Shown: positions 1 through 42,257 of the stretch, in pieces | Numbering within the stretch: position 1 is the stretch's first letter | How the letters are laid out: every line of letters begins with the position of its first letter | Assembly: GCF_004343035.1 (NCBI RefSeq) | Contig: NZ_SMCQ01000028.1 | Location: 1-42,257, forward strand | Direction: 5' to 3' | DNA: 42,257 nucleotides | From: Longibaculum muris | Lineage (GTDB): Bacteria > Bacillota_I > Bacilli_A > Erysipelotrichales > Coprobacillaceae | Program-made: the position numbers and the translations under genes | Notes under the pieces: model-generated | Told to the model about the DNA's origin: nothing | The model's database searches: none | Seen by the model: only the letters and a program-made list of their open reading frames with translations

Positions 1-171
1 TTTATTTAATCATTGTTATTGTTGTTTTGGTTATGACTGTTTACCTCTAAAATCTAAATTTTAAGATACTTCTAGAACCACAGATTTCTGTATTCCCAAA
101 AATATCTCTTTTCATTTATATTAGTAATCAACTTCTATTTATATATATCTTCATTCTGCTTTTGCTTTATT

Positions 172-180
172 ATTATACCA
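172..180 (-). promoter_or_regulatory. Extended -10 promoter reading left out of the window
   Basis: On the minus strand the sequence reads TGgTATAAT, a perfect extended -10 element. No good -35 is visible. A transcript would start near 165 and run off the left edge, so it probably serves a gene beginning just outside the window; an AGAGGT stretch near position 50 is a possible ribosome binding site. Confidence 0.4.
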
Positions 181-223
181 TGAATATGTATAATTTTTAT
201 ATATTTATAACTTTTTATAATCA

Positions 224-248
224 GAAAAAAGATGTTCTTTCGACATCT
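224..248 (-). terminator. Weak intrinsic terminator, leftward
   Basis: Stem AGATGT/ACATCT (230-235 with 243-248), 7-nt loop, followed on the minus strand by a run of six T. It lies about 200 bp beyond the DUF1848 gene and just upstream of the leftward promoter at 172-180, so it probably ends that gene's transcript. Confidence 0.45.
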
Positions 249-453
249 ATCTCAAAAATATTATTTTTCAGTGAGTTTCCATTTGTTCTCATAAATCAAA
301 ACTTTCATGTGAATCAGTTTTAATAATCACTTTATTTCCCAATTTTAAAGAATTTTTTTTCTTTGCATTCAAATATAACCTTCTCTTTTTTTGATGAAAG
401 AATGAATCATCATACTATAAGCTCAATTTAACTTTTTCTGACATAACTTCCTA

Positions 454-1383
454 TTAAATATCTAAAGATAATTGCCTTTCAATATAACTCTCTTGTTTAG
501 CTTGTTTAATTTCATCATCACTATGCACATGACCTATCAACAATGGTGACAAATAATCATGTCTCTTATAGTTAAGAATGACTTGTTTCTTATCAACATT
601 TGCATAACAATATAAACAACCATGCATACACGTATTATATTCTCCAATATCACGGCTTGGATAACAATGACATTGTGATCTTAAAGGTTGAGTTTTAATA
701 TCTTTTAAATCACAACCAATAACATTTTTTAACACTTGTCTTGAAATACAACCATCTTGTTGTATTCCATAAGCACTTAAATCAATTGCTTCAGCACATG
801 TTTTTAATTGAATATGATATTTTTGAGCAATTTCACTCATTGCTTTTGCTAAAAGCTTTTGATTTTCATAAGAAACTTCCTGAATACCAGGAAAGTTCTT
901 TTTTGTCTTAGCATATAGATCAATAAAACTTATAATACATATTTGAGTATATCCTGATAACTGTGAAAGTATATCTTCAAAACATTCTAAATGTTTTTCA
1001 ATTGTATAATATTTATTTAAAAAGATAGGATCATATCTTAAAGCCACACTTTGACTTCCTAACTGTCGTGAAAGTTCTTGAAATGATTGAATAACTTGTT
1101 GATAGGTTGGAACATGTGGTTCGATTTCTTGACCATAAGGTGTAATCGTAACAAAGAAATAAGGGTGATAAGGTTTTAGTAAAGAGATTCTTGATAACAT
1201 TGGCTGAGGATTTTTACTGCAGAAAACAAGACTATCAACAACATCTTCATTAAGTAAGTATTTGGTAATTTGTTTGGGATAATAAGGATTTCTAACATAG
1301 ACATAGCCTTCCTTTAAGCGTTGGAAAAACCAATCACTAAAATATGCTGGAATATCAGTTCTTGCACTTGCGTTAATAATCAT
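454..1383 (-). CDS. DUF1848 family protein, radical-SAM-like cysteine cluster
   Basis: A 309-residue protein with the N-terminus typical of DUF1848 proteins (MIINASARTDIPAYFSDWF). Near the C-terminus it has a C-x3-C-x2-C cluster (Cys252, Cys256, Cys259, in CMHGCLYC), preceded by a CHC pair at 238-240. The cluster has the spacing of a radical SAM iron-sulfur site, but the family's reaction is not established and I assign none. The start is fixed by family similarity. Unusually, no Shine-Dalgarno site precedes it: the bases upstream of ATG are pyrimidine-rich and form the tail of the terminator of the TIGR00266 gene. It may be expressed by read-through or as a short-leader transcript. Confidence 0.85.
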   Translation of the reverse strand: MIINASARTDIPAYFSDWFFQRLKEGYVYVRNPYYPKQITKYLLNEDVVDSLVFCSKNPQPMLSRISLLKPYHPYFFVTITPYGQEIEPHVPTYQQVIQSFQELSRQLGSQSVALRYDPIFLNKYYTIEKHLECFEDILSQLSGYTQICIISFIDLYAKTKKNFPGIQEVSYENQKLLAKAMSEIAQKYHIQLKTCAEAIDLSAYGIQQDGCISRQVLKNVIGCDLKDIKTQPLRSQCHCYPSRDIGEYNTCMHGCLYCYANVDKKQVILNYKRHDYLSPLLIGHVHSDDEIKQAKQESYIERQLSLDI

Positions 1384-1387
1384 TAAA

Positions 1388-1417
1388 TGAAAAGAAAGTC
1401 ATACATGTGTATGACTT
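1388..1417 (-). terminator. Intrinsic terminator of the TIGR00266 gene
   Basis: Ten-bp stem AAGTCATACA/TGTATGACTT (1396-1405 with 1408-1417) with a very short loop, overlapping the stop codon. On the minus strand it is followed by TTTCTTTT. It ends the mgsA-TIGR00266 transcript immediately before the DUF1848 start. Confidence 0.65.
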
Positions 1418-2093
1418 ATTTCCCAGATGGGAAGAACTGTGCTAAACTTCCAGCAATAGCTGAAATAGGCATTGTCTGTAAAACAACATGTCCTGGTCCT
1501 GTAATTACGGTATTAAAGAATCCTTCGCCACCAAACATCTTATTTTTAAGTCCTGGAACAGATTGTGTTGTCATCGTACAAGTTGCATCCATAATTGCAA
1601 CATATCCAGTATCAACAACAATTTGTTGTCCCGGTGCTAAATCATATTCTACAGTAGCCCCATCAATTTCTACAAAGACTGTTCCATGACCTGAAAGCTT
1701 ATTCATAATAAAACCTTCACCACCAAAAATACCAGTCATAGCTTTTTTGTTAAAGAAGATACTTCTTTCTACAGTTGGTTCACTTGCTAAGAATGCTGAT
1801 TTTTGAACAACGATTTCTTTCCCTGGTTCAATATCATACTTTCTAATTTCCCCTGGAAATGATGAAGCAAAAGCAATCTTTCCATCAGCATTGGCAGTGT
1901 AAGTATTTAAAAACATTGTTTCGCCAGAAAACATTCTACCAAAAGCTTTTCCAATTCCACCATTACTTGTTGTTCCCATTTCCATACAAGGATCCATCCA
2001 TGCCATTGCACCACTATCACTTAACATGACATCACCTTTTTTTAAATGACAAACAACAGCTGGTAAAGGTGTCCCAATAATTTCATACTCCAT
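1416..2093 (-). CDS. TIGR00266/AIM24 family protein
   Basis: A 225-residue soluble protein of the TIGR00266 (DUF124, AIM24-like) family. It has the usual repeating beta-rich pattern of glycine-centred segments, such as GDVMLSDSGAMAWMD near the N-terminus and FFNKKAMTGIFGGEGFIMN in the middle. The biochemical role of the family is unknown; bacterial members are proposed to be cytoplasmic trimeric beta-barrels. GAGGAGG lies about eight bases before ATG. It sits 31 bp downstream of mgsA with no terminator between, so the two are probably co-transcribed. There is no signal peptide or membrane segment. Confidence 0.85.
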   Translation of the reverse strand: MEYEIIGTPLPAVVCHLKKGDVMLSDSGAMAWMDPCMEMGTTSNGGIGKAFGRMFSGETMFLNTYTANADGKIAFASSFPGEIRKYDIEPGKEIVVQKSAFLASEPTVERSIFFNKKAMTGIFGGEGFIMNKLSGHGTVFVEIDGATVEYDLAPGQQIVVDTGYVAIMDATCTMTTQSVPGLKNKMFGGEGFFNTVITGPGHVVLQTMPISAIAGSLAQFFPSGK

Positions 2094-2124
2094 ATTTCTT
2101 CCTCCTCATGTATCAATGAAACAT

Positions 2125-2490
2125 TTATTTCAATAATCCCTTTAACATCAATTCCCCAGCTTTAAAGTTAGAAGCTAGTGGTACTTGATGAACATCACAC
2201 AGACGCATCAGAGCACTTACATCAGGTTCATGTGGTTGAGCTGTTAATGGATCCCTAAAAAAGATAACCATATCAATCTTACCTTCAGCAACATAGGCAC
2301 CAATTTGTTGATCTCCTCCATAAGGACCAGATAAAAAACGATGAACCTGTAAATGTGTATTTTCCATAATTCTCAATCCAGTTGTCCCAGTTGTAAATAA
2401 TTGATGTTCTTTTAAATCAGCTTCATATTTTTGAACAAATTCAATCATTTCAGCTTTTTTCTTATCATGTGCAATAAGTGCAATATTCAT
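2125..2490 (-). CDS. mgsA: Methylglyoxal synthase
   Basis: The protein (121 residues) converts dihydroxyacetone phosphate to methylglyoxal and phosphate, a bypass that relieves phosphosugar build-up and phosphate starvation. Visible family residues are His8-Asp9, the phosphate-binding GTTG at 35-38, the catalytic Asp60 in GPYGGD, and the PHEPD motif (His87, Asp90). Length is slightly short of the E. coli enzyme (152), as is usual in Firmicutes. An AGGTGA site precedes ATG, and TATAAT on the minus strand at 2510-2515 gives a -10 directly after the terminator of the upstream RpiR gene. The neighbouring RpiR regulator and HAD phosphatase fit a sugar-phosphate stress context. Confidence 0.93.
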
Positions 2491-2518
2491 AATGTTTCAC
2501 CTCATCCTCATTATACAG

Positions 2519-2550
2519 GAAAAAAGACTTTAATAAAATGATTAAAGTCT
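2519..2550 (-). terminator. Intrinsic terminator of the RpiR gene
   Basis: Perfect 10-bp stem AGACTTTAAT/ATTAAAGTCT (2525-2534 with 2541-2550), 6-nt loop, then six T on the minus strand. It separates the RpiR gene from mgsA. Confidence 0.85.
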
Positions 2551-2560
2551 AAAATCCCTA

Positions 2561-3313
2561 TTAAATATAATATTTTTGATAATAATAAAGTCTTAAAATA
2601 TCAAATAATGCCATAATTTGATAATTAAATTGAACCCCATCAAATTTACCAGGTACTTGAATAATATAATGAGCATGTAAATCTTCAAATTTCTTATATT
2701 TTACATTTTGAGTCATTAAAATAATTGAAGCAGACTGTATATTTTGATCAATATTTTCTCTTAAATAAGCATCCATTGTTCTTCCTGTAGCACTAATAAA
2801 AATAACAATATCATCTTTATGAAAAGAAAAATCATTATCAAAATGATGATATTCAATCACTTCTTTACCAAAAGTAATAAAATCAGTCTGGAAATCAACG
2901 GCAATACTCATCGGATAAAGTGCTCCTATAATAATCACACGTTTCTTCTTAAAGATTAACTCACAAATCTCCTCTAATTCTTTAACTAAATCATCTTTAG
3001 AATAAGTTGGGTCTAGACCTTCAAGTAATTGTTGAGCTGACACACCTAACATACGTGCTCTAATTTGTGAAACACGTAACATATAATCAGAAACCAACTG
3101 TTGCTGGAAATCTTCAAATGTATCAAACCCTAAATGGCGACAAAAATCAAGAACTTCATCCTCACTAAAATGTCCTTCTTTCATTAGTCGTTGTAAATCA
3201 TAATCCTCCATCTCAACATAATTTCTAACAATAAACAAACCAATCTTGTACATATGATCATTATCTAAACAACCATTTAAATATTTTAAAATTCTTGAAA
3301 TAACAATATCCAT
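2561..3313 (-). CDS. RpiR/MurR-type regulator, divergent SIS domain
   Basis: A 250-residue transcriptional regulator: N-terminal RpiR-type helix-turn-helix (about residues 1-75) and C-terminal SIS sugar-phosphate domain. The usual GxGxS loop of SIS domains is replaced by GALYPMS, followed by VDFQTDFITFGKEV, a pattern shared with the regulator at 13128-13877. The frame is open nine codons further, but AAGGAGGG lies five bases before the ATG at 3313, which decides the start. An extended -10 (TGgTATGAT) lies just upstream. It follows a HAD phosphatase gene by 64 bp and precedes mgsA; the effector is unknown but a phosphosugar is likely. Confidence 0.85.
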   Translation of the reverse strand: MDIVISRILKYLNGCLDNDHMYKIGLFIVRNYVEMEDYDLQRLMKEGHFSEDEVLDFCRHLGFDTFEDFQQQLVSDYMLRVSQIRARMLGVSAQQLLEGLDPTYSKDDLVKELEEICELIFKKKRVIIIGALYPMSIAVDFQTDFITFGKEVIEYHHFDNDFSFHKDDIVIFISATGRTMDAYLRENIDQNIQSASIILMTQNVKYKKFEDLHAHYIIQVPGKFDGVQFNYQIMALFDILRLYYYQKYYI

Positions 3314-3377
3314 ATTATCCCTCCTTATCCTTTTATACAACCATCATACCACATAATCCTTCAAAAGAAAAACAAGA

Positions 3378-4196
3378 CTATAAGATGAATTTTTCAATTA
3401 ATTCCGCAACAACACCTTCATTACAATCAGCCTTTGTTGTATAATCACATAATGCTTTCACTTCTTCTACCGCATTACCAGCTGCAACCGATAATCCAGC
3501 AGCTTCTAGCATTGCCATATCATTAAAATTATCACCAACGGCAATCGTTGCTTCAATAGGAATATTTAATAATCTAGCTAAATCATGTAATCCTTGTCCT
3601 TTATTAACACCTTTTAAATTTAATTCCATATAACGCATTGATGAATAACTAACATCAACTTCATCTTTTACAATATCTTGCATTAATGGTTCTAATGATT
3701 GAAGATATTCCATATCTCGTGTTTCAAATAAAACTTTTACAATATCATCATTTTTTAAAGCATCCAGACAATCATCTTCTAAAACAATATATTGAATCCC
3801 TTGATTGTTCATTCTTTGTCTTTCATTTTCATTCAAATGATAAACATAAATATTTTGAATAGTATAAATAGCTATACAAACATCATAGTGTTTACCAAAA
3901 TCAAAAAGTTCTTTCATCTTTTCAAAAGATAAACCTTTCATCTGTAAAATACGATTATTCTTATTTTCAGTTAAAACTCCTCCATTAGCAGATAAAACAT
4001 ATTCTCCTTCTTCATCATATAAACCTAATTCTTTTAAACACCCTTGTACTGATTGATATAATCTTCCTGTTGCCGGAACAAACTTAACTCCTTTTTCTTT
4101 AGCTTTCTTAATAAGCTCTATATTTCTTTGACAGACTTGATGTTGACTATTTAATAATGTTTCATCTAAGTCACACGCTATTAATTGATATTTCAT
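3378..4196 (-). CDS. Cof-type HAD phosphatase
   Basis: A 272-residue HAD-superfamily hydrolase of the Cof/type IIB subfamily. Motif I is ACDLDETLLNS near the N-terminus, with the nucleophile and acid/base Asp in DLDET; motif II is the Thr of VPATGR; motif IV is VGDNFNDMAML near the C-terminus, with a type IIB cap between. Such enzymes dephosphorylate sugar phosphates or flavin/pyridoxal phosphates; the substrate cannot be read from sequence. AAGGAGG precedes ATG at good spacing. The gene lies directly upstream of an RpiR regulator on the same strand and is divergent from another RpiR gene, consistent with phosphosugar metabolism. Confidence 0.9.
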   Translation of the reverse strand: MKYQLIACDLDETLLNSQHQVCQRNIELIKKAKEKGVKFVPATGRLYQSVQGCLKELGLYDEEGEYVLSANGGVLTENKNNRILQMKGLSFEKMKELFDFGKHYDVCIAIYTIQNIYVYHLNENERQRMNNQGIQYIVLEDDCLDALKNDDIVKVLFETRDMEYLQSLEPLMQDIVKDEVDVSYSSMRYMELNLKGVNKGQGLHDLARLLNIPIEATIAVGDNFNDMAMLEAAGLSVAAGNAVEEVKALCDYTTKADCNEGVVAELIEKFIL

Positions 4197-4270
4197 AATT
4201 TCCTCCTTAGATAATCTTATTATATTCTTTTATGCGTCATTATTTTATTTTTTTCTATTTAAGAAATTTA

Positions 4271-4279
4271 TGTTAAAAT
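4271..4279 (+). promoter_or_regulatory. Extended -10 of the rightward RpiR gene
   Basis: TGtTAAAAT, an extended -10 element, with only a poor -35. It overlaps the first ATG of the long open frame (4270), so that ATG is probably upstream of the transcription start and the real start is at 4300. Confidence 0.45.
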
Positions 4280-4299
4280 TAAAAAAAGGACGTGATTTT

Positions 4300-5136
4300 A
4301 TGAATATATATTCCCAACTTAAACACTATAAAAATTTTACTGATACTGAGAAAATCTTTGCTCAATTTATCCTTGAACATCCTCAAGATATCATTCAACT
4401 CAATGTTCACCAACTAGCTAAAAGCAGTTTTGTATCTGTTTCAACTATCTATCGAGTTATCGAAAAGCTAGAATTGACTGGTTTATCACAATTAAAAATG
4501 CTTGTTTCTTCACAATATGAATCCTATTTACATGAACAAAAACAAACTGACTACAATTATCCATTTAAGAAAAATGCAACTCACTATGAAATTATGCATC
4601 AGATGAAAACCTTATATGAACAAACCCTTTCATCAACTTTCAACCTCATTGATTTAGAAATGTTTTTAAAAGTCGTTCAAATCATTGACCAAGCCAACCA
4701 TATCTCACTCTTTCCAACCATCGGTAACTTCTTTATGGCTGAATGTTTTCAACAAAATATGCTTGAAATTGGAAAACGAGTTGAAGTTTATACACAATCT
4801 TATTATCAACATTGGTGTGCAGCCACTTGTCAAAAAGATGATGTTGTGATTGTCATTTCTTATGCCAATCGAACACCTTGGTTATTAGATGTAATGAAAG
4901 ATTTAAGTCAAAGTGAAGCCACAATTGTCTTGATTTCTTCTACTCATGAAAATCAATTATCCCAATATGTAGATTACCATCTTTATTTTTGTTCTTATGA
5001 AGATTCTGAAGAAAAGATTGCCTCTTTTTCTTCCCGCATTTCTTTACAATACCTTCTTGATTGCTTATATGCATGTTATTTTAATCGTAATTATGATAAA
5101 CATTTAAAATATCGTTTAGAAAATTATATTGATTAA
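4300..5136 (+). CDS. RpiR/MurR family transcriptional regulator
   Basis: A 278-residue regulator with N-terminal RpiR helix-turn-helix (VHQLAKSSFVSVSTIYRVIEK is in this region) and a C-terminal SIS domain (HISLFPTIGNFFMAECFQQN, then DDVVIVISYANRTPW). The SIS loop differs from the canonical GxGxS. The start at 4300 was chosen because AAAGGA lies nine bases before it and the earlier ATG sits in the promoter. It faces a convergent PTS IIB gene and is divergent from a HAD phosphatase gene, either of which may be a target. The effector is unknown. Confidence 0.85.
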   Translation: MNIYSQLKHYKNFTDTEKIFAQFILEHPQDIIQLNVHQLAKSSFVSVSTIYRVIEKLELTGLSQLKMLVSSQYESYLHEQKQTDYNYPFKKNATHYEIMHQMKTLYEQTLSSTFNLIDLEMFLKVVQIIDQANHISLFPTIGNFFMAECFQQNMLEIGKRVEVYTQSYYQHWCAATCQKDDVVIVISYANRTPWLLDVMKDLSQSEATIVLISSTHENQLSQYVDYHLYFCSYEDSEEKIASFSSRISLQYLLDCLYACYFNRNYDKHLKYRLENYID

Positions 5137-5163
5137 GGTCATTGGCTATTCGCCAATGACCTT
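5135..5163. terminator. Long hairpin between convergent RpiR and PTS IIB genes
   Basis: Perfect 12-bp stem AAGGTCATTGGC/GCCAATGACCTT with a 5-nt loop, overlapping both stop regions. The T tracts are short on both strands (TTT and TT), so termination strength is uncertain, but its position between convergent genes fits a shared terminator. Confidence 0.6.
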
Positions 5164-5448
5164 TAATGCTGCATCTAAGACTTTTTCTCCATTCATCATA
5201 CCATAATCACGCATTTCAATCACTTGAATTGGTGTTTGCCCTTCAGCTTTTTTAATCAAATAATTGAGCTGATGACGAACTTGTGGTCCCAGCATAACAA
5301 TATCCCATTCTTTAAGCATTGTTTCTGCTTTCGTGATAGGAACGGCCTGAATTTCAATGGATAATCCTCGTGCTTGAGCAGCTTTTTCCATTCTTGAGAC
5401 TAACATGCTTGTTGACATACCCGCATTACAAACTAATAATATTTTCAT
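5146..5448 (-). CDS. PTS lactose/cellobiose-type IIB component
   Basis: A 100-residue stand-alone IIB domain of the lactose/cellobiose PTS family. The phosphorylated residue is Cys7 in LLVCNAGMSTS, the family's P-loop. It receives phosphate from IIA and passes it to sugar bound at IIC. No IIA or IIC gene is adjacent; the only IIC in the window lies 31 kb away. AGGAGG is six bases before ATG, but the 70 bases upstream can fold to hide or expose this site (see leader entry). A HAD phosphatase gene lies upstream on the same strand but is separated by a terminator, so this gene is probably transcribed alone. Confidence 0.9.
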   Translation of the reverse strand: MKILLVCNAGMSTSMLVSRMEKAAQARGLSIEIQAVPITKAETMLKEWDIVMLGPQVRHQLNYLIKKAEGQTPIQVIEMRDYGMMNGEKVLDAALKVIGE

Positions 5449-5518
5449 GAATATCCTCCTTCAAGAGGAGAAAAGCAGAAAAGTAATAAGAATATGATTG
5501 ATAAGTTTCTCCTCTTGA
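5449..5518 (-). promoter_or_regulatory. 5' leader with two mutually exclusive hairpins over the RBS
   Basis: On the minus strand a 13-base segment at 5518-5506 (TCAAGAGGAGAAA) is perfectly complementary to 5473-5461 (TTTCTCCTCTTGA), with a 32-nt loop. The second arm is followed directly by the AGGAGG ribosome binding site (5460-5455). The same arm can instead pair locally with the binding site: TTCTCCT with AGGAGGA, seven pairs with one G-U and a CTTGA loop. The two folds exclude each other, so the long stem would free the site and the short one would hide it. Function is inferred; the pairing is visible in the sequence. Confidence 0.5.
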
Positions 5519-5522
5519 CTTC

Positions 5523-5531
5523 ATTTTATCA
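5523..5531 (-). promoter_or_regulatory. Extended -10 promoter of the PTS IIB gene
   Basis: TGaTAAAAT on the minus strand is an extended -10 without a good -35. The predicted start, about seven bases on, falls at 5516-5518, so the mRNA would begin with the first arm of the leader hairpin. Confidence 0.45.
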
Positions 5532-5623
5532 AAAGCAAGACTTTCATGAGGGGTTATTTTTAAGATTGAAATGAGTTTATCATAAATTATCAATTCGTAT
5601 CTTTTATATTGAAAAAAATTTAT

Positions 5624-5646
5624 CAAAAAAGAAGCCTAAGCTTCTT
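5624..5646 (-). terminator. Intrinsic terminator of the HAD gene
   Basis: Seven-bp stem AAGAAGC/GCTTCTT (5629-5635 with 5640-5646) with a 4-nt loop, followed by T residues on the minus strand. It overlaps the stop codon. Confidence 0.75.
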
Positions 5647-6484
5647 CAATAAGACCTATTTCCTTCATAACTTTATAAATTCCATCATCATCAGGATCAG
5701 TAAAATAATATTGTCCTAAATCTTTCAGATTTTGTGGGGCACCTTCATAAACTACACCAATATTTACTTCTTCTAACATTTGATAATCATTCATACTATC
5801 TCCAAAACCAATTGTATCTTTCATTTGTCCATGGAAATGATTAACGACTTTAATGATACCATCTGCTTTTGTACAATATTTTAGAATAATTTCACCATTG
5901 ACAAAATCATCTTCTTCCTTAGAAAAAATAACAATATTAAAGAATTCTTCTAAGAAAGGAGCACAACTATAAAAATCATCTTTATGTGGTGCAATAAAAC
6001 AAACTTTAGTTACACCAGTTGTTAAGATATTAAAATCTTTGACTGGACGTCGATTTTCATTTGCACGTCTGACTTGCAAAAATCTTGCAAGTTCTAAGTT
6101 GTTTTCACAATCTTTTAAATGCTTTTGATCAAAGAATTCATTAACTCCAGGCGTTTGATATAAAGCATCTTTTGTTTCTAAAGTAAATAGAATATGATTA
6201 TTAATAAATAATGTCATGACTTCTGATAAAATATATTGATTCATAAAGTTTTCAAAAATAAATTCATTATCAATAATAACAAAACCACCAGCACTACAAA
6301 TAATTCCATCAAAAGGAATCTCTTTTAAATCATCAGAAATAGATGTTGGTGCTCTCCCAGTACATAAAAATGCTTTGTGTCCATTTTTTTGAGCTTGTTC
6401 AATCGCCCACTTTGTTTTCTCTGTTACCTTTTTTGACTTTCCCATTAATGTTCCATCAATATCATAAAATAGAAATTTCCCCAT
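5636..6484 (-). CDS. Cof-like HAD phosphatase
   Basis: A 282-residue HAD hydrolase. Motif I is FLFYDIDGTLMG with the two catalytic Asp, motif II the Thr of LCTGRAP, and motif IV GFGDSMNDYQMLEE near the C-terminus. It belongs to the same subgroup as the protein at 39439-40290 (both have FLCTGR and a similar cap). The open frame could begin at GTG codons 12 bases upstream, but those GTGs are part of a GGTGAT ribosome binding site, so ATG at 6484 is the likely start. Substrate unknown, probably a sugar phosphate. It stands between terminators and is probably monocistronic. Confidence 0.88.
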   Translation of the reverse strand: MGKFLFYDIDGTLMGKSKKVTEKTKWAIEQAQKNGHKAFLCTGRAPTSISDDLKEIPFDGIICSAGGFVIIDNEFIFENFMNQYILSEVMTLFINNHILFTLETKDALYQTPGVNEFFDQKHLKDCENNLELARFLQVRRANENRRPVKDFNILTTGVTKVCFIAPHKDDFYSCAPFLEEFFNIVIFSKEEDDFVNGEIILKYCTKADGIIKVVNHFHGQMKDTIGFGDSMNDYQMLEEVNIGVVYEGAPQNLKDLGQYYFTDPDDDGIYKVMKEIGLIEEA

Positions 6485-6550
6485 AATAATCACCACCGTT
6501 TTCTATTATACAAAAGTTTCATTTTATTGAAAACAAAAACAACAAGATTT

Positions 6551-6577
6551 GAAAAAAAATCGTCATTTCTGACGATT
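6551..6577 (-). terminator. Intrinsic terminator of pyrimidine-nucleoside phosphorylase
   Basis: Eight-bp stem AATCGTCA/TGACGATT (6558-6565 with 6570-6577), TTTC loop on the plus strand, followed by eight T on the minus strand. Confidence 0.88.
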
Positions 6578-6578
6578 A

Positions 6579-7880
6579 TTATGATAAAACTTCATCAATC
6601 AAAATAGGATGCGCAACAAAATCATCACTAAAATGATATGCACTTAAAATCTCTTGTCTTAGTTCTTCACTTAATCCATGATTTGTATGAACATAAAGTA
6701 AGATATCATCTTTTTTAACAAAATCACCAATCTTCTTATTTAAAACTATACCAACACTATGATCAATGACATCATCCGTTGTTTGACGACCGCCACCCAA
6801 CTTCATACTGACAAGTCCTAAAGTCATCGCTTCTAAGTCTTTCACATAACCTTCTTTAAAACTCTTAATCGCAATAACTTCCTTGGCTTTTTCAAACATT
6901 TCAGGATGCTTAATATATTCATCATCGCCACCTTGAGCTTTTACCATTGCACATAGTGTATGCAACGCCTTTTTACTTGCAATAACATCTTCCAACATTT
7001 TTCTTGCTGCTATTTCTGAATCAGTTTTTTGAGCTTGCACAAGCATATGACTTCCTGCCTGTAAACAAAGCTCTAATAAATCACTAGGTCCATGTCCATT
7101 TAAGGTATCAATAGCTTCTTTAACTTCTAAGCTATTGCCAATGGCATTACCTAATGGTTGTGACATATTCGAAATCGTTGCACGTGTATCTTTACCAAGT
7201 GATTCACCAATTTCAATCATTGTACGTGCTAAGATTTTTGCATCTTCAATTGTTTTCATAAATGCTCCATCACCATATTTAACATCTAATAAAATTGCAT
7301 CACTCCCTGCTGCTAATTTTTTAGACATAATAGAAGAAGCAATTAATGGAATGCACGAAACAGTTGCTGTGACATCACGCAAGGCATACATTTTTTTATC
7401 AGCAGGATCTAAATGTGCACTTTGTCCAATAATGGCTAGATGGCAATCATTCACTTGTTTCACAAAATCTTCTTCACTAATCATGATATGCAATCCGGGA
7501 ATGGATTCTAACTTATCCAATGTTCCACCAGTATGTCCCAAACCACGACCACTCATTTTTGCAACTGGAACACCACAAGCAGCTACAATAGGTCCTAAAA
7601 CTAAAGAAGTCTTATCACCAACACCACCTGTACTATGTTTATCAACTTTCACTCCAGCAATGGCACTTAAATCAATAATATCACCACTATGCATCATTTC
7701 CTTTGTCAAAGTTGCTGTTTCACGCTTATTTAAACCTTGAAAACAAACTGCCATCATCCACGCACTCATTTGATAATCAGGAATTTTTTCATTTGTATAG
7801 CCTTCAATAATAAAATGAATTTCTTCATCTGTTAATTCTAATCCATCTCTTTTCTTCTGAATCAAATCAACCATTCTCAT
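6579..7880 (-). CDS. pdp: Pyrimidine-nucleoside phosphorylase
   Basis: Phosphorolyses uridine, thymidine and deoxyuridine to base plus (deoxy)ribose 1-phosphate, feeding pyrimidine salvage and pentose use. The 433-residue protein carries the family signature SGRGLGHTGGTLDKLE and the phosphate-binding KHSTGGVGDKTSL stretch, and has the usual three-part layout: N-terminal helices, central glycine-rich domain and C-terminal domain. ATG at 7880 is preferred over the in-frame GTG at 7889 because AAGGAG is eight bases before the ATG and almost touches the GTG. It has its own promoter and a strong terminator. No deoC, cdd or transporter gene is adjacent, unlike many salvage operons. Confidence 0.93.
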   Translation of the reverse strand: MRMVDLIQKKRDGLELTDEEIHFIIEGYTNEKIPDYQMSAWMMAVCFQGLNKRETATLTKEMMHSGDIIDLSAIAGVKVDKHSTGGVGDKTSLVLGPIVAACGVPVAKMSGRGLGHTGGTLDKLESIPGLHIMISEEDFVKQVNDCHLAIIGQSAHLDPADKKMYALRDVTATVSCIPLIASSIMSKKLAAGSDAILLDVKYGDGAFMKTIEDAKILARTMIEIGESLGKDTRATISNMSQPLGNAIGNSLEVKEAIDTLNGHGPSDLLELCLQAGSHMLVQAQKTDSEIAARKMLEDVIASKKALHTLCAMVKAQGGDDEYIKHPEMFEKAKEVIAIKSFKEGYVKDLEAMTLGLVSMKLGGGRQTTDDVIDHSVGIVLNKKIGDFVKKDDILLYVHTNHGLSEELRQEILSAYHFSDDFVAHPILIDEVLS

Positions 7881-7902
7881 TTTTATCACTCCTTATATGC
7901 TT

Positions 7903-7911
7903 ATTATAGCA
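7903..7911 (-). promoter_or_regulatory. Extended -10 promoter of pdp
   Basis: A perfect extended -10, TGcTATAAT, on the minus strand, with a weak AAGACA-like -35. It lies between the PrsA-like gene and pdp. Confidence 0.65.
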
Positions 7912-7958
7912 TGGAAGCTATTGTCTTAAAATAAAAACAAAATAAAGATTTTTTCCTT

Positions 7959-9329
7959 TTAAATAGAGACATCAATTGTATCTTTTAATTTTTTTATTTG
8001 AAGTTCATATTGTTCATTTTGATAAGCTTTTAAAGCATTCGCATAATATTCCTTTTCACCTTGACCTATAAAATAAACAATAGAATATCCATGTGTGCTT
8101 TTTAAAACAGCCATATCACCTTTTTGACGTGAAGAATCATAAATCCACTTTTCAATCTCTGCATTACTATCTCGTTTAGATACCCCTTCATAATCTCCAT
8201 TGTTCTCTTTATAATCAGAATATTTTTGATTATATTGATGAAATATATCCAATGTTAAATGATCTTCTGCCTTTAGCTTCTTATATAATTCATTAGCAAA
8301 TTCCTGACAAGCAGTCCATTGTTTATCTGTTATAGAAGATGTATCAGTTTCTCTTGCATCTAAATAAATAGTAGAAATATTTACTTGATGATAGATTGGT
8401 TTTTCACGTTTAAGAAACATAACAACATCATAGCTGTTATCACCTTCATACATTTTCACTTCATTTTTTTGCATTGAATTATTAAACAAAGGAATTTGTA
8501 AATAATTTGGTAAATCTTCTTTTCTTAGATTGTCTCTTAAACTTAAATCTGTTTGTTGATAATATGTTTTTAATGATTCATCAATATGCTTTAAAACAAA
8601 TGCTTTAAATTCATTTTCAGTATGTTTTTGATTTACAAAAGCATCAATAATCTTTTTATTTTCATCATTTTTTTCAAAAGCTATATAACGAATTGTGACT
8701 GTATCAAACATATCTTGATGTTTTGAATAATAGTTTTCTACTTCTGTTTGAGTAGGATTAACAAAAAGTTTTTTTGAATATTGACTAGCCAAGGTAATTT
8801 TTTGATACTGATTAATAATGAGTTCTTTATTCGCTTCAATTCCATAGATAGAATGTAAATAATCATCTAATTTAATATTATTTTGTTGACAATATTTTTC
8901 AATACTTGCAAAATATGCATCAGCTTCTTTTTCTATATCTGTAGTTACTGTCATTTGAGCAGACTTAGCTGCATTATATAACGCATTAATTTCTTTATAA
9001 TATTCTAATGCCTGCTTAGCAAAATAGCCTTCCCAACTTTGTTCTTGATATCCTTCAATTGTGCATTTTTGATCTTTTAATGAATTAATATTATCATTTA
9101 ATTGGAATGGTAAAACATTTGCATTATCATCACCTAAGGCATTTTGGACTTGGGCTAAATACTTTCTAAAAGCATAACCATAAAAAAATTCATATTCTTT
9201 TTGATTGTTCTCACCTTTTAATTGATAAGATAAATGTAAATTCCCTAAATAATGATTTTCTGCTTCTTTTTGACATCCACTTAAAAGAAAAGTGCATACC
9301 AACAATAGAGATAACAACTTTTTTAACAT
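7959..9329 (-). CDS. PrsA/SurA-like foldase lipoprotein
   Basis: A 456-residue exported lipoprotein: signal peptide with lipobox LLSGC (lipidated Cys19), helical SurA_N-like region, and a C-terminal section (about 320-430) resembling parvulin peptidyl-prolyl isomerases (VNISTIYLDAR, then KGDMAVLKSTHGYSIVYFIG). PrsA-type proteins help secreted proteins fold outside the membrane. The parvulin part is divergent, so activity is uncertain. ATG at 9329 is chosen over a start nine codons earlier because AAGGAG lies seven bases before it and the signal peptide then begins with MLKK. It lies directly downstream of the secreted GH3 enzyme, whose folding it may assist. Confidence 0.75.
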   Translation of the reverse strand: MLKKLLSLLLVCTFLLSGCQKEAENHYLGNLHLSYQLKGENNQKEYEFFYGYAFRKYLAQVQNALGDDNANVLPFQLNDNINSLKDQKCTIEGYQEQSWEGYFAKQALEYYKEINALYNAAKSAQMTVTTDIEKEADAYFASIEKYCQQNNIKLDDYLHSIYGIEANKELIINQYQKITLASQYSKKLFVNPTQTEVENYYSKHQDMFDTVTIRYIAFEKNDENKKIIDAFVNQKHTENEFKAFVLKHIDESLKTYYQQTDLSLRDNLRKEDLPNYLQIPLFNNSMQKNEVKMYEGDNSYDVVMFLKREKPIYHQVNISTIYLDARETDTSSITDKQWTACQEFANELYKKLKAEDHLTLDIFHQYNQKYSDYKENNGDYEGVSKRDSNAEIEKWIYDSSRQKGDMAVLKSTHGYSIVYFIGQGEKEYYANALKAYQNEQYELQIKKLKDTIDVSI

Positions 9330-9345
9330 AATACAACTCCTTAAT

Positions 9346-9369
9346 GAAAGGCACACTTTACGTGTGCCT
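9346..9369 (-). terminator. Stem-loop between GH3 and PrsA-like genes
   Basis: Eight-bp perfect stem AGGCACAC/GTGTGCCT (9349-9356 with 9362-9369) and 5-nt loop. On the minus strand only TTCATT follows, a poor T tract, and the ribosome binding site of the PrsA-like gene comes right after. It may be a leaky terminator or an intercistronic stem that sets relative expression. Confidence 0.5.
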
Positions 9370-9379
9370 AAGCTTTAAA

Positions 9380-12124
9380 TTAATCTTCTTTTTTCTTTTT
9401 TAAGAATACTCCTACACCTGTGATAAGTGCTAAAGAAGCTAACCCAGCAAATGGTAAAATATTTGTTTCATCAGAAGTTTGTGGGTTTTTACCTTGTTCA
9501 CTCTTATCTGGTGTTTGTTCTTTATCATTATTTTGATCTTTATCTTGATTTTGATCCTTGTTGTCATCTTTTACTTTATCAGTAACAGGACGATCAGGAT
9601 TATAAGTTTTAACTCTATCATCATCAATAAGACCAGACCAGTTTAAACCATAAGCAACGTCATAAGTATTACCTTCAGCATCTTTATAACATACTAAATC
9701 ACCAGCAACATCTTCTTTATTTGCTTCTACAGTATCCATATTAGCAGGGAACTGCATTGGTAATAACCCCTTAGGTTCACTCTTACCATTAATGATATCA
9801 AAGATAGCTTGATCACTAACAGAGAAGCTAGCTAAAATAGCGTCACATCTTGATTCAATTTCACTTAAAATAACTGGACCTGAACAGTTAACTGAAGCAA
9901 CAATTGGAATATTCTTTCCAGTTTTCTTCACTGCTTCATAAGCATTGTTAAATGCTGTTAAATCATATTCATTAGCAATCTTAGATGTATTTCCATAATA
10001 AGATCTATTTTGTTGTTTACCATCTACAATATCACCAGCAATTGATGTTTTTCTTACATTTTTACCATCTGCTGTATAAGATGACCATTGTAATGATAAT
10101 GGATAGAATGAAGATTTTCCATCTTTTGTTTGAATACCAGCCTTGCTAAATAGAGAACCATTATTTGGTGATCTCATACCAACAATAACCATATCTACAT
10201 CACTTAAATCTGGAGTTTTCACATTAACTTTTGTTAAATTTCCAGCTTTATCTTTTTCAATTGTTATTTCATCTGTAATAACTTTTCCATAAATTCCTTT
10301 TGCTGTTTCTAAATTTAATGGAGTTACAACACTAGCAGGACTATTTCCAAAGATTGCAGTTTGTGCATCATCAACTGAATGAGGAATATAAACAGTCATA
10401 TCTTTAGGAGCTTTTGTTTGTTGACTTGCTTTTTTAATTAATTGATCCTTATTTTTTAATAAAACAACAGAATCTAATTGAGCTTGGTAACCAGCTTTTT
10501 GATTTTCCGGTTGAGTTGCTCTAGCAATTGATTCATCTAAATCTAAATATGGATTTTCAAAATATCCAGTTTGTAAAGTTAAAGTTAATAAACGTTCAGC
10601 AGATTTTGCAAATACAGCTTTTGCTTGATTAATACCATCTTCTTTAACCATTTTATCATATGAATAACAGATTGGTGCATTATCATTATTTCCCCCAAAC
10701 ATATCTCCACCAACTGATAAAATTCTATGATGTCTATCATTAATCGATAAGTTTTCAACACCCCAAGACATACCTAATCCACCAATTGATAATTCAACTG
10801 GTGCATCTGAAGTTACACCCCAGTCTGTACATACAACCCCATCAAAACCTAAATCTTTTCTTAATAAATTCATTTTCCATGAACTATAAGCACTACCAAC
10901 ACGTTCTCCACCTAATGGACTTCCATCAGCTTTAATTCCAATTGAATAAGAAGTCATGACAGCAGCAGCACTACCAGTTTTTCCTTTCAATTTAAATGAA
11001 GCTTTAAATGGATTTAAGAATTCTTCATAATTTCCACCAGGATAAACAGCATATTTACCAGCAATTGTATGTGATTCACGTCCACCTTCACCAGCACCAT
11101 CACCAGGGAAGTGTTTAATCATACAGTTAATTGAATCTTTTCCCCAACCAACATCTTTGCCATTCACATAAGTCGATTGTGATCCATCTACATAAGCTTG
11201 TGCCATTGTTTGAGATAATTTAGAATTTTCACCAAATGTTCCACCATTACGTAACCATCTTGGTTCAGTAGCTAAGTCCATTTGTGGTCCTAAAGCTGTA
11301 GCAATCCCTAAAGCTCTATATTCTTCAGATGAAGCTTTAGCAAAATTATACATATGTTCTTCACTAAATGTTGCGGCTAATCCTAAGTTAGATGGCCATT
11401 TAGAAATATCAGTAGATCCACCTGCAACGTTATCTGAATATAAATCTCCAGAACCAGCAGTTGAACGAGGGTCAGATGAAAAATCAACTGGAACATTGAA
11501 ATCAGATTCTTCAATGAACGCTTGCATTGCATTTGTCCATCCGACTGCATCTTTAACATCATTTCCTGCAGCATCAGTAATATTTCTTACATAACTGTTA
11601 GTTAAATAATCTTTTTGTGAATCTGTTAAACCGTTCTTACTTACAGCTTCATGCGAACTAAACAACATTAAACCAGCAATTTTTGTAATACCTTTAGGGA
11701 CTTCAACTGTTGTCTTTTTATCTTTATCAACAACAACTTCTACCATTTCAGTATCATTAACCAATTGATCAGCAAGATCTTTTGCTCTTTGTTCTACAGT
11801 CAAACGCCAATCTTCATACTTATCCAATTCCCCATCTTTGTCCATATCTTTGAAGGCATAAGTATATTCTCCGTCTTCGACTTCAAGAATATAATCTTTT
11901 TGTTCTCCATCTTTTTCTTGGACTAATGAAGCAATTGTTTTCCCTCCATTTGGATTCGTTACAACAGCTACTTTTCTTGTTTCTTCTTTCCCATTAACGA
12001 CTGTGTAATAATCCTTAATGACTTTTGTGTAGGCTTTTGTTTCAGCAGCACCTACAGTTCCGCCAGCAAGTACACTTAATGCAGTTGTTGAGGCTGCAAT
12101 ACCTGCAACGAATTTTTTCTTCAT
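9380..12124 (-). CDS. Secreted, cell-wall-anchored GH3 beta-glycosidase
   Basis: A 914-residue extracellular glycoside hydrolase family 3 enzyme. Order: signal peptide (1-27), a perfect EF-hand-type calcium loop at 93-104 (DMDKDGELDKYE), GH3 N-terminal barrel with KHFPG at 337-341 and the predicted nucleophile Asp434 in GVVCTDWG, GH3 C-terminal domain (about 540-820), a charged D/K/Q/N-rich linker, then a wall-sorting-like tail: NPQTSD at 880-885, hydrophobic helix, KKKKED. The tail resembles a sortase signal but with Ser where Gly is usual. Exact sugar specificity (glucoside, xyloside, other) cannot be read. GGAGGA precedes ATG. A possible catabolite operator overlaps the promoter. Confidence 0.9.
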   Translation of the reverse strand: MKKKFVAGIAASTTALSVLAGGTVGAAETKAYTKVIKDYYTVVNGKEETRKVAVVTNPNGGKTIASLVQEKDGEQKDYILEVEDGEYTYAFKDMDKDGELDKYEDWRLTVEQRAKDLADQLVNDTEMVEVVVDKDKKTTVEVPKGITKIAGLMLFSSHEAVSKNGLTDSQKDYLTNSYVRNITDAAGNDVKDAVGWTNAMQAFIEESDFNVPVDFSSDPRSTAGSGDLYSDNVAGGSTDISKWPSNLGLAATFSEEHMYNFAKASSEEYRALGIATALGPQMDLATEPRWLRNGGTFGENSKLSQTMAQAYVDGSQSTYVNGKDVGWGKDSINCMIKHFPGDGAGEGGRESHTIAGKYAVYPGGNYEEFLNPFKASFKLKGKTGSAAAVMTSYSIGIKADGSPLGGERVGSAYSSWKMNLLRKDLGFDGVVCTDWGVTSDAPVELSIGGLGMSWGVENLSINDRHHRILSVGGDMFGGNNDNAPICYSYDKMVKEDGINQAKAVFAKSAERLLTLTLQTGYFENPYLDLDESIARATQPENQKAGYQAQLDSVVLLKNKDQLIKKASQQTKAPKDMTVYIPHSVDDAQTAIFGNSPASVVTPLNLETAKGIYGKVITDEITIEKDKAGNLTKVNVKTPDLSDVDMVIVGMRSPNNGSLFSKAGIQTKDGKSSFYPLSLQWSSYTADGKNVRKTSIAGDIVDGKQQNRSYYGNTSKIANEYDLTAFNNAYEAVKKTGKNIPIVASVNCSGPVILSEIESRCDAILASFSVSDQAIFDIINGKSEPKGLLPMQFPANMDTVEANKEDVAGDLVCYKDAEGNTYDVAYGLNWSGLIDDDRVKTYNPDRPVTDKVKDDNKDQNQDKDQNNDKEQTPDKSEQGKNPQTSDETNILPFAGLASLALITGVGVFLKKKKED

Positions 12125-12165
12125 TCTTTACTTTCCTCCTCTAATTGATTTTACCAACTACACAT

Positions 12166-12174
12166 ATTCTAACA
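12166..12174 (-). promoter_or_regulatory. Extended -10 promoter of the GH3 gene
   Basis: TGtTAGAAT on the minus strand, about 42 bp before the GH3 start, giving a leader of roughly 35 nt. No good -35 is present, and the cre-like operator occupies that position. Confidence 0.55.
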
Positions 12175-12184
12175 CAATTTACAA

Positions 12185-12198
12185 TGTAAGCGTTTTAC
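12185..12198. promoter_or_regulatory. cre-like/LacI-family operator
   Basis: GTAAAACGCTTACA on the minus strand fits the CcpA cre consensus except for its first two bases (12 of 14 allowed positions by eye). It covers the -35 region of the GH3 promoter, where binding would repress. It could equally be the site of a local LacI-family regulator, though none is encoded in the window. Confidence 0.5.
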
Positions 12199-12243
12199 TT
12201 ATGTTGATTTCTTTTTCCTTAATTTATTCAATTGTTCATAATT

Positions 12244-12271
12244 AAAAAAACAATCTTTATATGTAGACTGT
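12244..12271 (-). terminator. Intrinsic terminator of the tandem RpiR-like operon
   Basis: Seven-bp stem ACAATCT/AGACTGT (12250-12256 with 12265-12271, one G-U in RNA), followed on the minus strand by seven T. It ends the two-gene RpiR-like operon. Confidence 0.7.
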
Positions 12272-12290
12272 TTTTGTTAATTAAACAAAT

Positions 12291-13115
12291 TTATTTTTTA
12301 TTATTTATATTTTTAGCTTGCAGATAGGCAAAACTTAACTTATAAACGAAATCTATAATAGCAAACAAATATAAATAATAATCTGTTGTATAAGGAATAC
12401 CAATAAATGTACATCCTAAATATTTAATATTCAAAATACTTTTTTGTCCAATAAAGACCTTTTGAATAGGAATATTCATAAGTTGTTTAAATTGTATAAT
12501 TTCATCAAACTCATGACTTTCTAATAAACTTTCAAAAGACTCATTAGGAGCAATAATAAAAATTAAATCATCCTTATCAAATGTATCCAATAAATGATTA
12601 ATATCCTTTTTATTTAACATTGAACGAATATAAACCTCTTTACCTTGAAAAGATAAAAAGGTTTGAAATTCTCTCAAACACAAACAAAAATTATCCTCGC
12701 CACAAATTAATAACCGTTTAGCCTGAACAATGTCTTGACCAATCTTGCCAATTACTTCATGTGATATCCCTGCATCATATTCTTGAAAATAATGTTCTTG
12801 ATTTCTTGTCATTTTTGGATAATCTCTATCAAGATTTAAACTGACATTCATTTCTATAATATTATTAAGAGACTTACGGTCCTCTATCTCACTTGCTAAA
12901 TGACTAATAAAAACTTTCCAGCTTTCAAACCCCATATCATGACAAAATTTTAAAACTGAAGAACGTGAAGTAAATGAGCTTGTAGCTAGTGAAGTTAATG
13001 TCATATTATAAACATCATCTAAATGTTTTAATAAATATTGTGCAATCTGATAGTAAACATGATCAAAACTGTATGTATCAACTATCGTTTGTACTTTACT
13101 TATTATCATCCCCAT
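12291..13115 (-). CDS. RpiR-like regulator with degenerate SIS domain
   Basis: A 274-residue protein with an N-terminal RpiR-type helix-turn-helix (about 1-80; TSLATSSFTSRSSVLKFCHD is the recognition region) and a C-terminal domain related to SIS. The usual sugar-phosphate loop is degraded: LLICGEDNFCLCLREFQTFL replaces GxGxS, and IIAPNES stands where canonical proteins have S-x-S/T-G. It may have lost sugar binding. AGGAG precedes ATG. It is the second gene of a two-gene operon, 12 bp after another RpiR-like gene, so the two may form a heteromeric regulator. No structural gene is in the operon; the GH3 gene lies next downstream. Confidence 0.7.
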   Translation of the reverse strand: MGMIISKVQTIVDTYSFDHVYYQIAQYLLKHLDDVYNMTLTSLATSSFTSRSSVLKFCHDMGFESWKVFISHLASEIEDRKSLNNIIEMNVSLNLDRDYPKMTRNQEHYFQEYDAGISHEVIGKIGQDIVQAKRLLICGEDNFCLCLREFQTFLSFQGKEVYIRSMLNKKDINHLLDTFDKDDLIFIIAPNESFESLLESHEFDEIIQFKQLMNIPIQKVFIGQKSILNIKYLGCTFIGIPYTTDYYLYLFAIIDFVYKLSFAYLQAKNINNKK

Positions 13116-13127
13116 ACTTATTTTCTC

Positions 13128-13877
13128 CTATTCATTTAAAAAGCATTCACAAAATAATAATTCTAAAAAATACATAACTAAAAAATTATAATCATAGATT
13201 TGTGGTGTTTGAGGGAATTGAATATAATAATCTATTTTATCTAACGTTTCAAATTGATCAGTAAGTGTTAATAAAACTTTTGAGGATGGAGAAAAATAGA
13301 TTTGATGAAATTTCTTTGAACATTCTCTTATATATCTTCCACTCGCACTTAGAATAATCGTTATATCATTTTCATTAAAATCATATGGGATATTTTCTAA
13401 GCTATTATAATCGACATATACTTTTTTCCCGATACTTATCATATTGGTTTGAAATTCAACACATAAAGAAAGAGGGTATATGGCTCCAAATAAAAAAATT
13501 CTTTGACTCTCTTTGATTTTTTGAGATAAATCTTGAATCATATTTTTGATATGATGATCATCATGATAAATTTCATTGATACGTTGATAATAATTTTGTT
13601 GATATGTTAAAGTATAATTACTTTTTAATTGATTCATCTTTACATTTTTGGATTTGATTAATTCATTTTGAAAATCTAACCATGAATGAAAACCAAATAA
13701 ATCACAAAATCTATGAATACTTGCTCGTGATACAAAGCATTCATCAGTTATCATTTTAACACTTAAATCATCAATATTGGGATAGCGCTGAATAATAAAC
13801 ATTGCTATATTATAATTAACATCATGCTTTATCACAGTATTAACAAACAAAATTAACCGTCCAATTACTACATTCAT
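13128..13877 (-). CDS. RpiR-like regulator, divergent SIS domain
   Basis: A 249-residue regulator with N-terminal RpiR helix-turn-helix (ITDECFVSRASIHRFCDLFG) and a SIS-like C-terminal domain. The sugar-phosphate loop reads FGAIYPLSLCVEFQTNMIS, closely matching GALYPMSIAVDFQTDFIT of the regulator at 2561-3313, so the two are paralogues of one divergent subgroup. The later ILSASGR segment keeps the S-x-S-G pattern of SIS domains. AGGAAAA lies upstream of ATG. First gene of a tandem pair. Effector and targets unknown. Confidence 0.75.
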   Translation of the reverse strand: MNVVIGRLILFVNTVIKHDVNYNIAMFIIQRYPNIDDLSVKMITDECFVSRASIHRFCDLFGFHSWLDFQNELIKSKNVKMNQLKSNYTLTYQQNYYQRINEIYHDDHHIKNMIQDLSQKIKESQRIFLFGAIYPLSLCVEFQTNMISIGKKVYVDYNSLENIPYDFNENDITIILSASGRYIRECSKKFHQIYFSPSSKVLLTLTDQFETLDKIDYYIQFPQTPQIYDYNFLVMYFLELLFCECFLNE

Positions 13878-13965
13878 TATCTTTTCCTCATCTATGTTAT
13901 TTCTTCAAATATTTTATCATTTCTCCTCTTTGATGTCTATAAATTAAAATTATCTTTCATATATA

Positions 13966-13995
13966 GAAAAAACAACCTTAGTTTAACTAAGATTG
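13966..13995 (-). terminator. Intrinsic terminator of fmt
   Basis: Ten-bp stem CAACCTTAGT/ACTAAGATTG (13973-13982 with 13986-13995, one G-U in RNA), 3-nt loop, followed on the minus strand by six T. Confidence 0.85.
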
Positions 13996-13997
13996 CT

Positions 13998-14960
13998 TTA
14001 CTCAAATTGACTATCAACTTCAAAAATATTATGTCCATTCAAATAATCCTTAACAGACATTCTTTTTTTACCTTCTAATTGAAATTCAGTAATTAAAAAT
14101 ACTCCATCATCAACTTTCACACCAATCGCATCCTTAAATATTTTCACAATTGTTCCACTCTCTTGATGAGCATGATGCTTCATTGCATTTTCACATTGAT
14201 GTACTTGACCAGCCCAGATTTTCACTGTTTTCCCAAGATAAGTTGTATAACTTCCTGGCCATGGGTTTGTTCCACGTACTTTATTGTATACTTGTAAAGC
14301 TGTCATATGCCAATTTAAACGCTCATCTTCTCTTGATAAAGTCGGTGCATAAGTCACCAATGACTCATCTTGAGGAATGCTTGCATTCGTTCCTGCTAAA
14401 ATAGAAGGTAGTGTTTCTTTTAATAAATCTGCTCCAAGGACACTTAGACGATCATATAAAATACCCACTGTATCATCATATAAAATCGGTGTTTCTTTTT
14501 GACTAATGATATGACCTGCATCCATCTTCTTTACCATATACATAATTGTTACACCGGTTTTTTCTTGACCATCAATAATACATTGATGAACAGGTGCTCC
14601 GCCACGATAAAGTGGTAATAATGAAGCATGGACATTGACGCATCCTAGACGTGGTGCTTCTAAGATTGCTTGAGGAACAATTTGTCCATAAGCTGCAGTA
14701 ATAATTAAATCAGGCTTTAAATCAAGAATTGCCTGATAATCTTCTTTAATCTTAACTGGTTGAATCACTGGAATATCATATTTTAATGCTTCTACTTTCA
14801 CATCAGGCATCGTTAATACTTTTTTTCTACCAACATAACGATCAGGTTGTGAAACAACTCCCACAACATTATATTTTTCTTCAATCAACATCTTTAAAAC
14901 AGCTAAGGAAAAAGATGCTGTTCCCATAAATACAATTCTTTCTTCTTTCATGCTTTTCAA
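13998..14960 (-). CDS. fmt: Methionyl-tRNA formyltransferase
   Basis: Formylates initiator Met-tRNA using 10-formyltetrahydrofolate in the cytoplasm. The 320-residue protein begins with the family's RIVFMGTASFS motif and has the catalytic Asn/His segment NVHASLLPLYRGGAP and the Asp of KMDAGHI; a C-terminal beta-barrel domain for tRNA binding follows. Two starts are possible: TTG at 14960, with AAGGA seven bases before it, or ATG at 14951, with weaker GAGAG; the difference is three residues. It lies 13 bp after the small membrane protein of the spoIIP operon and also has its own promoter. The usual partners (def, priA, rsmB) are not adjacent. Confidence 0.93.
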   Translation of the reverse strand: MKSMKEERIVFMGTASFSLAVLKMLIEEKYNVVGVVSQPDRYVGRKKVLTMPDVKVEALKYDIPVIQPVKIKEDYQAILDLKPDLIITAAYGQIVPQAILEAPRLGCVNVHASLLPLYRGGAPVHQCIIDGQEKTGVTIMYMVKKMDAGHIISQKETPILYDDTVGILYDRLSVLGADLLKETLPSILAGTNASIPQDESLVTYAPTLSREDERLNWHMTALQVYNKVRGTNPWPGSYTTYLGKTVKIWAGQVHQCENAMKHHAHQESGTIVKIFKDAIGVKVDDGVFLITEFQLEGKKRMSVKDYLNGHNIFEVDSQFE

Positions 14961-14973
14961 CTCTCTTTCCTTA

Positions 14974-15273
14974 TTAGTATACCATAACCATCAATATCAT
15001 ACTAATAAAATCAGAGAAAATTGTCGCAACAAATTCAATAATAGAAACACACCCATCACTCATTTTTTTCATCAAAGATGAAACATGATTATCCGATGAA
15101 TCTTGTAAAGTAATATATTGGTTTTCACTTATTTCTTTTGAAGAAACAGTTTCTTCAAACTGATCAATTGATCTTTGAAACATTGTCTTAGAAACTTCTT
15201 GATTATCAAAGAATAAAGCAATTATACACATTAATAAAAGTACCAGACCCAAATCAATAAGAAACTGTTTCAT
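14974..15273 (-). CDS. Small two-helix membrane protein coupled to spoIIP
   Basis: A 99-residue protein I do not recognise. It has a membrane helix at about 5-21 (LGLVLLLMCIIALFF), a polar, Glu/Ser/Gln-rich middle of about 50 residues, and a hydrophobic C-terminal helix at about 76-98. Both ends are probably in the membrane with the middle facing outside. Its ATG overlaps the TGA stop of spoIIP (ATGA) and it lacks its own ribosome binding site, so its translation depends on spoIIP. That coupling suggests a role with SpoIIP in forespore engulfment, but this is inference from position only. Confidence 0.7.
   Translation of the reverse strand: MKQFLIDLGLVLLLMCIIALFFDNQEVSKTMFQRSIDQFEETVSSKEISENQYITLQDSSDNHVSSLMKKMSDGCVSIIEFVATIFSDFISMILMVMVY
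14976..14984 (-). promoter_or_regulatory. Extended -10 promoter of fmt
   Basis: TGgTATACT on the minus strand, overlapping the last codon of the small membrane protein gene. It would let fmt be expressed outside sporulation. The predicted start near 14969 leaves a very short leader, favouring the ATG at 14951. Confidence 0.45.
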
Positions 15274-15980
15274 GCACTTAAATACTCATCCAATACCAAA
15301 GCTAAAATATTTAATGAATTTTGTACTTCTTCAAATGTGTTTTGATTTGCTCCAACTTCAATTAACATCATATTATCAGTTGTTCCTTGATTATAATGAC
15401 TTTGTTTTATATAAACTCCTCGACATATTTTAGGAATCTTTTGATTAAGCATAGATGATAATTTTTCACAACGTTTCTTTACTGCTGGATAATGTTCACT
15501 GCCTTTTCCAACAACAAACATTAATTTTGCGTAATTTTTATGATCAACAGTAATTGTTGATAAAGATTTTTTAATTGAATCACGATGAAAATCAATGACC
15601 AAATCATATTCACCATGTTTCGATAAAGCTTTATTCAAATATTTTTTAGAAACTGTATAGGAATAAGCATAATCGATATGATTCTTAGTTTTATATAGTT
15701 CAAAATCCGTTGTTTCATAATTCACATCATATCCTTTATTCTGTAACAATTGCATTAAATATCGGCTCCCTTCTTTAACTGACTGACTTGCATATTCTTC
15801 CCCTTGATGTGTGTTATAAATATATATTGATTTTCCATTTTGTTGTTTTTGAACATCGGTAGCTGAAAGTGACGCAGCAACATTTTCAATATTCTCACTA
15901 AACACTTTTTGAAAAGGAAGATTGAGTAAAATCACTATTACAATAATAATCTTTAACACAATCTTGAAATTATTATTCAT
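15270..15980 (-). CDS. spoIIP: Stage II sporulation protein P, peptidoglycan amidase/endopeptidase
   Basis: SpoIIP cuts septal peptidoglycan with SpoIID and SpoIIM during engulfment. The 236-residue protein has one N-terminal membrane anchor (about 6-22), a short stalk, then the SpoIIP domain with IYIYNTHQGEEY (His58, Glu61, Glu62), DLVIDFHRDS (His132, Asp134) and LIEVGANQNTFEE (Glu208). It is much shorter than the B. subtilis protein (about 400 residues), lacking most of the N-terminal linker, but all core motifs are present. AAGGAGG precedes ATG. The order gpr-spoIIP with rpsT divergent matches Bacillus, though a terminator separates gpr from spoIIP here. It ends in TGA, overlapping the next gene. 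Confidence 0.9.
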   Translation of the reverse strand: MNNNFKIVLKIIIVIVILLNLPFQKVFSENIENVAASLSATDVQKQQNGKSIYIYNTHQGEEYASQSVKEGSRYLMQLLQNKGYDVNYETTDFELYKTKNHIDYAYSYTVSKKYLNKALSKHGEYDLVIDFHRDSIKKSLSTITVDHKNYAKLMFVVGKGSEHYPAVKKRCEKLSSMLNQKIPKICRGVYIKQSHYNQGTTDNMMLIEVGANQNTFEEVQNSLNILALVLDEYLSA

Positions 15981-16016
15981 TCTCTCTTCCTCCTTTGACT
16001 ATACATCAAATCATAT

Positions 16017-16044
16017 GCAAAAAAAGGTACATTTAGTACCCTTT
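16017..16044 (-). terminator. Intrinsic terminator of gpr
   Basis: Core stem GGTAC/GTACC (16026-16030 with 16036-16040), extended by A-T and G-U pairs, 5-nt loop, followed on the minus strand by seven T. It separates gpr from spoIIP. Confidence 0.7.
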
Positions 16045-16056
16045 GTTATGATTATT

Positions 16057-17025
16057 TTAATATCTTAAATGATTAATACTAGAAGATAAAAGTTTAGATA
16101 ACATTTCAATATCAAAATCAATTTGTTTATCACTCATCACAAATTGATTTTCTATTGGGTTTAAAACTTCATTTAATAATTGAATACGCTTTTGTTCATC
16201 CAATTGTCCGATTTCACCTAAAATCAAACGTCTTTGTACTTCATTTAATCGTCCTTCATATCTTTTCCTTTTTCCTACCTTTAAAGCTGAGGAAGGATCT
16301 AGTGATTCCTTAAAATAGCCTTCTAATAAATTATAAACATCACTTACCAAACTAGAGACATGAATAACAGTTGGAACACCAATGGCAATCACCGGAACCC
16401 CCATTGAAGATTCACTAATACTTTTACGATGATTCCCAATTCCACTGCCTGGATAAATACCTACATTATTCATCTGAATAACATGACAGATTTTCTCATA
16501 ACTTTGAGCACATAATGCATCTATTGCAATAATGACATCAGGATGAAATTCTTGAACTAAGCAATGGACAATATCGGCTGTTTCCATTCCCGTGTGTGCC
16601 ATAACTCCTGGAGCAATACACATACAATCATAGTATTGATTTTGATGTCTTTCGTCTAATGGATAATGATGGGTAGAACGTAAATATTTAATTGTACGTG
16701 GTCCTATTGCATCACTTGTTAAGGTGTCATTGCCTAAACCTACAAATAATAAAAGTGGATCAATTTTATTTGTTTTACTTTTGATAAAGCTTGTTAATTG
16801 GCGTTCAAAGTGTTGAGAAATGGTTGACATTTCTTCATAATCAGGAAAACTAATTTCTACATATTGTCCGACTTCATGGGGATAAAGTTCACTTGTTTGT
16901 AGAATTTCAAATGTTTCAATCGAGACATTTCCATCTTTTTTTTCATAATGTTTATAATCTTTATCTTTTGTTGCATGAACCAAAGATTCAATCGCTAAAT
17001 CACTTCGCGTATAATATTTTTTCAT
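16057..17025 (-). CDS. gpr: GPR endopeptidase, spore germination protease
   Basis: GPR degrades small acid-soluble spore proteins during germination (peptidase family A25). The 322-residue protein begins with the family's self-processing region (YTRSDLAIES), which resembles the substrate cleavage site and marks a zymogen. The core motifs FVGLGNDTLTSDAIGPR, CIAPGVMAHTGMETADI, IIAIDALCA and GIYPGSGIGNHRKSI are all present. It is slightly shorter than the B. subtilis enzyme (368). GGTGAG is the ribosome binding site. It is divergent from rpsT, as in Bacillus. With spoIIP it shows the organism forms spores; the forespore-type promoter could not be identified with confidence. Confidence 0.93.
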   Translation of the reverse strand: MKKYYTRSDLAIESLVHATKDKDYKHYEKKDGNVSIETFEILQTSELYPHEVGQYVEISFPDYEEMSTISQHFERQLTSFIKSKTNKIDPLLLFVGLGNDTLTSDAIGPRTIKYLRSTHHYPLDERHQNQYYDCMCIAPGVMAHTGMETADIVHCLVQEFHPDVIIAIDALCAQSYEKICHVIQMNNVGIYPGSGIGNHRKSISESSMGVPVIAIGVPTVIHVSSLVSDVYNLLEGYFKESLDPSSALKVGKRKRYEGRLNEVQRRLILGEIGQLDEQKRIQLLNEVLNPIENQFVMSDKQIDFDIEMLSKLLSSSINHLRY

Positions 17026-17084
17026 ATTCTCACCACATTAATCATTGACAAATTAAAAAAATATAATCATTTCACAATAAAACA

Positions 17085-17113
17085 TTGCATTTATCGTCTA
17101 TTTTTGATAGAAT
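17085..17113 (+). promoter_or_regulatory. Promoter of rpsT
   Basis: TTGCAT, 17-bp spacer, TAGAAT: a good vegetative promoter 36 bp before rpsT. Confidence 0.75.
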
Positions 17114-17148
17114 AACATGGCGAAAGACAAAAGCGAGGTGAAAGAACA

Positions 17149-17412
17149 ATGGCAAACATGAAACAACAAATCAAACGTTATAAAAATGATAACAAAAAAC
17201 GTGCAATCAACAATTCTTATAAAAGTGCTTTAAAAACAGCAATCAAAAAAGTAAGAGCTGAAGTTGAAGCTGGAAATAAAGAAGCTGCTATCGCTGCTTA
17301 CAATGTTGCTGCATCTAAATTAGATGCTTCAGTAAGCAAAGGAATTCATCATAAGAACTATGCTAGCAGACAAAAATCTAGATTAGCTAAATTAGTAAAC
17401 TCTATCGCTTAA
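17149..17412 (+). CDS. rpsT: 30S ribosomal protein S20
   Basis: An 87-residue, Lys/Arg/Ala-rich helical protein that binds 16S rRNA in the small subunit. The N-terminus MANMKQQIKRYKNDNKKR and the SKGIHHKNYASRQKSRL segment are typical of S20. GAGGTGA lies eight bases before ATG. It is transcribed alone from a vegetative promoter and ends in a terminator that overlaps its stop codon. In E. coli S20 represses its own translation; nothing here shows whether that holds. Confidence 0.96.
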   Translation: MANMKQQIKRYKNDNKKRAINNSYKSALKTAIKKVRAEVEAGNKEAAIAAYNVAASKLDASVSKGIHHKNYASRQKSRLAKLVNSIA

Positions 17413-17434
17413 TGTGTGATAGAGTTTTTTATTT
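17398..17434 (+). terminator. Intrinsic terminator of rpsT
   Basis: Nine-bp stem AACTCTATC/GATAGAGTT (17398-17406 with 17418-17426) followed by TTTTTTATTTT, overlapping the rpsT stop codon. Confidence 0.88.
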
Positions 17435-17461
17435 TGACAAATGTTTTATTCCTCTTATGTT
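17434..17461 (+). promoter_or_regulatory. Promoter of the small membrane protein gene
   Basis: A perfect TTGACA at 17434-17439 is followed after 16 bp by TATGTT (a TATGAT overlaps it five bases later). The resulting leader is very short, reaching only just past the AAGGGG ribosome binding site. Confidence 0.5.
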
Positions 17462-17485
17462 ATGATGTCGTAAGGGGTGATATAT

Positions 17486-17860
17486 ATGGTTTGTAGTTTA
17501 ATTGGAGCTTTTTTATTAGTTTATGTTGCCGTGATTACTTTTATGAATATATTAGGCTATCCTTTAAGTAAATTTATGTTAGATTATCAATATCCATTTT
17601 TATCTATAAAAAAGAATTGTCTATTTGCTTTTATTATACAATTGTGTGCAATGTTAACTCTTTTACAAGCTGGACATATCATTGCTTTTATTTTACCAGT
17701 TTTTTTGATTCAAGTTTTATGTATTTTTTTAAGCATCTTTTTATCCATTGTAACACTATTTTATTGGTATTCTCATGATCAAGAAAAACGCTTTGTTATG
17801 GCTCCTTTACTTAGTCTTATTACATTATGTTTTTATTTAACTATCTTCAATACTTATTGA
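17486..17860 (+). CDS. Small polytopic membrane protein, unknown function
   Basis: A 124-residue protein I do not recognise. It is almost entirely hydrophobic, with about four predicted helices (roughly 3-25, 43-65, 67-90 and 103-120) separated by short polar loops (LDYQYP; YSHDQEKRF). GTG at 17477 is in frame but lies inside the AAGGGGTGAT ribosome binding site, so ATG at 17486 is the start. It ends in TGA. It stands alone between rpsT and pepF with its own promoter. No motif suggests transport or catalysis. Confidence 0.7.
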   Translation: MVCSLIGAFLLVYVAVITFMNILGYPLSKFMLDYQYPFLSIKKNCLFAFIIQLCAMLTLLQAGHIIAFILPVFLIQVLCIFLSIFLSIVTLFYWYSHDQEKRFVMAPLLSLITLCFYLTIFNTY

Positions 17861-17899
17861 AGTTTTTTTATCTCATAACATCTTAAAATAACGAATGAA

Positions 17900-17928
17900 T
17901 TGACAAAGATTTTGAAAAGACCTATCAT
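17900..17928 (+). promoter_or_regulatory. Promoter of pepF
   Basis: TTGACA, 17-bp spacer, TATCAT: near-consensus vegetative promoter directly upstream of the pepF ribosome binding site. Confidence 0.8.
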
Positions 17929-17950
17929 ATAAAAGTATAAGGAGGATATT

Positions 17951-19717
17951 ATGGAAAGATCAAGTATTCAAACAAAAGATACATGGGATTTATCTTACAT
18001 TTATCAAACAAATCAAGAATTTTATACAGATTTACAAAAAGCTAAAGATTTATTACAAGTCATTTATCAACAAAAGGATATATTTTTAAATGATGTAGAT
18101 AGCTTTCTAAAATTTCATGAAGATTATATCAAGCTTTCTCGCTATATTCAAAAATTACATTGTTTTGCGCATTTACATTGTGATGTTCAACCAAATGAAC
18201 AAGATTATCAAACAATGTATGCAGCTATTTTATCATTTTATGACCAAGTTTCTTCAACCCTAGATTTTTATACTGTTATGATGATAGATCATAGTGACAT
18301 CATTACAGACTACTTAAAAGATGAAAGATTAGCTGATTATCGTTATTCTATCCAAGAGATATTACGTCAAAAGAAACATGTTTTATCACAGGAAATGGAA
18401 ACTCTTGTTTCTAAGACATCTTCTATTTCTGATATTTCATCACAAGTTTTTGATGCTTTGCGTTTAGATTATGAACCTGTGCATGTAGATGGCGAAGAAA
18501 AGTTTTTAAATAGTGCAACACTGACTGAATTTCTTAAAAATAAGAATCCTGAAGTTAGAAAAGAAGCATATCATCATTTCTTTAAAGAATATAAAAGATT
18601 TGAAAATGTTTTTGCCACAACACTCTCTGGAGTTATGAAAAAAGATGCTTTTTATGCAGATGTTAAAAAATTTGCTAATCCATTAGAAGCAAGTCTATTT
18701 GATGATAATGTGCCCACATCATTATTTTTTAAGATCTTAGATAAAGCTAATCAACAATATCGTCCATTATTTCATCGTTATAATGCTTTAAAAAAGAAAA
18801 AACTTAATTTAGAGACAATGTATAATTACGATTTAAGCGTTCCTTTAATTGAATATGAAACTAAAAAATATACAATTGAAGAATGTTTTGATATCATTTT
18901 AGATGTTGTCAAAATATTTGGTGATGACTATGTTAAGATTATTCAAAAAGCTCGTGATGAACGTTGGATTGATTATTATCCACATAGTGGTAAACGTATT
19001 GGTGCTTATTCTAGTGGATGTTATGATACAAAACCTTATATTCTTATGAACTTTATTGGTGATTATAATTCTTTATCAACAATGATTCATGAGTTAGGTC
19101 ATAGTGCTCATACCTATTTATCATGTCATAATCAATCACCAGTGAATTGTGATTATCGTATCTTTGTAGCGGAAGTTGCTTCCACAGTTAATGAAACACT
19201 TTTAATTCATTACATGCTAGAACATGCAACATCTCAGGAAGAAAAGGCCTATTTCTTGTATGAATTATTAGAAAATTGTGTTGGTTTGATCTTTAGACAA
19301 CCTATGTATGCTGATTTTGAACATATTTTACACACTTGGGCGCAAGAAGGGAAACCAATGTCAGCTCAAATGATTACGGATTTATATTATCAAAAGAATG
19401 CTGAATATTTTGGAAAAGATGTTACAATGGATGAATATGTTGGATATTCTTGTTTCTATATTCCTCATTTCTATTATAACTATTACGTTTATAAATATAC
19501 TTTAGGGATGACTGTTGCTTTGGCTATTGTTTCTCGTATTTTAAATGGTGATGAAAAACAAAAAGAAGCTTATCTTAACTTCTTAAAAGCTGGTGGCAGT
19601 AAGGATCCTGTAGATTTATTGAAAGATGCTTTGGTTGATCCAATAGATGATCAATTGTATGATGATGCATTCCATTATTTTGAAAATATTTTAAATGAAT
19701 TTGAAGAAATTATTTAG
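17951..19717 (+). CDS. pepF: Oligoendopeptidase F
   Basis: Cytoplasmic zinc metallopeptidase of family M3 that cuts medium-length peptides during peptide turnover and nutrition. The 588-residue length matches the family (about 600). The zinc motif HELGH is at 380-384 (ligands His380 and His384, catalytic Glu381), and the third ligand is Glu408 in FVAEVAST. The mostly helical N-terminal half and the substrate-binding segment GYSCFYIPHFYYNYYVYKY near 495-512 are typical. AAGGAGG lies just before ATG. It is monocistronic, with a strong promoter and terminator. Confidence 0.95.
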   Translation: MERSSIQTKDTWDLSYIYQTNQEFYTDLQKAKDLLQVIYQQKDIFLNDVDSFLKFHEDYIKLSRYIQKLHCFAHLHCDVQPNEQDYQTMYAAILSFYDQVSSTLDFYTVMMIDHSDIITDYLKDERLADYRYSIQEILRQKKHVLSQEMETLVSKTSSISDISSQVFDALRLDYEPVHVDGEEKFLNSATLTEFLKNKNPEVRKEAYHHFFKEYKRFENVFATTLSGVMKKDAFYADVKKFANPLEASLFDDNVPTSLFFKILDKANQQYRPLFHRYNALKKKKLNLETMYNYDLSVPLIEYETKKYTIEECFDIILDVVKIFGDDYVKIIQKARDERWIDYYPHSGKRIGAYSSGCYDTKPYILMNFIGDYNSLSTMIHELGHSAHTYLSCHNQSPVNCDYRIFVAEVASTVNETLLIHYMLEHATSQEEKAYFLYELLENCVGLIFRQPMYADFEHILHTWAQEGKPMSAQMITDLYYQKNAEYFGKDVTMDEYVGYSCFYIPHFYYNYYVYKYTLGMTVALAIVSRILNGDEKQKEAYLNFLKAGGSKDPVDLLKDALVDPIDDQLYDDAFHYFENILNEFEEII

Positions 19718-19743
19718 AGCAGCTCGTTTGAACTGCTCTTTTT
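19716..19743 (+). terminator. Intrinsic terminator of pepF
   Basis: Seven-bp stem AGAGCAG/CTGCTCT (19716-19722 with 19733-19739) followed by five T. It overlaps the end of the convergent DUF6512-like gene. Confidence 0.8.
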
Positions 19744-20224
19744 ACATACTATAATCAATAAATAATGGTAAATCTGGTGGAAAGAAAGTCCAAAAAGTAA
19801 ATAATATAATCAAAATTATAATAATAGCAAAGCTTATCTTCATAGACCATTGGATATGATGTACCCTCACCCAATAAAAAGACATATTTCCAATAAAAAT
19901 ACTCAACAACAATAAGAAAATATCCAAAAACAAACTTTCAATTCCTAACCCAAAATAATAAAAGTAGTAAATCAAAACAACACTTAATATTCCTACAATG
20001 ATACTTATAGGAATAGCAGTCAAAAATGATAAATCTTTATTTTTATATCGATACCAAACAATCAAACTTACAAATAACATCGGATATAAAACAAGTTTTA
20101 AATGTTCAAAAATACTTTCATTAACCGGTGCAATCACTGCAACAATAGGATTAGAAAAAACATTATAAGCAAAATGCATTAATGCACCTAAAACAAATTC
20201 AATAATCGTTATGATATAAATCAT
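19742..20224 (-). CDS. DUF6512-like integral membrane protein
   Basis: A 160-residue protein with about five membrane helices. The segment NPIVAVIAPVNESIFEHLKL near the N-terminus is the hallmark I associate with DUF6512 membrane proteins (APVNES followed by EHLK); family recall rather than a search. Function unknown. AGGGTGAT precedes ATG. A hairpin lies just upstream of the ribosome binding site, and the gene follows the larger membrane protein at 20276-21433 by 51 bp on the same strand, so the two may form one operon. Confidence 0.7.
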   Translation of the reverse strand: MIYIITIIEFVLGALMHFAYNVFSNPIVAVIAPVNESIFEHLKLVLYPMLFVSLIVWYRYKNKDLSFLTAIPISIIVGILSVVLIYYFYYFGLGIESLFLDIFLLLLSIFIGNMSFYWVRVHHIQWSMKISFAIIIILIILFTFWTFFPPDLPLFIDYSM

Positions 20225-20238
20225 AAATTATCACCCTA

Positions 20239-20262
20239 TTCATCATATGTAGAAATGATGAA
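20239..20262 (-). other. Stem-loop before the DUF6512-like gene
   Basis: Seven-bp perfect stem TTCATCA/TGATGAA (20239-20245 with 20256-20262), ending right before the AGGGTGAT ribosome binding site on the minus strand. There is no T tract, so it is not an obvious terminator; it may affect mRNA stability or translation. Confidence 0.35.
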
Positions 20263-20275
20263 AATATGCAAGCAT

Positions 20276-21433
20276 CTAGTCAATTCTCATTGTATCAATC
20301 ATTCCATTATCAAAAAGGACTGAAATAGGCATTCTTTGATCATATGAATCATGATTGATGGAAGGTATAAAATCATAATCATTTAAATAGATATTGATAT
20401 AATCTTCCATTAATCCAATTTGTTCACCACCATTTTTCTTATTCATAATAAAAGCAAAATAAATATCATAATGTTGAATATGCGGATTTAAAAACAATTG
20501 ATATTCTTTATAACCAATAACATCACTTATATAAGAGTAACTACCGATATTTTCTTTATAAGAATAGTCTTTTTGTTGATCACTCACTTTAAAGTCAACT
20601 ATCTGACAAGGTGAATAAGAAAGATGAACAGATGAACTTCTTTGTACTGTGACTTTTAATTGTTTAGATTTAACATTGTTTAACTTGATATGATAAGCCG
20701 TTAAATATTGTGACTTGTTATAGTCATAAACTTTCACATCAAAGAATTGATTTGAACTTTTATCTAATAATGTTTGAGTATAATTCTTAGATTGTAAATT
20801 ATGAGTTTGATAAGCAAAATGAGGATAAATTAAATTCACTATAAAAACTACTGTTAAAGTCAACAATAAATAACTAACCCAACAAAATATCGCTGGATAA
20901 TGAAAAGTTGTTTTTTTAATCGCTTTATTTTTAAAATAAGCATAACACTCCAGTAACATTGATAGTAAAATTAATAATAAAAGAAGATAAATAATCATAT
21001 TAATTGGTGCTAAATTTTCAAATAATGCCACAACATTCATAGATACATAACATATTGCTACATATATAAACAAACGTTTATCAATCAATTGATTCATACC
21101 AAAACATATCAATATAACCTGAATCATATGAATCATTAAACCAAAATAGATATATATTTGTGGAATTGTATAAGGAATAATCAGACTACATAATTCAATC
21201 ATAGCTATAGCCATTGAAATTATTGAAAAAACATAGCCATAAATTAAAACCTTATTTTCCCTATAAATCATTCTTATAGCCAAATAAAAACATAGTGAAG
21301 ATATCAATGAATGAAACTGCAATGAAAAAATAAAATCAAAATGTACACTTCCTAATAAAAAAGCAATAATCAAATAAATAATCACATACTGAAAAGAACC
21401 GATTAATTCCCTTTGATTCTTATGAAGTTTCAT
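20276..21433 (-). CDS. Seven-helix membrane protein with C-terminal ectodomain, unknown
   Basis: A 385-residue protein I do not recognise. The first 205 residues contain about seven hydrophobic helices (near 14-31, 34-54, 64-88, 91-112, 120-141, 145-165, 180-203). The remaining 180 residues are polar and beta-rich, probably outside the cell given an N-terminus inside. The ectodomain is rich in Tyr, Ser, Asn and Lys and ends in MRID. GGGAGGTGA lies just before ATG. There are no catalytic motifs, and no kinase or GGDEF domain is attached. It follows an unknown membrane protein (21526-23196) beyond a terminator. Confidence 0.7.
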   Translation of the reverse strand: MKLHKNQRELIGSFQYVIIYLIIAFLLGSVHFDFIFSLQFHSLISSLCFYLAIRMIYRENKVLIYGYVFSIISMAIAMIELCSLIIPYTIPQIYIYFGLMIHMIQVILICFGMNQLIDKRLFIYVAICYVSMNVVALFENLAPINMIIYLLLLLILLSMLLECYAYFKNKAIKKTTFHYPAIFCWVSYLLLTLTVVFIVNLIYPHFAYQTHNLQSKNYTQTLLDKSSNQFFDVKVYDYNKSQYLTAYHIKLNNVKSKQLKVTVQRSSSVHLSYSPCQIVDFKVSDQQKDYSYKENIGSYSYISDVIGYKEYQLFLNPHIQHYDIYFAFIMNKKNGGEQIGLMEDYINIYLNDYDFIPSINHDSYDQRMPISVLFDNGMIDTMRID

Positions 21434-21510
21434 ATCACTTCACCTCCCTATCCTTTCCTACCTTCATCATAACATCATTCTTTTTAAGATTCAAACAAAC
21501 AAGAATGTTT

Positions 21511-21537
21511 AAAAAAAAGTGAGCACTAACTCACTTT
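21511..21537 (-). terminator. Intrinsic terminator of the 556-residue membrane protein gene
   Basis: Eight-bp stem AAAGTGAG/CTCACTTT (21516-21523 with 21530-21537), 6-nt loop, followed by a run of T on the minus strand; overlaps the stop codon. Confidence 0.85.
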
Positions 21538-23196
21538 ATAACCTAAATATGCCATAAATTCCTTTTCTTCATCAACTGATAATGGTTTTAACAAAGCCGT
21601 TAATCCACCAATCTTTTCCTTATTAGCCATCACAATAACAATATTATGATCTTTAATCACAAACCCTTTTTCATTAACCCCATAAGAAAATGTCTCAGTT
21701 TTCTTAATCTTTAATCCTTTTAAAGATTTCACTAACTTATTTGCATCTTTTTCATGATAACATGTATAAGTTATTAAATAAGGATTGTTAGGTAATGCCA
21801 ATTGATTCAAAGTATCTTTTTGAACATAATCATCAGCATATAAATTTCCCCATACCGTTGATAATTGACGATTTTTTAAAGCATAATCATTCAATTTGAT
21901 TTTAATACGATCACGTATTTCCATATTCATCACAACTTCTTCACGATCTTTTGCATTCATCAATTGTAATGGTGATTGTGTTTCATTTAAATAATAAGCT
22001 CCGATTGCCGAAGAAACCATCACAACAAAAACCAAGAAAGAAACTGAATAACGATAACATTTATGATAAACATGATTTTCTTCTAATAACCCTTGATTTA
22101 TCTTCAAATAATAATTTTTTCTACGATGATATTGTCTTAATGATTCTAAAACTTTCTTTGTAATTACGGAATAAAGGAAACAAACAAAAGTCAGACATAT
22201 ACAAAAAGAAAGAAGTTTAGCAAACTCTAAATTAAAATATAACAAAATACCTTTAAAAAATGTATGTGATACAATTGAATAAGATTGATTTAATACTGCT
22301 AACATGAAATGACCAAATGGTAAAGCTTTCAAAAATAATTCTAAAGTAAACAAATTCGTATATGTAAAGTTTTGCCAATAAATAATAATAAAAACAACAC
22401 TAGCAAAAAGTGGTTTAGAAAAAGAACCCAAAACATTTTTAATTGTATTAATCATTGTAAAGAAAATAATTTTTACTTTTTGAATTGTTGTTAAATCTTG
22501 AAAAGTTCCTTGAACCTCTTGGTAATGATCAAAGATTTGAATATATGCTTGAAAATAGCGTTCAAAGTAATCACGATGACGACGTTTAAACTTCTTTTGG
22601 AAACGAAAACGAATATAAGCAAAACTATCGTTTTCATCAACTTGTAAATAATGATAACTATCTTTCAAACTTAATTTTTCTTGAATCTTTTTTGGCTCTA
22701 CTTTTTTAAAGAAAGACAAAATAAAGATTGTTGAAAAGAAAAATATTAATAGTGTAGCAAAACCTAAAATATAAAAACCTGTTGTTGTTGAAAGATCAGT
22801 CTTTCCTCCTAGATACTGCAAAGCAGTTATTCCTATTGCTTTAGCAAATAAAAAATCATAGACTTTCATTCCAAAACCATATATCCAATTATATAAACCT
22901 TGCATTGAATCAATTAAAATAACATTTAAATACATAAAGAAAAATGCCAAAATGAATGATCCACAAACAATAAACAATATTGCAAAAATAATCATTCCAA
23001 TTATACCTGCAATTTGTGAAGCTTTATCTAAATATAAATTGATTTGTTTTAAAGTTGTTTTATATTGTGTATTGTTTTTTTCACTGATTTGTTGATAAGC
23101 TTCATCTATTTGTTCATCATCCCGATCTTTCACATGGGCATAAACTTCATCCACCAATTTCTGATTCTTTAAATCTAATAAATCCCTATAATTCAT
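21526..23196 (-). CDS. Polytopic membrane protein with J-domain-like segment, unknown
   Basis: A 556-residue protein I do not recognise. It starts with about 55 charged helical residues, then has hydrophobic segments near 62-94, 141-163, 262-274, 325-345 and 384-402, and ends in a soluble C-terminal domain of about 150 residues (ITYTCYHEKDANKLVKSLKG). Between the second and third segments, residues 179-226 resemble a J domain: YLQVDEND, a basic helix, then HRD at 207-209 where DnaJ proteins have HPD, then an aromatic helix. The start at 23196 (ATG) follows AAGGGGAGA; an in-frame TTG sits directly before it. Monocistronic with its own terminator. Confidence 0.65.
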   Translation of the reverse strand: MNYRDLLDLKNQKLVDEVYAHVKDRDDEQIDEAYQQISEKNNTQYKTTLKQINLYLDKASQIAGIIGMIIFAILFIVCGSFILAFFFMYLNVILIDSMQGLYNWIYGFGMKVYDFLFAKAIGITALQYLGGKTDLSTTTGFYILGFATLLIFFFSTIFILSFFKKVEPKKIQEKLSLKDSYHYLQVDENDSFAYIRFRFQKKFKRRHRDYFERYFQAYIQIFDHYQEVQGTFQDLTTIQKVKIIFFTMINTIKNVLGSFSKPLFASVVFIIIYWQNFTYTNLFTLELFLKALPFGHFMLAVLNQSYSIVSHTFFKGILLYFNLEFAKLLSFCICLTFVCFLYSVITKKVLESLRQYHRRKNYYLKINQGLLEENHVYHKCYRYSVSFLVFVVMVSSAIGAYYLNETQSPLQLMNAKDREEVVMNMEIRDRIKIKLNDYALKNRQLSTVWGNLYADDYVQKDTLNQLALPNNPYLITYTCYHEKDANKLVKSLKGLKIKKTETFSYGVNEKGFVIKDHNIVIVMANKEKIGGLTALLKPLSVDEEKEFMAYLGYKVS

Positions 23197-23271
23197 CAAA
23201 ATCTCCCCTTTGTTTTCTTATTATAACATAATTATCACTTCATTTAATGAGAAATATGCTTTTCTTTTAAG

Positions 23272-23300
23272 TATACAATTCTTATTTTTTCAAGTATAAT
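23272..23300 (+). promoter_or_regulatory. Promoter of ispG
   Basis: TATACA, 17-bp spacer, TATAAT. The -10 is perfect; the -35 matches four of six. It lies 24 bp before the ispG start. Confidence 0.65.
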
Positions 23301-23323
23301 AAATAAAGAAATGAGGTAATATT

Positions 23324-24382
23324 ATGTTAAGAAATCAGACACGTTCTTTTAAAGTAGGAAATCTTACCCTAGGTGGTAATAACCATGTTATCATTCAATC
23401 CATGTGTAACACCAAAACCAAAGATACTAAGGCAACCATTCAACAAATCCTAGAATTAGAAAAAGCTGGTTGTGAAATGATTAGGGTTGCAGTATTAGAT
23501 GAAGAAGATGCTTATGCGATTAAGACAATCCAATCAGCTATTCATATTCCTTTAGTTGCTGATATTCATTTTAACTATAAGTTAGCTTTGATTGCGATCG
23601 AAAGTGGAGTAGATAAGATTCGTATTAATCCTGGTAATATTGGTTCTATGGAAAAAGTGAAAGCAGTTGTAGAGGCTTGTAAGGCTAAACATATTCCTAT
23701 TCGTATTGGAGTAAATGGGGGTTCTTTGGAAAAAGAAATCCTTGAAAAATATGGCAAGCCAACAGCTCAAGGGATGATTGAAAGTGCTCAAAAACATATT
23801 GATATTTTAGAGTCTCTCAATTTTCATGATTATGCGATTTCATTGAAATCTTCTAACACACTTTTAACAATTGAAGCTTATACCTTAGCCAGTCAAACTT
23901 TTGATTGTCCATTACATATTGGAGTGACTGAAGCAGGGACAAAGCTTGGTGGAACGATTAAATCAAGTTTAGGTATTGGGACTTTATTATATCAGGGTAT
24001 TGGAAATACAATCCGTGTTTCATTAAGTGCTGATCCTTTAGAAGAAATTAAAGTTGCTAAAACTTTATTAAAAGAATTAGAATTAATTGATCATGTACCA
24101 ACCTTGATTTCATGTCCAACTTGTGGTCGTATTCAATACAATTTAATTCCTATTGCAAGTGAAATTGAGGACTTCTTGAATACGATTCATGCTGATATTA
24201 CAGTTGCGATAATGGGATGTGCCGTGAATGGTCCTGGTGAAGCCAAACATGCTGATATTGGTATTGCTGGGGGAGTAAATGAGGGCTTACTCATTAAAAA
24301 AGGTGAAATTATTAGAAAAGTAAAACAAGATGATATTGTTGATGTATTAAAAGAAGAAATTATAAAAATGACAAGAGAATAA
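23324..24382 (+). CDS. ispG: 4-hydroxy-3-methylbut-2-enyl diphosphate synthase
   Basis: Penultimate step of the MEP isoprenoid pathway: reductive ring opening of MEcPP to HMBPP on a [4Fe-4S] cluster. The 352-residue protein has the three cluster cysteines, Cys264 and Cys267 (SCPTCGR) and Cys299 (GCAVNGPGE), and the N-terminal TIM-barrel motifs IQSMCNTKT and [11 protein letters not shown]. It is the short bacterial form, without the plant insert. GAGGTAA lies upstream of ATG. The following step, ispH, is also in this window at 31674-32585 but not in the same operon. Confidence 0.96.
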
Positions 24383-24398
24383 CTCCTGTCATTTTTTT
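24365..24398 (+). terminator. Intrinsic terminator of ispG
   Basis: Nine-bp stem AAAATGACA/TGTCATTTT with a further GAG/CTC pair inside, followed by a T run. It overlaps the ispG stop and the end of the convergent ABC permease gene. Confidence 0.8.
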
Positions 24399-25041
24399 AT
24401 GAATATCTTCTTTGTAAGATTTTTAAAGAAACAAAGTAACCCACCAATAAACAAAGCATTGCAATGACAATTCCAATCATTAACAAATAAATTGGCTTCA
24501 TTGTCAGAATAGATGTCATATCAAAACCAAAGAAAGCAATCAAATAAATAGCAATGGATACTCCTGTAAAAACCAAATATACAAATGCCCCCTTTTTGGC
24601 ACCTAATAAATGATATCCTACAGAATTTAAAGCCATCAAAATAGTTCCAAAAACCATTCCTGCTCCCCATAACATTAAGCCAACATCAAGCGACACAACT
24701 TTTAAATAATAAACAAAGAATAACATATACACAAAGGCAACAACCATACTGAGAAAAAGAAAGATGAAACCCGTAATAAATCTTGCTAAAACAACTTCTT
24801 GTTTGGTAACCGGTAATGATAAATAGGCTTTTTCAAAATTCGTCCTTTCTTCCTTTTCCATAACCACTTGCAAATAGGCACTTCCCCCAACTGGTATAGA
24901 TAAAACAACAATAAGTGCTAAGCCATAAAAATTTTGAAAAAAGTAACCAATAGTAACAGATGTTACCACTAAGCTTAAAAGTGATAACAATTGCCCTTTT
25001 TGTTTAAGAATAAATAAATCTTTATAAATTAATGCTTTCAT
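24397..25041 (-). CDS. ABC-2 type transporter permease
   Basis: A 214-residue membrane protein with about six helices, beginning with the typical ABC-2 N-terminus MKALIYKDLFILKQKG. It would form the membrane part of the transporter encoded with the upstream ATPase; the two genes overlap by 20 bp, which implies coupled translation. A GGGGGA site lies within the end of the ATPase gene. The set GntR-ATPase-permease is the arrangement of YtrA/BcrA-type exporters, often for lantibiotics or other envelope-active compounds, but the substrate cannot be read. Confidence 0.85.
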   Translation of the reverse strand: MKALIYKDLFILKQKGQLLSLLSLVVTSVTIGYFFQNFYGLALIVVLSIPVGGSAYLQVVMEKEERTNFEKAYLSLPVTKQEVVLARFITGFIFLFLSMVVAFVYMLFFVYYLKVVSLDVGLMLWGAGMVFGTILMALNSVGYHLLGAKKGAFVYLVFTGVSIAIYLIAFFGFDMTSILTMKPIYLLMIGIVIAMLCLLVGYFVSLKILQRRYS

Positions 25042-25900
25042 TGATTCTTGTCCCCCTTACATACAATAACATCACATCTTCGATTGTTGCTTTATCAATC
25101 ACTAAATCTTGATAAATTTTAGCAAAACTTTCTCTATCTTCAACTAAGACTTTATATTCAAAATCTTCTTTCTTATAAGCCAAAATATCTTTTTTATCCA
25201 TTGCTTCAAAAACTTTTTGACCACAATGAATCAATCCAAAATGATCATGAATATCTTCATATGATTTAGTAAACATGATTTCACCTTCATGAATAAAAAT
25301 AATATAATCAGCAATCTTATCTAAATCACTTGTTATATGAGATGACATTAAGACCCCATTATTTTCATCCATAATAAATTCCTGTAAAATTTCTAAAATT
25401 TCATCACGAATAATAGGATCAAGTCCGCTTGTTGCTTCATCAAGAATCAATAAACGAGGGTGATGAGCTAATTCAGCCGCAAAACATAATTTCATTTTCA
25501 TTCCTTTAGAAAACTTTTCAATCCGTTTATTTCTTGGTAAATTAAACTTATCAAGATATTCATTATAAAGCGTGCTATCCCAATTGTCATAAACCAATTT
25601 CATCATATTTTCGATATCCTGACATTTAAACTTTTCATTATAATGACAAGTATCATAAATAATTCCCATTTTTTGTTTTAAACGTTTCTCGTTTTCTCTC
25701 ATGTTTTCACCAAAAACATAGATTTCACCACTATCTTCTTTTAATAAATTTTCAATCAAGTTAATAATTGTAGATTTCCCAGTACCATTTTCACCAATCA
25801 ATCCAACAATTGTTCCAGTAGGAACAGATAATGAAATATTTTTTAATTGAAAATCATCAAATCCTTTATTTAAATTTTTTATTTCTAAAATCTTATCCAT
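25022..25900 (-). CDS. ABC transporter ATP-binding protein
   Basis: A 292-residue ATPase that powers the adjacent permease. Walker A is GENGTGKST at 36-44, the signature reads FSKGMKMKL (Lys-Gly where LSGGQ is usual, a form common in the BcrA-like group), and Walker B is LLILDEATSGLDP followed by the switch His in SSHI. The last 80 residues form a C-terminal domain of unknown role. AAGGGAGA lies before ATG; the gene starts directly after the GntR stop codon. Middle gene of a three-gene operon. Confidence 0.92.
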   Translation of the reverse strand: MDKILEIKNLNKGFDDFQLKNISLSVPTGTIVGLIGENGTGKSTIINLIENLLKEDSGEIYVFGENMRENEKRLKQKMGIIYDTCHYNEKFKCQDIENMMKLVYDNWDSTLYNEYLDKFNLPRNKRIEKFSKGMKMKLCFAAELAHHPRLLILDEATSGLDPIIRDEILEILQEFIMDENNGVLMSSHITSDLDKIADYIIFIHEGEIMFTKSYEDIHDHFGLIHCGQKVFEAMDKKDILAYKKEDFEYKVLVEDRESFAKIYQDLVIDKATIEDVMLLYVRGTRINESINL

Positions 25901-25901
25901 A

Positions 25902-26276
25902 TTAATCTCCCTTATAAAATAGCGTCAATATTTCTATGAGCTGTGACAATTCAATACCAGCCATCTTGCCTGTTTCAACAACTTCTTCAAGCTTTTCTTC
26001 AATCAAACGCAAATTTTCTTCTCTTAAAAAATCTTTATTTTGAGCTGATACAAATGTTCCTTTGCCAGCGACAGTTTCAATAAAACCATCACGTGATAAG
26101 TCTTCATATGCATGTTGAGCAGTAATCACACTGATATGTAGTGATTTTGCCAATGCGCGCATAGATGGCAAAGCATCACTAGGTTTCAATTCACCACTCA
26201 TAATCATAGCCTTTATTTGTGATGTAATTTGCTCATAGATAGGTTTATGAGAACTATTGCTCAAGATAATTTCCAA
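25902..26276 (-). CDS. GntR family (YtrA subfamily) repressor
   Basis: A 124-residue regulator: N-terminal winged helix (KPIYEQITSQIKAMIMSGEL through DGFIETVAGKGTF, about 11-76) and a short helical C-terminal dimerisation tail, as in the YtrA subgroup. The open frame extends to 26333, but the ribosome binding site GGAGGTG (26289-26283) lies inside that extension, six bases before a TTG at 26276; the protein then starts MEIILSNSSHKPIYEQI, as family members do. The gene lies first in the ABC transporter operon. Palindromes at its promoter suggest autoregulation. Confidence 0.85.
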   Translation of the reverse strand: MEIILSNSSHKPIYEQITSQIKAMIMSGELKPSDALPSMRALAKSLHISVITAQHAYEDLSRDGFIETVAGKGTFVSAQNKDFLREENLRLIEEKLEEVVETGKMAGIELSQLIEILTLFYKGD

Positions 26277-26311
26277 CTTATGCACCTCCATCTTACTTAT
26301 TGTACAAGTAC

Positions 26312-26340
26312 AGTATATACTATATAAGTACACTTGTCAA
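26312..26340 (-). promoter_or_regulatory. Promoter and probable operator of the GntR-ABC operon
   Basis: On the minus strand: TTGACA, exactly 17 bp, TATACT, a near-perfect vegetative promoter giving a leader of about 29 nt. The -10 lies inside the perfect palindrome AGTATATACT (26312-26321), and ACAAGT/ACTTGT half-sites flank the region. Strong promoter plus dyads over the -10 fits repression by the GntR protein. Confidence 0.75.
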
Positions 26341-26433
26341 TGACTCTAAAATTTTTTATTTAGCATTTTTTTCTCATAAAATAGTCATTCTTTTTCTAGG
26401 TAAAACATAATCTATAGATAGGAGGAACAAAAG

Positions 26434-26694
26434 ATGCGAGATCAAAATAACGAATATATTTCAGCATTAAAATTAGAAGACTTTAAAATTCTGTTAAAAG
26501 AATTTGATATTGAAATGGATGAAGAAACACAGAGAATGGTTCTCTCTATTATTAAAAACAATCAGTTTGCTTTAGTGCATGACCAATACCAATTTATTAT
26601 AGAGAACTATATAAAAAAATTGACAAGTGAATTCACTTGTCAAAAAGTTGTTGTTTTATTAAACAATTATTTTAAACCGCTATTGAAAGTTTGA
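26434..26694 (+). CDS. Small protein, possibly YqfT/DUF2624-like
   Basis: An 86-residue, helical, soluble protein. The order of segments ([18 protein letters not shown], then MVLSIIKN, then [20 protein letters not shown]) resembles DUF2624 proteins such as YqfT, which follow nfo in Bacillus; this is a weak similarity judged by eye and supported by the location next to nfo. Here the gene is convergent with nfo and overlaps its end by 28 bp. AGGAGG precedes ATG. A perfect 24-bp palindrome inside its coding region (26620-26643) is the terminator of the opposite strand. It ends in TGA. Confidence 0.65.
26613..26643 (-). terminator. Terminator of cshB-nfo, inside an opposite-strand gene
   Basis: Perfect palindrome with 10-bp arms TTGACAAGTG/CACTTGTCAA around AATT (26620-26643), followed on the minus strand by seven T (26619-26613). 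It lies 24 bp after the nfo stop codon and entirely within the coding sequence of the plus-strand gene 26434-26694. Confidence 0.85.
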
Positions 26695-27530
26695 TTTTTA
26701 AACATTTCAATTTCTTCTTTATAAGGTGCCTGTTCACCTATATAAGGTGTTTCTAATATTTTAGGAACATCTTTTAATTTAGGATGATGAACAATATGAT
26801 TTAAGGTTTCAAAGCCAATATGTCCATATCCAATATTTTCATGACGATCTTTATGAGCCCCGCGTTCATTTTTAGAATCATTAACATGGACAACTAACAA
26901 ACGTTGTAACCCAATCTTTTCATCAAATTCATTTAAGATTTCATCAAATTTTGTTAAATCATAACCTGCATCATGAAGATGACATGTATCTAAACATACA
27001 CCCAAAAGTTCATGATGTTCAACGTTATCAATAATATAACGTAATTGATCAAAATCTCGTCCTAATTCACTTCCTTTACCAGCCATTGTTTCTAAAGCAA
27101 TATGTACACTTTGGTCAGGTGTTAAAACTTCATTTAAACCTTTAACGATTTGTTGAAGTCCAACTTCATCACCTGCTTTAACGTGTGATCCTGGATGTAA
27201 GACTAGTCGTGATACACCAATTGCTTCACATCTTTGGATTTCCTGTTTTAAAAAACTCACAGCTAATTCATAAGTTTCAGGTTTAATTGTATTAGCTAAA
27301 TTGATGATATAAGGTGCATGAACAACAACATCATCGATATTGATATGATTTTCTTCCATCAATGCTTTTGCTTCATCAACGCGCAATTGATCAATTGGTT
27401 TACGTGCGGTATTTTGGGGAGCACCTGTATAAAACATGAAAGTTGTAGAGCCATAAGACAAAGCTTCTTTAACTGAGCCAAGCATCATTTCTTTCCCTTT
27501 TAAAGAGACATGACTACCAATCTTTAACAT
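26667..27530 (-). CDS. nfo: Endonuclease IV (apurinic/apyrimidinic endonuclease)
   Basis: Zinc-dependent AP endonuclease acting in base excision repair. The 287-residue TIM-barrel protein begins [14 protein letters not shown] and keeps family motifs [67 protein letters not shown] and the final LETP, which together supply the three-zinc ligands. Its ATG overlaps the TAA stop of the helicase gene (TAATG), so translation is coupled. In Bacillus the nfo gene also follows the cshB helicase; in spores it is known to repair AP sites. Confidence 0.95.
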
Positions 27531-28900
27531 TATTGTGATTCCCTTTCACGTTTTTCTCTTTGAGCTTGTTTTGCTCGTTCTTTCTTTTGACGCTTAATAT
27601 CTTGTCTGATAATTGCTCTTTTTTCTTGTTTTACCATTTTTTCAATAACTCTTTTTCTTTTCTTTTTATAACCAGGTTTAACTTTTGTTGGTTTTCTCAC
27701 AATAGAAGAAATCTTTTGTTCTAATTCAGTTTGATGTTTTTGTCTTGATTTACGTTTTTCACGTTCTTTTGACTCAACAAATTGATTTCCTTTTAATTCC
27801 TTCACTTCAAAATGAATCCCTTTTTTCTCCAATGCTTCAACAATACTTTGATTACTTGTATCATACATACTATAACATTCACCAGTATATTTTCCACGTC
27901 CACAACGTCCACTACGATGAATATAAAAATCTAATTCAGTTGGAAATTCCATATTAATAATATGACTTGCTCCATCAATATCAATCCCTCTAGCAGCAAT
28001 ATCCGTTGCCACAATATATTGATACTCCATATTTTTAATACGTCTCATCATTTGACGTCTTTCTCTTGGTTCAAGGTTCCCATGAATTTCTCCAACTTTA
28101 TAACCATCTTCTCTTAAACGATGAGCAATATCCTCTACTTCATTTCTTTTATTACAGAAAATCAAACAAATATAAGGATCAATAATAGACATAACTTCTT
28201 TTAAAACTTCATAACGTTGACGATGTTTTGTAGGAACTAAATAGTGAGAGATATTACGTGAAGTTGATAAATGTTCATCAATTTCAATAATCTTAGGTGC
28301 TTTCATATATTTTTGTAAGAATGGTCTTAGCATTTGTGGAATAGTTGCTGAAAAGACCATCATTTGAAGATTATCTTTCATCTTTGATAGAACTGCATCA
28401 ATATCTTCTAAATATCCAAATTCTAATGTCATATCTGCTTCATCCACAACAAAAATATCTGCTGTTGTAATACGTAAAGCTTGTTCATCTAAAGATAAAT
28501 CTTTAATTCTTCCTGGTGTCCCGATCACAATATGAGGTTGTGTTGATAATTTGTTAATTGCTTTTTGTTTATCACTTCCCCCAATAATTAAAGATACTTT
28601 TAAATCTGGATTATGTTTAACAAATAATTTTGCATGTTCATAAATTTGTGATGCTAATTCTCTGGTTGGTGCTGTAATTACAGCTTGAACACAATCCTTT
28701 TCAACATCTATCATATCCATAATTGGAATTAAAAAAGCATGTGTTTTCCCTGTTCCAGTTTGCGAAATCCCAATGACATCAATATATTTATAAACCAAAG
28801 GTATTACTGATTTTTGAATGTTTGTAGGACTTTTAAAGTTCAACTCTTGAATTGTTTCTTTCACAAAGGGTTGAAATTGATATTGTTCAAATAATTTCAT
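27530..28900 (-). CDS. cshB: DEAD-box RNA helicase, CshB-like
   Basis: A 456-residue ATP-dependent RNA helicase. Visible motifs: Q motif region (FKSPTNIQ), Walker A SQTGTGKT at 46-53, PTRELA at 78-83, DEAD at 153-156, SAT at 184-186, and in the second domain [14 protein letters not shown] and [11 protein letters not shown] Lys/Arg-rich tail of about 80 residues would bind RNA. Position before nfo and beside a yqfQ-like gene supports CshB, which acts in RNA decay and cold adaptation. The start at 28900 has AAGGAGG seven bases before it; the longer frame has no such site. Confidence 0.88.
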
Positions 28901-28926
28901 AAAAACGCCTCCTTTCAAGCCTTTTG

Positions 28927-28955
28927 ATTATACAATAAATTGTCTAAAAAAGCAA
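28927..28955 (-). promoter_or_regulatory. Promoter of cshB-nfo
   Basis: On the minus strand TTGCTT, 17-bp spacer, TATAAT, giving a leader of about 20 nt that contains the AAGGAGG site. A 7-bp hairpin, AAGCAAA/TTTGCTT (28950-28956 with 28961-28967), overlaps the -35; followed by T residues it could also stop antisense read-through. Confidence 0.6.
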
Positions 28956-29035
28956 AATACTTTGCTTATATTCTTCATTTTTTCTAATGAACACTCTTTT
29001 TGTTTTCACATATATTGAAATAGGAGGTGTTAATC

Positions 29036-29386
29036 ATGTATCCGCAATATCCACAGATTCCTTATGAGTACCCACCATATCAATCCATGCCGATGATGTA
29101 TCCAATGATGCAAAAGCCTTCACTTTTACAATCTATGAAATACTCTTTAAATCAACTATCAATGTCATCAACAATTAGAACAGCACAAAAAACCCTTTAT
29201 ACTGTTAATCAAATTATACCCATTGTTAATCAATTAAGACCTGTTGTACACAATGCAAAAACAGCTTTTCGCGTTGTTAAAGCAGTAAAACAATTTGATT
29301 TTGAAGATGTATCTGAAGAAATTGATCAAAATGTTAATGAAGATAGTCCTGTTTTTCAAAATATGTTTCCAAAAGAAAAAGCCTAA
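29036..29386 (+). CDS. YqfQ/VrrA-like protein
   Basis: A 116-residue protein with a Pro/Tyr/Met-rich N-terminus (about 1-27, coat-like composition) and a helical section TIRTAQKTLYTVNQIIPIVN followed by QLRPVVHNAKTAF that matches the YqfQ family of Bacillus (family recall, not a search). The family's function is unknown; VrrA is known for variable repeats. Location beside cshB and near ispH matches the Bacillus order ispH-yqfQ-cshB-nfo, but here it is divergent from cshB. AGGAGGTG precedes ATG at 29036; the in-frame GTG at 29027 is part of that site. Confidence 0.75.
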   Translation: MYPQYPQIPYEYPPYQSMPMMYPMMQKPSLLQSMKYSLNQLSMSSTIRTAQKTLYTVNQIIPIVNQLRPVVHNAKTAFRVVKAVKQFDFEDVSEEIDQNVNEDSPVFQNMFPKEKA

Positions 29387-29397
29387 TCAGGCTTTTT
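29376..29397. terminator. Bidirectional terminator, yqfQ-like and MutS-like genes
   Basis: Nine-bp stem AAAAAGCCT/AGGCTTTTT with a 4-nt loop, T runs on both strands. It overlaps the stop codons of both convergent genes. Confidence 0.9.
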
Positions 29398-30951
29398 TAG
29401 TGTATCAATAATTCCTTGTGGATAATCATAAACACTTAACAAGGCAATCGCATTACCAACTTGGCAAACCCCATCATGAATCTTATAATCACAACATAGT
29501 TGTCCATCTTTTACATAATCATTAAAACAATATTTTTGAATATCTGCAAAAGCTTTAATAATAGATAAATCATGAGTTGTAATAAAAACTTGTGAAGAAC
29601 TTTCAAAAAGATATTTTAAGATAGCATAAGAAATAGCCACTCTTTCCTTTTCATTTGTTCCTCTTAAGATTTCATCAATAAAGATTAAACAACGATGAGC
29701 TGTTGACATATCAATAATCTTCTTTAAAGTCTTAACTTCTTTGACAAAATAACTTTCACCAGATTCTAAATCATCTTTCATATGAATTGCACTACATACA
29801 TGATAAGGATAATATTGCCATTGACTTGCAAAACAAGTATGCAATGATTTTGCAAGTAAAGTATTAACTCCTATCATTTTAATAAAAGTTGATTTCCCTG
29901 AAGCATTTGATCCTGTAATAATACAAGATTGATCACTTGAAAAACTATTTTTAACTGGATTTTCTAATAATGGATGATAACCATCTTCAAAAGCAATAAT
30001 AGGTGTAGATGATAACTCTGGAATACATGTTTCATATCTTTTTCTTAGCGTCATAACTGAAATTGCCATATCTACACATCCAACATATTCATAAGCTTCC
30101 AAAACATCTTGAGCTAATTCTTCTTTATGTTTAAATAAAATCAAGCATTGAAAAACTGGAATCATGAACATCCCTTTGATAATCTCCATGAAATAAAAAG
30201 CATCAATTTTTTCAAGCTGATGAAACATCTGCGTTATTAACGTATACTTTTTCACTCTTTTCACCATTTTTGCTATTTTATGTTGATCTTCTAAAGCATA
30301 AACATGTGCTTTCATCAATTGATCCAAACATTCCACCAAATAACAATAACTTAAAACTTCACTCATTAAATGCTCTGTCTTATGCTTATAATATGCATAA
30401 GTGGTCATCATTGTTGCAAAATAAAAACCTACAAATAAAAGAATATCAATTCCCACAACAAAGTAAAAACCAAACAATAAAAAGGGAATCAACATTAATG
30501 TAACAATAACAATCCGATCAATAAAAGAAAAAATATCTTCATGTTCAAATAATTTCAAAGATTCACTATATTGACGACTCAATTGATACAAAGCATAAAT
30601 TGATTGAGCAAGAGTTGTTTGATCGTCTAGTCTAGCAATCGTATTTTCTAACAACTCATGATGTGTAGGATTAACAAAAAACTTACCATACATATATTCT
30701 CGTCCTACATCACTATAAGTAAAATCAACTCTAGCAAAAACTTCACGCATCTCTAAATCATCAATCACTTGTTCATCTATATCTTTTTCTTGAATCGCAT
30801 CGCGATATTCACCAGTGATTTCACTCTTTCCATTAGCCAAACGAAAATCAAACATTGAAATCAAACGTCTTTTCGTCAAACTATTCGCAATAATTCTTAT
30901 GATTACCATCATCACAAGCATACAAAGCATAACCAATAACATGACATACAT
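29383..30951 (-). CDS. Membrane-anchored MutS-like ATPase
   Basis: A 522-residue protein with the ATPase domain of MutS but without its mismatch-binding domains. An N-terminal hydrophobic helix (about 2-24) and a hydrophobic pair near 150-185 place it in the membrane. The C-terminal domain has Walker A GSNASGKST at 347-355, the MutS-type ESGESYFVKEV segment, Walker B with Asp426-Glu427 (LIFIDEILRGTNEKER) and the THD switch. Such MutS-family proteins occur in many Firmicutes and are not linked to mismatch repair; their role is unknown. The start at 30951 follows AAGGGGG; the longer frame starts in the promoter. A MerR-type promoter lies directly upstream. Confidence 0.85.
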   Translation of the reverse strand: MYVMLLVMLCMLVMMVIIRIIANSLTKRRLISMFDFRLANGKSEITGEYRDAIQEKDIDEQVIDDLEMREVFARVDFTYSDVGREYMYGKFFVNPTHHELLENTIARLDDQTTLAQSIYALYQLSRQYSESLKLFEHEDIFSFIDRIVIVTLMLIPFLLFGFYFVVGIDILLFVGFYFATMMTTYAYYKHKTEHLMSEVLSYCYLVECLDQLMKAHVYALEDQHKIAKMVKRVKKYTLITQMFHQLEKIDAFYFMEIIKGMFMIPVFQCLILFKHKEELAQDVLEAYEYVGCVDMAISVMTLRKRYETCIPELSSTPIIAFEDGYHPLLENPVKNSFSSDQSCIITGSNASGKSTFIKMIGVNTLLAKSLHTCFASQWQYYPYHVCSAIHMKDDLESGESYFVKEVKTLKKIIDMSTAHRCLIFIDEILRGTNEKERVAISYAILKYLFESSSQVFITTHDLSIIKAFADIQKYCFNDYVKDGQLCCDYKIHDGVCQVGNAIALLSVYDYPQGIIDTLKKPD

Positions 30952-30975
30952 GATAAAGCCCCCTTTTGTAGCTTC

Positions 30976-31006
30976 ACTATACAACCAATCCCTTAGGGAA
31001 TGTCAA
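30976..31006 (-). promoter_or_regulatory. MerR-type promoter (19-bp spacer with dyad) of the MutS-like gene
   Basis: On the minus strand TTGACA (31006-31001), a spacer of 19 bp, then TATAGT (30981-30976). The spacer carries an 11-bp dyad, TCCCT-A-AGGGA (30989-30999). An over-long spacer with a dyad inside is the classic arrangement of promoters activated by MerR-family proteins. The gene immediately upstream encodes a MerR protein, the likely activator. Confidence 0.75.
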
Positions 31007-31585
31007 TTATTTTTTTAATTTTTGATAAATTTGATAAGCAAATACCTTTATACGTGGTGATGCATATATCGAAAACGAAATCAAAACAAGCACAGATGAT
31101 ATCATTTCATAAATATCATCTTGTCCCTGAGATTTTGAAGCAAGCATAACTGCTAAAAACATTAACCAAAAAATCAATTTTTCAAAATCAATTGTAAAAC
31201 GTTGAAAGGTTGTTCTTTCTTTCAGTTTAAAGGCTTGGTCTAAATCCTGAGACAATGAACTCATATCTTCTTGTCTTTCAATACATTCTTGTACAGAATC
31301 AATGAAATCAATAGATGTTTCTATATCATAGATTTGTTTTTGATAATCAGCTTTTTTCTTTTCAAATAATTCATAATGATGTTCAATTAAAATTTCTTTA
31401 ATTTCAGCAATTGTAAAATTCATTTGTCTTAATTGTTTTATTCTTAAAAGCATTTGTTGTTCATGTTTATGATAAACACGATAACCTTTGTTATCTTTTT
31501 GTGGTTGAATTAATCCTTTTTCTTCATAGAGATTAATGGCTTTTTTAGAAATTCTTAATTTTTTAGATAATTCTTGTATATACAT
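31007..31585 (-). CDS. MerR family regulator with C-terminal membrane helices
   Basis: A 192-residue regulator: MerR winged helix at the N-terminus (MYIQELSKKLRISKKAINLY, then GYRVYHKHEQQML), a coiled-coil linker (about 80-125), then two predicted membrane helices (FWLMFLAVMLAS and MISSVLVLISFSIYAS) in place of the usual effector domain. It may sense a membrane state. The start at 31585 has AAAGGAG five bases before it; the open frame runs further only through the intergenic region. Its promoter overlaps that of divergent ispH. The downstream MutS-like gene has a MerR-type promoter. Confidence 0.85.
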   Translation of the reverse strand: MYIQELSKKLRISKKAINLYEEKGLIQPQKDNKGYRVYHKHEQQMLLRIKQLRQMNFTIAEIKEILIEHHYELFEKKKADYQKQIYDIETSIDFIDSVQECIERQEDMSSLSQDLDQAFKLKERTTFQRFTIDFEKLIFWLMFLAVMLASKSQGQDDIYEMISSVLVLISFSIYASPRIKVFAYQIYQKLKK

Positions 31586-31610
31586 AATAACTCCTTTAGT
31601 TGATAATATT

Positions 31611-31639
31611 ATTATATCGAGATTATTTTTGATAAGCAA
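31611..31639 (-). promoter_or_regulatory. Promoter of the MerR gene
   Basis: On the minus strand TTGCTT, 17-bp spacer, TATAAT. It lies back to back with the ispH promoter; the -35 regions overlap, so the two may compete for polymerase. Confidence 0.6.
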
Positions 31640-31646
31640 CAAATTA

Positions 31647-31655
31647 TGGTATAAT
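31647..31655 (+). promoter_or_regulatory. Extended -10 promoter of ispH
   Basis: A perfect extended -10, TGgTATAAT, with a TTTTGA -35 candidate 17 bp upstream. The predicted start falls close to the GAGGTGATC ribosome binding site, so the leader is short. Confidence 0.6.
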
Positions 31656-31673
31656 GCTAGTGAGGTGATCGAA

Positions 31674-32585
31674 ATGGAAGTAAAAGCCATAGTTCCTAGA
31701 GGTTATTGTAAAGGTGTTGTTAGAGCAATTGATATTGCTAAAAAAGCAAGTTGTCAAGATGATGATGTTTATATTTTAGGAATGATTGTGCATAATCAAT
31801 ATATTGTGAATGCTTTAGAAGAATTGGGAATTTATACCATTGATCAAAAAGGAAAAACAAGATTAGAGTTATTAGATGAAATTGATTATGGAACAGTTAT
31901 TATTACAGCTCATGGAGCGAGTGAGCAGGTGTTTAAAAAGGCTCAGGAAAAAGGGTTAAAGGTTATTGATGCTTCGTGTTTAGATGTCATTAAGACTCAT
32001 GATTTAATTAAAGATAAATTAAAAGATGGCTATGAAATATTATATATTGGTAAAGCTGGTCATCCTGAAGCGGAAGGTGCTATTTCTATCAATGAACAAA
32101 AGATCCATTTAATTACAAAAAAAGAAGATCTTGATAACCTAGATCCAACAATTCATTATGTCATAACCAACCAAACAACAATGTCTTTATATGATGTCTA
32201 TGATTTATGTGAATATGCTAAAGAAAAACTTCCTCATGTTGAAATAGCTAAAGAAACATGTACTGCAACCAAAATCAGACAAGAAGCTATTCAAAATATG
32301 GATGAAGATATTGATATTGTTTTTATTGTTGGTGATCCTCATTCTAATAATACCCAAAAGCTTGCATCGATTGCAAAAAAGAATAGAGAAGTTTATATGA
32401 TTGAAAGCATTGATGATTTAGATGTGAAAACCTTGAAAGGAAAAAAGAAGGCAGCTGTTTCTTCAGGTGCTTCAACCCCAACATATTTAACGAATCAAGT
32501 TATTGATTTTTTAAAGCAATTTGATGAAAATAATCCAAATACCTATCAAAAACCAGTTATTGATAAATCAAAAATATTAAGTTAA
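31674..32585 (+). CDS. ispH: 4-hydroxy-3-methylbut-2-enyl diphosphate reductase
   Basis: Last step of the MEP pathway: reduces HMBPP to IPP and DMAPP on a [4Fe-4S] cluster. The 303-residue protein has the three cluster ligands Cys12 (PRGYCKGV), Cys102 (DASCLDV) and Cys196 (KETCTAT), plus ITAHGAS and the SGASTPTYL motif near the C-terminus. GAGGTGATC precedes ATG at 31674. The frame stays open upstream to 31536, but that part overlaps the MerR gene and lacks a ribosome binding site. In Bacillus ispH lies beside yqfQ and cshB, as it nearly does here. Confidence 0.96.
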   Translation: MEVKAIVPRGYCKGVVRAIDIAKKASCQDDDVYILGMIVHNQYIVNALEELGIYTIDQKGKTRLELLDEIDYGTVIITAHGASEQVFKKAQEKGLKVIDASCLDVIKTHDLIKDKLKDGYEILYIGKAGHPEAEGAISINEQKIHLITKKEDLDNLDPTIHYVITNQTTMSLYDVYDLCEYAKEKLPHVEIAKETCTATKIRQEAIQNMDEDIDIVFIVGDPHSNNTQKLASIAKKNREVYMIESIDDLDVKTLKGKKKAAVSSGASTPTYLTNQVIDFLKQFDENNPNTYQKPVIDKSKILS

Positions 32586-32607
32586 AATGCAATTTCTTTG
32601 CATTTTT
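32584..32607 (+). terminator. Intrinsic terminator of ispH
   Basis: Nine-bp stem AAAATGCAA/TTGCATTTT (32584-32592 with 32598-32606) with a 5-nt loop, ending in T residues; overlaps the stop codon. Confidence 0.8.
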
Positions 32608-32657
32608 GCTTTTGCAACCAATAGTTTACACTTTCAAAGTAGAGTTGGTAGTCGCAA

Positions 32658-32692
32658 CCTAAGTCTTTTTCATATAATGAGAGTGTCTTAGG
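32658..32692 (+). promoter_or_regulatory. Promoter region of the MFS gene
   Basis: TATAAT at 32673-32678 is a perfect -10, without a good -35. Inverted repeats CCTAAG (32658-32663) and CTTAGG (32687-32692) flank it; the second arm touches the GGGAGG ribosome binding site. GCAACC occurs twice upstream. These could be operator sites, but none is typical enough to name a regulator. Confidence 0.4.
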
Positions 32693-32703
32693 GAGGTATG
32701 ACA

Positions 32704-33937
32704 ATGAAAAAATATAAAGATTTATGGTTAGAAAAAAATTATATAAAAGTCATGTTGGCTAATATCATTACACGTTTAGGTGATGGCATTGATACAATTG
32801 CTTTTTCTTGGTTAGTTTATGAAGTAACAGGTTCAACGGTTTTAACCGCAAGTATTTTTGGTGTCAATGTGATTCCTAATTTAACTATCGGTTTAGTTTC
32901 AGGTGTGATTTGTCAGTATGTGAGTGAAAAACTGATGATGTTTGTTTGTGATTTAGGTCGTGCTCTTTGTGTCTTTTTGATTGCTTTTTTATATATGAGT
33001 GGTCATTTAGCTGTTTGGCATTTGTTTGTGATTACTTTTTTAAACAGTAGTTTTGAAGCTTTTAGAACACCTGTTGAAGCGAGTATTTATCCTAAAATTC
33101 TTTCAAAAGATCATTTAGATTTAGGAATTGCTTTAAAAGAAAGTTTTGTGAATGGGGCGAATTTTTTAGGCATTATTATTGCTCCTATATGTATTACGCT
33201 TTGGGGATTACATGGAGCTTTAATCATTGATGCTTTGAGTTTTGCATTATGTGGATTGATTATTTTAACAATGCAGAATATTCATGTGACTACAGAGGAT
33301 AAAATGACTTTATCAAAATGTTTCCAAGATTTAAAAGATGGTTTTGCTTATGTTAAAAAAGATAGATTTTTAGTTAAGTTATTAATTATTTTCTGTTTGA
33401 CTAATGCTTTATTTACCCCAATTAATTCCTTTGAAGCAGCTTTTGTAAAAGATGTCTTACACATGGGAAGTATTGGTATATCCTTATTTTCAATGGGATT
33501 TTTACTAGGTAATGTCCTCTTTTCACCTATGTTACCTTTCTTAAAGGAAAAATTCTTAGGTCGAAAGTTAATTGTATATGGTACGATGGTTGTTGGTATA
33601 ACAATGATTGGATATTCCTTATTGCCCAATGTTCCTAGTGAATTCCGATATATAGCTCTTACTTTAGTAGCCTTTTTTATGGGTGGAGCGATTGGAACCC
33701 TCAACTATCCTGTTCATTTAGCTTTATATAAACGCATTGAACCAACTTATCTTTCCCGTGTTCAATCAATTTGTGGAACTTGTGCAATGGCAATTGTCCC
33801 AATCAGTTCTTTTTTAGCCGGTGGTATTTCTGCCTTTGTTCCCCTTCAAATGATTTATTTAAGTTGTGCAATTCTCTTATTTATTTGTAGTATTTATATT
33901 TTCTTTCAAAAATTATTTTATGTTTTTAATCAATACT

Positions 33938-33939
<2 letters not shown>
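32704..33939 (+). CDS. MFS transporter, MefA/EntS-like
   Basis: A 411-residue major facilitator with about 12 membrane helices. The N-terminal RLGDGIDTIAFSWLVYEVTGS resembles the MFS_3 group, which includes macrolide exporters and enterobactin exporter EntS; the typical A-loop GRALCVFLIA follows helix 3. The substrate cannot be deduced. AGGGAGG fits ATG at 32704 (seven bases); ATG at 32698 is too close to it. Single gene; the MerR regulator 1.1 kb away is a possible but unsupported controller. Confidence 0.85.
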
Positions 33940-36301
<2,362 letters not shown>

Positions 36302-36364
36302 ATCATTTCCTCCTTAAGCATTATATAATAATTTATCCAAAAAACAAAGGTGAAAAATATGTAG

Positions 36365-36391
36365 AAAAAAGATATCATAAAATATGATACC
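36365..36391 (-). terminator. Intrinsic terminator of the PTS IIC gene
   Basis: Nine-bp stem GATATCATA/TATGATACC (36371-36379 with 36383-36391, one G-U in RNA), 3-nt loop, followed by six T on the minus strand. Confidence 0.8.
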
Positions 36392-36395
36392 TTCA

Positions 36396-37805
36396 CTATA
36401 ACATTGCACTTTCTGATTGTTTATTTTGATATTTTTCATAGGCAATGACAAATGGAATATAAATAAGTGTTGAAGCTACAATGACAATTAATTGTGAAAC
36501 TGCTCCCATAATACTTCCACCTGTTGCTAAGAATCCTAACAATAAAGGTGGCATTGTCCATGGAACTTCTAAAACAACACGTGGACAGAATCCAATTGTT
36601 GTTAAAAACCAACCAATTGTTAATCCAACAGCTGGAACAATCAAGAATGGAATCCCTAAAATTGGATTTAATACCATTGGTAAACCAAAAGTAATTGTTT
36701 CATTGATATTAAATAATCCAGGAACAAGTGATAATGAAGCAATTGCTTTATTATCTTCACGTTTAGCAAACATCCCCATGGCAATTAAAAGACCTAAAGT
36801 CACTCCAGAACCACCAATTTCACCAAACATTTGTAACATTGTTGTATTGAAAATATGTGGTATTTTCCCACTATGTGTTGCATATGCAGTTGTATTAGCA
36901 TAAAGCATTGGTCTAAAGATTGATTCTTTAACCGCTGAAATCATATTTTGACCATGGATTCCAACTAACCAAAACATTTGAGCTAATGTATACATTAAAC
37001 ATACAGCTAAAATATTGTCGCCAATAATTTTAGTTAATGGTTCTTGCACAGCTGTTTTAATAATATCATTAATATATTGACCAGTTATTAATTGTACAAG
37101 CCATCCAATCATTCCAACAACTAATAATGTTAAAAATGTTGGAATCAAGACTTCAAAAGCACGTGTAACTCCTGGTGGAACTTGTTCAGGCATCTTGATT
37201 TTTAAAGCATCCATTTTACGAAAAGCATGATAAATCTCTAATGCTAAAATTCCAATAATTAAAGCTGTAAATAAACCAGTTGCGCCTAAATAATCAGCAT
37301 TAAAACCAGTAAAAGTCCCTACTTGAGATAAATCAGTCACACCATTTTTAGTTAAAACATCACCAATCGAAATAGCTTTATCTGCTTTATCAGTTAACCC
37401 ACTAGCTAGTGATGTGATGGTATGTGCAGTTGGTGTCACAACCGCCCATGACATAAATCCAACAACTGCTGGAAATGCTCCTGTTTCCCCATTTGCTTCT
37501 CCTATTTCTTGAGCAACTAACATAACAATTCCAACTGAAATACATGAGATTGTACAAAATTGAATGGCAGAAAAAACCGCATTAACAGGTTCTAATACCA
37601 TAATTGGACTAAAGATTCCCCCTAATCCTTGAGCATTCCCTTCTACCAATGTATCATTAACCAATACATTTGTCCAAAGTACACTCATCGCTCCAGCAAT
37701 TGTAGCTGGCATAAAGTTTTGAAACGCATTTTTAATAGCACCTAAGTATTTATTCTGTCCAGCCCAAGCGCCAATACGTCCAAGCTTATCAGCAAAAACA
37801 TCCAT
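36396..37805 (-). CDS. PTS cellobiose/lactose-type IIC permease
   Basis: A 469-residue membrane component of the lactose/cellobiose PTS family that translocates and phosphorylates the sugar. It starts with the family's FADKLGRIGAWAGQNKYLGA stretch, has about ten helices and the substrate loop LFNINETITFGLPMVLNP, including the conserved NE(P/T) motif region and the preceding GIHG segment. No IIA or IIB is fused or adjacent, so it must use components encoded elsewhere, perhaps the orphan IIB at 5146-5448. AAGGAGG precedes ATG. Its promoter carries a small dyad over the -10. First gene of the beta-glucoside locus. Confidence 0.92.
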   Translation of the reverse strand: MDVFADKLGRIGAWAGQNKYLGAIKNAFQNFMPATIAGAMSVLWTNVLVNDTLVEGNAQGLGGIFSPIMVLEPVNAVFSAIQFCTISCISVGIVMLVAQEIGEANGETGAFPAVVGFMSWAVVTPTAHTITSLASGLTDKADKAISIGDVLTKNGVTDLSQVGTFTGFNADYLGATGLFTALIIGILALEIYHAFRKMDALKIKMPEQVPPGVTRAFEVLIPTFLTLLVVGMIGWLVQLITGQYINDIIKTAVQEPLTKIIGDNILAVCLMYTLAQMFWLVGIHGQNMISAVKESIFRPMLYANTTAYATHSGKIPHIFNTTMLQMFGEIGGSGVTLGLLIAMGMFAKREDNKAIASLSLVPGLFNINETITFGLPMVLNPILGIPFLIVPAVGLTIGWFLTTIGFCPRVVLEVPWTMPPLLLGFLATGGSIMGAVSQLIVIVASTLIYIPFVIAYEKYQNKQSESAML

Positions 37806-37826
37806 TTTCTTTTCCTCCTTATCTAG

Positions 37827-37859
37827 ACACTATTATAAAGTGTGTAGAAAAAGAAACAA
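37827..37859 (-). promoter_or_regulatory. Promoter and possible operator of the PTS IIC gene
   Basis: On the minus strand TTGTTT (37859-37854), 16-bp spacer, TATAAT (37837-37832). The -10 lies between the arms of an inverted repeat, ACACT/AGTGT (37827-37831 with 37839-37843), a candidate site for the RpiR regulator. Confidence 0.55.
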
Positions 37860-37933
37860 TAAATCTAAAAGCTGTTGGTTTGTTTATTTAAAATATATAA
37901 AAATGTGATTTTAAAAATAAATTTTTTATTTAA

Positions 37934-37967
37934 GAAAAGAGTGAATCTCTCTTTTAAGACTCACTCT
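37934..37967 (-). terminator. Intrinsic terminator of the MATE gene
   Basis: Outer seven-bp stem AGAGTGA/TCACTCT (37938-37944 with 37961-37967) with a smaller TCT/AGA-type inner helix, followed by TTTCTT on the minus strand. The arm lies in the last codons of the MATE gene. Confidence 0.6.
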
Positions 37968-39312
37968 CTGTCTCATATTCAGGTAACCAATTGACTTTAT
38001 GATAATAAACAATAAACATAATTGCACATGTCACCCAAGTCACTGGCCATCCCATAAAGACAAAATAAATACTAGACGTCAACTTTGTCACAATTGCCAA
38101 ATAAATTTGTCTTAAAATAACAAAGTTAAAAACCATAATATACATTGGAACAGATGATTTACCAGCTCCTCTTAAAACCCCATTGTAAATTTGGACAACT
38201 GGTAAAACAATATAGAATGGTACAAAGGCCATTTGCATTGTTCGTCCAGCATTAACAACATCAATTTCACTATTAAAAATAGCAATAAACTCTTTACCAA
38301 AGAAGAATAAAGAAATAGCCATTGTACCTATAACTGCCATTGTCATCCATAATGCAATTTTTGATCCACGTTTCACACGATCATATTGCTTAGCTCCAAT
38401 ATTTTGACCAACAAAGGTTGTAATTGCCATATTGAAACTTTGTAATGGTAAATTGACAAAACCATCAATTCTAATAGAAGCAGAGTATCCTGCAACGACA
38501 CTTGAACCAAACGCATTAACATATGATTGCACAATAACATTAGATAAAGAAACAATACTTTGTTGAAGTCCCGTTGGCAAACCAATCATAACAATCTTTT
38601 TTAAAATTGGTATATCAAAACGGATATTCTTTAAATTCAAACGATGAGCTCCATCACTTTTCATTAATACGAGCACAACCATTAAACTGCTTATTGCCTG
38701 GGCAATGAGAGTTGCATATCCCGCTCCAGCAACACCTAAATGTAGATATTTGACAAATAAAAAATCTAAAATAATATTAATGATACATGCTATGATTAAA
38801 AAATACAAAGGCCGCTTGGAATCTCCAATAGCACGTAAAATTCCTGAACCCATATTATAAATTAAGTTAAAGGATATACCAGCAAAATAAATTGCTAAAT
38901 ATGTTGAAGATTCTTGAAAAACATCAGCAGGTATTCCTACTGCATGTAACATTGGATTTGTTCCTAATATTCCAACAATTGTTAAAACAATTGACATGAC
39001 AATCGTCAAAGCAGCTGAACTATGAACAGCTTTCTTTAATCGTTTATCATCACCTGCACCAAAATATTGAGCAATAATAACCCCAGCACCAGTTGCTAAT
39101 CCCATAAAAAAGCCAATCAGCATATTAATAATTGGTGAAGAAGCTCCTACTGCAGCTAAAGCTTGTTTACTTACATAGTTTCCAACAACATAGGCATCCA
39201 CTGTGTTATAAAGTTGTTGAAACAAATTTCCCACTAAAAGAGGTATTGAAAACCAAAAGATTGATTTTGCGATACTTCCATGTATTAAATCAGTAGATTG
39301 ATTCTTATCCAT
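37954..39312 (-). CDS. MATE family efflux transporter
   Basis: A 452-residue multidrug and toxin extrusion protein with about 12 helices in two homologous halves. The N-terminal IAKSIFWFSIPLLVGNLFQQ and LYNTVDAYVVGNYV segments, and the matching LPTGLQQSIVSLSNVIVQSY at the start of the second half, are typical. It would exchange Na+ or H+ for an organic cation or drug; substrate unknown. AAAGGGGG precedes ATG. Monocistronic; no regulator is adjacent. Confidence 0.9.
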   Translation of the reverse strand: MDKNQSTDLIHGSIAKSIFWFSIPLLVGNLFQQLYNTVDAYVVGNYVSKQALAAVGASSPIINMLIGFFMGLATGAGVIIAQYFGAGDDKRLKKAVHSSAALTIVMSIVLTIVGILGTNPMLHAVGIPADVFQESSTYLAIYFAGISFNLIYNMGSGILRAIGDSKRPLYFLIIACIINIILDFLFVKYLHLGVAGAGYATLIAQAISSLMVVLVLMKSDGAHRLNLKNIRFDIPILKKIVMIGLPTGLQQSIVSLSNVIVQSYVNAFGSSVVAGYSASIRIDGFVNLPLQSFNMAITTFVGQNIGAKQYDRVKRGSKIALWMTMAVIGTMAISLFFFGKEFIAIFNSEIDVVNAGRTMQMAFVPFYIVLPVVQIYNGVLRGAGKSSVPMYIMVFNFVILRQIYLAIVTKLTSSIYFVFMGWPVTWVTCAIMFIVYYHKVNWLPEYETESES

Positions 39313-39413
39313 ACAAAATCCCCCTTTATGTTTCTTTATTTTACAATATTTTTACATAAAAGAAAGGATAATTTCATGGTGTGAAAATAATTTTATTTTT
39401 TCTTATTTTTCTA

Positions 39414-39419
39414 TATAAT
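39414..39419 (+). promoter_or_regulatory. -10 element of the HAD gene
   Basis: A perfect TATAAT 20 bp before the HAD start, in T-rich DNA; the -35 (TTTTAT) is poor. Confidence 0.45.
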
Positions 39420-39438
39420 AAAGACGTGGAGGATGAGT

Positions 39439-40290
39439 ATGAGTAAGAAAATTATATTTTTTGATGTTGATGGAACATTGGTTGATGTGAGACCAGCTAG
39501 AGAGTATATTCCTGAATCAACAGTAAAAGCAGTTCAAGAAACGAGAAAACAAGGAAATTTGTGTTTTTTATGTACAGGGAGAAGTAAAGCAGAAATTTAT
39601 TCACATATTTTAGAAGTTGGTTTTGATGGTATTATTGGAGCTGGTGGTGGATTTGTTGAAATAGGTGATGAGATGTTATATCATAAGATGGTTTCTCAAT
39701 CTGCTATTAATCATGTTGTTGATTTTTTTGAAGAACATGGTTTTGATTATTACATTGAAAGTAATGGTGGTCTATATGCGAGTCAAAATTTAGTTCCTCG
39801 CCTAGAAAGAATTATGTATGGTGATTTAGAAAATGATCCCCTTGCTAGAAAAAAGAAAGAAGAAGAACCAAGTCACTTTATTCCTTCTTTAAAAGTTGGA
39901 TATGATTTACATCGTGGTGATGTTAATAAGATTTGTTTCTTAGAAAAAGAAGGATTTGCATTTGAAACAATCAGAAATGAATTTGAAAAAGAGTTTAATG
40001 TGATTCATTGTACGGTTCCTATTTTTGGTGACAACAGTGGTGAACTTTCTGTTCCTGGTGTTAATAAAGCCTCAGCGATTGAAGCTCTCATTACACATTT
40101 AGGCATCCCAAAAGAAAATACATATGCTTTTGGTGATGGTTTAAATGATATTGATATGTTAGAATATTGCCAACATGGTATTGCTGTTGGAAATGCAGCC
40201 AAGGGACTTAAAGATATTGCTGATGAAATAACAGATGATATTGCTGAAGATGGTATTTATCATTCTATGAAGAAACATGGTTTAATATAA
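39439..40290 (+). CDS. Cof-like HAD phosphatase
   Basis: A 283-residue HAD hydrolase with motif I IIFFDVDGTLVD (two catalytic Asp), Thr of FLCTGRSK, and GDGLNDIDMLEY as motif IV. It resembles the HAD protein at 5636-6484 in its motifs and cap. GTGGAGG lies directly before ATG at 39433, too close, and six bases before ATG at 39439, which is therefore the likely start. Probably a sugar-phosphate phosphatase; substrate unknown. Single gene between the divergent MATE gene and a convergent anti-sigma gene. Confidence 0.88.
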   Translation: MSKKIIFFDVDGTLVDVRPAREYIPESTVKAVQETRKQGNLCFLCTGRSKAEIYSHILEVGFDGIIGAGGGFVEIGDEMLYHKMVSQSAINHVVDFFEEHGFDYYIESNGGLYASQNLVPRLERIMYGDLENDPLARKKKEEEPSHFIPSLKVGYDLHRGDVNKICFLEKEGFAFETIRNEFEKEFNVIHCTVPIFGDNSGELSVPGVNKASAIEALITHLGIPKENTYAFGDGLNDIDMLEYCQHGIAVGNAAKGLKDIADEITDDIAEDGIYHSMKKHGLI

Positions 40291-40326
40291 ATAGACAAGA
40301 TAGAGATTTCTATCTTGTCTATTTTT
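40290..40326. terminator. Terminator between the HAD and anti-sigma genes
   Basis: Fifteen-bp perfect stem AATAGACAAGATAGA/TCTATCTTGTCTATT (40290-40304 with 40309-40323) and 4-nt loop, followed by TTT on the plus strand and TTTATATT on the minus strand. It serves the convergent pair. Confidence 0.88.
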
Positions 40327-41395
40327 GTAATTCTGATAATTTGATATCATCAATATAAATATATTGAATATTATCCTTTTTTATCATTTTTAAGAGGTCA
40401 TTTTTATTGACAATTATTCTTAAACCAGAAACCTGAAAACCATTTTTAGCACATTTATATGTTTCTTTTAATGAAGAATAATCCATAGAATTACTTGCCT
40501 TTGAAATCATATTATATTCTTTTTCATGATCTAATAACATTTTTAAATTAGATAAATAATATTGTTGTAATATATCTGGTGTTATAGAATTATTGTTTTC
40601 TATATAGAAATGGGGATATTTTCTTTTAGCATCTTCGGTTAAATCATACATACTTAATTTATATAAACTTATTCCTCTTGCAAGTGTTGGATCATCTTGA
40701 CTCCATAAATCAGTTGCCATCCAAAGAAATTTAACTTGATTATATCGTTTCATAAAATCAATTGTTTTTTCTAATGAATAAGGTTTATCAAAACTAATTG
40801 AAACATTTAATAATGATGATTCTGGCAGCTTTTCTATTTCATTTAAAGTTTTATCATTAATTTTAAATAAATCTTTGCCATACCCATTATTTTCAGATAA
40901 AGATAAGTTCAAAAACTCATAGGACATTCTAGAAAAATAGTGTTCACCATTAAAATCTTCTATAGACATTTTTGATTGGTTGATATTTATTATTGCATTA
41001 TAAGAATCATCTACATACAATTTATCAAATAAATTATGAAATTTTACTTTTAATTCATAGTTTCCTAACCCCAAAGATTGTATATCATGGTTTGGATAAT
41101 ATCCATAATTTGGACAATAAATTTCACACCAAGTTTGTAAAACAATTTTAAAAGTTTTTCCAGAGAATGTTTCACTTTGCTCATCTACAATAAGATTTTC
41201 TTCATGAAAAGGATTGTAATATATATAATCTGATATATATTGATATCCTTTAGCTATAGTAACAATTACAAGTGTGATAATAATTGTAAAGATGATAATT
41301 CTTGAATAAATTTTTTTGTGAATTATCTTTTTTATTTTTTTATTTGTTCCTTCATCATCTAATTTTAATAATTCATCTAATTGATCTTTTTTCAT
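40319..41395 (-). CDS. Anti-sigma factor-like membrane protein (Sigma_reg type)
   Basis: A 358-residue single-pass membrane protein: cytoplasmic basic N-terminus (1-30), membrane helix (about 32-50), then a large outer domain. The segment LNVSISFDKPYSLEKTIDFM followed by FLWMATDLW is typical of the sigma-regulator C-terminal domain found in anti-sigma proteins of Bacillus-type operons. The N-terminal part would hold the sigma factor at the membrane; the signal is unknown. AGAGGAGG lies before ATG, and ATG overlaps the sigma TGA stop (ATGA), so the two are coupled. Confidence 0.8.
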   Translation of the reverse strand: MKKDQLDELLKLDDEGTNKKIKKIIHKKIYSRIIIFTIIITLVIVTIAKGYQYISDYIYYNPFHEENLIVDEQSETFSGKTFKIVLQTWCEIYCPNYGYYPNHDIQSLGLGNYELKVKFHNLFDKLYVDDSYNAIININQSKMSIEDFNGEHYFSRMSYEFLNLSLSENNGYGKDLFKINDKTLNEIEKLPESSLLNVSISFDKPYSLEKTIDFMKRYNQVKFLWMATDLWSQDDPTLARGISLYKLSMYDLTEDAKRKYPHFYIENNNSITPDILQQYYLSNLKMLLDHEKEYNMISKASNSMDYSSLKETYKCAKNGFQVSGLRIIVNKNDLLKMIKKDNIQYIYIDDIKLSELQK

Positions 41396-41883
41396 AAATA
41401 ATCCTCCTCTATACTTAGTTTTCTTAATTTTTCTTTAACACGATAACGAATCACTCGCATATAATTCACACTAATATTTAATATTTGTGAAATCTCAACA
41501 TCACTTAAATCATCTTGAACAGATAATAAAATGACTTCTCTTTCTATTTTAGGTAATTGATAGATATTTTTATATAACCATCTTTTATGTTCCTCATGAA
41601 TGCACTCTTTTAAAACATCATCAGAACTTTGAAAACAATCAAAATGAATTTCAGTTTGAGTATATACATATTTCTTTTTCTTTGTCATATTATAGAATTC
41701 ATTTTTTAAAACAGTATATAACCAAGCTTTTAGATTTCCATCTTCAAAGCTCAATAATGCTTTAACAAAAGTATTCATCACTAAATCTTCTGCATCTGCT
41801 TTTTGATGAGTAAGAGAAAAGGCAAAAAGGAACAGAGAATAGTAATATTTTTGATAAAGCAAATCAATTTCATCTTTTTTCAC
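41392..41883 (-). CDS. ECF-type RNA polymerase sigma factor
   Basis: A 163-residue sigma-70 family protein with region 2 (LYQKYYYSLFLFAFSLTHQK, then ADAEDLVMNTFVKAL) and region 4 helix-turn-helix (LPKIEREVILLSVQDDLSDV, then EISQILNISVNYMRVIRYRV), no regions 1 or 3: an extracytoplasmic-function factor. GTG at 41883 is chosen because GGGAGGGGAG lies just before it; ATG at 41901 lies upstream of that site. It heads an operon with its probable anti-sigma protein. Confidence 0.88.
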   Translation of the reverse strand: MKKDEIDLLYQKYYYSLFLFAFSLTHQKADAEDLVMNTFVKALLSFEDGNLKAWLYTVLKNEFYNMTKKKKYVYTQTEIHFDCFQSSDDVLKECIHEEHKRWLYKNIYQLPKIEREVILLSVQDDLSDVEISQILNISVNYMRVIRYRVKEKLRKLSIEEDYL

Positions 41884-41911
41884 GTTTCTCCCCTCCCTCA
41901 TCTATATAACA

Positions 41912-41920
41912 ATCATATCA
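41912..41920 (-). promoter_or_regulatory. Extended -10 promoter of the sigma operon
   Basis: TGaTATGAT on the minus strand, about 30 bp before the GTG start. No good -35. A typical ECF autoregulatory promoter is not apparent. Confidence 0.45.
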
Positions 41921-41940
41921 CATAATAATTACATAATATT

Positions 41941-41982
41941 TTAAAAATAAAAATGAGATAGCTATTTTTAACTATCTCATTT
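41941..41982 (-). terminator. Intrinsic terminator of the Rpn-like gene
   Basis: Eleven-bp stem AAATGAGATAG/CTATCTCATTT (41951-41961 with 41972-41982), followed on the minus strand by TTATTTTT. Confidence 0.85.
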
Positions 41983-41991
41983 CAATATGAC

Positions 41992-42257
41992 TTACGATAA
42001 AACATTCATCAGTTCTTCTTCACTTTTCGCATCAATAATCTTGATTGTTAAAGCATCTATTTTGTCATCTGAACTTTCCTCTATCTTCATAATCAGTTCC
42101 TTTGATACAAATCCAAATTTGCTTTTTAGTTGATTTACAATGGTTTGGATTTTCCCTTGTTTAAGTCCTCTCATTTCACTTTCTAATTTAAATTCCTCTA
42201 GTACCTGACACATGTCTACTTCCTCCCTTTCTTCTTTCTCTATCCTTATGACTAGTT
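41992..42257 (-). CDS. C-terminal part of an Rpn-type nuclease/transposase-like protein, cut by the window edge
   Basis: The frame is open from the stop at 41992 to the window edge, reading EEREEVDMCQVLEEFKLE and then MRGLKQGKIQTIVNQLKSKF. This matches the C-terminal helical tail of Rpn-family (PD-(D/E)XK, recombination-promoting nuclease, formerly 'putative transposase') proteins, where MC..LEE.K.E is followed by a Gly-rich repeat. The ATG at 42213 is an internal Met, not a start. The catalytic part lies outside the window, so intactness cannot be judged. Confidence 0.7.
   Translation of the reverse strand, partial: LVIRIEKEEREEVDMCQVLEEFKLESEMRGLKQGKIQTIVNQLKSKFGFVSKELIMKIEESSDDKIDALTIKIIDAKSEEELMNVLS

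Follow-up and report, generated by a model that had tools for sequence, protein, structure and literature searches.

The stand-alone PTS IIB gene of Longibaculum muris is preceded by a leader in which a long inverted repeat ends directly at the Shine-Dalgarno (SD) sequence, which raises the question whether the leader forms a defined RNA structure and what such a structure does for the mRNA. The window, that is the whole stretch of DNA analysed, comprises 42,257 nt of contig NZ_SMCQ01000028.1, with the leader and the IIB gene on the minus strand.

The IIB gene, its leader and helix 1

The features of the locus are as follows, with the basis of each in brackets.

5146-5448, minus strand: stand-alone PTS IIB gene of the lactose/cellobiose type, 100 aa (Pfam PF02302)
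5454-5460, minus strand: SD sequence AGGAGG(A), with AGGAGG at 5460-5455; alternative partner of arm 2 (sequence, folding)
5461-5473, minus strand: arm 2 of helix 1, TTTCTCCTCTTGA, able to pair with arm 1 or, through 5472-5466, with the SD (repeat search, folding)
5474-5505, minus strand: loop of helix 1, 32 nt, with a pyrimidine tract CTTTTCT at 5483-5477 (sequence)
5506-5518, minus strand: arm 1 of helix 1, TCAAGAGGAGAAA, purine-rich and SD-like (repeat search, shuffles, purine count)
5516, minus strand: predicted transcription start A5516, the 7th base after the -10 element, with 5515-5518 possible (promoter spacing)
5523-5531, minus strand: putative extended -10 promoter element TGATAAAAT (sequence; a like element precedes most related lone IIB genes)
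5625-5646, minus strand: intrinsic terminator of the upstream HAD hydrolase gene, AAGAAGC-TTAG-GCTTCTT-TTTT (sequence, repeat search)

The lone IIB gene, which starts with an ATG at 5448, is flanked by the HAD hydrolase gene upstream and by a convergent gene of an RpiR-family regulator. The HAD gene ends in its own terminator, and the IIB gene therefore represents a separate transcription unit. No -35 match was found at the usual distance from the extended -10 element. An earlier note, made from the sequence alone, had let this element start the transcript at arm 1. The element is present at 5531-5523, but the usual spacing would place the start at A5516, two bases inside the repeat, where the outer two pairs are trimmed and 11 bp are left; the leader from this predicted start is about 68 nt long.

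The perfect 13-bp inverted repeat described in that note (5518-5506 and 5473-5461) was recovered both by direct reading and by repeat search. The arms are complementary at 13 of 13 positions and lie 32 nt apart, and arm 2 abuts AGGAGG directly, leaving the SD right behind the stem. None of 200 dinucleotide shuffles of the leader reached helix 1. Perfect repeats of at least 13 bp whose loop does not exceed 45 nt were counted over the 42-kb window; there are 4 distinct sites, where Markov copies average 0.2.

Several identities were considered for the leader and rejected. The window has no match in Rfam 15 at the gathering threshold, and a cut-off relaxed to E 10 brought in nothing above chance level; this agrees with the earlier statement that no known riboswitch class is recognisable, and a riboswitch of a described class was set aside for lack of an aptamer match. 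A transcription attenuator does not fit, as the SD rather than a U run follows the hairpin. A CsrA-controlled leader was discarded because the own genome has no PF02599 match, and a leader peptide because the loop between the arms contains no AUG, GUG or UUG; a 66-aa ORF begins upstream of the promoter. In the literature search, neither this leader nor lone IIB genes turned up.

The gene had also been called an orphan. It does stand alone, but at a distance of 31 kb the window also contains an IIC gene with no IIB beside it (36396-37805, in a cluster at 33958-37805 that includes a family-1 glycosidase and an RpiR regulator), so the lone IIB may be the partner of this IIC. The related loci L013 and L015 have IIC genes close to lone IIB genes, and the IIC of the window shares 54-55% identity with these; L016 has the same arrangement. 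Elsewhere in the window (9380-12124), a glycoside hydrolase family 3 protein of 914 aa possesses a C-terminal NPQTS-like motif, a hydrophobic stretch and a KKKK tail, and looks like a sortase-anchored surface enzyme.

Distribution and variation among related leaders

The own genome encodes many IIB genes, of which the next best is only 53% identical to the window IIB. Close IIB genes were found in 17 of the 43 genomes of the family, and a search of 315 genomes of the order with a relative's IIB gave no addition outside the family; the relatives named here belong to the Coprobacillaceae/Erysipelotrichaceae. The IIB tree groups the window gene with L011 and L092, the two closest orthologues, which are 80-82% identical and syntenic. 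The neighbourhood HAD - IIB - RpiR - HAD is complete in L011 and likewise in L092 within its shorter locus. Their leaders are predicted to be only 15-19 nt long, and no hairpin was found in them. The lone IIB leaders of the family mostly fall in two groups, one short and little structured (15-44 nt) and one longer (39-69 nt) with a hairpin at its start.

Hairpin leaders are present in three further IIB subclades, which include L014 and L109 (two paralogues of one genome), L016, and tandem pairs in L012 and L013. The arm pairs of these leaders are UAAAGAGAGAAG/CUUCUCUCUUUG, UAAGAAAGAGGC/GCCUCUUUCUUA, AGGAAGAGA/UCUCUUCCU, UGGGAAGAG/CUCUUCCUA, GGAAGAG/CUCUUCC and AGGAAGAA/UUCUUUCU. The arms were tabulated by script, MAFFT being unable to align them in structural register. 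The tabulation gave six different arm pairs for helix 1, and almost all of its positions show 2-3 pair types. The 5' arm begins at predicted +1 to +4 in the window, L014, both copies of L012 and L013 (a and b) and L016; for L013 and L016 the first 3 nt of the predicted transcript precede the helix. In L109 no extended -10 was recognised upstream, and its transcription start is unplaced. Compared with shuffles, a helix starting at +1 to +5 had P <0.001 in the window, L014 and L013b, P 0.001 in L012b and L016, and P 0.02-0.03 in the first tandem copies, while the small hairpins near the predicted start in L094 and L017 did not go beyond shuffles. The SD of the relatives follows about 4-13 nt behind the stem.

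A covariance model of three leaders from another genus picked out the window leader ahead of anything else in the 42 kb (21.5 bits, E 0.005), a score that supports a region chosen beforehand and would not stand out in a whole-genome search. The match covers the leader end to end, from the start site to the AUG. Outside IIB leaders, a search for a wider family with the loop motif and covariance model R1 gave noise-level matches only, and the weaker R1 matches that were inspected had no gene or context in common. Loops are long, 16-32 nt in most hairpin leaders. They are conserved between L014 and L013/L016 (P ~0.002), while the similarity of the window loop to those of the relatives is not significant (P 0.1-0.3). 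On the IIB tree the hairpin is patchy, demanding at least 4 changes.

Helix 1 is real, given that shape and place stay while the letters differ between relatives. This comparison gives good support for an RNA structure formed at the mRNA's predicted 5' end, no more than 4 nt from the predicted +1 and present in other IIB subclades. A leader RNA without Rfam entry recurs before stand-alone PTS IIB genes of one gut-bacterial family, with varying letters and a constant shape.

Some further arrangements were observed. The tandem lone IIB genes (L013, 2484-3300; L012, 2962-3783) each have their own extended -10 and hairpin leader, and in L013 an IIC gene follows about 0.5 kb downstream. L031 (Thomasclavelia) and L078 (another MAG) have short-loop hairpins with purine-rich 5' arms before the SD of other IIB genes (TAAATAAAAAGAAC/GTTCTTTTTATTTA; TAAAAAAGATT/AATCTTTTTTA). 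SD-hiding helices in L102 and L112 were set aside, as the predicted promoter lies inside them and the upstream arm would be untranscribed.

Alternative pairing of the SD

The local pairing of arm 2 with AGGAGGA, also pointed out in the earlier note, is available in folding as a helix of UUCUCCU (5472-5466) with AGGAGGA (5460-5454), 7 bp including one U-G, closed by a 5-nt loop. The loop of helix 1 is able to pair with the SD region as well. By computation, the two alternative helices can each form and are mutually exclusive, and helix 1 leaves the SD free. Seven leaders, the window and six relatives, were compared by folding with the arm 1:arm 2 pairs disfavoured by penalties. Removal of arm 1 leaves the SD hidden by arm 2 and the loop, the probability of a free SD being 0.04 in the window and 0.07-0.25 in the six others. 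The earlier claim that loss of arm 1 lets an SD-hiding fold form is borne out to this extent in 7 of 7 leaders. As a control, the arms were replaced by random complementary ones of equal G+C; in most leaders these masked the SD nearly as effectively once arm 1 was taken away, and permuted arms did likewise. The reason lies in the C- and U-rich loop, and the availability of the second fold is therefore no evidence of design.

From the predicted +1, the SD-hidden fold differs from the SD-free fold by +0.6 kcal/mol in the window, -2.9 in L014, -0.5 in L013, 0.0 in L012b, +1.3 in L012a, +2.5 in L016 and +5.4 in L109; the difference is below 3 kcal/mol in 6 of 7 leaders, which is near the error of the method. 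Start-site sensitivity was computed for the window leader, where moving the start from 5518 to 5516 lowers the predicted probability of a free SD from 0.80 to 0.05; with the 11 bp left after trimming, the modelled SD, mostly free before, is already balanced or hidden. The four subclades share a purine-rich arm 1, and a purine fraction of at least 0.83 is reached by 5 of 5 IIB hairpins but by 2 of 41 controls, which are other hairpins close to an SD. Paired changes, which the earlier note had proposed to look for in both helices, are plentiful in helix 1, whereas the arm 2:SD helix has one compensatory exchange only, A-U in L013/L012b against U-A in L016. Separately, in a read-through RNA UCAUGAAAGUCUUGCUU (5533-5549) could pair with the SD and start codon (5445-5461; 17 nt, 76% complementary), and starts at 5545 or 5535 give a predicted probability of a free SD of 0.04-0.05, with the start hidden.

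Interpretation and comparison with known systems

The reading ranked first, to which we give about an even chance, is by analogy a 5'-terminal stem-loop of the aprE type which protects the mRNA and keeps the SD open. The IIB mRNA would start at the extended -10 promoter, and its first nucleotides would fold, arm 1 with arm 2, into a stem-loop at the very 5' end, the SD staying single-stranded just behind it. The double-stranded end would block attack by an RppH-type pyrophosphohydrolase and by RNase J, while helix 1 would hold arm 2 and the pyrimidine-rich loop off the SD. The expected outcome is a long-lived and well translated message, as with the Bacillus subtilis aprE leader. In the folding model the same leader possibly harbours a latent SD-hiding fold; if arm 1 were lost or never formed, the RNA would refold with its SD hidden, and translation would be lost together with the 5' end. 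Several observations count against a stabiliser, namely the missing hairpin in the closest syntenic orthologues, the long loops, and the balanced or SD-hiding energies of the window, L014, L013 and L012b from the predicted +1. The purine-rich arm 1 of the four subclades and the loop conservation between L014 and L013/L016 also speak against a plain stabiliser, which needs neither.

These same features favour the reading ranked second, a translational switch of two states in which arm 1 mimics the SD and arm 2 acts as anti-SD. Arm 1:arm 2 would be the ON state, and in the OFF state arm 2 would pair with the SD and arm 1 with the loop tract CUUUUCU; some event at the 5' end (start-site choice, trimming, an sRNA or a protein) would be the trigger. 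The near-equal energies in several leaders, the effect of the two-base start shift in the window and the compensatory exchange in the arm 2:SD helix are also consistent with it. However, the second helix is no better than composition predicts, the energies are not consistently balanced across leaders, no aptamer or known regulator was found (CsrA being absent), and the nearest orthologues have no hairpin, leaving this reading tentative and somewhat unlikely. The dedicated 5'-end switch of the earlier note was not upheld, given the equal performance of random arms, the absence of an identified trigger and the two nearest syntenic orthologues without such a leader. Its expectation that relatives keeping the gene would keep the complementarity failed in these closest relatives, L011 and L092, and held in four more distant genomes. 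A compact, ligand-free form, where the mRNA opens with 11-13 nt that imitate the SD and couple 5'-end integrity or a 1-2-nt start choice to IIB translation, the arms drifting freely while arm 1 stays SD-like, we consider unlikely; a true SD mimic would be a very small means of linking the state of the mRNA 5' end to translation. The patchy distribution, the bare closest orthologues and the non-significant window loop similarity hint instead at a hairpin without particular function or a product of drift, lone IIB leaders turning over fast and purine-rich starts and pyrimidine tracts yielding such helices. This reading, ranked third, is quite improbable, given that four subclades have long perfect helices in a common register, every one of which far exceeds shuffles. 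A DNA operator, for example of the adjacent RpiR regulator, would suit a dyad that directly follows the promoter and has an RpiR gene as neighbour, but the arms are separated by 32 nt and their sequence varies among the relatives. In L011 and L092, RpiR is retained (71-75% identical) and the repeat is not; an RpiR operator was rejected for this reason, and the operator reading ranks last as very improbable.

Among known systems, translational riboswitches with anti-SD and anti-anti-SD strands share the three-strand logic, one strand having either an upstream partner or the SD, whereas the present leader of only about 68 nt has no aptamer-like conserved core or Rfam match. In start-site switching of the pyrC type, a start choice of 1-2 nt could likewise set which hairpin leader forms; unlike there, the helix of L013 and L016 lies 3 nt inside the predicted transcript, so a start shift should matter less. 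The Helicobacter pylori aapA3 type I toxin mRNA has metastable SD-hiding hairpins (PMC6733600). It is similar in that competing short hairpins decide the hiding of the SD without a small-molecule ligand, and dissimilar in gene, phylum and architecture. Related 5' stabilisers are those of ermC, gsiB and SP82. The aprE 5'UTR acts through a 5' stem-loop and the SD, and removal of the stem-loop reduces stability from >25 min to ~5 min (PMC11805744; see also PMC3997798). Unlike aprE, the present leader has a long, pyrimidine-rich loop and an arm 2 able to pair with the SD. The likeness is one of layout, with a stem-loop at the extreme 5' end and a strong SD close behind in a short Firmicute leader, and with RNase J present, two homologues being encoded.

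Follow-up and report, generated by a model that had tools for sequence, protein, structure and literature searches.

Evidence for the pairing of a putatively membrane-tethered MerR regulator with a membrane-type MutS-fold ATPase through a 19-bp promoter

From our comparative and structural analyses, we conclude that the studied locus of the gut bacterium Longibaculum muris probably represents a two-gene module, in which a membrane-tethered MerR regulator would activate the promoter of a membrane-anchored MutS-fold ATPase. The window, by which we mean the whole stretch of 42,257 nt that was analysed, carries both genes on the minus strand, with merR upstream of mutS and a gap of 55 bp between them. 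The features are the following.

31007..31585, minus strand: MerR regulator gene, 192 aa, with helix-turn-helix, coiled-coil region, two hydrophobic helices and basic tail
31388..31582, minus strand: MerR helix-turn-helix, residues 2-66 (Pfam MerR_1; nearest solved sequences CueR)
31136..31192, minus strand: MerR hydrophobic helix 1, residues 132-150 (hydropathy, six relatives; model helix 133-152, low pLDDT)
31058..31114, minus strand: MerR hydrophobic helix 2, residues 158-176 (hydropathy, six relatives; model helix 156-174, low pLDDT)
31001..31006, minus strand: -35 element TTGACA (TTG invariant in 8/8 aligned loci)
30982..31000, minus strand: 19-bp spacer (from the sequence)
30989..30999, minus strand: operator dyad TCCCT-A-AGGGA, with its centre at spacer position 7 (8/8 aligned loci keep CCC and GG unchanged)
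30976..30981, minus strand: -10 element TATAGT, 19 bp past the -35 element and 24 nt ahead of the ATG
29383..30951, minus strand: membrane-type MutS-fold ATPase gene, 522 aa
30889..30945, minus strand: ATPase N-terminal hydrophobic helix, residues 3-21 (hydropathy 3.03; model helix 2-33)
30391..30513, minus strand: ATPase internal hydrophobic stretch, residues 147-187, a hairpin or long helix (hydropathy peaks at 147 and 166; one helix, 143-214, in the model)
29401..29925, minus strand: MutS domain V, ATPase, residues 343-517 (Pfam MutS_V)

The promoter TTGACA-ttccctaagggattggttg-TATAGT adjoins the merR stop codon, and its 19-bp spacer holds a perfect dyad (5+1+5). A sequence-only reading of this DNA had named TTGACA and TATAGT, the 19-bp spacer and the dyad TCCCT-A-AGGGA, all of which are correct to the base. 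The mutS start was placed at ATG 30951, behind AAAAGGGGGC; a longer frame from TTG 30984 was rejected, as it would overlap the -10 region. The dyad core CCCTAAGGG has one copy in the window, versus 0.01 expected from shuffles, and the pattern TTGN5CCCYWAGGGN8TANNNT has a single zero-mismatch site in the 3.17-Mb genome, which is the mutS promoter. Across the order (315 genomes), the same pattern gave eight sites, seven of them at the merR-mutS locus, versus two for the reversed-pattern control; the eighth (G021), inside a methyltransferase-like frame beside a MraZ-like frame, was taken as a chance match. A regulon beyond mutS was considered and rejected, since the genome holds no further exact operator and, with up to two mismatches allowed, eight sites (seven with two mismatches) stand against six with the control pattern, which was reversed. 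Of the seven two-mismatch sites, one precedes another MerR gene. No copy of the operator for autoregulation was found at merR, where a weak 19-bp match lies within ispH; by inspection, merR is preceded by TTGCTT-N17-TATAAT with conventional spacing. No terminator-like site was detected in 28900-31800, including between merR and mutS, and mutS may therefore receive basal read-through.

Among 43 genomes of the family, 12 encode a protein closely homologous to the ATPase (E ≤1.5e-52), and the next matches, from E 1.1e-37, represent a paralogue of about 590 aa. A MerR gene lies directly upstream of the ATPase gene in nine of these 12 genomes; it is intact in six (G000, G002, G003, G006, G032 and G033) and frameshifted or degraded in three (G001, G004 and G036). 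No MerR is found beside the ATPase gene in G035 and G041, and none was seen in the 488 bases upstream of the ATPase gene that were covered in G016, where a promoter candidate of 16 to 17 bp takes the place of the 19-bp one. With at most 10 MerR candidates scored per genome, all seven MerR matches at E<1e-50 adjoin the ATPase gene. The pair is flanked by ispH and a yqfQ-like gene in seven genomes, occupies another genomic site in G006, and lies in G036 at the pheT site, where G035 and G041 carry the ATPase gene alone (neighbours were named by Pfam for the window and otherwise by reading). Adjacency of the two genes, set beforehand as a test, is thus seen in 9/12 family genomes and in three genomic settings. 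In G042 a MerR gene is divergent from the ~590-aa ATPase paralogue, and its frame ends at the locus edge.

Conservation of the dyad and the 19-bp spacer among relatives, on which the sequence-only reading depended, extends to eight of the nine loci with MerR, although these loci are not independent because the genomes are related. The ninth is G036, in which the broken MerR frame overlaps mutS and no 19-bp promoter with a dyad is present. The dyad reads CCC(C/T)(A/T)AGGG in seven of the eight loci and CCCCTTAGG in G006, with its centre at spacer position 8 in the latter. The invariant columns of the eight-row promoter alignment are TTG, CCC, GG, TA, T and one further T. Ranked by consensus score, the 19-bp site comes first or equal first in four of the eight (G000, G032, G033 and G006) and fourth in G003; in G001, G002 and G004 it has a weak -35 element (TTGCTT or TTGCCT), falls beyond the top four and was recognised through the alignment and the pattern. 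The spacer and dyad kept in relatives, together with the order-wide pattern counts, uphold the assignment as a MerR-type promoter, and as judged from sequence comparison the pairing of MerR with the 19-bp mutS promoter is well supported.

The membrane MutS ATPase family comprises at least 559 relatives. In the best 80 loci of these, a MerR profile placed a MerR close to the ATPase gene twice: in Beduini massiliensis, whose locus (L131) is that of G006 and no additional case, and in Butyrivibrio sp. INlla16, where the MerR lies behind the ATPase gene. Under a promoter rule set after the locus L090 had been seen, 19-bp promoters scoring at least 9/12 are confined, among the 78 loci whose upstream region was scanned, to the two that have a MerR beside the ATPase gene; 17-bp promoters occur in 10 and 20-bp promoters, MerR not being next door, in two. 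Of 79 Butyrivibrio-group genus genomes, 15 carry MerR relatives (21 matches, E ≤1e-15). Each of the six best matches (E<1e-40) immediately follows a membrane-type MutS gene, and the remaining 15 have no membrane-type MutS within the fetched locus. All six loci of this second clade show TTGACT-N19-TA...T before the ATPase gene, followed by the MerR gene with hydrophobic helices; the promoters score 9 or 10 of 12, the spacers share CAC(T/C)TGGT, and by inspection the operator centre is near spacer position 8. Two of the six, G329 and G386, have a split ATPase frame.

The MerRs of the two clades can be aligned across the helix-turn-helix but not across their C-terminal halves (probability 0.7%), and the clades further differ in gene order, operator and hydrophobic domain. 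In an ATPase tree of 63 rows, from which G001, G033 and G386 are left out and in which G329 is represented by its longer piece, five changes are required to account for the 12 MerR-linked rows, at least four of them forced by well-supported branches. These changes and the unlike C-terminal halves suggest that the wiring either had more than one origin or is of great age, with rebuilding and losses. At the level of sequence, the same wiring in a second, distant clade points to a real membrane system.

In view of these results it is extremely improbable that the promoter-like sequence arose by chance and that the two genes are neighbours through inheritance alone. The relatedness of the genomes would suit that explanation, as would the number of promoter-like sites with ordinary spacing, 20 here versus a mean of 19.5 in shuffled sequence. 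The order-wide excess of pattern sites at the merR-mutS locus over the reversed control speaks against it, as do the invariant alignment columns, which fall mainly within promoter elements, and the repetition of the wiring in the second clade.

The MerR reading frame (31585-31007, minus strand) has the claimed architecture, a helix-turn-helix with two hydrophobic segments behind it. The N-terminal MerR helix-turn-helix is evident from Pfam MerR_1 (55.7 bits versus a cut-off of 21.6), and the hydrophobic segments, at residues ~132-150 and ~158-176, reach mean hydropathies of 1.73 and 1.88 across six relatives. In these relatives the loop has a charge of 0 to -2 and the tail of +2 to +5, which suits a hairpin with both ends inside. 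The proposal that the segments are membrane helices is consistent with these peaks and charges, and MerR likely inserts into the membrane as a hairpin. This is called only likely because the structure model, with a pLDDT of about 90 for residues 1-40 and 77-88 up to residue 80, falls below 50 in the hydrophobic part; the helices were judged from hydropathy, charge pattern and this low-confidence model. MerR could instead be soluble and sense lipophilic compounds through its C-terminal helices, which would form a hydrophobic pocket for ligands or a dimer contact, while still controlling mutS from the same promoter. For the window MerR alone the peaks are modest (1.72 and 1.60) and the model is poor there, and some MerRs, BmrR among them, are known to be soluble drug binders (PMC7722741). 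We nevertheless regard a soluble regulator as unlikely, given that the peaks persist across the six relatives, whose charges are distributed as in a membrane hairpin, and that those of the second clade reach 2.0 to 3.2 in 5/6 MerRs, with 2.7 and 1.6 in the sixth (G386).

MerR proteins with hydrophobic helices are not peculiar to the merR-mutS locus and are common in these bacteria. A hydrophobic peak behind the helix-turn-helix is present in 4/14 MerR genes of this genome, and 22/25 loci fetched with the window MerR, a set biased by that very query, contain a MerR with at least one such peak. In G213 and G215 a MerR of similar build is preceded by TTGACC-tgtcccctggggactgtgt-TATGCT, and 0.4 kb downstream of it lie an ABC transporter ATPase (by motifs) and a frame with one hydrophobic helix; in G217 a similar MerR is found behind an ABC ATPase and a permease-like frame. 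These transporter neighbours are the main hint at envelope duties, and they indicate that this type of MerR is not tied to MutS. They also lend something to the idea that MerR mainly controls another gene and that mutS is a passive neighbour, as does the divergent gene at the window locus, ispH. That idea seems to us very unlikely, because the operator stands directly before mutS with no other exact copy in the genome, the pair is kept in three genomic settings, and the second-clade operator again precedes mutS although merR lies behind it.

No description of a MerR with hydrophobic helices was found in a literature search, and for membrane or MutS-like ATPases the sole match concerned an archaeon. 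Neither protein is described in the accessible portions of PMC8112672, PMC10269533, PMC11237719, PMC9164220, PMC9909328 and PMC7722741, a set that leaves the 2020 ABC ATPase classification uncovered.

The second gene product has the MutS fold. Pfam MutS_V (84.3 bits versus a cut-off of 30.2) is its sole match above a Pfam cut-off, and a Pfam search with E up to 1 detected no MutS_I or other MutS domain besides it. The structure model (mean pLDDT 88.9, pTM 0.87) superposes residues 41-522 on MutS 1nne_B with a VIA-align Z of 28.0 over 405 residues (rmsd 5.1), so that the claim of a MutS fold stands, with no mismatch-recognition domain detected. The MutS nucleotide-binding motifs are kept. Profile alignment to MutS covered residues 264-520 only and gave no placement of the hydrophobic stretch on the MutS clamp. 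Hydropathy peaks begin at residues 3, 147, 166 and 254; the last of these (254-272, 1.76) is probably a core helix, and across 38 aligned relatives only 157-175 exceeds 1.2.

Mismatch repair is an unlikely role for this ATPase, considering that no mismatch domain was detected and that a MutS2 and a MutS1-sized protein are present elsewhere in the genome. Its scores remain below the cut-offs of the MutS1 families (62.9 versus 641.7 bits for TIGR01070; 84.9 versus 480 for NF003810) and of the MutS2 family (80.9 versus 400). The true MutS2 is encoded at C4:22510-24807 (807 bits, exceeding the family cut-off), and at C32 a MutS frame of 837 aa is taken for MutS1, judged by size. A second relative of the membrane type, of about 590 aa, is encoded at C4:31919-33499. 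Anti-phage defence was likewise rejected as a role, with only short and partial PADLOC matches. A broader possibility is that the ATPase acts on nucleic acid at the membrane, in DNA uptake, salvage, repair or defence, and that MerR senses this rather than membrane stress. The MutS fold fits such a role, and so do the frequent neighbours of the wider ATPase family in Lachnospiraceae, namely genes for an amidohydrolase (18 of the best 80 loci), purine nucleoside phosphorylase (17), RNase HI (15) and cytidine deaminase (12). However, this neighbourhood may reflect shared ancestry only and is absent at the window locus, and the lack of a listed mismatch domain and the partial defence matches also weigh against a nucleic-acid role, which we find doubtful. 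We take the protein to be a membrane-bound remodelling ATPase and not a repair protein.

In the proposed mechanism, a MerR dimer tethered to the membrane would occupy the 19-bp spacer in the merR-mutS gap. Once its hydrophobic helices received a cue, the dimer would bend and untwist the spacer, so that RNA polymerase could use the overlong promoter and mutS expression would rise, possibly on top of basal read-through from merR's own 17-bp promoter. Activation of mutS would thus be local and follow a membrane-borne cue. In this scheme we infer DNA binding, activation, membrane insertion, the nature of the signal and the target of the ATPase; membrane stress as the role is a guess.

To our knowledge, no published work connects a MerR switch that seems to have only a bare membrane hairpin as its sensor with a MutS ATPase without the mismatch-reading part. 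If the proposal is true, the promoter distortion typical of MerR regulators can be brought about from inside the membrane, and the large membrane MutS ATPase family gains a functional handle, with the MerR signal telling when the ATPase is needed. The occurrence in two distant clades makes the idea testable in two hosts. We are evenly divided on a wider proposition: that membrane-tethered MerRs are common, apparently undescribed sensors of Bacillota, at least twice wired through a 19-bp promoter to a membrane MutS ATPase that would be an effector of an envelope or membrane response and not of repair, in cases whose sensor helices show no recognisable relationship, whose operators differ and whose gene order is reversed.

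MerR activators are known to bend the spacer and thereby restore an overlong promoter (PMC7722741 and PMC9909328), and in the former all 28 surveyed MerR promoters have spacers of 19-20 bp and the BmrR operator is centred at -24, one base from the window dyad centre at spacer position 7. The window MerR shares with CueR, BmrR and Mta the family helix-turn-helix and a dyad inside a promoter of 19-20 bp. It differs from them in having two hydrophobic helices in place of a known effector domain, and in its target, a MutS-type ATPase rather than an efflux or detoxification gene. As in the transmembrane one-component regulators CadC and ToxR, a DNA-binding domain and predicted membrane helices would be combined in one protein, although here the helix-turn-helix and promoter are of the MerR type and an outside sensor domain is absent; the part of the transmembrane-regulator review PMC10269533 that was available names no MerR case. 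The ATPase has the core fold and ATPase domain V in common with MutS1 and MutS2, and is set apart from them by added hydrophobic helices, the lack of a listed mismatch domain and scores far under the family cut-offs. Its best NCBIfam match is KamC (104.3 bits, missing the cut-off of 300), a MutS-type reactivase ATPase named for protein reactivation and not for repair; an aminomutase gene was not noticed next to mutS. Intramembrane-sensing histidine kinases have a short two-helix membrane sensor without an outside domain. The window MerR, which comes without a kinase or response regulator, would resemble them by analogy, in layout only.

Hydrophobic helices following the helix-turn-helix domain were found in many MerR proteins, both at loci of the family genomes (L003, L005-L009, L012-L019, L021-L029) and in the Butyrivibrio group (L249-L263). 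The forms at these loci include one of about 340-370 aa, with two hydrophobic helices and a C-terminal domain, and one of about 300 aa with five or six hydrophobic peaks; the helix-bearing forms of Butyrivibrio span about 220-460 aa, and TTGACTgtaaaccttctttacagctTA precedes several of these Butyrivibrio MerR genes.

Candidate promoters with a 19-bp spacer also occur at other MerR genes. In genomes G213 and G215 (L190, L192) a MerR gene of similar build has its own 19-bp promoter with a GTCCCC-T-GGGGAC-like dyad and is followed by an ABC transporter ATPase gene. Such candidates were also seen at several further MerR genes of the genome containing the window (G000), in addition to the following:

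G000:C11:83450-83480 (L182), TTGACT-N19-TAAGAT with CCCTTGGG, immediately 5' of another MerR gene.

The same genome encodes a second membrane-type MutS ATPase, of a type present in many genomes of the order:

G000:C4:31919-33499 (L185), MutS paralogue of about 590 aa.

At Lachnospiraceae loci (L089-L168), RNase HI and genes of nucleoside salvage are frequently found close to the membrane MutS-type ATPase.

Broken genes, reflecting either decay or assembly error, are frequent at the merR/ATPase loci (L231, L232-L238, L267, L268). The MerR gene is broken in G001, G004 and G036, and the ATPase gene is split in G033, G329 and G386 and carries a stop codon right behind its first start in G001.

Within the window, the pair has the following neighbourhood:

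26667-32585, gene order nfo-like, DEAD helicase, yqfQ-like, mutS, merR, ispH.

This corresponds to the yqf gene order of B. subtilis, with the mutS-merR pair inserted.
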